This document shows, in pieces, positions 1 through 38,036 of a DNA stretch of 38,036 nucleotides. This stretch comes from Candidatus Ancillula glyptotermitis (GTDB lineage: Bacteria > Actinomycetota > Actinomycetes > Actinomycetales > Bifidobacteriaceae), in the NCBI GenBank assembly GCA_031268675.1, contig JAIRWY010000066.1:1-38036 (forward strand), read 5' to 3'. A model generated the notes under the pieces. The model saw only the letters and a program-made list of their open reading frames with translations. It made no database searches and was not told the DNA's origin. The stretch's first letter is position 1, and every line of letters begins with the position of its first letter. The position numbers and the translations under genes were made by a program.

Positions 1-125
1 GTTTTCCCCCTTCAAAATAGTACATGTGTATATAACACACATAAGCACCTTAAATCAAACCACGTGCTTATAAATAGCCTTAATGAAGGTCTAGGTTATA
101 AAACCACCTGGATTTGCTCCAGAAG
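1..125 (+). repeat. Structured intergenic repeat, copy 1
   Basis: This block matches 37739-37865 in the same orientation, with only four substitutions and one 2-nt indel that I can see. It contains four potential hairpins in order: ATGTGT/ACACAT, ATAAGCAC/GTGCTTAT (perfect 8 bp here), CCTT/AAGG with an AATG loop, and TCTAGG/CCTGGA, which has one U-G wobble in a plus-strand transcript. It does not encode a protein. The window begins at its first base, so it may extend further left. The family is not one I recognise. Confidence 0.9.
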
Positions 126-459
126 AAGTTTTTGCAGGTGCCGCCCATTAAAGAAGTTTTAGCTTATAGAAGACTTGTATTTAAGAGGGGTTGATGATAA
201 ATGGAAGTTGTTGTAGTTTGGATTAAAATCCAGCTTACCTGCATTTATACTGCACATCGGACACCTGTATTTAGCATCAACATGCAAGAAAATTCTACAA
301 TTGCTTAATCTTCATCATGTTAAGAGTTACGTAATTTACTGTACCTGAGGGGTATTTTATCTGATGAGTGGCGAAAAAGAGGCAAAATATGCAATATAAG
401 GTAGTAGTGAATTTATAATAAAATTTGAACTTAAAACAACAACCAAATATACAAAAGTG
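126..459. other. Gene-free leader region upstream of gap
   Basis: I find no convincing gene here; a minus-strand open frame that runs through it into gap is a shadow. What can be seen are short complementary segments: TGCAGGT at 133-139 can pair with ACCTGCA at 237-243, the overlapping CAGGTG at 135-140 can pair with CACCTG at 262-267, and there is a 6-bp inverted repeat at 219-232. These lie upstream of the gap promoter, so any RNA they form would be separate from the main gap transcript. Confidence 0.5.
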
Positions 460-468
460 TGCTATAAT
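460..468 (+). promoter_or_regulatory. Extended -10 promoter of gap
   Basis: TGCTATAAT is a perfect extended -10 element. No recognisable -35 box lies 16-18 bp upstream. Transcription would start near 475, leaving a leader of about 25 nt that carries the GAGGAG ribosome-binding site of gap. Confidence 0.7.
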
Positions 469-487
469 AGTTGTATTAAGTTTATGA

Positions 488-1513
<1,026 letters not shown>

Positions 1514-1528
1514 TATTTACTAGCATAT

Positions 1529-1570
1529 CAAGTCCACTAGTTTTGTAATTGATCTAGTGGGCTTGGTTTT
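1529..1570 (+). terminator. Stem-loop terminator/attenuator between gap and pgk
   Basis: CAAGTCCACTAG (1529-1540) pairs with CTAGTGGGCTTG (1554-1565): 12 pairs with one G-U wobble around a 13-nt loop. A short GTTTT tract follows. The T-tract is weak for full termination, so partial read-through into pgk is plausible. Confidence 0.75.
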
Positions 1571-1634
1571 GCGGTTAGATGCAATTAAATTAAGTGTAGT
1601 AATTTAGGAAAAGAAAAGGAAAGAAAGAGAATAA

Positions 1635-2900
1635 ATGGCAACTTTGAAAACTATTGAGGAACTTGGAAATATAAAAGGTAAGAAAGTACTATTACGCGTA
1701 GATTTTAATGTACCTATTAGCAAAACTGATGGTAAAACTATTACAGATGATGGTCGAATCCGTGCAGAATTACCAACTATCAAGAAGTTACTCAGTGCAG
1801 GTACTTCTCTTATTATAGTAGCGCATTTAGGTCGCCCAAAACCTACAACTGCTTTTGAAGTCGAGTCTGAATTTTCGCTTGCGCCTGTTGCGAAAAGGTT
1901 AAGCCAGTTGTTGGATATTCAAGTTGATTTTGCAACTGATACTGTTGGTTTAGATGCACAGAACAAAGTTGGTAAATTAGAGCCTGGACAGGTACTTTTG
2001 CTAGAAAATTTGCGGTTTAACCAAGCTGAAACTTCTAAAGATGATGATATTCGTTCAGAATTTGCTAAGAAACTTGCTGATTTTGCTGATGTTTTTGTTT
2101 CCGATGGTTTTGGGGTTGTACATCGTGAACATGCTTCTGTATATGATGTTGCCAAATTCTTGCCATCTGCCTCTGGTAAACTTGTACAAAAAGAGGTTGA
2201 GGCACTTTCAAAAGTTTTAAACAATCCTGCTCGTCCGTTAACGGTTATACTAGGCGGTTCAAAAGTATCTGATAAACTTGGAGTTATAGCAAATCTACTA
2301 AAAATTGCAGATAATATTCTAGTTGGTGGTGGTATGGCGTATACATTTTTAGCTGCTCTTGGGTATGAAATTGGAACTTCATTACTTGAAGTTGATCAAA
2401 TTGAAACTGTTAAAGGCTATATACAGGAGGCTGAAAACCGTAGTATTGCGTTATTACTTCCAGTTGATATTGTTGTTGCAAAGGAATTTCCTACTTCAGA
2501 AACTGGTGATGCAGAATTTGAGGGCATTTTTGCAGCAGATGAAATTCCAGCTGATAAGATGGGACTTGATATTGGACCTGAAACTCGTAAGCAGTTTGCT
2601 GCTGTAATAGAGAAGTCTAAGTCAGTTGTTTGGAATGGTCCTGCTGGAGTCTTTGAAAAGGATGCGTATGCAAATGGAACTTCAGCGATTGCTGCTGCAC
2701 TAGTACGCGCTAAAGAAAAAGGTGCATTTACTGTAATCGGCGGTGGTGATTCTGCGGCGGCTGTTCGCATTTTGAATAATCCAGATACTGAAAATCCATT
2801 TAGTGAAGATGATTTTAGCCATATTTCAACTGGTGGAGGTGCTTCATTGGAATTCTTAGAAGGCATTGCTCTTCCAGGTATTGAGGTTCTTAGTGAATAA
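1635..2900 (+). CDS. pgk: Phosphoglycerate kinase
   Basis: This enzyme transfers a phosphate from 1,3-bisphosphoglycerate to ADP, the first ATP-forming step of glycolysis. At 421 residues it is slightly longer than the usual ~400. The N-terminal substrate domain shows LLRVDFNVP (residues ~20-28), HLGRPKP and ENLRF; the C-terminal nucleotide domain shows LGGSKVSDKLGV, WNGPAGVFE and GGGDSAAAV, ending in STGGGASLEFLEG. The ATG follows a purine-rich AAGGAAAGAAAGAGA tract. No strong promoter is visible after the gap stem-loop, so it probably depends on read-through or a weak promoter. Its last 8 nt overlap the likely start of tpiA, indicating translational coupling. Confidence 0.98.
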   Translation: MATLKTIEELGNIKGKKVLLRVDFNVPISKTDGKTITDDGRIRAELPTIKKLLSAGTSLIIVAHLGRPKPTTAFEVESEFSLAPVAKRLSQLLDIQVDFATDTVGLDAQNKVGKLEPGQVLLLENLRFNQAETSKDDDIRSEFAKKLADFADVFVSDGFGVVHREHASVYDVAKFLPSASGKLVQKEVEALSKVLNNPARPLTVILGGSKVSDKLGVIANLLKIADNILVGGGMAYTFLAALGYEIGTSLLEVDQIETVKGYIQEAENRSIALLLPVDIVVAKEFPTSETGDAEFEGIFAADEIPADKMGLDIGPETRKQFAAVIEKSKSVVWNGPAGVFEKDAYANGTSAIAAALVRAKEKGAFTVIGGGDSAAAVRILNNPDTENPFSEDDFSHISTGGGASLEFLEGIALPGIEVLSE

Positions 2901-3714
2901 CTCTAGGTCTAAACTTATTGCAGTGAACTTCAAGATGAATTTTGATCACTTGGAGATGACGCATTACTTGCAGAAATTAGCGTGGTTATTATATGATGCA
3001 AATCATGATTATACGAAGGTGCAAGTTTTATTACTAGCACCTTTTACTGCACTTCGATCAATCCAGACTTTAGTTACAGCAGATAGTTTACCAATTATGT
3101 ATGGCTCCCAAGATGTTTCATCATACCGATCTGGTGCATATACAGGTGAAATTTCTGCCGCTCAATTAGCAAAACTTGGTGTTTCATATTCGCTAATTGG
3201 TCATACTGAGCGTAGAAAATACCATAATGAAGATGATGATCTAGTTCTCAAAAAGGCAACAAGAGCGCTTGAAGTTAGCATTAAGCCCATAATCTGCATT
3301 GGTGAAGAAGATGAAGAGGTTCGTGAGCATCCAGATTTTGATTTTTTATTCAGGCAGTTGAATCCAATTGTGCAGAAAATCAATAAGGTTGGCAAAGATG
3401 ATGTGATACCTTTTTTGGAGAATGTTGTTATTGCCTATGAACCGCATTGGTCAGTAAGCAATGGGAAAACTTGCACTCCTTCTTTTTTGCAAGATGCATT
3501 AGCAGGAATTAGGGCGCACATAACCGAGGAATTAGGGGAGGTTGCTGCAAATAAAATATCGTTGGTTTACGGAGGTTCAGTAAATTTGAATTCTGTCGCA
3601 GGATTAATAACTGAGCCTGATATTGATGGGCTACTAATTGGAAAAGCAGCGCTTGATCCAGAATCTTTTGCTAAAATACTGCGATTAGTGAGTAAAGTAG
3701 TTGAAAGCAATTGA
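2893..3714 (+). CDS. tpiA: Triosephosphate isomerase (divergent)
   Basis: TpiA interconverts dihydroxyacetone phosphate and glyceraldehyde 3-phosphate. I choose GTG 2893, inside the end of pgk and 6 nt after a GAGG, because it puts the conserved NFKMN motif at residues 12-16; a TTG at 2866 would add nine unlikely residues. Length is then 273. Catalytic residues are present: Asn12 and Lys14, His104 in LIGHTERR and Glu183 in AYEP. The phosphate-binding VYGGSVN and GLLIGKAAL segments are intact. Two motifs are unusual: NFKMN replaces the common NWKMN, and the mobile lid reads PHWSVSNGKT instead of PVWAIGTGKT. The position after pgk supports the assignment. In many actinobacteria secG follows; here a phospholipid synthase gene follows after 1 nt. 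Confidence 0.93.
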   Translation: MNNSRSKLIAVNFKMNFDHLEMTHYLQKLAWLLYDANHDYTKVQVLLLAPFTALRSIQTLVTADSLPIMYGSQDVSSYRSGAYTGEISAAQLAKLGVSYSLIGHTERRKYHNEDDDLVLKKATRALEVSIKPIICIGEEDEEVREHPDFDFLFRQLNPIVQKINKVGKDDVIPFLENVVIAYEPHWSVSNGKTCTPSFLQDALAGIRAHITEELGEVAANKISLVYGGSVNLNSVAGLITEPDIDGLLIGKAALDPESFAKILRLVSKVVESN

Positions 3715-3715
3715 A

Positions 3716-4480
3716 ATGGTAGCACTCAAGAATATATCAAGTCATGTATCAGCTACACTTAACAAAGATGGTGCTACGAACAAAATATTTACGATTCCAA
3801 ATTTTATTTCATTTATAAGACTACTTTTAGTTCCACTTTTTGCGTGGTGCATTGTAATGCATTATGATATTTTGGCTGTGATACTAATCATTTTATCATC
3901 TGTATCTGATTTTCTTGATGGATTCATTGCTCGTAGATTTAAACAGGTGACAAAAGTTGGCAAAATTCTTGATCCAATTGCAGATAGATTGTTCATTTTT
4001 GTCTTGCTGATTATGCTTGTTTTCAGGAGTTTTATACCCAGTTGGACCTTAGCAGCGATGTTTTTGCGTGAAGCACTATTATTTTTCCAATATTCTGCGC
4101 TAATTTTGAACAAGAAAGATATTGTACCAGTTAATATTGTTGGCAAAATTGGTGCAGCAAGTCTTCTATTCTCTATGCCACTGATTTTCTTTTGCAAGAG
4201 CGATATAATCAGGAGTAGTATTTGTACGAGTTCAGATATATGTTCTACTAGTTTTTTAGTTTTTGAGAATATTGCTTGGTTTATACTTGTTATTGGTCTT
4301 TTTGTCTACTGGAGCGCTGGAATTATCTATACTGTGAAAGCAATACATGAACTTAAAACTTGTGAACAGACTAGACTTTTGGTAATCGCTGCACTTGTAA
4401 GTATAATTGTGGCATTTTCCTTGATATTTTTGGTGTTGAGATTTGTACCACTTTTGTTCAAAACATTTTTTGTAGTATAA
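3716..4480 (+). CDS. pgsA: CDP-alcohol phosphatidyltransferase (PgsA-like)
   Basis: This is an integral membrane enzyme that transfers a phosphatidyl group from CDP-diacylglycerol to an alcohol, most often glycerol 3-phosphate for phosphatidylglycerol synthesis. The family signature D-G-x2-A-R-x8-G-x3-D-x3-D is complete in DGFIARRF...GKILDPIADR (about residues 50-75). Several hydrophobic helices surround it, including one before the motif and at least four after. I prefer ATG 3716, 1 nt after the tpiA stop; a TTG at 3701 is an alternative. The C-terminal ~60 residues, with a Cys-containing loop and two helices, extend past the usual ~200-residue family length. The alcohol substrate cannot be read from the sequence, so the pgsA name is tentative. 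Confidence 0.85.
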   Translation: MVALKNISSHVSATLNKDGATNKIFTIPNFISFIRLLLVPLFAWCIVMHYDILAVILIILSSVSDFLDGFIARRFKQVTKVGKILDPIADRLFIFVLLIMLVFRSFIPSWTLAAMFLREALLFFQYSALILNKKDIVPVNIVGKIGAASLLFSMPLIFFCKSDIIRSSICTSSDICSTSFLVFENIAWFILVIGLFVYWSAGIIYTVKAIHELKTCEQTRLLVIAALVSIIVAFSLIFLVLRFVPLLFKTFFVV

Positions 4481-4495
4481 CCAACTATAATAAAT

Positions 4496-4524
4496 TTGAC
4501 ATTTACCTTGAAGTATGTTATACT
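4496..4524 (+). promoter_or_regulatory. Near-consensus sigma-70-type promoter
   Basis: A perfect TTGACA (4496-4501) is separated by 17 bp from TATACT (4519-4524). It begins 16 bp after pgsA ends. Transcription would start near 4531, about 200 nt before the HtrA gene, so it makes either a long leader or a separate small RNA. A second promoter lies closer to the gene. Confidence 0.75.
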
Positions 4525-4666
4525 TATGCTGTAAGTTTTAATTCTTTATGGTGTACCGTGTTGTTTATAAGCAAATTTATGAAGAGTGTAGAACCAAAAG
4601 TAGATGATTATAATATATGATTTCAGAAAATTTTAATACTTTAGCAATAGATTTTACAGTTTATTG

Positions 4667-4675
4667 TGGTATAAT
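4667..4675 (+). promoter_or_regulatory. Extended -10 promoter of the HtrA-like gene
   Basis: TGGTATAAT is a perfect extended -10 with no good -35. Transcription would start near 4682, giving a leader of about 45 nt with an AAAGGA ribosome-binding site before ATG 4729. Confidence 0.65.
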
Positions 4676-4728
4676 ATACTCGTTATGCTTAAAAAGTCAA
4701 TTTATACGAGAATAGAAAGGACCAGAAG

Positions 4729-6459
4729 ATGACAAATGAGACATATGGAGAGTTTAATAATGGTGGAGAAAGAAATGGAGAAGTTAATAATTCAAATGAT
4801 AAATTAACAGATACGTTTAACCATGATGTTGATAATGTTACTAGTAATACTGAAAATGTAACTTCGCAAAATAGTGTTGTAGATACTCCAGAATCAGAAA
4901 AACTCTCATCGCTTGATGCTTTTGTTGCAAGTTTGAAAAATGACGCAACGGTTGAACCGACAACTGCAAGTAGTTATACAAGTTCAGCTCAGACATCTAC
5001 TGATACTTCTGGTGCATTTACTAGTTCTTCTGATTATATATCTACATCGCAAACAACTGCTGCTAATACTTCTGCAAATGATTTTTCTGGTGCAGTAATT
5101 GGCGCAGATTCTGAAAACAACTTGAAATCTAATGCTTTTACTGGATATACACAAGTATCTGCTAATACATCAACTTCTAAACCTGATATTAACGAAGCGG
5201 AAGGTGCGCAGACTTCTAATGAGGAACCGCACAAAGCAGCAGCTAAAAAAATTCCAAGTAGTAAACTTATTGCAACTGGCGTAATTAGTGCACTAGTGAC
5301 TTCTGCTCTGGTATTTTTGGCTGCTAATTTTGGAATTATTCACATTGTGCAGCGTAGTGGATCATTGGCAGATATAGGTAAAGTTGACCAAGAGCGTCTA
5401 CTCAATGCAGCATATAAGCATGATGGTTCAATTCCTGATTGGACTAAAGTTGTTGCAGCAGTTGGACCGAGTGCGGTTAGTATTCAAATTTCTGACAAAT
5501 CAACTGGTTCTGCTGCACTAGGTTCTGGTGTTGTATATGATAAAGATGGTCATATTATAACCAACAACCATGTTGTTTCGGAAATAAAAAATGGTACAAT
5601 TCTTGTGACGCTTAGCGATGGAAGAGTTTATAATGCAACAATTATAGGAACTGATCCTACTGCAGATTTGGCACTAATTAAGTTAGATACACCTCCATCA
5701 GATGATCTAGTACCAGTCAAGTTCGGAGATAGTGCATCGTTAATAGTCGGAGAGAAGGTTTTGTCAGTTGGAAATCCGCTTGGGCTTTCAAATACGGCAA
5801 CTGAGGGTATGATTTCTGCATTAGACCGTCCAGTAGTGGCTTCATCGTCATCTTCTGCAAGTTCAAGTTCGTCTGATACTATTACAAATGCTATTCAGTT
5901 TGATGCATCTGTTAATCCTGGTAATTCTGGTGGGCCATTATTTAATGCAAATGGCGAGTTAATCGGTATTACTAGTTCAATTGCTACAACTTCAGGTTCA
6001 TCTGGTTCAATTGGTTTAAGTTTTGCAATTCCATCTAATTTGGTGAAATCAGTAACTACGCAGTTGATTGAGACGAAGAAAGCTGAACATATTCAGATTG
6101 GAGTCACACTAAAAGATGCTATGGTTGATGTTAAAGGGACCATCAGAAGAGCGGCGCAGGTAGTTTCTGTTAATGCTGGTTCAACTGCTGAAAAAGCTGG
6201 ACTTCAAAAAGATGATGTAATTTTAGAGTTTAATGGTAAGGCAGTTTCTTCTTCGTATTCTTTGATGGGGTATGTTCGCGAACTTCCGCTTAACTCAACT
6301 ACTAAGTTGAAGTATATACGCAACAAGGATGAAGTAAATGAGATTGAAATCAAACTAGATCAGGCAAAATCAGATCCAGTACCTACAGTTAGTGATGATG
6401 ATTCAGGCAGCGGAAAAGGTGGTATTATCGATCCATGGAAGTTGTTTGGTGGGAAATAG
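4729..6459 (+). CDS. Membrane-anchored HtrA/DegP-like serine protease with PDZ domain
   Basis: This is a 576-residue envelope quality-control protease. Residues 1-175 form a Ser/Thr/Asn-rich, probably disordered cytoplasmic region. One transmembrane helix follows at about 180-205, which places the rest outside the membrane. The trypsin-like domain (about 238-445) carries the full triad: His281 in TNNHVV, Asp313 in TADLALIKL and Ser400 in NPGNSGGPL. A low-complexity Ser run at 371-382 interrupts the domain in a surface-loop position. A single PDZ domain spans about 455-545 (AGSTAEKAGLQKDDVI...). The C-terminus is Asp/Gly rich. The layout matches actinobacterial HtrA/PepD proteins. Two promoters precede it, and its final 11 nt overlap the likely start of menG, so the two are translationally coupled. 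Confidence 0.95.
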   Translation: MTNETYGEFNNGGERNGEVNNSNDKLTDTFNHDVDNVTSNTENVTSQNSVVDTPESEKLSSLDAFVASLKNDATVEPTTASSYTSSAQTSTDTSGAFTSSSDYISTSQTTAANTSANDFSGAVIGADSENNLKSNAFTGYTQVSANTSTSKPDINEAEGAQTSNEEPHKAAAKKIPSSKLIATGVISALVTSALVFLAANFGIIHIVQRSGSLADIGKVDQERLLNAAYKHDGSIPDWTKVVAAVGPSAVSIQISDKSTGSAALGSGVVYDKDGHIITNNHVVSEIKNGTILVTLSDGRVYNATIIGTDPTADLALIKLDTPPSDDLVPVKFGDSASLIVGEKVLSVGNPLGLSNTATEGMISALDRPVVASSSSSASSSSSDTITNAIQFDASVNPGNSGGPLFNANGELIGITSSIATTSGSSGSIGLSFAIPSNLVKSVTTQLIETKKAEHIQIGVTLKDAMVDVKGTIRRAAQVVSVNAGSTAEKAGLQKDDVILEFNGKAVSSSYSLMGYVRELPLNSTTKLKYIRNKDEVNEIEIKLDQAKSDPVPTVSDDDSGSGKGGIIDPWKLFGGK

Positions 6460-7216
6460 TCCAACTACTACTGTAGATTTTGATACAATTGCTAAGCGGT
6501 ATGATTTAATCAATGCAGTCATATCGCTTGGCTTTGTAAAATTGTGGCATCGAAGATTCATTAAACTCATCAAGTCTAATATAGATTTAACGGCTGTTTA
6601 CGGAGTGCTTGATGTTGCATGTGGTACTGGTGTGTCGACAAAATACTTGGCGAGGTTATTGTCAACTGCATCATCGAAATCTGTGAGAATTCGAGCATTT
6701 GATATTTCAAAACTAATGGTTGAGAAGGCGAAAAAGAAAAATCTGCAGAATATTGATAATGTTAAAGTGCAATTTAGTATTCAAGATGCTTCTTTGATTG
6801 CATGCAAAGATTCTAGTCAGGATCTTATTTGTATCTCGTTCGGTTTGAGAAATTTACTGGATCCTGCACGCTCATTAGGCGAATTCTATCGTGTTTTGAA
6901 GAATGGTAAATATTTAGCAATTCTTGAGTTTTCGCAACCGTATAAAATAGTCCAGCCATTTACAAGACTCTATATAAAGCATATTATGTGGCGTTTGGCA
7001 TGTCTATTTGGTGGGAAACACAGTGATTATGTATATTTGGCTAATAGTGTGGATAAGTGGTATGGATTTAGAGAATTGGAATATATGGGGAATTTGGTTG
7101 GCTTCAAAACAGTAAGTACTAAGCGCTTTTTTTTGGGGCAATTAGCAGTACATATCTTTAAGAAAGAGATTACAACTAATTATGCTAAACCACTTAAGTC
7201 TATTGATTCCTTATAG
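6449..7216 (+). CDS. menG: Demethylmenaquinone methyltransferase (MenG/UbiE family)
   Basis: MenG uses S-adenosylmethionine to methylate demethylmenaquinone, the last step of menaquinone synthesis. I choose GTG 6449, inside the end of the HtrA gene, 8 nt after GGAAG; TTG 6446 is equally possible. An ATG at 6392 would need a 68-nt overlap and adds residues unlike the family. The family N-terminus FDTIAKRYDLIN is present, followed by SAM motif I VLDVACGTG, AFDISKLM, and the UbiE hallmark SFGLRNL followed by EFYRVLKNGKYLAILEFS. Length is about 255 residues, normal for the family. A T8-G4 homopolymer at 7127-7138 lies near the 3' end. A polyprenyl synthase gene follows immediately, as expected for a quinone operon. 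Confidence 0.93.
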   Translation: MGNSPTTTVDFDTIAKRYDLINAVISLGFVKLWHRRFIKLIKSNIDLTAVYGVLDVACGTGVSTKYLARLLSTASSKSVRIRAFDISKLMVEKAKKKNLQNIDNVKVQFSIQDASLIACKDSSQDLICISFGLRNLLDPARSLGEFYRVLKNGKYLAILEFSQPYKIVQPFTRLYIKHIMWRLACLFGGKHSDYVYLANSVDKWYGFRELEYMGNLVGFKTVSTKRFFLGQLAVHIFKKEITTNYAKPLKSIDSL

Positions 7217-7228
7217 CGGAGGCAGATA

Positions 7229-7993
7229 GTGGAGATTAGTAATTTAGAGGAGTTTGAAAGTAATGAAGATCAGGATAAATATGTTAATGAAGTAGTAGCA
7301 CATCTTGATAAGACGCAGGGTAAGATGATTCGCAGCAAACTACTAATAGATACTATGGAAAAAACTGCTGTATCCCATAGAATGTCACTAGGCAATGCAT
7401 TACCATGTGCAAAAATAGCGATGCGTGGAATTGAATTGATTCACAATGCCTCAATAATCCATGATGATATGCTGGACAACAACTCTAAGCGCAGAGGTGT
7501 GGCTAGTTTGCATGCTGAATATGGCAATAATATCGCATTGGTTACTGGTGATGTGCTTTTTGCGCGAGCATTAACAATGCTAGGCAAGCTTAATGATGGT
7601 TATGTAATATCGCATGCTCTTGGAGTTTTTAGGCATATGGCAGAAGGGCAACTTGCAGAATCTGCATGGGCTAGCAATAAGTACACTCCACAGATTGAGG
7701 AAATTATTGATGTTATGAGACGTAAAACTGGTGTCTTGATGGGGTTTTCTGTACGTTTAGGGGCATATTTTGTGTTAAAAGAACAGTTCTCGCCAGAATT
7801 GGTGGAGGATCTTGATGATATTGCAAAACAAGGTGAATACTATGGAATAGCATACCAAATTCAAGATGATATAGAGGACATGGACGAAGATGCATCAAAT
7901 GGTACTCAAACGATTCCAATCATCTACGGAAAAGAAAGAGCACTTCAAATTGCAGAATATTTTAAGCACGAATCAGCTATTAACCTCTTGTAG
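7229..7993 (+). CDS. Polyprenyl diphosphate synthase, C-terminally short
   Basis: This trans-prenyltransferase should make the isoprenoid side chain for menaquinone. GTG 7229 lies 6 nt after GCGGAGG. Visible motifs are GKMIRSKLL (GKxxR), the first Asp-rich motif HDDMLDNNSKRRG and the second QDDIEDMDED. The first motif reads DDMLDNN in place of a longer repeat, within family variation. The protein has 254 residues, whereas homologues usually have 320-360: nearly all the missing sequence is C-terminal, beyond the second Asp-rich motif. Translation past the stop in the three forward frames shows only the reverse of the neighbouring gene, so this is a true shortening and not a visible frameshift. 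Its last 21 nt overlap the convergent AI-2E gene. Both catalytic Asp clusters remain, so activity is possible but uncertain. Confidence 0.85.
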   Translation: MEISNLEEFESNEDQDKYVNEVVAHLDKTQGKMIRSKLLIDTMEKTAVSHRMSLGNALPCAKIAMRGIELIHNASIIHDDMLDNNSKRRGVASLHAEYGNNIALVTGDVLFARALTMLGKLNDGYVISHALGVFRHMAEGQLAESAWASNKYTPQIEEIIDVMRRKTGVLMGFSVRLGAYFVLKEQFSPELVEDLDDIAKQGEYYGIAYQIQDDIEDMDEDASNGTQTIPIIYGKERALQIAEYFKHESAINLL

Positions 7994-9076
7994 TATTTCT
8001 GGCGCAATTTTATAAGTCTTTAAGTACATTTTCAAGAGTGTAGATATCGTTGCTGTGATTGGGAGTGCTAAAAATGCACCAAGAGGACCAAACAGGTAGC
8101 CAAATGAAAGAACAGCTAGAAATGTTATAGCAGGGTTTAATTGAAGAGTTTCCGCACTAACCTTGGGGAGGAATACAAAGTTCTCAATTTGCTGATATAT
8201 AACTAGAAATGCCAATACAATCATTGTTACTACTATTCCCTTGTTGCTTAAGGATACAATTACTGGCAATGCACCACCAATGTATGCACCAATTGTTGGA
8301 ATGAACTGTGATATAACAGCGACAAACAAACCTAGTGGAAGATAAAATGGAATATCCATAATTTTCAAAAAGATGGAGGTTGCAATAGCGGATATTAGCG
8401 CAAGTATAAGTCTTGACCCTAAAAATCCAGCAATTTTAACACTTATTATGGACATAATCTCGCGGATTTTGAGTTGTTTGGATGTTGAAAAATGACGGAC
8501 GATTAAATTCCTGAACCTATCTCCTTGCGAACTCAAATAGTATATAAGCATAATAGCAGTTATTGCATTGATCATGGTGGCAAATAAGGATACACCAGCA
8601 CCTAGTGCCTGCGATCCTATTTCATTGGCATATTTAGTAAATAGTTGGCCAGTAATTTCACTTCCAGTCGGTAGCTCAAATCCAAATTCTTGATGTATAA
8701 ATTTCTGCAATGCCACATATGAATCTGGGATGTTGTTTAATAATGCAATTAGCTGTGAAACTAGGAGATTCCCAAATAACACTACAATTATTACAATAGT
8801 TGCTAAAATTGTAAAGATGCATAAAGCTGCACCTATACTCTTGTTCACTCCTTTTGATGCTAAAAAATTTACTAATGGCTCAAGTGCAACACCAAAAAAG
8901 TATGCAATAACTATAACAGAGATAATAGATGAAAGTTGGTTAATGGCATACAAAACAAAAATGCCGCCAAAAATGAACAACGCGATTCGTATCAGTATGA
9001 TATTTATCAACTTGCTGATTTCCGCTTTCTCACTTCCACTAGTAAAAATTCTACTCAAATTTAATTTTTCGTTCAA
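7973..9076 (-). CDS. AI-2E family (UPF0118/PerM-like) membrane transporter
   Basis: This 367-residue protein has about eight hydrophobic helices in the layout of the AI-2E/PerM family: two N-terminal helices, a soluble stretch around residues 125-160, and a C-terminal bundle with the conserved PFYLPLGLFVAVISQFIP...GAYIGG and LFGPLGAFLALPI segments. Members have been linked to autoinducer-2 export, Na+/H+ exchange or unknown cargo, so the substrate cannot be assigned. The start is TTG 9076, 4 nt after AGGAGG. Its promoter is the minus-strand half of the palindrome at 9093-9110. It converges on the prenyl synthase gene with a 21-bp overlap. Confidence 0.9.
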   Translation of the reverse strand: MNEKLNLSRIFTSGSEKAEISKLINIILIRIALFIFGGIFVLYAINQLSSIISVIVIAYFFGVALEPLVNFLASKGVNKSIGAALCIFTILATIVIIVVLFGNLLVSQLIALLNNIPDSYVALQKFIHQEFGFELPTGSEITGQLFTKYANEIGSQALGAGVSLFATMINAITAIMLIYYLSSQGDRFRNLIVRHFSTSKQLKIREIMSIISVKIAGFLGSRLILALISAIATSIFLKIMDIPFYLPLGLFVAVISQFIPTIGAYIGGALPVIVSLSNKGIVVTMIVLAFLVIYQQIENFVFLPKVSAETLQLNPAITFLAVLSFGYLFGPLGAFLALPITATISTLLKMYLKTYKIAPEILQEVNS

Positions 9077-9092
9077 AACGCCTCCTAAAATA

Positions 9093-9110
9093 TGCTATAA
9101 TATTATACCA
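9093..9110. promoter_or_regulatory. Overlapping divergent promoters sharing a palindromic -10
   Basis: The sequence TGCTATAATATTATACCA reads as an extended -10 on both strands: TGC-TATAAT at 9093-9101 on plus and TGG-TATAAT at 9110-9102 on minus. The two hexamers abut and form a perfect 12-bp palindrome (9096-9107). The plus promoter lies 8 nt before the glycosyltransferase ATG, predicting a nearly leaderless mRNA; the minus promoter gives the AI-2E gene a leader of about 20 nt with an AGGAGG site. Polymerase could not occupy both at once. Confidence 0.75.
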
Positions 9111-10054
9111 TGAGTAGATTGACGGTGTCAATAGTTATACCTGTATACAATGAAAGTGCGATCATTAGACAATGTCTTAGTACTGCTGTGAATCAAGTGC
9201 TAAAACCACTAGAAATAGTTGTCGTCAACAATATGTCAACTGATAACACGCAACAACTTGTGGAAGATTTTGCTCGTGAATATAAAGAATCTGGAGGTAC
9301 TGTAGACATAAAGCTTGTGCAGGAGAATAATCGACAAGGTATGATTCCAGCACGAAACACTGGTTTTGAGGCTGCAGTTGGTGATATTCTTGGGAGGATT
9401 GATGCAGATACTCTAATCGACCCAAGATGGACGCAGGCAGTAGTTAATGCATACGCCAGCAATCCCAAAGTTATGGGGGCAACAGGTCCTGTTACATATT
9501 ATGACATGCCAATGCGGAGGTTTTCACTTCACCGAGATAATAAGATTCGCAAAGCCGTTCAAATGCTTTCTAGGAAGAAGGATGTTATACTATTTGGTTC
9601 AAATATGTCAATAAGAGCTAAGGCATGGCATGCAATTGGGCGCGAGTTTTGTTTAGATTTAGAAGACAAATTACATGAAGATGTTGATATAACTGTTCAT
9701 TTTAAGAAGCATGGTTATAAAATTGTATATGCAGAAAAAATGATTGCAGGAATTAGTGCTCGTCGCATTGAAAATAGGCTTAGAGAATTCAAAAAGTATC
9801 AAGATAAATTAACATACACCTATTTCTCTCATAATGAAAAATCAAAATCAGCAAATGTTGCAAAGGCGGTATTTTTGTCAATATATTTCCCACTACATGC
9901 TTTGCGTCCGTTGTATTTAAACTACTACAAAAAGATTCAAGCAGAGTGCGAAGCTGATTTGTGGAATCCAGATGGTCGAATGTCTTCACTTCGCCATAGG
10001 GCACATACCAAGTTGAGTCTCAAAATAAAAGAGCGTAAAAATAACGGTGTATGA
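9110..10054 (+). CDS. GT2 family glycosyltransferase
   Basis: This 314-residue cytoplasmic-face enzyme transfers a sugar from a nucleotide-sugar donor. The GT-A fold starts at once with VSIVIPVYNES (residues 5-15), then VVVNNMSTDNT, the IPARNTGF segment and the metal-binding RIDADT. An acceptor-side EDVDIT motif follows near residue 190. The C-terminal ~100 residues are basic; a weakly hydrophobic stretch (AVFLSIYFPLHAL) may contact the membrane but is not a clear transmembrane helix. ATG 9110 has no ribosome-binding site and lies 8 nt after a -10 box, so translation is probably leaderless. It stands alone between a transporter and menA, so its acceptor (glycolipid or cell-wall polymer) is unknown. 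Confidence 0.9.
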   Translation: MSRLTVSIVIPVYNESAIIRQCLSTAVNQVLKPLEIVVVNNMSTDNTQQLVEDFAREYKESGGTVDIKLVQENNRQGMIPARNTGFEAAVGDILGRIDADTLIDPRWTQAVVNAYASNPKVMGATGPVTYYDMPMRRFSLHRDNKIRKAVQMLSRKKDVILFGSNMSIRAKAWHAIGREFCLDLEDKLHEDVDITVHFKKHGYKIVYAEKMIAGISARRIENRLREFKKYQDKLTYTYFSHNEKSKSANVAKAVFLSIYFPLHALRPLYLNYYKKIQAECEADLWNPDGRMSSLRHRAHTKLSLKIKERKNNGV

Positions 10055-10078
10055 GCTTTTGAATGAGTAAACCGCATG

Positions 10079-10978
10079 TTAAAATATTAGAATAACAGTT
10101 AATACAAAACCTAGAAGTGTGTTATATATAAATGCATCTTTGTAATTCAGTTCTTTTAGGTTGATGATTTGGCGAATGTTGATTAAAATTACTAGAAATA
10201 TGCACGAAATGGTAAGTAAATAAATTCTGGTTGTAGCAAATCCTATTAAACTTGCAAGTAAAGTGGTTGTGGTGTATACGGTTATACCTCTTTTTGCGCC
10301 TAACTTCACCATTATTGTTTGCTTTTGAGCCTCAGAATCCGTTTGTATATCACGCAAATTGTTTATCATCAACATTCCAGCGATCACCAGTCCTATTGAT
10401 ATTGCTTTTAAAACAACTTTCCAAATACCTTGATATGTCCAACTGATTTGACCACCTAGTTCAATATAATATGTTCCAAGTGTTCCAACTAGTCCAAAAA
10501 ATGTAAATACTGCAACTTCTCCGAATCCCTTGTGCCCATATGGGTGCTTTGATCCAGCATATGCATATAATGCAACTAATGCAATTGCCCCGATAACTAG
10601 CATTACTACTTTTGATATAATATTAAGAGTAGATGCATTCACTAGTATTAAACCAGATATTGCACCCATAGTTGTATTAAAAAAGAAACGCCTTTTGTAT
10701 ATAACAGGTTCTAAATTAGGTCTAGATTCAACTTCAAGTGTTTTATCTTTTGTCTTGTCAACTCCATTGATTGCATCGTAATATTCATTTGCATAATTAG
10801 AACCAAGCTGAAGAAAAACAGCAACTAATATACATAATGCAAACAACAAAATTGATGATGTAACTGGTTCTCTTTTTTCAAGTTTTAGTGTTTCTATTGC
10901 ATTCAGACCACCAATTATCACTGGAAGATAACTTGCCCAAAGGCTTAATGGTCGTAGATTCTTTATAAAATTACGCAT
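10079..10978 (-). CDS. menA: 1,4-dihydroxy-2-naphthoate polyprenyltransferase (MenA)
   Basis: MenA is an integral membrane UbiA-family enzyme that joins the polyprenyl chain to 1,4-dihydroxy-2-naphthoate, making demethylmenaquinone, the substrate of MenG encoded at 6449. The first Asp motif NYANEYYDAINGVD (about residues 62-75) matches N-x3-D/E-x3-D-x3-G-x-D, and the second is NNLRDIQTDSEAQKQT, close to the MenA form NNIRD-x3-D-x2-A-G-K. The N-terminal RPLSLWASYLPVIIG is typical of MenA. Eight or nine hydrophobic helices are visible in 299 residues. Its ATG overlaps the end of aroQ by 8 nt, so it is the distal gene of the nusG-aroQ-menA run. UbiA-family relatives exist, but the MenA match is strong. 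Confidence 0.92.
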   Translation of the reverse strand: MRNFIKNLRPLSLWASYLPVIIGGLNAIETLKLEKREPVTSSILLFALCILVAVFLQLGSNYANEYYDAINGVDKTKDKTLEVESRPNLEPVIYKRRFFFNTTMGAISGLILVNASTLNIISKVVMLVIGAIALVALYAYAGSKHPYGHKGFGEVAVFTFFGLVGTLGTYYIELGGQISWTYQGIWKVVLKAISIGLVIAGMLMINNLRDIQTDSEAQKQTIMVKLGAKRGITVYTTTTLLASLIGFATTRIYLLTISCIFLVILINIRQIINLKELNYKDAFIYNTLLGFVLTVILIF

Positions 10979-11477
10979 TTTGCAACTGCCTTATATAGTC
11001 TGCTGCTAATTTGTAGCCGAATATCCCAAATCCTGCAATAGTGCCAGTAACCACTGGGGAAATAACAGATAGATGCCTAAAATCTTCGCGCCTATGCGGA
11101 TTAGAAATATGTACTTCCACAATTGGCAAATGCGTTGAGATAAACATTGCTATTGCATCTCGAAGTCCATATGAGTAGTGTGTAAATGCACCAGGATTTA
11201 TAATAATTCCAGCAGTATCTTGTACATCTTGGAAAATCTTATTGAACCATGTGATTAACTCAGCTTCAGAGTTAGTTTGTCTAGTCACTAATTTCATCTT
11301 GAATTTATCAGCACTCGCATCTCCATCTCTTAAGTCTAAGCTAATTGTATCTTCAACTGTTCGGGCTATATCATCGAGCGACTGACTACCATATATATCA
11401 GGTTCTCGTTTGCCTAGCATATTCAAATTTGGACCATGTAGTAGATATAGCAGTTTAGTCATGCGTTGATATACCAT
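10971..11477 (-). CDS. aroQ: 3-dehydroquinate dehydratase, type II
   Basis: AroQ dehydrates 3-dehydroquinate to 3-dehydroshikimate in the shikimate pathway, which feeds aromatic amino acids and, through chorismate, menaquinone. The 168 residues show the type II signature LLHGPNLNMLGKREPDIYG with the catalytic Tyr, then IIINPGAFTHYSYGLRDA, the active-site EVHISNPHRREDFRH and GTIAGFGIFGY. ATG 11477 directly follows the nusG stop with no spacer; an in-frame ATG at 11462 fits the family N-terminus better and is a good alternative. Neither has a clear ribosome-binding site, suggesting coupling to nusG. A shikimate gene directly after nusG is unusual, since ribosomal protein genes rplK and rplA normally follow. 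Confidence 0.95.
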   Translation of the reverse strand: MVYQRMTKLLYLLHGPNLNMLGKREPDIYGSQSLDDIARTVEDTISLDLRDGDASADKFKMKLVTRQTNSEAELITWFNKIFQDVQDTAGIIINPGAFTHYSYGLRDAIAMFISTHLPIVEVHISNPHRREDFRHLSVISPVVTGTIAGFGIFGYKLAADYIRQLQNA

Positions 11478-12152
11478 CTAAAACTTTTGCTTTGCAATCT
11501 GCTTCAAGTCCAACTCAACAGATGTTTCACGTCCAAGCAGAGAAAGAAGAATCCAAACTCTCTCATGCACAATATCTATGTCAGAAATGGTTGCATCCAT
11601 AGATTCAAATGGACCGCTCGTCACTATTACAGTTTCACCGATTGTGAATCCAATTTCCACACCATCACCAGATAGACTACGACCTACGCTTATTGATGGA
11701 TCTACATCATCAACTGTAATTTCATTGGCTGTATGTTTAGTGACAATTGGAGCCAAGATTCCAAGTAGTTCTTCACGAGTTAGCGGAATAGGTTCATGCG
11801 CCCCTCCAGCATAATCAATTACCCCATTTGTCTTGCGCAATTCTGTAACTGCATCTTTGTTGTAGGTATCCATGCGCACTAGTAAATAACCTGGTATTCT
11901 TGAGCGGACTATTTTCTTTTTTGCTCCATCTTTAATTTGCACAACAGTCTCTTCAGGAATAATTATCTCAAAAATGGAGTCTCCTAAATTAAGGTTTGCG
12001 ACTCGATCTTCAATATTGGAGCGTACACTTCTCTCGCGCTTAGAATATGTTCTAATAAGTACCCACTCACCATTTCCTTCAACCAAGTCTAATGCTTGCT
12101 CAAGTTTTTCTAGTGCTTTATTTTCTGCTGTTTTTTTGCCTGTCATCGTCAT
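11478..12152 (-). CDS. nusG: Transcription termination/antitermination factor NusG
   Basis: NusG binds RNA polymerase, tunes elongation and pausing, and links to Rho or the ribosome. The 224-residue protein has a ~25-residue N-terminal extension typical of actinobacteria, the NGN domain beginning at GEWVLIRTYSKRER and including IPGYLLVRM and LRKTNGVIDY, a linker, and a C-terminal KOW domain (FTIGETVIVTSGPF). ATG 12152 follows AAGGAT by 3 nt; a second ATG lies two codons downstream. It is 21 nt after secE, and transcription probably begins before tRNA-Trp. The KOW turn reads VTSGPFESMDA where many NusGs have V..GPFA.F.G, within family range. Confidence 0.97.
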   Translation of the reverse strand: MTMTGKKTAENKALEKLEQALDLVEGNGEWVLIRTYSKRERSVRSNIEDRVANLNLGDSIFEIIIPEETVVQIKDGAKKKIVRSRIPGYLLVRMDTYNKDAVTELRKTNGVIDYAGGAHEPIPLTREELLGILAPIVTKHTANEITVDDVDPSISVGRSLSGDGVEIGFTIGETVIVTSGPFESMDATISDIDIVHERVWILLSLLGRETSVELDLKQIAKQKF

Positions 12153-12173
12153 TATATCCTTTACCTAAACCAA

Positions 12174-12497
12174 CTACTTCGCAAATAGAGCCATAATAGC
12201 TTTACCAATTCCAAAATCAACTACTGTAATGAAGACCATAATTACTAAAACAAAGGCTAAAACAACAACTGTGTATTCGACAAGTTCATCCTTTGTGGGC
12301 GTTACAACTTTTTTAAGTTCACTTATAATCTGGCGTATAAATAATACTATACTTTTTACAGGACCATTTTTTTTCTTATCATCTCCGTTTAAGTTTTCGC
12401 TCTTAATGTTCTTATCTTTTGCGTCAACAACCGAACTATCGACAACACTATCATTATCGCTAGTTTTACTCGCATCTTTATTAAATTCTTTGCCCAT
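12174..12497 (-). CDS. secE: Preprotein translocase subunit SecE
   Basis: SecE clamps SecY in the membrane-embedded protein export channel. ATG 12497 follows a GAGAGGGT ribosome-binding site and gives 107 residues; an upstream TTG at 12515 lies within the ribosome-binding region and is less likely. The N-terminal half is charged and probably disordered. The conserved core begins at FIRQIISELKKVVTPTKDELVEYT (an amphipathic helix and hinge), followed by one transmembrane helix of about 25 residues ending near the C-terminus. The single-helix form is standard outside enterobacteria. Order tRNA-Trp, secE, nusG is the classic actinobacterial arrangement. Confidence 0.95.
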   Translation of the reverse strand: MGKEFNKDASKTSDNDSVVDSSVVDAKDKNIKSENLNGDDKKKNGPVKSIVLFIRQIISELKKVVTPTKDELVEYTVVVLAFVLVIMVFITVVDFGIGKAIMALFAK

Positions 12498-12602
12498 ACT
12501 ACCCTCTCTACACAACTACCATAAATGCCTCTGCATTCATTTCGTAATTACTACACACTACACCTATAACTTCTACAATATCCATTGTGCATATGTTCAA
12601 AG

Positions 12603-12673
12603 CAGGGGTACTGGGAATCGAACCCAGGCCGACGGTTTTGGAGACCGTAATGATACCATTTCACCATACCCCT
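12603..12673 (-). tRNA. trpT: tRNA-Trp (CCA anticodon)
   Basis: The minus strand gives a full cloverleaf. The acceptor stem pairs AGGGGTA with TACCCCT, followed by discriminator G. The anticodon arm is ACGGT-CTCCAAA-ACCGT with anticodon CCA, and the T arm is CTGGG-TTCGATT-CCCAG. The 3' CCA is not encoded, so it must be added after transcription. It lies about 105 nt upstream of secE and is probably co-transcribed with it from the promoter at 12739-12767. Confidence 0.96.
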
Positions 12674-12992
12674 TCAATTAAACTATACAACGAATATACA
12701 CTTACTGGTTGTTTTGACCATTTGGTGGAATAATCTACAGTATATCACAAATTTTTATAAATGTCAAGGAACTTGCTAAAAGTACTATATAACTAGGGAA
12801 GAACGCGAAAGAGTACGAAGAAAATATGCAGTTATAGGGTAAAATGCGAACTTATACACCACTGTATATAACTATTTTCAAGAAAATCGGCACACTAGAC
12901 ATGTTAACCTTCTAAAATTCCAAAAACCAGACCAAAGGTATTAAAACTGACAAATCGTTAGCGGATCCACCCTCCCAAAACAGCAGCAAATA
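12674..12992. other. Intergenic region between tRNA-Trp and priA
   Basis: I see no gene in this stretch. It holds the strong minus-strand promoter for the tRNA-Trp operon. The remainder is AT-rich with two similar TATATAACTA segments (near 12786 and 12864) and no convincing terminator or known RNA element. Confidence 0.5.
12739..12767 (-). promoter_or_regulatory. Consensus promoter for tRNA-Trp, secE, nusG
   Basis: On the minus strand, TTGACA (12767-12762) is separated by exactly 17 bp from TATACT (12744-12739). Transcription would begin near 12732, about 60 nt before the mature tRNA 5' end. Confidence 0.82.
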
Positions 12993-13001
12993 TGGTATAA
13001 T
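12993..13001 (+). promoter_or_regulatory. Extended -10 promoter of priA, leaderless
   Basis: TGGTATAAT ends 6 nt before ATG 13008. With the usual 6-8 nt between a -10 box and the first transcribed base, the mRNA would begin at or next to the start codon. An ATG at 13002 lies too close to the -10 to be transcribed, which decides the start. Confidence 0.75.
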
Positions 13002-13007
13002 ATGTGT

Positions 13008-15161
13008 ATGTCAAGTGTTTTTCTGCGGGTTGCAGTATTGGGGGCCCCCATGCATCTGGGGGAGTTGTTTGACTATCTGCCTCCGAAACAGTTTGATCAG
13101 AATTTGGATATGCCTTATAATGGTATAACACAGGTAGAAAATAGTATTGAAAATACGAACGATGTGGTAAGTTTAAGCCATCTATACGGTCATATAGTTG
13201 AAGTTAAATTTGGAAACAGGAATATGCGTGGTGTAGTAATTGAAGTTGTGGATAAAACAGATTTTGTAGGTAAACTTAAGCATGTTGAAAAAATTGTGTC
13301 TAAATATCCAGTAATAACACAAAAAATGCAAAAATACTATGAGGAAATTGCCAGATACTATGGGACTAGACTTGCAAATATACTGGAAATAGCTATACCG
13401 AACTGGAATAAGCTTGGCGAGAATGACTACGAGATGCATTTAACTAGAAAAAGTGAGGATCTGGTAGTTTGTACACATGATGAATTGCATGATGATAGCA
13501 GCCTCAAGACTCCAATTTCCAACGAGAAGTTATTTGAGAACTACTCCAACTACGGTATTTGCGAGCGTTTTGCACTGTGTATAGCACCTGTTATGATATA
13601 TGATGAAAATAATCCTGATGCAAATACACCTGCATGGATTTATATGATGGCAAATATGATGGCGAATATGCATCTTGATGGTAAATCTGTATTGCTAGTT
13701 GTTCCAACTGAACAGGACCTAGATTTATTAACTTTAGAATTTTCAAAGTTTGTTAATAAAATGCACTTTGTATCGCTAAGTAGTGCAAATAGTGCAAGAA
13801 ATCGTTATTTGAACTATTTGCGTATTCTGAATCATGAAGTTCGCATCGTGCTTGGAACGCGTTTAGCATCACTTGCTCCATTGGAAACGGTGGATGTTTG
13901 TATAATTTTGCATGATTTGAATAGTCTGCACAAGGATATGCGTGCACCATATATACATTCGCGCGAAGTATTACTAAATAGGCGGTCTAAAGGGCTGATT
14001 ATTGCTTCTTATACGCGCTCTCCAACAGCTCAGAGGCTTGTTGAAATTGGGTATTTACAAGATGTTTTTCCGACTAGGCAATACTTGCGGAAGATAATGG
14101 CGCATATTGAGGTAGTACAAAAGGATTTGGGCGCTAGAATTCCACAAAGAGCTAGTTATACTATTCGTTGTGCACTTGAATTAGGTCCTGTGTTGATTTT
14201 GTCTCCAATTACAGGTTATGTCCAACTAATCGCATGCAACAACTGTGCTCAAATTGCAAGATGTGATGATTGTTCTGGTTCATTACGCTCAGTAGAAGAT
14301 CAGAAGTATCTAATTTGTTCTAAATGCTCAAAGATTTTTAATAACTGGACTTGCTTAAACTGCCACAAAAACAAGTTGCGGTTTTTAAGAATTGGAAACA
14401 GTAGACTAGTAGAAGAAGTTGGGAAGTTATTTCCTGGTGTTGTGGTTCGTAACTCATCAAGTAAAGCACATGGTGGGATTATACGGAATGTTGATAATGC
14501 TCCGCAGATTATTATTTCTACTCCTGGTGCAGAGCCAATTCCTGCGCGCGGATATTCTGCAGTTGTAATTTTAGATGCAAATTATTGGGTTGATTTAACA
14601 TCACTAGACGGAATTGAAGATACTTTGTTGCTCTGGTTTTATGCGATTTCATTGGTTGCGCCTACTACTGATAGTAGAAGTTCTGAAAATGGTTCTAAAT
14701 CAAAAGTTGTAGTTATAGGTTCAATACCAAGCCAATTACAGAATGCTGTTATTCGTTTAGACCCTAGGTTAGTTATGAGTAGAGAACTGAAAATGCGCAG
14801 AATCAATGAACTACCTCCGTTTGCGCGATGTGCAGTTGTAGTTGGACAAAGTTCTGCGCTTGAGCAGTTGGTTAAACATGTTGATATAAACGCTATTGAT
14901 GGACAACTACTTGGACCTTTTAAACTTGAGGAAACCAGTTACTACAGAAGTCTTGAAGAATGGTCTAAAAAGATTCAAAATAGTGATGCGAATCCACCGC
15001 AGTGTTTAATAATAAAAGTTGATGTTTCAAATGGTCGCAAACTGGCTGCAAGTATATTGTCTGCATATATAAAAGTGTACACTATGTCACGATTACATTC
15101 TGGTTTTAGGCTACGCATTGGCGATATAAAAATTTTGATGGATCCGAAAGAGTTATTATAA
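13008..15161 (+). CDS. priA: Primosomal protein N' (PriA), lacking helicase ATPase motifs
   Basis: PriA recognises stalled replication forks and reloads the replisome. Starting at ATG 13008 the protein has 717 residues beginning with the usual VFLRVAVLGAP...FDY domain that binds the 3' DNA end. The helicase region aligns in outline, but the Walker A GxGKT is absent (the corresponding stretch reads LLVVPTEQ) and the DEEH box is replaced by LHDLN. The zinc-binding module is complete: CNNC, CDDC, CSKC and CLNC around residues 405-455. Actinobacterial PriA proteins are known to lack the ATPase, so this is a lineage trait and not local decay. No ribosome-binding site is present, consistent with leaderless translation. 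A HAD phosphatase and aconitase follow closely. Confidence 0.93.
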   Translation: MSSVFLRVAVLGAPMHLGELFDYLPPKQFDQNLDMPYNGITQVENSIENTNDVVSLSHLYGHIVEVKFGNRNMRGVVIEVVDKTDFVGKLKHVEKIVSKYPVITQKMQKYYEEIARYYGTRLANILEIAIPNWNKLGENDYEMHLTRKSEDLVVCTHDELHDDSSLKTPISNEKLFENYSNYGICERFALCIAPVMIYDENNPDANTPAWIYMMANMMANMHLDGKSVLLVVPTEQDLDLLTLEFSKFVNKMHFVSLSSANSARNRYLNYLRILNHEVRIVLGTRLASLAPLETVDVCIILHDLNSLHKDMRAPYIHSREVLLNRRSKGLIIASYTRSPTAQRLVEIGYLQDVFPTRQYLRKIMAHIEVVQKDLGARIPQRASYTIRCALELGPVLILSPITGYVQLIACNNCAQIARCDDCSGSLRSVEDQKYLICSKCSKIFNNWTCLNCHKNKLRFLRIGNSRLVEEVGKLFPGVVVRNSSSKAHGGIIRNVDNAPQIIISTPGAEPIPARGYSAVVILDANYWVDLTSLDGIEDTLLLWFYAISLVAPTTDSRSSENGSKSKVVVIGSIPSQLQNAVIRLDPRLVMSRELKMRRINELPPFARCAVVVGQSSALEQLVKHVDINAIDGQLLGPFKLEETSYYRSLEEWSKKIQNSDANPPQCLIIKVDVSNGRKLAASILSAYIKVYTMSRLHSGFRLRIGDIKILMDPKELL

Positions 15162-15169
15162 GGAGGAAT

Positions 15170-15793
15170 ATGAGTATAGAAGCAGTTATTTTTGATTTTG
15201 GGAATGTATTTACGGTGTGGAATCCTGGAAATGCATTATCTAAGCGGTATACAGAGGCTGAAATTGAGCGGTTTTTTGAGGATACAAATTGGGATGAGTT
15301 GATTAAAAAATGGGATGCAGGAGCACTACATTTTCAAATACATGCAGAAATTCAGGAAGTTGACAAAAAATTAGGCACTGATTACGCTAGTATATATGAG
15401 TATTATACTATTCGCTTTAATGAAACTATTAGCCAATTAGTTGCTGGTATGGAGGAAATTGTAAGAGATTTACAAGCAAATGGAATTAAAACTCTAGGAC
15501 TAACCAATTGGGCAGCTGAAGATATCTTCGTCGCAAAAGAAGTTGTTCAGGCAATTTCGCTAATGCAAGGAATTGTAGTTTCAGGCATTGAAAAAACTAC
15601 CAAACCAGACCCAAAAATCTACGAGATTCTACTTGAGAGGTATAAGTTAAGTGCAGATAAGTGCATATTTATTGATGATAAAATAGAGAATATTCAAGCA
15701 GCACAGAAGTTGGGTATTATAGGTTTTCACTTTCCTGATGTTAATAGAAGTGATGAATTCCGCAAGTTTTTGGAAGATAGAGGTGTGTTGTAG
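15170..15793 (+). CDS. HAD superfamily phosphatase (YihX-like subfamily IA)
   Basis: This 207-residue cytoplasmic protein is a haloacid-dehalogenase-type hydrolase. Motif I is VIFDFGNVFT (residues 6-15), whose D-x-G-N form is typical of the YihX/epoxide-hydrolase-like branch; motif II is GLTNW, motif III is the Lys in EKTTKPDP, and motif IV is FIDDKIENIQAA. A helical cap sits between motifs I and II (C1 type). YihX of E. coli removes phosphate from alpha-glucose 1-phosphate, but substrates in this branch vary and none is assigned. ATG follows AAGGAGG by 4 nt, 8 nt after priA, and its stop codon directly abuts the acnA start, so the three genes look like one operon. Confidence 0.88.
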   Translation: MSIEAVIFDFGNVFTVWNPGNALSKRYTEAEIERFFEDTNWDELIKKWDAGALHFQIHAEIQEVDKKLGTDYASIYEYYTIRFNETISQLVAGMEEIVRDLQANGIKTLGLTNWAAEDIFVAKEVVQAISLMQGIVVSGIEKTTKPDPKIYEILLERYKLSADKCIFIDDKIENIQAAQKLGIIGFHFPDVNRSDEFRKFLEDRGVL

Positions 15794-18397
15794 ATGATAT
15801 ATGAACTTGATGATATTTATAAGAAGTACAAGCAGGCGCGAACTTTACCATATTCGCTAAAAGTTCTACTGGAAAATTTAATCAGAAACTGCGATGAGAA
15901 AAATGTTACTCATGAGCAAATAGAAGCACTTGCAACTTGGAATGAGAGTGCTGAGCCATATACTGAAATTCAATTTACACCAGCAAGAATAATTATGCAG
16001 GATTTTACAGGAGTACCATGCGCTGTAGATTTAGCAACTATGCGTGAAACTATACAAAGACTGGGTGGCGATGCTGATGCAATAAATCCTCGTAAGATGA
16101 CTTCACTAGTAATTGATCATTCAGTTCAGATTGACAAATGCGGATCTGAAGATGCACTAGAATATAACATGAAGAAAGAATTTGAACGCAATCGTGAAAG
16201 ATACGAGTTCTTGAAATGGGGAAGTTTTGCATTTGACAACTTCAATGTTATTCCACCTGGTGTTGGTATTATTCATCAAGTAAATATAGAGCATCTAGCA
16301 AAGGTCGTGTGCAATGAAAATGAAGTTGCGTTCTTTGACAGTTGCATTGGCACGGATTCTCATACTACGATGGTTAATGGACTTGGTGTTTTAGGTTGGG
16401 GAGTTGGTGGAATTGAAGCAGAAGCTGGTATGCTTGGGCAGTCAATTTCTATGCTAATTCCGCAGGTTATTGGGGTTTATATTGTTGGTGAACTTCAAAA
16501 CGGTATTACTGCAACCGATGTAGTTTTAACTATAACTCAAATGCTTAGGCAATACGGTGTAGTTGGTAAAATTGTAGAGTTTTATGGTCCTGGAGTTAAA
16601 AACATGTCCGCATCGCTTAGAACTACAATTTCCAATATGTGCCCAGAGTTTGGTGCAACTGCAGCGCTATTTGCAATAGATGAAAGAACAATTGAATATT
16701 TAAAACTAACTGGCAGAACATCTGCAGAAGTTAAATTAGTTCAAGAATATGCTCAAAAACAAGGTGTATTTTCAATTCCAGAGGATACGCGTTATACAGA
16801 TGTGTTAAAATTCAACTTGAACCAAGTGGGTGCATCAATTTCTGGGCCTAAGCGTCCTCAAGACAGAATTGATTTGAGAACTGTGAAGCAAGAGGTCCAA
16901 AAGACACTAGATGAAAATGAACATGGAGAAAATACAGCGTTTTTGAAAAATGCAGATGTTGTTATTGCTTCAATTACTAGTTGTACTAATACTTCAAATC
17001 CTGAAGTTGTCATTGCTGCTGGATTATTGGCGAAGAATGCAGTTGAAAATGGTCTAACTATTTCTGAACATGTTCGTACATCTCTAGCACCTGGTTCAAG
17101 AGTTGTTGCTGGTTATTTGCAGAAATCTGGATTGCAGAAGTATTTAGATGAGCTTGGTTTTAATATTGTCGGATTTGGCTGTGCAACTTGTATTGGCAAT
17201 TCTGGACCAAATGCACCTGAAATTAGTCAGGAAGTTGCTGATAATGATTTGATGGTTGCAGCAGTACTTTGTGGAAATCGGAACTTTGAGGGACGCATAA
17301 ATCCTGATGTTAAGCTAAATTATTTGGCATCAGCACCGTTAGTCATAGCATATGCACTTGCTGGAACTATGTTGATTGACTTTGATAATACTGCGCTTGG
17401 AGTAAACAAGAATACACAGAAACCAGTATTTTTGCGTGATATACTACCAAGTAGTGAGGATATTCTAAAATTATCAGACCAGTATATTACGCCTGAATTG
17501 TATAAGGACGAGTATGCGAAAGCACTTTCTGGTGATAAGTTGTGGCAGGATATTAGGTCTAGTAAATCATCAACTTTTGATTGGAATCCAGATTCAACAT
17601 ATATTAAAAAGCCTCCATACTTTGATAATATGAAGTTAGAGTTAATGCCTGTGCAGAATATAACTGGTGCTAGAACGCTTGCATTTTTCGGAGATTCTAT
17701 TACAACTGATCATATTTCGCCTGCTGGTTCAATTCCTGCTGATAGTCCTGCTAGTAGTTATTTACAAGCGCACGGGGTGAGCATTAAGGACTTCAACTCG
17801 TATGGCTCTAGGCGAGGTAATCACGAAGTTATGATGCGCGGAACATTTGCAAACACTAGGTTAAACAATATGCTTATAAAAGCGATGACAAATGATGAAC
17901 AACTTGGTGGATATACATTCAACTTCCTAAAGAATGAGGTGGATTGGATTTATAACGCAGCAACTGGATATAAAGCTGCTGAAATTCCGCTGGTTGTGCT
18001 TGCAGGAAAAGAATATGGAACTGGTTCAAGCCGTGATTGGGCAGCAAAAGGAACTGCATTACTTGGTGTGAAGGCAGTATTAGCACAGAGTTTTGAGCGC
18101 ATTCACAGATCAAATCTTATCGGTGTTGGTATACTTCCATTGCAATTTCATGATGGAGATAGTGCTCAGAGTCTGGGGCTTGTAGGTGACGAAACATTTG
18201 ATATTTACGGTATTGAAGATTTGAATGATGGCAAATTAATTCAAGATGTTTCAATTTGTGCGCATAAATCTAAAGCTAGTGGAACTCAAGATGTTGTATT
18301 TAGGGCAAAACTTCGTATTGATACACCCACAGAGTTAGCATATTATCTGCATGGAGGAATTTTACAGTTTGTTCTAAGAAATAATGCATTAAAGTAG
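15794..18397 (+). CDS. acnA: Aconitate hydratase A
   Basis: AcnA isomerises citrate and isocitrate through cis-aconitate using a [4Fe-4S] cluster. The 867-residue length is near the family's ~890. Cluster ligands are Cys397 in SITSCTNTSNP and Cys463 and Cys466 in GCATCIGNSGP; the 66- and 3-residue spacing matches the AcnA/IRP1 group. Other signatures are GTDSHTTMVNGLGVLGWGVGG, FGDSITTDHISPAG, SYGSRRGNHEVM and GKEYGTGSSRDWAAKG, the last in the swivelling C-terminal domain. ATG 15794 directly follows the HAD stop with no spacer. Its presence implies at least part of the TCA cycle or glutamate synthesis from citrate. A small DNA-binding protein gene with its own promoter follows 150 nt later. 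Confidence 0.98.
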   Translation: MIYELDDIYKKYKQARTLPYSLKVLLENLIRNCDEKNVTHEQIEALATWNESAEPYTEIQFTPARIIMQDFTGVPCAVDLATMRETIQRLGGDADAINPRKMTSLVIDHSVQIDKCGSEDALEYNMKKEFERNRERYEFLKWGSFAFDNFNVIPPGVGIIHQVNIEHLAKVVCNENEVAFFDSCIGTDSHTTMVNGLGVLGWGVGGIEAEAGMLGQSISMLIPQVIGVYIVGELQNGITATDVVLTITQMLRQYGVVGKIVEFYGPGVKNMSASLRTTISNMCPEFGATAALFAIDERTIEYLKLTGRTSAEVKLVQEYAQKQGVFSIPEDTRYTDVLKFNLNQVGASISGPKRPQDRIDLRTVKQEVQKTLDENEHGENTAFLKNADVVIASITSCTNTSNPEVVIAAGLLAKNAVENGLTISEHVRTSLAPGSRVVAGYLQKSGLQKYLDELGFNIVGFGCATCIGNSGPNAPEISQEVADNDLMVAAVLCGNRNFEGRINPDVKLNYLASAPLVIAYALAGTMLIDFDNTALGVNKNTQKPVFLRDILPSSEDILKLSDQYITPELYKDEYAKALSGDKLWQDIRSSKSSTFDWNPDSTYIKKPPYFDNMKLELMPVQNITGARTLAFFGDSITTDHISPAGSIPADSPASSYLQAHGVSIKDFNSYGSRRGNHEVMMRGTFANTRLNNMLIKAMTNDEQLGGYTFNFLKNEVDWIYNAATGYKAAEIPLVVLAGKEYGTGSSRDWAAKGTALLGVKAVLAQSFERIHRSNLIGVGILPLQFHDGDSAQSLGLVGDETFDIYGIEDLNDGKLIQDVSICAHKSKASGTQDVVFRAKLRIDTPTELAYYLHGGILQFVLRNNALK

Positions 18398-18499
18398 ACT
18401 TGATTAAAAAAAAGGTAGAAATTTATATATAAAACTTGGGCATAACATGCATAAAATCAAAAGTTTAATGTTGACTTAATGTTTCCTAAATGAACACTA

Positions 18500-18508
18500 T
18501 GTTATACT
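18500..18508 (+). promoter_or_regulatory. Extended -10 promoter of the winged-helix gene
   Basis: TGTTATACT is an extended -10. A TTGACT at 18471-18476 is 26 bp away, too far to act as its -35. Transcription would start near 18515, leaving a leader of about 33 nt with an AAGGAG site before ATG 18548. Confidence 0.55.
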
Positions 18509-18547
18509 ATTATTAAAGACAATTTTATTTAAATTAAGGAGTTCATT

Positions 18548-18919
18548 ATGGATGCTGAAAATAATAGCCAAAACGAGCAGATGGAATATAAGTTTATGGG
18601 GCTTTGCTTAAACACAAATTTACGCAAAGTGTTCGTTAATAATACACCTGTTAAGTTAACTTTTATAGATTATAACATTTTACTGTATCTTATGCAGAAT
18701 GCGAATAAGTGTGTGTCAAGAGATGAGATTTTCAAAAGTATTTGGGGATATTCATTTAACTACAGAACACAAAGTGATGAAAGCTTATTGAATACGCATA
18801 TAAGTGTAATTAGGAACAAGCTTGCCAAAGTGGATAAAAAAGCTAGTAAATACATAATAACAGAAAAGTGTTTTGGATATAGATTGGGAGAGGATTTTTT
18901 TTCTGACGAGAAAGAGTAA
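18548..18919 (+). CDS. Stand-alone OmpR/PhoB-type winged-helix DNA-binding protein
   Basis: The 123-residue protein consists almost wholly of one Trans_reg_C domain. After a polar N-terminus, residues ~16-115 show the order typical of the family: PVKLTFIDYNILLYLMQNANKCVSRDEI, then the conserved WGY (IWGYSFNYRTQS), the recognition helix LLNTHISVIRNKL, and the hairpin wing ITEKCFGYRL. There is no receiver domain and no transmembrane helix, so it cannot be a standard two-component response regulator. It has its own promoter and a good AAGGAG site. It stands between acnA and the fhaA operon, transcribed in the same direction. Target genes and signal are unknown. A T8 tract at 18895-18902 lies in the last codons. 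Confidence 0.87.
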   Translation: MDAENNSQNEQMEYKFMGLCLNTNLRKVFVNNTPVKLTFIDYNILLYLMQNANKCVSRDEIFKSIWGYSFNYRTQSDESLLNTHISVIRNKLAKVDKKASKYIITEKCFGYRLGEDFFSDEKE

Positions 18920-18988
18920 GTAGTTGTAAAAAATTATACTATTCTAACCAAAGTCTTGTAGCAATTTCAAAAAAGAGTTTGTGATATG

Positions 18989-18997
18989 TGCTATAAT
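18989..18997 (+). promoter_or_regulatory. Extended -10 promoter of fhaA operon, leaderless
   Basis: TGCTATAAT ends exactly 6 nt before ATG 19004, the start predicted from the FhaA family N-terminus. The position where a -35 box should be is a run of A. This promoter probably drives the whole fhaA-to-kinase operon. Confidence 0.75.
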
Positions 18998-19003
18998 GTA
19001 GAT

Positions 19004-19795
19004 ATGGGGCTTTTGGACAAATTTGAGAAAGGCGTAGAAGGAGCGATAAGCTCAGTGTTTGCAAAACTGGGGTCGCGAGAGCTTAAGCCTGTGGATTTAC
19101 TGGTCGCATTGCGCCAAGAGTTGGATGATAAGACAATTACTGTTAGCAATAACCGAAAGGTGGCTCCAAATAGTTTCTGTATTAAACTTTCTACAGAAGA
19201 CTTTGACAAGATTGAGTCTTGGGGATCTAGTGATTTTGCTAGTGAATTAGCAAATGGGGTTCTTGAGCATGGCAGCTCAGAGTGTTATGCTTTTATAGGT
19301 TCAATAAGCGTTGTATTTGAGGAGTCTACTGAAAATGAGACTGGTAGTTATCAGATAATATCTAAAGCGGCGAAGCAGGAAACTGGAGTGGAAAGTATAT
19401 CGGATGATTGGGCTAGTAGAGTTTCAAAGGAGCAGGTCGTAGCATTTTCAAATTTACTAACACTCCAAGAACCTCCAATAGAAGGTGATCCAAATTCTGA
19501 TTATCCTCTACTTGAAATAGGTGGTTTGTATTATCTACTTTCGGCGGATGCAGTTGTTATTGGGCGTGGCTCAGATTGTGATATAATTTTGGAAGATTCT
19601 GGTGTTTCAAGACATCACCTCAAAATTACAGTAACTGCAGACTCAGTTTTTGCCGAAGATATAGGTTCCACAAATGGTGTTTTTGTTGAGGGGCATTCAA
19701 CAAGTTCTGCAACTTTGGTAAATGGTAATACAATTGTTATTGGTCATACTTATTTGGTGTACTGGGATTCAAAGCAAGGGGGGCGTAATAACTGA
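19004..19795 (+). CDS. fhaA: FhaA-like FHA domain protein
   Basis: FhaA is a phosphothreonine-binding adaptor that regulates peptidoglycan precursor export and cell-wall assembly under Ser/Thr kinase control. Starting at ATG 19004 the protein has 263 residues and begins MGLLDKFEKGVEGAISSVF, matching the family N-terminus; an upstream ATG at 18986 would lie inside the promoter. Residues 1-110 form the FhaA N-terminal domain (DUF3662). After a short linker, the FHA domain at about 180-258 shows VIGRGSDCDI, the phosphopeptide-binding SGVSRHH and GSTNGVFV. The linker is much shorter than in Mycobacterium FhaA. It heads an operon whose order equals the mycobacterial one through pknA. No ribosome-binding site is present. 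Confidence 0.93.
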   Translation: MGLLDKFEKGVEGAISSVFAKLGSRELKPVDLLVALRQELDDKTITVSNNRKVAPNSFCIKLSTEDFDKIESWGSSDFASELANGVLEHGSSECYAFIGSISVVFEESTENETGSYQIISKAAKQETGVESISDDWASRVSKEQVVAFSNLLTLQEPPIEGDPNSDYPLLEIGGLYYLLSADAVVIGRGSDCDIILEDSGVSRHHLKITVTADSVFAEDIGSTNGVFVEGHSTSSATLVNGNTIVIGHTYLVYWDSKQGGRNN

Positions 19796-20264
19796 CACTG
19801 CAATTTCAATTCTTAGATGTTCATATTTATTGCTGCTATGGGTTTTTGTAATTGGTAGCATTTCTCTTATGCGCAAGGATATTTTTGTAGGCTCAAAAAG
19901 CAGAACGAAGAAGAAACTGGAAGAAGAGCCCAAGAATGAAAAAAATAGCGGTAGTATTGCCAAAAGGCATTTACTTCGGGTGTTGAGTGGAATTGCACAA
20001 GGTGATGTTTTTGACTTAGAGAGTCCGACAAATAGTTTTGAGATGATAATAGGGCGCTCAAATGAGGCAACAGTTGAAATTCAGGATTCGTCTGTTTCTT
20101 TGAAGCATGCACGTATATTTTCACTAGATGGAGTATACTATATTGAAGATTTAAAGTCCACAAATGGAACAATTGTTGATGGACATAAAATAAGTGGTGT
20201 TACAAGATTGAGCTCGTTGTCAAAAATTCAAATTGGCAAAAATGTACTGGAGTTAGAAATTTAA
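19722..20264 (+). CDS. fhaB: FhaB/FipA-like membrane-anchored FHA protein; start uncertain
   Basis: FhaB is a small FHA adaptor that binds phosphothreonine proteins at sites of growth and division. The segment from about 19798 encodes a transmembrane helix (SYLLLLWVFVIGSISL) followed by a basic KKK-rich linker and an FHA domain with MIIGRSNEATVEIQDSSVSLKHARI and DLKSTNGTIVDG. The family protein normally starts just before that helix. No ATG, GTG or TTG occurs there; the nearest canonical start in frame is ATG 19722, which overlaps fhaA by 74 nt and adds 22 hydrophobic residues. An ATA at 19788 sits a few nt after AAGGGGGG and would give a family-length 158-residue protein. The stop overlaps the next ATG by 1 nt. 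Confidence 0.88.
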   Translation: MVIQLLLVILIWCTGIQSKGGVITDTAISILRCSYLLLLWVFVIGSISLMRKDIFVGSKSRTKKKLEEEPKNEKNSGSIAKRHLLRVLSGIAQGDVFDLESPTNSFEMIIGRSNEATVEIQDSSVSLKHARIFSLDGVYYIEDLKSTNGTIVDGHKISGVTRLSSLSKIQIGKNVLELEI

Positions 20265-21250
20265 TGGTTGGTAATTCAAGACTAGTATTTAATTATGGTG
20301 CGGTTAGTATAACTGGAAATGTTCGTACTTCTAATCAAGATTCTGCGTATGTGGGACCAAACTTGTTGGTGGTTGCTGATGGTATGGGCGGACATGCTGG
20401 AGGAGATATTGCGTCAACAATTACCGTTACTACACTTTCACCGCTAGATACACTTGCATCTCCTCGTGGTATTTTGCGCGCTAGGATGGATATTAAGCAG
20501 GCAACGAACGCATTGGAGAGTGCGATTGAGCAGGTTTATAATGAGATTGTTGTTGCGGTTCAGAAAAACCTCGAACTTTCTGGTATGGGGACAACTATTA
20601 CCGCGATTTTACGCGCAGATGATTCATTTGTTACTGCACATCTTGGTGATTCGCGCGCATACTTATTACATGAAGAAGAACTTACGCAGCTCACGACAGA
20701 CCACACATTTGTACAGCACCTTGTAGATTCTGGTAAAATAACAAAAGAGGAAGCGCGCGTTCATCCACGCAAAAATGTTGTTATGCGTGTGCTTGGGGAT
20801 TTTGATCTTGACTATATGCCTGATTTATCCTTCCGTCTGATTCAAAAAGGGGATCGCTATTTACTTTCATCAGATGGTGTCTCAGGTGTTTTAGATGACA
20901 TTGAAATACGGGATGTTTTGCTTAGAATTGAGGACCCTGAAAAAGCTGCTCGTAAACTGGTTGATTTGGCAATTGAGAGCGGTTCGACCGACAACTGTAC
21001 AGCAATTGTTGCAGATGTTGTTGACAATAGAACTAGAAGTAAGAATTATTCGCAAACTCCAAATTTTCTAGGTGCTGCACACGATTCTATTCAGGAATAT
21101 CTTGAGTCGGTAATTGATAATGAGTCGTCACAAGTTATTGAAGTAAACGAAGAAGAAGAAAATGAAAATGAAGAAAATGAAGGCAAAATTCCTAGAATTC
21201 GCAATATCTTCCACAGATTAACAAGGCGAGGAGTTGTCGTTGAAGATTAA
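20264..21250 (+). CDS. pstP: PP2C-family Ser/Thr phosphatase (PstP-like), no membrane anchor
   Basis: This metal-dependent phosphatase reverses the action of the operon's kinase. The PP2C motifs are in order: GNVRTSNQDSAYV (residues 18-30), VVADGMGGHAGGD with the metal-binding Asp39, GMGTTITA, TAHLGDSRAYL, LSSDGVSGVLDD and GSTDNCTAIVAD. The catalytic domain ends near 250. Mycobacterial PstP then has a transmembrane helix and an outer domain; here the tail is instead an acidic Glu/Asn run (about 289-306) and a basic end, with no hydrophobic helix, so the enzyme should be soluble. ATG 20264 overlaps the fhaB stop. Its final 11 nt overlap the likely start of the SEDS gene. Confidence 0.95.
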   Translation: MVGNSRLVFNYGAVSITGNVRTSNQDSAYVGPNLLVVADGMGGHAGGDIASTITVTTLSPLDTLASPRGILRARMDIKQATNALESAIEQVYNEIVVAVQKNLELSGMGTTITAILRADDSFVTAHLGDSRAYLLHEEELTQLTTDHTFVQHLVDSGKITKEEARVHPRKNVVMRVLGDFDLDYMPDLSFRLIQKGDRYLLSSDGVSGVLDDIEIRDVLLRIEDPEKAARKLVDLAIESGSTDNCTAIVADVVDNRTRSKNYSQTPNFLGAAHDSIQEYLESVIDNESSQVIEVNEEEENENEENEGKIPRIRNIFHRLTRRGVVVED

Positions 21251-22616
21251 TAAATTGCTACTAATTTGTTTGAGTTTAGTAATTCCACTTATCGCATTTA
21301 TAAACATTAAGTTGCGATTTAACAGCCCTATAGATGGCATTTTTTGGACAATTGTGCTAATTCTTGCTGTGCTAATTCTTGCCATATATATACTGATTAA
21401 CATACGTTTTCCGTCTTCTGATCCATTACTTTTTCCAATAGTTGTTGTATTGAACGGTATTGGTCTTGCACAGATTTATAGAATTGATTTTGCACATCAA
21501 AGAGCATTTGGTGATGAATATTCATTTGCGGTTCGCACGCAACTTATGTGGTCAGTTGTTGGATTGATTATTTTACTTGCAATTCTGATTATTTTTAAGG
21601 ACTATAGAACTATACGACGTTTTACGTGGACCTCAATGTTTGTTGGGCTTGTTTTAGTCATTTTACCTCTTTTTCCATCAGTTGGTGCAGAAATTAACGG
21701 AGCAAAGGTCTGGGTTAGTTTAGGACCACTAGGAACTTTTCAGCCAGCAGAATTTGCGAAGATTTTTTTGGCGGTGTTTTTTGCTGGTTATTTAACTGTA
21801 AATCAAGAGCGGTTGAAGTCTGCAGGTAGTCGTATTATGGGAATTCAACTTCCACGTATTCAGGATTTTGGTCCAATTCTAATGGTGTGGATTTTATCTT
21901 TGGCTGTGCTAGTTTTACAGCATGATTTGGGAACTTCGTTGCTCTTTTTCGGCATGTTTATAGGTGCTTTATATATTTCCACTGGTAAAACATCATGGGT
22001 TCTTATTGGAGTTGGTATGTTTGGAGTTGGTTCATTTTTGGCCTTCAAGTTATTTGCGCATGTTGCTGCAAGAGTTGATATATGGATAAATCCGTTTAGC
22101 GAAGCGATATACAACAGGTCATTCGGCGGCTCAGGACAACTTGTGCAAGGATTTTTTGCACTAGCTAGTGGTGGATTATTCGGAACTGGACTAGGAAATG
22201 GTTATCCTCGTTTAACACCATTTTCAAATTCAGACTTCATCTATACCTCACTTGGTGAAGAACTTGGAATTACTGGACTTTTTGCAATCCTTTTTCTGTA
22301 TCTGCTATTTGTGCAACGAGGAATTAGCATGTCCTTAAAAGCGCACAGCCATTTTGAGAAATTGTTAGCAAGTTGTATCTCATTTGGTGTTGCACTACAG
22401 GTATTTGTTGTAGTTGGTGGAATTACTAAAATAATACCTCTAACTGGATTAACTTTGCCATTTATTGCTCGTGGTGGTTCATCTTTAATCGCCAACTGGG
22501 CTATATGCGCACTGCTTATTCTAATTTCTTCTGATGTGTATCGCGTTGATGAAATTAAGGAATTTACAGTTTCAAATAAACAACTTTCTCCTTTATTGCA
22601 AGGAAGTGGTCTATGA
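21240..22616 (+). CDS. rodA: FtsW/RodA-type SEDS peptidoglycan glycosyltransferase
   Basis: SEDS proteins polymerise lipid II into glycan strands, working with a class B PBP. I choose TTG 21240, 6 nt after AGGAG; a TTG at 21234 touches the ribosome-binding site and is less likely. The 458-residue protein has about ten to twelve transmembrane helices. SEDS signatures include GPLGTFQPAEFAKI, VLQHDLGTSLL, FGGSGQLVQGFFALASGG, SDFIYTSLGEELGI and LTLPFIARGGSS. Position between the phosphatase and the PBP equals rodA in mycobacteria, so RodA is a positional name; FtsW and RodA cannot be fully separated here. It overlaps the next gene by ATGA, predicting coupled production of the SEDS-PBP pair. Confidence 0.94.
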   Translation: MKINKLLLICLSLVIPLIAFINIKLRFNSPIDGIFWTIVLILAVLILAIYILINIRFPSSDPLLFPIVVVLNGIGLAQIYRIDFAHQRAFGDEYSFAVRTQLMWSVVGLIILLAILIIFKDYRTIRRFTWTSMFVGLVLVILPLFPSVGAEINGAKVWVSLGPLGTFQPAEFAKIFLAVFFAGYLTVNQERLKSAGSRIMGIQLPRIQDFGPILMVWILSLAVLVLQHDLGTSLLFFGMFIGALYISTGKTSWVLIGVGMFGVGSFLAFKLFAHVAARVDIWINPFSEAIYNRSFGGSGQLVQGFFALASGGLFGTGLGNGYPRLTPFSNSDFIYTSLGEELGITGLFAILFLYLLFVQRGISMSLKAHSHFEKLLASCISFGVALQVFVVVGGITKIIPLTGLTLPFIARGGSSLIANWAICALLILISSDVYRVDEIKEFTVSNKQLSPLLQGSGL

Positions 22617-24085
22617 ATAAACAAATTCGTGTAGTTTGGGTTGTTATTTTGGTGTTGATTACTTCACTAATGGTTTCAACTACTGTTATTGGATTTCTAA
22701 ATGCCAAAGAATTACTTGAAAGTCCATACAATTCTGCGCGCAACTTATATAAAATGTCAAGTAGTCCTCGTGGGGCAATTCTAGTTCATGATAAAAATGA
22801 GGACAAAAAGATTGCATATTCTGAAAATTCAGGAGATTCTTTTGGATTACAACGCGTATTTCCAGATTCAAGAGTTTATTCGCCAGTTACTGGATTCTTT
22901 TCAATTTCTTCTTGGGTTGATCGAGGCATTGAAGTTGCTATGAACTACGAACTAACTGGAGAGATTAGTCAACTTTCAATACAGAAGTTCACAAGTTTTC
23001 TCACGAATAAACCTAATCCTGGTGCAGATGTTATGTTGACAATTAATCCAGAACTGCAAAAAGCATCTTATGAAGCACTTGAGTCATTAGGCGGCAAAAA
23101 AGGTGCAGTTGTTGCAATTGAACCAAAAACTGGAAGAATACTAGCACTTGCAAGTTATCCAACTTATGATTCAAATGACCTTGCAGTTCATGATACAGAT
23201 GCGGCAAATGAAGCGTATCAAAAAACTTCTACTGATATTTCAAAACCTATGTTAAATAGGGCAACTAGCGAAATTTATCCACCTGGTTCAACATTTAAAT
23301 TAATTACTACTGCTGCAGCGCTTGAATCTGGTGAGTATGAACCAGATACAATTGTTGACTCACCTAGGACATATCAATTACCAGGTACGGATGTTGCACT
23401 CCCAAACTCAGATGGTGCAAGTTGTAGATCGGACGGAAGAGAATCTCTTAAGCGTGCATTAGAAGTCTCGTGTAATACCGCGTTTGCAATTATTGGCAAT
23501 AAATTGGGCAGTAGTACTATGAGTAGATATGCTAAAGCTTTTGGGGTTGGAGATAAGTTTAATATTGCTGGTGATAATTTTGCTGTAGCAACTTCCAAAT
23601 TTCCAGATAATGCAACACCAGATCGTCTGGCTTTGGCTTCAATTGGACAAGGAGATGTTTCATTTACTCCATTTCAAGACTGTATAATATCTGCAGCAAT
23701 TGCGAATAAAGGAATTTTAGTTCGCCCTAGACTTGTTGATTATGTTCGTTATGATTCCAAGATTTTGAAAAATTACAGTTCAGATGTTTATGGACAACCA
23801 ATTAGGGCAGAAACTGCAGACAAATTGTCTCAGATGATGTATGGTAATGTTGTCAATGGAGTAGCTAGTGGAGCACGAATCTCTGGTGTTAAAGTTGCTG
23901 GTAAGACAGGGACTGCAGAAAATGATCCAAAACTGCCTCCTCATGCATGGTTTACGGGGTTTGCACCACTTGAAGATCCCAAAATAGCCATTTCTGTGTT
24001 TATTGAGAACGGTGAATCTGGGGGAGCAAATGCAGCAGTTTTAGCATCTAAAATAATGGGAACATATTTAGAGGAGGGCAACTAA
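22613..24085 (+). CDS. pbpA: Class B penicillin-binding protein (PbpA-like transpeptidase)
   Basis: This D,D-transpeptidase cross-links the glycan made by the SEDS partner encoded just upstream. It has 490 residues: one N-terminal transmembrane anchor (about 6-28), a short pedestal domain, and the transpeptidase domain from about 150. Catalytic motifs are S-x-x-K as STFK (Ser226, Lys229), S-x-N as SCN (286-288) and K-T-G (431-433). The short length and the missing C-terminal PASTA repeats match PbpA of the mycobacterial operon. ATG 22613 overlaps the rodA stop (ATGA) and follows AAGGAAG. The kinase gene begins 1 nt after its stop. Confidence 0.95.
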   Translation: MNKQIRVVWVVILVLITSLMVSTTVIGFLNAKELLESPYNSARNLYKMSSSPRGAILVHDKNEDKKIAYSENSGDSFGLQRVFPDSRVYSPVTGFFSISSWVDRGIEVAMNYELTGEISQLSIQKFTSFLTNKPNPGADVMLTINPELQKASYEALESLGGKKGAVVAIEPKTGRILALASYPTYDSNDLAVHDTDAANEAYQKTSTDISKPMLNRATSEIYPPGSTFKLITTAAALESGEYEPDTIVDSPRTYQLPGTDVALPNSDGASCRSDGRESLKRALEVSCNTAFAIIGNKLGSSTMSRYAKAFGVGDKFNIAGDNFAVATSKFPDNATPDRLALASIGQGDVSFTPFQDCIISAAIANKGILVRPRLVDYVRYDSKILKNYSSDVYGQPIRAETADKLSQMMYGNVVNGVASGARISGVKVAGKTGTAENDPKLPPHAWFTGFAPLEDPKIAISVFIENGESGGANAAVLASKIMGTYLEEGN

Positions 24086-24086
24086 T

Positions 24087-25325
24087 ATGAAGTTGACTCC
24101 GAACATAGTTATTAACAATCGATACACTTTGACTAAACAGATCGCAATTGGCGGAATGGGGGAGATGTGGATTGCTAAGGATAGTATATTAGGACGCACA
24201 GTTGCCGTAAAAGCAATGCGCGAGGAGCATGCTGGAAATGAAGATTTTTTACAACGGCTTCGGATTGAAGCGCGGAATAATGCAGTTCTAACTCATCCGA
24301 ACATAGTTGCACTTCATGATTACTACGAGCAGAACCGAATTGGCTTTATAATTATGGAATATGTAGAAGGGCAGACACTTGCTAAGATGTTGCACAAGAC
24401 TCCGATTATGCCGCTTGAGCAGTTATTGCCTATACTTTCTCAAATTGCTAGGGCGCTAAAATTCGCACATACAAAAGGGATTATTCATAGAGACATCAAG
24501 CCAGCGAACATATTGGTAAAACATGATGGATTTGTTAAAGTTGTTGATTTTGGTGTATCAAGAGCGCAAAATCAGATGAATATGACAGCAGCAGGAATGA
24601 TTGTGGGGACTGCACAATATCTGTCACCAGAGCAGGCAATCGGTGATGATGCGACACCTCAGTCTGACATATATGCACTAGGTATTATGGCATACGAAGC
24701 AAGTCAAGGCAGAAGACCGTTTGGTGGAAAAAATGCTGTTGATATTGCTATGGCACAAGTTAATGCATCTGTACCTTTAATGACGGAAAATAAAAATCCT
24801 GCATTTGAGAAATTGGTAATAAATCTACTTGAAAAAAACATTAAAAACCGTGCAGTTGATGCAGGAAAAGTTGCAGATCAATTTGATGAAATTTTGAAGT
24901 CGCTGAAAGTTCGGTCGCAAGTTCAAAAAAATTCTAGAGTTTTACGTCAACTACGAACTACTGGATTACCAACATCTTCTAGTACACAAAAACAACCAGC
25001 ACATTCATCATCTCATAAGGCGCGTGCGTATTCACAACATTTGCATCTTCAGAAACCTGAAAAATCAGCCAATGCAGATACTGCTAGATCTCAGCATGCA
25101 CATGTTACTCAGCGTAAAACTGATTCTACTCCACGCAAGGGGCAACCTACACGTTTAGTTTCACCAGTACCACAAAATAATGGGCATAAAAAGCCTGTAA
25201 ATAAGCGCAAACATAAAAATAAGTTGAAATTTTTTGATGCGAATATGTGGTTTCTTATTGTCATTATATGTATAATTATAGTACTTCTTATTTTTATTGG
25301 TTTTTCAATTGGTAATGACTTATAG
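24087..25325 (+). CDS. pknA: Membrane Ser/Thr protein kinase (PknA-like, no PASTA)
   Basis: A Hanks-type kinase expected to phosphorylate FHA-binding partners and cell-wall enzymes. The kinase domain covers about residues 13-275: glycine loop IAIGGMGEMW, catalytic Lys42 in VAVKAM, Glu61, HRDIKPANIL (134-143), DFG at 154-156 and the activation segment TAAGMIVGTAQYLSPEQ with likely autophosphorylation threonines. A basic Ser/Gln-rich juxtamembrane linker of about 100 residues leads to a single helix at about 388-407. Only a few residues follow outside, so there is no PASTA sensor. This fits PknA. In mycobacteria pknB with PASTA repeats comes next; here the operon ends and the opposite-strand adnB gene begins 15 bp later. 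ATG follows GAGGAGGG. Confidence 0.94.
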   Translation: MKLTPNIVINNRYTLTKQIAIGGMGEMWIAKDSILGRTVAVKAMREEHAGNEDFLQRLRIEARNNAVLTHPNIVALHDYYEQNRIGFIIMEYVEGQTLAKMLHKTPIMPLEQLLPILSQIARALKFAHTKGIIHRDIKPANILVKHDGFVKVVDFGVSRAQNQMNMTAAGMIVGTAQYLSPEQAIGDDATPQSDIYALGIMAYEASQGRRPFGGKNAVDIAMAQVNASVPLMTENKNPAFEKLVINLLEKNIKNRAVDAGKVADQFDEILKSLKVRSQVQKNSRVLRQLRTTGLPTSSSTQKQPAHSSSHKARAYSQHLHLQKPEKSANADTARSQHAHVTQRKTDSTPRKGQPTRLVSPVPQNNGHKKPVNKRKHKNKLKFFDANMWFLIVIICIIIVLLIFIGFSIGNDL

Positions 25326-25340
25326 CTATTGAATGTTTTA

Positions 25341-28300
25341 TTAGTTGCTTAACGGCTCCAATAGTTTTTCATGTAGAATATTAAGTTGTTGTGCACTATA
25401 TTCCATGTTCTTATCCTCTGCAATATATGCAAAAGTTGCATGGATATTTTTCGGTGCAATTTCTGGGTGCAATTTCAACCATGCTTCACGGTATATTGCA
25501 AGTTGAATCGCTTTATCATTTATTTTGCTCTTATGAGGAAGTTTTCCTGTTTTCCAATCAACAATTTCGTATTCGCCATTATGCTCAAAGACCGCATCAA
25601 TACGAGCAGTTATAATATGCGAACCACTTGAATAATTAATTTCCTGTTCGGTTATGTGTGGAGTCATTAGCGCCCATTTAGTTTTCAAAAACTTCTCTAT
25701 TAAAATCCTAAATGTTTCATTTTTTTTCAGTTTTTCAATAGTGCACTCGTAATTACCACCTCTAAGAGCTTCGTAGTATTTTGATTTATAATATGAGTCA
25801 ATCCATTCATGAAATTTTGTGCCGAGATCGCTTTGTGCCGTTGGTTCACTGGGCATTTGGCATATTAAGTTCTCCAAGAATTTTTCTTTATTCTCAATTA
25901 GTTGAACTACTTTTGATGTTGATAAATTAACAGGCAGTTTTAGTTGTTCTTTCCAGTTTTTCTGTTCATTTTTATGAAATTCATACTCATCTAACAACAA
26001 CTTCATTTGCTGGTGAATTTGATTGTCCGCAGAATATTCCAAAATTTCAGATGCTTTTTCAACTGCTCTTGCACTTTTAATAATAGCTTCTTGTAGACTC
26101 GAAACTTTGTAGTTTGGCCATTTTACAGATTTGCGTATTGCAGCTTGTGTTGGGAACTGATAGTCCTCATTCTTGTGGTATTCCTTAACTAGTTTATGAA
26201 ATGCGGTACATGTTGGTGCATGCCCACTTTTACTAGTAGCATTTGCTGCATCCAGAAAAAAAGGTGTTGGCATTGTAATCTGCTTTACCCCGCGCACAAA
26301 AAGACTTGCAGTAATGAGCAGATGTGATTTAGCGCGTGTATATGCAACATATGCAAGTCTTCGTCGCTCAACTAAGTGCTTTATACCAACAGTTTCCTCA
26401 AATTTACCAATTGCAGCGTCATATTTATAGCGGTTTGTAATTTCTGCTAGCTCTAAGGCATTTGATTTTGCTAGTACTTTATTATCAAGTGTTAGCGAGT
26501 CTGGTAATGCATTTTTTGAGTCCAGCCATCCTGACTCATTTTTTGGAATATACGTTCCATCTGGCGTGAACTGATTTTTTGGATCACGAGTATCATACAA
26601 AAACTGTTTTGTAGTATTTGACACTGAACATACAATATCCCATTCAAGTCCTTTTGCACCATGAATAGTTATAATTTGAACTGCGCCTCTACTAATTGGT
26701 CGAATTGGCGTATCTAGCCCATTATCTTGTTCTTTTGACAATTGAATCCAGTCCAAAAAGTTGCTTACCGACTCTTCTGTTGTATTTTTACTATATTCGG
26801 ATGTCAAGAATCTAAACGAGTTCAAGTTAATACTTGCGGTATAAGTACTACTTTCAGAGTTTTGTCCATGACCATTTTCGTCTTCAATTAGTTGATTTAT
26901 TATCTTTAGTTCGTTCTCAATTTCAAGAATTTCTACCGCTTTCTCAATAATCTCAGGTACTGGATTTGCAAGATATTGTTTCATCTTCACAATCATAGTT
27001 GCCAAATTCTGTATTCTAGAAAATGTTTCTTGATTTTTTATAGACTTTTTTATTTTATAAGCAAATGCATTATCGGTTAGCGAATCCACTACCACATCAA
27101 CAAGAGTTCGCGCTTTTTGCGAATCTGAATGCGTGACAAACTTACCAAGTGTGTTTATATCCTTAGGTCCTAAATTTATTCTTGGAGAAACTAGCAAGCG
27201 CATTAAATAAGATGACTCCTCAGGATCCGAAGCAGCAGATATAAGCGCAATTACGTCTGTAATTTCAGGAAGTTCAAGCAAACCTCCAATTCCAATAACC
27301 TCAACAGGTACATTTCTTCTATCAAGTTCATTTTTGAAGACCAAGAAATCTGAGCGAGTTGGACACAGTATTGCGGCAGTTCTTTTTTCACCAGTATTTT
27401 TTTCTTGCGCATTATATTTCGTCCAATTTTCTTCTATAAAATCTGCAACAACTTGTGCTTCAACATCTTTATCTGTCACAACTTCAGGAATTTTTAACAT
27501 GGTTTTCTCTGCGCTATTTCCTGTTAATTCATTAAATAGTTCAAGTTGTTCATTAGACTGGAATTTAACAGTTGTTGGAATATCAGATAAGCAGAGTTTG
27601 GTTTTTACAATTCCATTATTTATATTTTTACCAGCATTTAATTTGTCTACGCTTTTATCAAGCTGCTTTGATATTGAATTTGCAACTTTAAGTACTGATT
27701 CACTATTTCTCCATGATGTCGTAAGTTCATATTTCTTGGCAGGGCTATTATCTCTTGATTTAAAATGATTTGGGAACTCTAAAATGTTTGCCGAACTCGC
27801 TCCACGCCATTCATAAATTGCTTGATTTGGATCTCCAACTGACATTATTGATTGAGTGTTCTTGAAGGTATTTTGTAGCATAACAACTTGAGCTGATGAT
27901 GTATCTTGATATTCATCTAAAATTACAGCCCTATATTGCTCATTGATGCTTTTTACTGCATCAATATTTTCGCTAGTGATTTTAATTGCAAGCTGAATTT
28001 GGTCTGAAAAATCTATTGCATTGTGGATTTCTTTTTGTATTACAAATTCTTTAATTACTTTTAGTATGTTTTTTCTATATTGAATAGATGTAGCAATAGA
28101 TTTATCATTAGTTTTTGCATGATCTACTGGATTTTCAGTTTGTAGTTTTTTATAATTTGAACTTGCTCTAGTACCAAAATTTCTTGTCGTAAATATGTCG
28201 TAAATATTGGATAATAATTCATCGACTGTATCAATATTGCACAAGTTATTTACAATATTATCATTAAAAACTAACATATTTTTTATTACTGAGTTTAATT

Positions 28301-28841
28301 TTATGCTTTCATTTTTATACAAATTACCTAGTGCATCTATAAAGTTGTCGTCAATATCAATTGTTGATAATACTGCATTTTTTGCCAAGTTGTATCTGTC
28401 AGCATTACTTAATACATGAGCAGCAGTATCAATTCCATAATATATTCCATAATCGTTAGTAATATTTGCAGCAAATGAATTATATGTCAATATAGTTGGA
28501 TACAAAACTTGTGAAAAATTACTTGTGCCTCCGAATCCATATATAGATTTTTCTTTTTCTGCTCCAACAATCATGTTGAATTTTTTTAACCGCGATTTTA
28601 TTCTTGCATTTAACTCGCCCCTTGCTTTTCTTGTGAATGTTAAACCAAGTATTTGATCTGGGGTGAAGAAATTATTTGCAATAAGGAATATAATTCTATT
28701 AGCCATAGTCTCAGTTTTACCTGCACCAGCACCTGCAATGACAAGAGATGGTTCATCGGCAGGTGCCTCAATAATCCTGCGCTGCTGCGGAGTTGGTGCG
28801 GAAATTCCAAGTACTTCTGCTATATCACTTGCACTATACAT
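25341..28841 (-). CDS. adnB: AdnB/AddA-like UvrD-family helicase-nuclease
   Basis: This is one subunit of the heterodimeric motor-nuclease that resects DNA double-strand breaks in actinobacteria. I choose ATG 28841, which overlaps the adnA stop (ATGTATAG) after an AAGGTGAAG site; upstream in-frame starts would add residues. Length is about 1,166. SF1 motifs are complete: GAGAGKTETM (Walker A Lys near 42), ILDEYQDTSSAQ (II), SVGDPNQAIYEWRGA (III), IITIHGAKGLEWD (V) and RRLAYVAYTRAKSHL (VI). The C-terminal RecB-type nuclease shows ARIDAVFEH, EIVDWKTGK and QLAIYREAW. The second place in a two-gene operon and lengths match Mycobacterium adnB, the lead motor. AddA would be the name in Firmicutes. 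Confidence 0.92.
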   Translation of the reverse strand: MYSASDIAEVLGISAPTPQQRRIIEAPADEPSLVIAGAGAGKTETMANRIIFLIANNFFTPDQILGLTFTRKARGELNARIKSRLKKFNMIVGAEKEKSIYGFGGTSNFSQVLYPTILTYNSFAANITNDYGIYYGIDTAAHVLSNADRYNLAKNAVLSTIDIDDNFIDALGNLYKNESIKLNSVIKNMLVFNDNIVNNLCNIDTVDELLSNIYDIFTTRNFGTRASSNYKKLQTENPVDHAKTNDKSIATSIQYRKNILKVIKEFVIQKEIHNAIDFSDQIQLAIKITSENIDAVKSINEQYRAVILDEYQDTSSAQVVMLQNTFKNTQSIMSVGDPNQAIYEWRGASSANILEFPNHFKSRDNSPAKKYELTTSWRNSESVLKVANSISKQLDKSVDKLNAGKNINNGIVKTKLCLSDIPTTVKFQSNEQLELFNELTGNSAEKTMLKIPEVVTDKDVEAQVVADFIEENWTKYNAQEKNTGEKRTAAILCPTRSDFLVFKNELDRRNVPVEVIGIGGLLELPEITDVIALISAASDPEESSYLMRLLVSPRINLGPKDINTLGKFVTHSDSQKARTLVDVVVDSLTDNAFAYKIKKSIKNQETFSRIQNLATMIVKMKQYLANPVPEIIEKAVEILEIENELKIINQLIEDENGHGQNSESSTYTASINLNSFRFLTSEYSKNTTEESVSNFLDWIQLSKEQDNGLDTPIRPISRGAVQIITIHGAKGLEWDIVCSVSNTTKQFLYDTRDPKNQFTPDGTYIPKNESGWLDSKNALPDSLTLDNKVLAKSNALELAEITNRYKYDAAIGKFEETVGIKHLVERRRLAYVAYTRAKSHLLITASLFVRGVKQITMPTPFFLDAANATSKSGHAPTCTAFHKLVKEYHKNEDYQFPTQAAIRKSVKWPNYKVSSLQEAIIKSARAVEKASEILEYSADNQIHQQMKLLLDEYEFHKNEQKNWKEQLKLPVNLSTSKVVQLIENKEKFLENLICQMPSEPTAQSDLGTKFHEWIDSYYKSKYYEALRGGNYECTIEKLKKNETFRILIEKFLKTKWALMTPHITEQEINYSSGSHIITARIDAVFEHNGEYEIVDWKTGKLPHKSKINDKAIQLAIYREAWLKLHPEIAPKNIHATFAYIAEDKNMEYSAQQLNILHEKLLEPLSN

Positions 28842-31800
28842 TAGCTTCACCTTCATTTTTGACCGCACTTTCTAAAACATTGTGCCCTATCATTTTTCCA
28901 GCATCAGATTTTATACATGCGTATTTTATGCTGCAGAGATTACAGAAGTTGTCAGATTCTTCATATGTTTCAAATATGTTGCTGTTTAACGCGCTCCAAA
29001 TCGAATCCAACATTATGTCAATATCAGGAGCTAGTTCGTTGATGCTTCTTTGAATATACTCTCTGCTTTTTAGCGACTTCGTGTTTTTCCCCAAGTAGAT
29101 CAGTTTTCCTCCTAAAATTTCCTCATCGACTTTCTTCTTTTCTTGATCTATGGTATTTTCATCACTAGATAAATAACTCCCGTATTTTAGAAGCATCTGA
29201 TAAATTAAAAGTTGTGGATTTTCATTTAGCCCGATATTCCGCTTTTTTTGTGATATATTACTTGTTGTCCAAACATTTTCGCCAGTTTTCCAGTCTATCA
29301 CCAATAATTCATCTTTATTATTTTTTTCTACACGATCAATGCGACCAAGGAATCGTAAGTATACGTTATTACTGTTCTTTATCAAAAGTTTATATTCAAA
29401 TTTTGCTTCATTTAATTCTTCATCATTAATCTTGGCAATTGCACTTTCGTTCAGATGTGCATCATAATAATATTCAGTCGCAATTTCCATCATTTTTTTC
29501 ATCTTATTTATCTTTGTATATTCTTCAAATTTGTTATCAAATTCTGCTTTTAGATTCTTCTCTTCAATCAGAGTATTTAATACTCCAAGAAGCATTTCTA
29601 ATGTTTTATTTTTGGAGCAGTGTAGTTTATTTACTTTGCTGAGTGTTTCGTGAACGATTGTTCCAATTTTTGCCTCTATTGAAGGTTTATTACAACCACT
29701 TTTTTCAAAAAACCATTTTAATGGGCATTTTAAAAGTGTTTCAACAGAAGATGGTGATATTGTAATGCAGTCATTATTTGTAGTATCATTAAATACTGGA
29801 TCAACATTAGAAATTTCATTTGCATAGTACCAATTTGAAGTCTTTGTGTTTGCAATTTGCATATTAAATAATTTTTTTAAAATCATTGCACTTGAATGTT
29901 TACTAAGTCTAGTAACAGAAATATTTTGATTTTTGTATGCGAAATCAATAAGTTCAAGTCGCATTTTATATATAAGTGTTTGTAAATCTAATGCTTCAAA
30001 TTTTGATGTTGTAAAATTACTTATATCGCTACTCTTATTTGCAAAACATTCCGCATTTTGGAAAAAGGAGGATGGTTCAGAATCTTCAGACAATGTTGAA
30101 AAAATATACAGGTTCTGTGATGTTCTAGTTATTGCAACATAGAATGCTCTTAGTTCTGAATTTAAAATTTCTTTTTGACTGTCTATTCTTGACACAGCAG
30201 AATTTTTATCTTCAATTGAATTAAAAATGCCTAATTCTATGTCAAAAAGTGAGGTATATTTTAATAATAGGTCATGTGGTTTTAAATTTGGCCAACTATC
30301 ATTTAATTCTAGTATAAATACATAATCAAAATGCTTACCTTTCGCACTAGCAGGAGTTAATAAATTTACACCGTTTATATGAGAATTTGCATATAAATTA
30401 TCAGCAGAGAATCTATGTTCGTTGTAATATTGCATAAAGTTATATATATTATTGTCTATTTTATTTTCGTATTCTTTTGCATAGTGGAAAATTTGTATAG
30501 CTGTATTGATGGCGTTATACGCATTTGAATCTGATAAATTTATTGCTTGAGCACTTAATATTTTTGCTACATTTGAAGCATTCCAAATATTCCAAAAAAC
30601 CCTAGAAATAGTATACTCATTCTTAAGTGCATCCATTGTTATTTTAATCAATTTATCAGATGCCATTTTAATTGGTGTTTTTTGATTAAGTGTAACAAAA
30701 AAACACTGTTCTACATCTTTGTGATGATTTTTTATAGCATACTCATTGATGTTTTCACCGTCATCCATACTGTTCAATTCATCTTGTGCAGCGTTAATAA
30801 TGCCTGTAAATGATTTCCATATTGCATGGCTCCTAATTGCTATTTGATGTATTGCAGAATTCGTTGGAATTTTATTTAACTCCAATTTTAGTTTTGCTTC
30901 TTGTAGAATAGATGCAGAATGCGCGATTATTGCAAATTTATTATAGTCAACTTTCCCATTTCCTTCCTTAAAAAGATTCAGGATATTTCTGCGTATTTCA
31001 TAAATTGTATATTGAATTTGCAGATCTAAATTTTCAAATGAGTTGACATATAATGACTTACTAGTATTGGTACTTTTAGCGCTTTTAAACTTGTTCAGGT
31101 GTTGCTCTATCGCTTGAGCGGGTGCAAGATTTACAGCATATTCATCGTCCAATATAATTCTTTTTACTTCATGTTCTGCATTTAACGCATTCTGGAAATT
31201 CACTATTGATCCACGAAAATTATGTGCAGTTTCATTTGGACAACCGATTAAAACAATACGAGTGCCATTATCCATAAGTGTTTTAATAAGATTTAGTGCA
31301 GAGTATGATAATTCTTCTGCATCATCAACTACTAATATATCTAGTGCTAAATCAATTTGGTTTATTTTTAGTATTTCATTTGCATTAAAAATAGTGCGGA
31401 CGTGATCAATTTTCTTTTTTGCATCCAATAGTTCAATATACTCACTATAAAAGTACTTCACATCTTTCCAAATCTCCACATTATATTTTTCACCTAGTTG
31501 ATTAAGGTTTTCTGGAGAAATATTTAAATTTTCTGCAGTTTCAATTAGTTCTCTCAGTTCTTGGACAAATCTCTCAGTTCCAGCAATTCTTGGTGTAATT
31601 TTATGTAACTGTAATGTACTATTTGCAACTTTTTCAATAACATTATTTATTGCCTGTGTAATTACAGTATATTCTTCAGGTCCTGTTAATAATTCATATT
31701 CACAATATTTATCATGTTTCTGATGATACTTTGTGTAATTTGCGTATTCTAAGAAAATTTTAGAGCATAAAGAATGAATTGTGCGTATATCAATAGTTTT

Positions 31801-32046
31801 TTCAACTAGTTGTACATTATTTTCTACTATTTTACTTAGATACTCCTTTTTTAAATTACTTGCATTTATTCTGCTCGAACATATTGCAGTTACGCGCATA
31901 TCAACGCCATTAGATTTGCGTAAGTTTTTTGCTTGTAACATGATACTTAGCGCAAGACTTGTTTTACCAGAACATGCCGAACCAAACACTTCATAATTGC
32001 ATGAACTGCTCAAAATTTCATTTGCTAGACTCTCCAATTTCTTCAT
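28834..32046 (-). CDS. adnA: AdnA/AddB-like helicase-nuclease with Fe-S cysteines
   Basis: Partner subunit of the break-resection complex, about 1,070 residues. ATG 32046 is preferred because a TACAAT box ends 7 nt before it, suggesting a leaderless mRNA; ATG 32055 is three codons upstream and neither has a ribosome-binding site. Walker A is GSACSGKTS (Lys near 28); motif II is the weak VVDDAEE; motif VI is FYVAITRTSQNLYIF. The C-terminal nuclease shows FLGRIDRVEK and LLVIDWKTGE. Cysteines in LLKCPLKWFF and in CNLCSIKYAC (C-x2-C-x5-C) surround the nuclease and match the [4Fe-4S] clasp of AddB-type nucleases. Sequence outside motifs is AT-rich and poorly conserved. Gene order and sizes fit Mycobacterium adnA-adnB. 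Confidence 0.88.
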   Translation of the reverse strand: MKKLESLANEILSSSCNYEVFGSACSGKTSLALSIMLQAKNLRKSNGVDMRVTAICSSRINASNLKKEYLSKIVENNVQLVEKTIDIRTIHSLCSKIFLEYANYTKYHQKHDKYCEYELLTGPEEYTVITQAINNVIEKVANSTLQLHKITPRIAGTERFVQELRELIETAENLNISPENLNQLGEKYNVEIWKDVKYFYSEYIELLDAKKKIDHVRTIFNANEILKINQIDLALDILVVDDAEELSYSALNLIKTLMDNGTRIVLIGCPNETAHNFRGSIVNFQNALNAEHEVKRIILDDEYAVNLAPAQAIEQHLNKFKSAKSTNTSKSLYVNSFENLDLQIQYTIYEIRRNILNLFKEGNGKVDYNKFAIIAHSASILQEAKLKLELNKIPTNSAIHQIAIRSHAIWKSFTGIINAAQDELNSMDDGENINEYAIKNHHKDVEQCFFVTLNQKTPIKMASDKLIKITMDALKNEYTISRVFWNIWNASNVAKILSAQAINLSDSNAYNAINTAIQIFHYAKEYENKIDNNIYNFMQYYNEHRFSADNLYANSHINGVNLLTPASAKGKHFDYVFILELNDSWPNLKPHDLLLKYTSLFDIELGIFNSIEDKNSAVSRIDSQKEILNSELRAFYVAITRTSQNLYIFSTLSEDSEPSSFFQNAECFANKSSDISNFTTSKFEALDLQTLIYKMRLELIDFAYKNQNISVTRLSKHSSAMILKKLFNMQIANTKTSNWYYANEISNVDPVFNDTTNNDCITISPSSVETLLKCPLKWFFEKSGCNKPSIEAKIGTIVHETLSKVNKLHCSKNKTLEMLLGVLNTLIEEKNLKAEFDNKFEEYTKINKMKKMMEIATEYYYDAHLNESAIAKINDEELNEAKFEYKLLIKNSNNVYLRFLGRIDRVEKNNKDELLVIDWKTGENVWTTSNISQKKRNIGLNENPQLLIYQMLLKYGSYLSSDENTIDQEKKKVDEEILGGKLIYLGKNTKSLKSREYIQRSINELAPDIDIMLDSIWSALNSNIFETYEESDNFCNLCSIKYACIKSDAGKMIGHNVLESAVKNEGEANV

Positions 32047-32125
32047 ACTTATCATTGTACTATATACCTATGACATTTTACAGCAACAAATAGGTGTGGT
32101 AAATAAAATCGTCACAACCTAAATC

Positions 32126-32764
32126 CTACTTTTTGGTTGAACTAGTACACAAAAGTTCCTCAAAACGATTATTTGCATATTCCCAATTTACTATATTCCA
32201 CCAAGATTTGATATAGTCAGGTCGTTGGTTTTTGTAGTCCAGATAATAAGCATGCTCCCAAACATCAAGTAAAAGCAGTGGTTGCAAATTCAGCGCAAGG
32301 TTACTTTGATGATCTAAGAGTTGCAATATCCTGAGTTTGCGCAAGAGTTCATCCCATACCAAAACTGCCCATCCAGAACCCTGTACACCAGCTGCTAGTG
32401 AACTGAATTCTCGCTGAAATTCTTCAACGCTTCCATATTGATCAATAAGTGCATCTTTAAGCTGTCCATGTGCAACTTGTCCAGTAGGAGCCATGCATAG
32501 CCAAAATTTAGAGTGGTTTACATGTCCAGCAAAGTTGAATGTGAAGTCCTTAGTTATCAAATTCAGACGATTCGGATCGCTATTTTCATCATTATGAACT
32601 TCTTCAAGCTTTTCTGTAGCCAAATTTGCACCGTTAACATACGAACTGTGATGTTTATCATGATGTAACTCCATAACAAACCCACTTATGTATGGTTCTA
32701 GCGCAGAGTAATCATATGGTAACTCTGGTAATACATATTTTGAATTATAAAGCATTACTTCCAT
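32126..32764 (-). CDS. sodA: Superoxide dismutase (Fe/Mn family)
   Basis: SOD converts superoxide to hydrogen peroxide and oxygen. The 212-residue protein begins with the family N-terminus YVLPELPYDYSALEPYISG. Metal ligands are visible: the His in MELHHDKHH, the His in HVNHSKFW, and the Asp and His of LLLDVWEHAYYLDY. The SGWAVLVWD segment matches GSGWAWL of relatives. I cannot decide iron from manganese by eye. The ATG has no ribosome-binding site and lies 6 nt after a TATACT box, so the mRNA should be leaderless. It lies 80 nt upstream of adnA on the same strand and is divergent from recG. The gene indicates exposure to oxygen, in agreement with aconitase and menaquinone genes in the window. 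Confidence 0.96.
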   Translation of the reverse strand: MEVMLYNSKYVLPELPYDYSALEPYISGFVMELHHDKHHSSYVNGANLATEKLEEVHNDENSDPNRLNLITKDFTFNFAGHVNHSKFWLCMAPTGQVAHGQLKDALIDQYGSVEEFQREFSSLAAGVQGSGWAVLVWDELLRKLRILQLLDHQSNLALNLQPLLLLDVWEHAYYLDYKNQRPDYIKSWWNIVNWEYANNRFEELLCTSSTKK

Positions 32765-32770
32765 ACTATT

Positions 32771-32779
32771 AGTATAGCA
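32771..32779 (-). promoter_or_regulatory. Extended -10 promoter of sodA, leaderless
   Basis: On the minus strand TGCTATACT ends exactly 6 nt before the sodA ATG. A TTGCAT with 17-bp spacing is a weak -35 candidate. Confidence 0.72.
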
Positions 32780-32862
32780 CAGATTATTTAAATATGCAAC
32801 TTTTATTAGTTGAACAACTTATTAACAATATCTACTGAACAGTTTTTTATCTGTGCAAATAG

Positions 32863-32871
32863 TGGTATAAT
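32863..32871 (+). promoter_or_regulatory. Extended -10 promoter of recG, leaderless
   Basis: TGGTATAAT ends exactly 6 nt before the GTG start of recG. The place of the -35 is a T run. No ribosome-binding site lies between, so translation should be leaderless from GTG. Confidence 0.72.
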
Positions 32872-32877
32872 ATAATA

Positions 32878-35202
32878 GTGGAAATATCTAGTAGTACTAA
32901 AGTATCTGAATTTGTTAAGAGCAAAATACATGTGAATGCTCTAAAAAAGCTTGGTGTTGAAACTATTTATGAACTGATCACATACTATCCAAGACGCGTA
33001 TTAGAGCCTGCAGTGAAAGTAAATAATATTAGCGATATGAAACGATATACTTCTATGAAAAAATGCATATTTGAGGCTACTATTATGTCAAAATCTGCTA
33101 TTCCAATGAAGTCGAATAAAGGTAGAAGACTCGAATTGGTATTACGAGATGCTGGAAACAGATCTATAAAAGCAGTGTTTTTTGCGAAAAATAATAACTA
33201 TTTTAGGTGGTTATACTCAAAGTGGGATAATGGAGAGAAGGTAATTGTGATAGGTATACCACAAGTGCGCGATTCTTATCAACTTGTACATCCAGAAATA
33301 TATACACCTAAATCAACCGCAATGGCAAATGAAATATATGAAAGACATTTAAAACCACAGACGTTATATGCTGCGAGTGCAAAGATTTCTAGTAGCAAAA
33401 TTTCTGAGATAATAAAAGCAGTTGCGCAAAAACTTGAAGGTCTAAATGCTGTTAAAATAGAAGATCCATGGGCAACTGAAATTAAGTCTGGTCATATTTT
33501 TCCTGATGTTTTGCCACTAAAACAAATGAAGTTTCCTTCTCGCTGGAAAGCTCTTAAAGCAATCCACATGCCAAAAGATATCCAAGAATATGAGAATGCA
33601 CGCGAACAAATAAAACTAGAAGAAGCATATATTTTGCAATGTATACTGATGATGAATAAAGCAGATACTCAAAAACGAAGCAATGCGACCCCATGCGCGT
33701 ATATTGAAGGTGGTTTATTAGATAAGTTTGATATGCAGATTCCGTTTGAACTTACTGAAAGTCAAAAATCTGTACATGAAATAATCAAGAACGATATGGC
33801 GCAGAAAATTCCAATGCAAAGGCTATTACAAGGTGATGTCGGATCTGGTAAAACTCTTGTTGCTTTAAGGTCCATGTTGTTGGCAGTAGATTCTGGAAAA
33901 CAGGCAGTATTATTGGCTCCAACTGAAGTATTAGCAAGTCAACATTACACCTCAATTCTTACAATTTTAGGAAAACTTGCGCAGATTGGTATCAGGGATC
34001 CAAAGGACAAGAAAGTGCGTGTACTGCTACTTACTGGTTCGCAAAAACAGCGCGAAAAAGATAATGTGGTTGCTGATATGAAGTCTGGTGAAGCAGATAT
34101 TATAATTGGAACACATGCACTTTTATACCATAGAGATGATTTAAGCAATTTGGGATTAGTAGTTGTTGATGAGCAGCATAGATTTGGAGTTGCTCAACGA
34201 GATGTTTTACGAAGTGCCTCAAGTGGTGTTGCTCCTCATTTACTTGTAATGACTGCAACTCCTATTCCAAGATCTGTTGCAATGTTGCTATTTTCTGATC
34301 TGGAGATTTCTGTACTATATGATATGCCAACAAAGAGGGCAAAAACCGAAACTTTCGTAATCGACAGTTCTAATGCACAGTATATAGACAGGATGTGGGA
34401 GCGCACCAGAGAGGAAATTGATGCTGGTAGAAATGTGTTCGTTATTGTTCCTAGAATTGATGATTCAGATTTAGTTAACGAATATGAGGAAGAATCTGAC
34501 AGTGAATATGCGATTGCGCGAGATATTTTTGAAAAGCTTGTTAATTCTGGACTTACTGAACGCATTACGAAGTCTTCTGCTAGTATAGCAAAAATGCTTG
34601 AAAGTCTGAGTAAACAACAGCAGCTTAAAGGAGTTGAGATCGGAGTTCTACACGGACGAATGAATGCACAAGAAAAAGAGAAGGCGATGAATGACTTTAT
34701 ATCTATGCGAACACCTATATTACTTGCAACTACTGTTGTTGAAGTCGGAATAGATGTCCCTAATGCTACAGCTATGATAATTATGGATTCTGACAAATTT
34801 GGTATTTCAACACTTCATCAGTTACGAGGAAGAATTGGTAGAGGTGAGCACAAGTCTATATGCTTCTTAATGACTAGTTCCAATTATAATGTATCTGATA
34901 ATACTACTTTTGGAGTTCAGAGAATCAATGCAGTTGCTAATTGTGCAGATGGATTTGAACTTGCAAAGATAGACCTTAATTTGCGTGGAGAAGGTGATAT
35001 TCTTGGTGCTTCGCAATCTGGAGCTAGGAGTTCTTTGAAATTACTCAGAGTACTTGTTGATCGGAACATTATTACTAGAGCCTATGAGTTGGCAAAACAA
35101 ACACATGAAGAAGATCCTCATTATAATAATTCTCCAGGCTTAAAATATGCGATTGGTTTAGAAATTGAGGAGCGGAAAAAGGAGTATCTTGAAAAAACAT
35201 AA
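32878..35202 (+). CDS. recG: ATP-dependent DNA helicase RecG
   Basis: RecG remodels stalled replication forks and branched recombination intermediates. The 774-residue protein has the N-terminal wedge/OB domain (YPRRVLEPA, then an OB-like strand set up to about 145), followed by the SF2 helicase core: Walker A GDVGSGKT at 319-326, VVDEQHRFGVAQRD (II), VMTATPIPRS (III), VLHGRMNAQEKE (IV), TTVVEVGIDVPNA (V) and HQLRGRIGRG (VI). The C-terminal TRG region is present. Length is slightly above the usual ~700 because of an insertion around 500-560. Start is GTG 32878, supported by the promoter position and the family N-terminus. The end overlaps ruvX by 14 nt. Confidence 0.96.
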   Translation: MEISSSTKVSEFVKSKIHVNALKKLGVETIYELITYYPRRVLEPAVKVNNISDMKRYTSMKKCIFEATIMSKSAIPMKSNKGRRLELVLRDAGNRSIKAVFFAKNNNYFRWLYSKWDNGEKVIVIGIPQVRDSYQLVHPEIYTPKSTAMANEIYERHLKPQTLYAASAKISSSKISEIIKAVAQKLEGLNAVKIEDPWATEIKSGHIFPDVLPLKQMKFPSRWKALKAIHMPKDIQEYENAREQIKLEEAYILQCILMMNKADTQKRSNATPCAYIEGGLLDKFDMQIPFELTESQKSVHEIIKNDMAQKIPMQRLLQGDVGSGKTLVALRSMLLAVDSGKQAVLLAPTEVLASQHYTSILTILGKLAQIGIRDPKDKKVRVLLLTGSQKQREKDNVVADMKSGEADIIIGTHALLYHRDDLSNLGLVVVDEQHRFGVAQRDVLRSASSGVAPHLLVMTATPIPRSVAMLLFSDLEISVLYDMPTKRAKTETFVIDSSNAQYIDRMWERTREEIDAGRNVFVIVPRIDDSDLVNEYEEESDSEYAIARDIFEKLVNSGLTERITKSSASIAKMLESLSKQQQLKGVEIGVLHGRMNAQEKEKAMNDFISMRTPILLATTVVEVGIDVPNATAMIIMDSDKFGISTLHQLRGRIGRGEHKSICFLMTSSNYNVSDNTTFGVQRINAVANCADGFELAKIDLNLRGEGDILGASQSGARSSLKLLRVLVDRNIITRAYELAKQTHEEDPHYNNSPGLKYAIGLEIEERKKEYLEKT

Positions 35203-35617
35203 TAGTTTTGGCAGAATTTTGGGGCTTGATGTTGGAACTAAGCGTATAGGTGTTGCAATTTCTGATGAGTCACGTATATTGGCAAGCGGACTAGAAACTA
35301 TATATGTTTTATACTTGGAGCAGGCAATCGACGACATAATCTCAATTATGAACGAATATTATATATCTGATGTGTTCGTTGGACTACCAGTAAATACTGA
35401 TGGAACTGAAAGTGCATCAGCGGGTTTTATTCGGAACTTCACAGAGCAATTGAGCGCAAAAACTGTAGTTCCTGTACACTATGCAGATGAGAGATTTACA
35501 ACCACACTTGCACATAGACAATTGCATGAACTTGGTAAACAACCTAGTAGAAATCGAGATGTTGTTGACCAGATGGCAGCATGTAATATTCTTCAGTCAG
35601 TTTTAGACAAGTTATAG
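35189..35617 (+). CDS. ruvX: RuvX/YqgF-like RNase H-fold nuclease
   Basis: This family is called putative Holliday-junction resolvase and also acts in 16S rRNA 5' maturation. From TTG 35189, 4 nt after AAGGAG and inside the end of recG, the protein has 142 residues, the normal size; a TTG at 35165 has no ribosome-binding site. Motifs are RILGLDVGTKRIGVAISD with the first catalytic Asp (14), FVGLPVNTDGTES, YADERFTT and a final acidic RDVVDQMAA. In many actinobacteria ruvX follows alaS; here it follows recG. The last 25 nt overlap the end of the convergent rsmE gene. Confidence 0.93.
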   Translation: MKKHNSFGRILGLDVGTKRIGVAISDESRILASGLETIYVLYLEQAIDDIISIMNEYYISDVFVGLPVNTDGTESASAGFIRNFTEQLSAKTVVPVHYADERFTTTLAHRQLHELGKQPSRNRDVVDQMAACNILQSVLDKL

Positions 35618-36360
35618 ATAACTGCGAGACCAGCAGAAATTGCCGTTGCAGAACGTAGAACATTTGATGAGATTTTGCATATATCTGCTTGTAGTTTGCG
35701 GAAACCAAGTAATTCAACATCTGTAATTCCACCTTCTGGACCAACAATAAGAATTGTGAAATCACTAAGTTTATGAGATAGGTTTGCAATATGTTCAGTT
35801 GCTTGTTCATGCAGAACTACTAATCTCATATTGGTAAATGTATCAAGATATGCGAACAACTTTTTACTATTGAATACGCCCAAAATTACTGGAAAATGTG
35901 CGCGTCTGGACTGTTTACTGCTCTTTATTATCAGGTTTTGCATTTTTTCAATAGATTTTTGTGATGATTTTTCATCTGTCCATTTTGCAATAGAACGGTT
36001 AGCTTGCCAAAAAATAATATTGGTAGCACCAAGCTCGATGGCATTTTCAACTGCCTGAGTCATTCTGTCGCTTTTTAGTAGTGGAATTACTACGGTTATA
36101 TATTTTTCGCAAACTTCATGTACTACATTTAGAACTTCAAAATCTAGTGGAATAATACTCGTAATACGAGAAGTTACTCGAATACCCTCACCATCAACAA
36201 TATCAATTATATCATCAATTGAATGGCGTTTAACTTTTACAATATGCAAAACTTCTGCATCAGCTAACTCAATTACAGAACTGGGGATAGATATTCCATC
36301 AGAGTAATTAAATGTATCAAGTTTTTGTATATCTATTTTTCCATAATACACCTCATGCAC
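35593..36360 (-). CDS. rsmE: 16S rRNA (uracil-1498-N3)-methyltransferase RsmE
   Basis: RsmE methylates U1498 in 16S rRNA of the 30S subunit. The 255-residue protein has an N-terminal PUA-like domain (about 1-75, with LHIVKVKRHSIDDIIDIVDGEG) and a C-terminal SPOUT methyltransferase domain. Family motifs are LLKSDRMTQAVENAIELGATNI, SKQSRRAHFPVI, the SAM-binding LIVGPEGGI and the knot segment VLRSATA, where most members have LRTETA. GTG 36360 shares its first base with the dnaJ stop (TAGTG), so it is translationally coupled to dnaJ. The dnaJ-rsmE pair is common in Gram-positive bacteria. Confidence 0.94.
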   Translation of the reverse strand: MHEVYYGKIDIQKLDTFNYSDGISIPSSVIELADAEVLHIVKVKRHSIDDIIDIVDGEGIRVTSRITSIIPLDFEVLNVVHEVCEKYITVVIPLLKSDRMTQAVENAIELGATNIIFWQANRSIAKWTDEKSSQKSIEKMQNLIIKSSKQSRRAHFPVILGVFNSKKLFAYLDTFTNMRLVVLHEQATEHIANLSHKLSDFTILIVGPEGGITDVELLGFRKLQADICKISSNVLRSATAISAGLAVIYNLSKTD

Positions 36361-37499
36361 TAAAATATCCTTTTAATCCAGTCCCAAAATCCACCAACTT
36401 TTATACTTTCAAGTTCAGGTTTAAACTTGTTGTCCTTTAAGCTGTCTCGTAGTTGTTCAACTAATTTTACTTGCTTAGAGTCTAATTTTGTTGGAATATT
36501 AACATCTAAGAAAACTAGTAAATCTCCACGCGTTGAACTTTCTATACTTTTGGGCATTCCATAACCTGGAAGTTTCACAATTGTTCCACTAGATGATCCA
36601 AGCTGTATGTCTACTGTTGCCTTTCCATCTAATGTATTCACTTCAACCGAACCACCAAGTATTGCAAGAGTAACTGGTATAGACAATTTGCAGTTTAAAT
36701 CACTACCAGAAAGCATAAAAACATCATGTTCACGAACGCTAATCTCAAGTATTAGATCCCCATGCTTTCCGCCTTTTCTGCCCGCATTGCCTTCACCATG
36801 AAGTCGAACATGACTGCCGTCTGTGCATCCAACTGGAAGTTTAACCTTAATCTTCTTATGCCCTTTAACTGCACCATGTCCTCGACAATCTGCACAAGGA
36901 TTTTTCAAAATAGAACCTGCACCATGACAATTTGGACAAGTAGCAGTCTGAACAATTTGTCCAAATAGAGAATTAGCAACTTTTCGAACACTACCAGCAC
37001 CTTGGCATACAGAGCATGATACTTCCTGAATGCCTCCTTTTGCACCAAGTCCTGAGCAAGTTTTACATACTACTAGAAGCGAAAGCTGCAGAGTTTTTTC
37101 TGCACCAAAAATGGACTCTTCTAGTGTAATTTTTTCTCGGACTAGCAAATCTTCACCTTTAATGTGAGTTGTGTTTCTTTCTCCTTGATTGCCAAATCCA
37201 GAGTTAAATGAAAAACCTCCAAAGATATCACTAAACATGTTTGCAAAATCTGAGCCGAATGGACCTGCACCGCCACCATTTTGTGATAATGGGTCAACTC
37301 CAGAGTCATATAATGAGCGCTTCTGTGGATCTGTCAATACTTCATAAGCTGTTGATATTTCTTTAAAAGCTTCTTCGTCATTTGAGTCATTTTCTGTACT
37401 ATCAGGATGATGTTTACGCGCAAGCCTTCTATATGCTTTTTTTATTTCAAGTTCAGTTGCATTCCTTGATATGCCAAGTATACTGTAATAATCCTTCAA
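36360..37499 (-). CDS. dnaJ: Chaperone protein DnaJ
   Basis: DnaJ delivers substrates to DnaK and stimulates its ATPase. The 379-residue protein has a J domain (1-65) with HPD at 31-33, a Gly/Phe-rich linker (about 70-105), four CxxCxGxG zinc repeats between 145 and 208 ([32 protein letters not shown]), and the C-terminal substrate-binding domains. This is a complete type I DnaJ. The start is TTG 37499 after an AAGGAG site. A consensus promoter lies about 100 nt upstream with an operator-like region between. No hrcA gene precedes it, unlike in the usual hrcA-dnaJ pair. rsmE follows with a 1-nt overlap. Confidence 0.97.
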
Positions 37500-37555
37500 A
37501 AGATCTCCTTATCTACTACCTCACACTGTATGCGCATACTAAAAATGCACACAGT

Positions 37556-37593
37556 AAAACAACTGAGTTGATCAACTAGTATAGAAAACAACT
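37556..37593. promoter_or_regulatory. Operator-like cluster of CAACT/AGTTG motifs before dnaJ
   Basis: Two direct copies of AAAACAACT (37556-37564 and 37585-37593) flank a perfect 12-bp palindrome AGTTGATCAACT (37566-37577). Another TCAACTAG overlaps the -35 box at 37629-37636. Relative to the predicted transcription start near 37597 the cluster covers roughly +4 to +41. It matches neither CIRCE nor the HspR-type HAIR consensus. Regulator unknown. Confidence 0.5.
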
Positions 37594-37603
37594 CATTATG
37601 ATG

Positions 37604-37632
37604 ATTATAGCATATATATGCATATTTGTCAA
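37604..37632 (-). promoter_or_regulatory. Full-consensus promoter of dnaJ
   Basis: On the minus strand a perfect TTGACA (37632-37627) is separated by 17 bp from a perfect TATAAT (37609-37604), preceded by TGC as an extended -10. This is the strongest promoter in the window. Such a promoter usually needs a repressor to be regulated, which fits the motif cluster downstream. Confidence 0.85.
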
Positions 37633-37651
37633 CTAGGGCTGGATTCTAATC

Positions 37652-37663
37652 AGAAGTGCAACA
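37652..37663 (+). repeat. Short direct repeat, left copy
   Basis: AGAAGTGCAACA occurs here and again at 37861-37872, bracketing the 197 bp that contain nearly all of the second long repeat. It could be a target-site duplication or a chance match. Confidence 0.5.
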
Positions 37664-37738
37664 CCTTAAGAAGTAATATTTTAGGCGAGAAGTAGTACTT
37701 ATCACTCTGCTTATACCTCATGAAGTCTAAAAAAGCCT

Positions 37739-37865
37739 GTTTTCCCTCTTCAAAATAGTACATGTGTAATATATACACACATAAGCACCTTAAATCAAAC
37801 CACATGCTTATAAATAGCCTTAATGAAGGTCTAGGTTATAAAACCACCTAGATTTGCTCAAGAAG
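37739..37865 (+). repeat. Structured intergenic repeat, copy 2
   Basis: This is the second copy of the element at 1-125, 127 nt long and about 95% identical by eye. The hairpins are kept: ATGTGT/ACACAT (loop 2 nt longer), ATAAGCA/TGCTTAT (the innermost eighth pair is lost), CCTT/AAGG, and a perfect TCTAGG/CCTAGA. It lies upstream of the dnaJ promoter and points away from dnaJ. No open frame or transposase is associated with it. Confidence 0.9.
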
Positions 37866-37872
37866 TGCAACA
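37861..37872 (+). repeat. Short direct repeat, right copy
   Basis: Second AGAAGTGCAACA, starting directly at the right end of the long repeat. The first five bases are also present after copy 1 of the long repeat, so the exact boundary is ambiguous. Confidence 0.5.
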
Positions 37873-38036
37873 ACCAAAATCAAATCACCAAGTGGAAAAA
37901 ATGTGAAGAAGATTATGGAAGATATAAGAACACAAGTAAATAAGGACACCAGATGTCAAAACTTGGAAAATACAAACATCTGATGTATATTGTGTGTATG
38001 ACCAAGTACACGCACCTCAGTATAGCAGAAAGAAGA
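37873..38036. other. Gene-free right end of the window
   Basis: I see no gene. CAGATGT (37950-37956) and ACATCTG (37976-37982) form a 7-bp inverted repeat with a 19-nt spacer. Together with 37500-37872 this makes over 500 bp without a coding region, holding the dnaJ promoter and the long repeat. Confidence 0.5.

Follow-up and report, generated by a model that had tools for sequence, protein, structure and literature searches.

The window analysed here, a stretch of 38,036 nucleotides from Candidatus Ancillula glyptotermitis, carries the same short sequence at both of its ends, and the question is what this repeat is and why it should occur at both ends. As a preliminary description of the window had recorded, the copies at 1-125 and 37739-37865 are direct repeats with four substitutions and a single 2-nt indel between them; their identity is 95%. 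That description named a structured RNA, a non-autonomous mobile repeat, and a chromosome-organising site as possible identities.

Copies in the genome and in its relatives

The search of the whole genome and of relatives, which the preliminary description had proposed, returned 40 matches to the repeat (termed the core below) in the draft genome (1.80 Mb, 100 contigs, 82% complete), and none among the relatives examined. Even the weakest match, with an E-value of 1e-38, is far from what chance would give, and full-length matches are 91-97% identical to the query. Just over half of the matches (21 of 40) are no more than 25 bp from a contig end. Some left and right fragments may belong to one locus, and with this taken into account we estimate 32-41 loci in total. 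The window is itself one whole contig, and the repeat stands at both of its ends mostly because the assembly breaks at dispersed repeats. That the repeat is an artefact of assembly, or arose by simple recent duplication, as the many matches at contig ends might suggest, is almost certainly wrong, and we count this explanation as already refuted by the approximately 19 copies that lie inside contigs, continue past the core on both sides, and are flanked by different genes. The concern that two direct repeats might recombine across 37.6 kb is likewise largely moot, given that dozens of copies are dispersed genome-wide.

Outside this genome, the core has no BLAST match in 98 relatives, and its covariance model matches nothing in 120 other genomes of the family. 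A phage or plasmid origin was rejected, as the core has no match in phages, plasmids, or IMG/VR. Within the genome, most core copies lie between divergent genes, the left-hand neighbour pointing leftward and the right-hand one rightward (according to automatic, uncurated open-frame calls), and this location at divergent promoters fits poorly with a chromosome-organising site.

The nearest matches to the GAPDH of this genome, a Bifidobacteriaceae-like MAG, come from the MAGs Roe453_bin58 (77%) and Nm470_bin85 (70%), whose isolate names point to a probable origin in the termite gut. The dispersed repeat shows why such MAGs fragment. No transposable elements were detected in related termite-gut MAGs (PMC11707648), and the repeat family described here bears on that result, without the assumption that this genome belongs to the same lineage.

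Architecture of the element and its conserved centre

The 127-bp core is the centre of a unit of about 320 bp, which consists of a 27-bp terminal repeat (T), a left arm, the core, a right arm, and an inverted T (Table 1). In a comparison of flanks and a per-side scan, T of most intact copies is found 72-75 bp to the left and either 69-70 or 94-97 bp to the right of the core, and some copies have no T or no arm on one side. The unit is multicopy, lies between genes according to automatic open-frame calls, and has no conserved long frame. Two features of MITEs are therefore present: inverted terminal repeats (the 27-bp T, inverted at both ends of most intact copies) and a short, non-coding, multicopy, intergenic form (about 320 bp, 32-41 loci). 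With regard to target-site duplication, no matching 2-3 bp flanks were recognised by eye in complete elements, whose ends are variable and in some cases possibly recombinant.

Table 1. Coordinates of the repeat copies, their parts and the neighbouring promoters in the window.
Feature	Position	Strand	Remark
Repeat copy 1	1..125	+	Conserved unit to ~109; contig start cuts left side
T-like 18-mer CTGGATTTGCTCCAGAAG in copy 1	108-125	+	
Right arm, copy 1	126..206	+	Common to nearly all copies with right flank
Right terminal repeat T, copy 1 (gttgttgtagtttggattaaaatccag)	207..233	+	Not promoter-locked; gap -10 box ~230 bp further
Extended -10 promoter TGTGCTATAAT of gap	458..468	+	gap CDS 500-1513
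-10 box TATAAT upstream of dnaJ	37604..37609	-	dnaJ CDS 36360-37499, minus strand
Left terminal repeat T, copy 2 (ggtgttgcacttctgattagaatccag read outward)	37639..37665	-	Outer end 29 bp from dnaJ -10 box
Left arm, copy 2	37666..37716	+	
Conserved central block, copy 2	37717..37849	+	Contains most of reported 37739-37865
Repeat copy 2 as reported	37739..37865	+	
T-like left end (ctagatttgctcaagaagtgcaacaacc) of IS30-derived element	37848..37875	+	Abuts central block; same junction in L008 (C54)
Left part of IS30-derived element	37876..38036	+	Continues past contig end

Conservation is highest at the centre of the unit, where pairwise identity is 96.6% (core), compared with 85-86% in the arms and 70-79% in T. 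Diversity is lowest (0.006-0.03) across most of a block that extends from approximately -22 to +110 (counted from the start of the core), and is greater near +5 to +19; the arm values beside this block are inflated by truncated copies. The right edge of the block is sharp and the left edge fairly sharp. The repeat as first described is real, and its drawn limits are not those of the conserved block; the last 18 nt of the reported sequence (CTGGATTTGCTCAAGAAG) look like the terminal repeat of an adjacent element.

The edges of the block are also where other sequences join. At four loci (L002, L009, L017, L026) a promoter is joined straight to its left edge, and in two copies (window copy 2 and L008) the right arm is replaced by an IS30-derived element. 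In the window, the transposase-like frame of this element begins at 37998 (MTKYTHLSIAERR), and 37876..38036 is 99% identical to C44:726-896, on a contig where the transposase gene is internally deleted. The same contig, C44, has a partial core match (L152, 92-127), and carries a right arm joined to the IS30 derivative. Between that right arm and the derivative (L256, ~660-730), two facing T-like 18-mers, 13 bp apart, form a near-perfect 49-bp palindrome.

A core much better conserved than the ends is the reverse of the typical MITE, and a plain MITE does not explain it. One possible explanation is a function of the core as a structured RNA or as a folded single-stranded DNA site, its mobile surroundings being incidental. 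The four hairpins noted previously are indeed predicted, and the core folds slightly better than shuffled sequences, whether treated as RNA (z -2.5 on either strand; 2 of 200 shuffles folded equally well) or as single-stranded DNA (z -3.4; 1 of 200); the low diversity within sharp right and fairly sharp left boundaries also favours a site of this kind. However, compensatory change was found in 0 of 30 predicted pairs (with little variation to test with), the loops of the core are conserved as much as its stems, and an Rfam search of the window matched only a tRNA. Moreover, the copies stand upstream of promoters, mostly between divergent genes, and hence outside the transcripts of those genes. 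The substitutions between the window copies had been read as sparing the pairing of a plus-strand RNA, and they favour neither strand: in the CACGTGC/CACATGC change a G-U pair is kept only on the minus strand, and with CCTGGA only on the plus strand. A structured RNA was rejected after the Rfam search, folding of both strands, a consensus fold, and a family-wide covariance model, which together gave no covariation and no relatives; for a folded core of either kind, RNA or DNA, we consider the prospects poor.

A second explanation addresses the conservation of the core within a mobile element, and attributes it to gene conversion that is biased towards the centre and acts between dispersed copies, the core itself being without a function of its own. 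The increase in diversity from the centre towards the ends is consistent with such a process, and the mosaic of arms and T types suggests that copies have often exchanged sequence. The right boundary, however, is sharp where other elements join, instead of forming a smooth gradient, and we regard gene conversion as an unlikely cause.

Terminal repeats, IS30 elements and promoters

In addition to bounding the core element, T is found at the ends of IS30-related sequences. In this genome, T begins IS30-related sequence on three contigs (C98, C15, C85), and C44 and C51 hold IS30 derivatives with internal deletions that end, like the core element, in gttgatgataaatggaa followed by T, or in a sequence close to it. 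These two derivatives carry N- and C-terminal transposase fragments that tblastn or visual comparison matched to the intact IS30 transposase on C16, an open frame that is assigned to the IS30 family by NF033563 (E 1e-77) and has HTH_38 and rve domains. C16 holds the only intact IS30 transposase gene found, and no T is recognisable at its ends; no intact, T-ended, autonomous IS30 was found in this genome, the copy on C98 being frameshifted. The core has no similarity to IS30.

In the sister genome G001, two IS30 copies end in T, as seen in the part of the element that was examined. In the first copy, T lies 27 bp from a TATAAT box, upstream of a gene whose product we take to be xylulokinase-like; in the second, it lies at a non-promoter site. 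In two of three genus mates, T hardly exceeds background. On several sides of core elements T is present without a promoter (L169, L129, L122, and window 207-233), and therefore belongs to the element. The idea that T is a mere IS30 target was rejected, given that the far ends carry T as well, in inverted orientation.

Where T faces a promoter, the distance between them is in most cases nearly constant. The extended -10 box TGTGGTATAAT occurs 217 times in the genome as an exact match, and once in a reversed control. On the locked sides of core elements (n = 24), the outer end of T is 27 bp (2 sides), 28 bp (16), or 29 bp (6) from the -10 box, and a minority of T-bearing sides is not locked. 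Among 101 near-exact promoters in a 435-kb sample (mainly the longest contigs and three stretches, two of which, like the window, were chosen for core copies), a T score of at least 5 occurs at 28 bp (9 promoters) and 29 bp (3), and at no other distance in the range of 10-139 bp; the profile of T derives largely from the same elements, and holds no distance information. The chance of an extended -10 box within three given positions is about 0.001. This register is independent of the -35 sequence: the best -35 has four mismatches in 10 of the 24 locked sites, and a -35 motif as the target is not favoured on these grounds. Two elements (L111, L171) are locked at both ends, which a single insertion cannot give, and some promoters (L254, L258, L259) have T or its outer half without any element beyond it.

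The outward promoters were rejected as a part of the element itself, as the sequences from T to the -10 box differ among loci and some T ends face no promoter. A biotin-carboxylase-type gene allows one comparison with an orthologous site. In this genome the element is present, with T 28 bp from the -10 box; in the closest relative, G003, the ortholog (82% identity over 200 aa) is preceded by a similar promoter (gtcata followed by gtggtataat), upstream of which the sequence is unrelated and the element absent (one locus, aligned by eye).

Origin of the element and comparison with known systems

We consider it probable that the repeat is the centre of an IS30-mobilised, MITE-like, non-autonomous family with promoter-adjacent insertion. 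Among the identities first proposed, the non-autonomous mobile repeat is the one supported, given the many copies and their architecture, their confinement to this species among the genomes examined, the inverted terminal repeats shared with IS30 elements, the 27-29 bp register, and the orthologous promoter that is empty. An IS30-family transposase acting on T would have spread the element and, less surely, insertion may have been directed to DNA just upstream of the -35 region, at about -41, where the transposase perhaps encounters RNA polymerase that is bound to the promoter. Elements locked at both ends, at divergent promoters, would arise by recombination between two nearby copies, and T may later be retained in the role of an upstream promoter element. 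The nested elements whose T ends face each other agree with the reported insertion of IS30 beside IS30 inverted repeats (PMC9333248).

Against this reading stand the lack of a recognised target-site duplication, the reversed conservation of core and ends, the absence of T from the intact C16 copy, and a core that is not IS30-like; in addition, the lock in G001 rests on one copy, and L111 and L171 are doubly locked. A further-reaching proposal is offered tentatively: a lineage of IS30-family transposases may select active promoters, inserting element ends at about -41 as though against RNA polymerase bound to the promoter; by this means one genome may have come to carry, at many of its promoters, a mobile end that perhaps now serves as an upstream promoter element, a near-invariant 130-bp non-coding block being carried along under selection.

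In the main alternative, T would be an ancestral upstream promoter element or regulator-binding site, and the core composite would have spread among such sites by homologous recombination instead of transposition. The lock would then reflect promoter function, which suits a distance that stays at 27-29 bp whether or not a -35 is present. Part of T is near-palindromic (TTCTGATTAGAA), T matches look better on promoter sides (by inspection), and the solo T or outer half at three element-less promoters means that T could have been a regulatory site first. Yet T also ends core elements that face no promoter, its level is close to background in two of the three genus mates, it is the end of two IS30 copies in G001 (one of them away from promoters), and the G003 ortholog keeps its promoter without T; overall, we find this alternative rather unlikely, and the more serious of those considered.

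Hot spots and insertion between genes are known features of bacterial insertion elements. We know of no case, however, in which element ends stand in an approximately one-base register with promoters across dozens of loci, and a literature search found no precedent for such a register. By description, and not by sequence, the repeat can be likened to ERIC (also ~127 bp), BOX, and RUP, which are of similar length and intergenic; fixed promoter spacing is, to our knowledge, not a feature of these. Should insertion prove to be promoter-directed, the family would be a bacterial analogue of promoter-targeted retroelements; should the register be due to selection, mobile ends would have been turned into a shared upstream promoter element.

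Bacterial MITEs (MITEAba12, Chunjie, Correia, SM1-SM4; PMC10969869) resemble the present family in being short, AT-rich, non-coding, and intergenic, in having tens of copies with inverted terminal repeats and stem-loops, and in the occurrence of truncated and nested copies; nested repeats are also described in pneumococcus (PMC10969869). The present family differs in that its terminal repeats diverge more than its centre, its ends stand at a fixed distance from native promoters, and no target-site duplication was recognised. Correia elements lie upstream of genes and influence transcription (PMC10969869); they carry their own promoters, whereas here at least one promoter appears older than the element. 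Insertion into hot spots, or beside its own inverted repeats, has been reported for IS30 (PMC9333248), and the T ends of IS30-family elements, in this and the sister genome, as well as the nested T ends, are in keeping with that family. In contrast, the described hot spots of IS30 are near-palindromic and not promoters, and the core here is not IS30-derived.

Several other features were observed in the course of this analysis. The TGTGGTATAAT promoters (e.g., at window 458, 4665, and 32861) are often only 6-8 nt before the start codon, a short distance that suggests leaderless genes. The spacer aaaatgtcatagg between -35 and -10 is conserved in many unrelated genes, with or without T; it is present at window 32079 (minus strand) and in roughly half of the 30 promoters sampled (L177-L206). 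A further repeat, gggcggacattccgtaatgtt, lies beside some elements and promoters (L020, L023, L190, L225), and a shared upstream block, ctagtatagcactatattgaa, lies behind T at core-less promoters (L207, L212). Finally, the window holds an AddAB-like pair at 25341-32055, comprised of adjacent minus-strand genes with UvrD-like helicase and PD-(D/E)XK nuclease domains.
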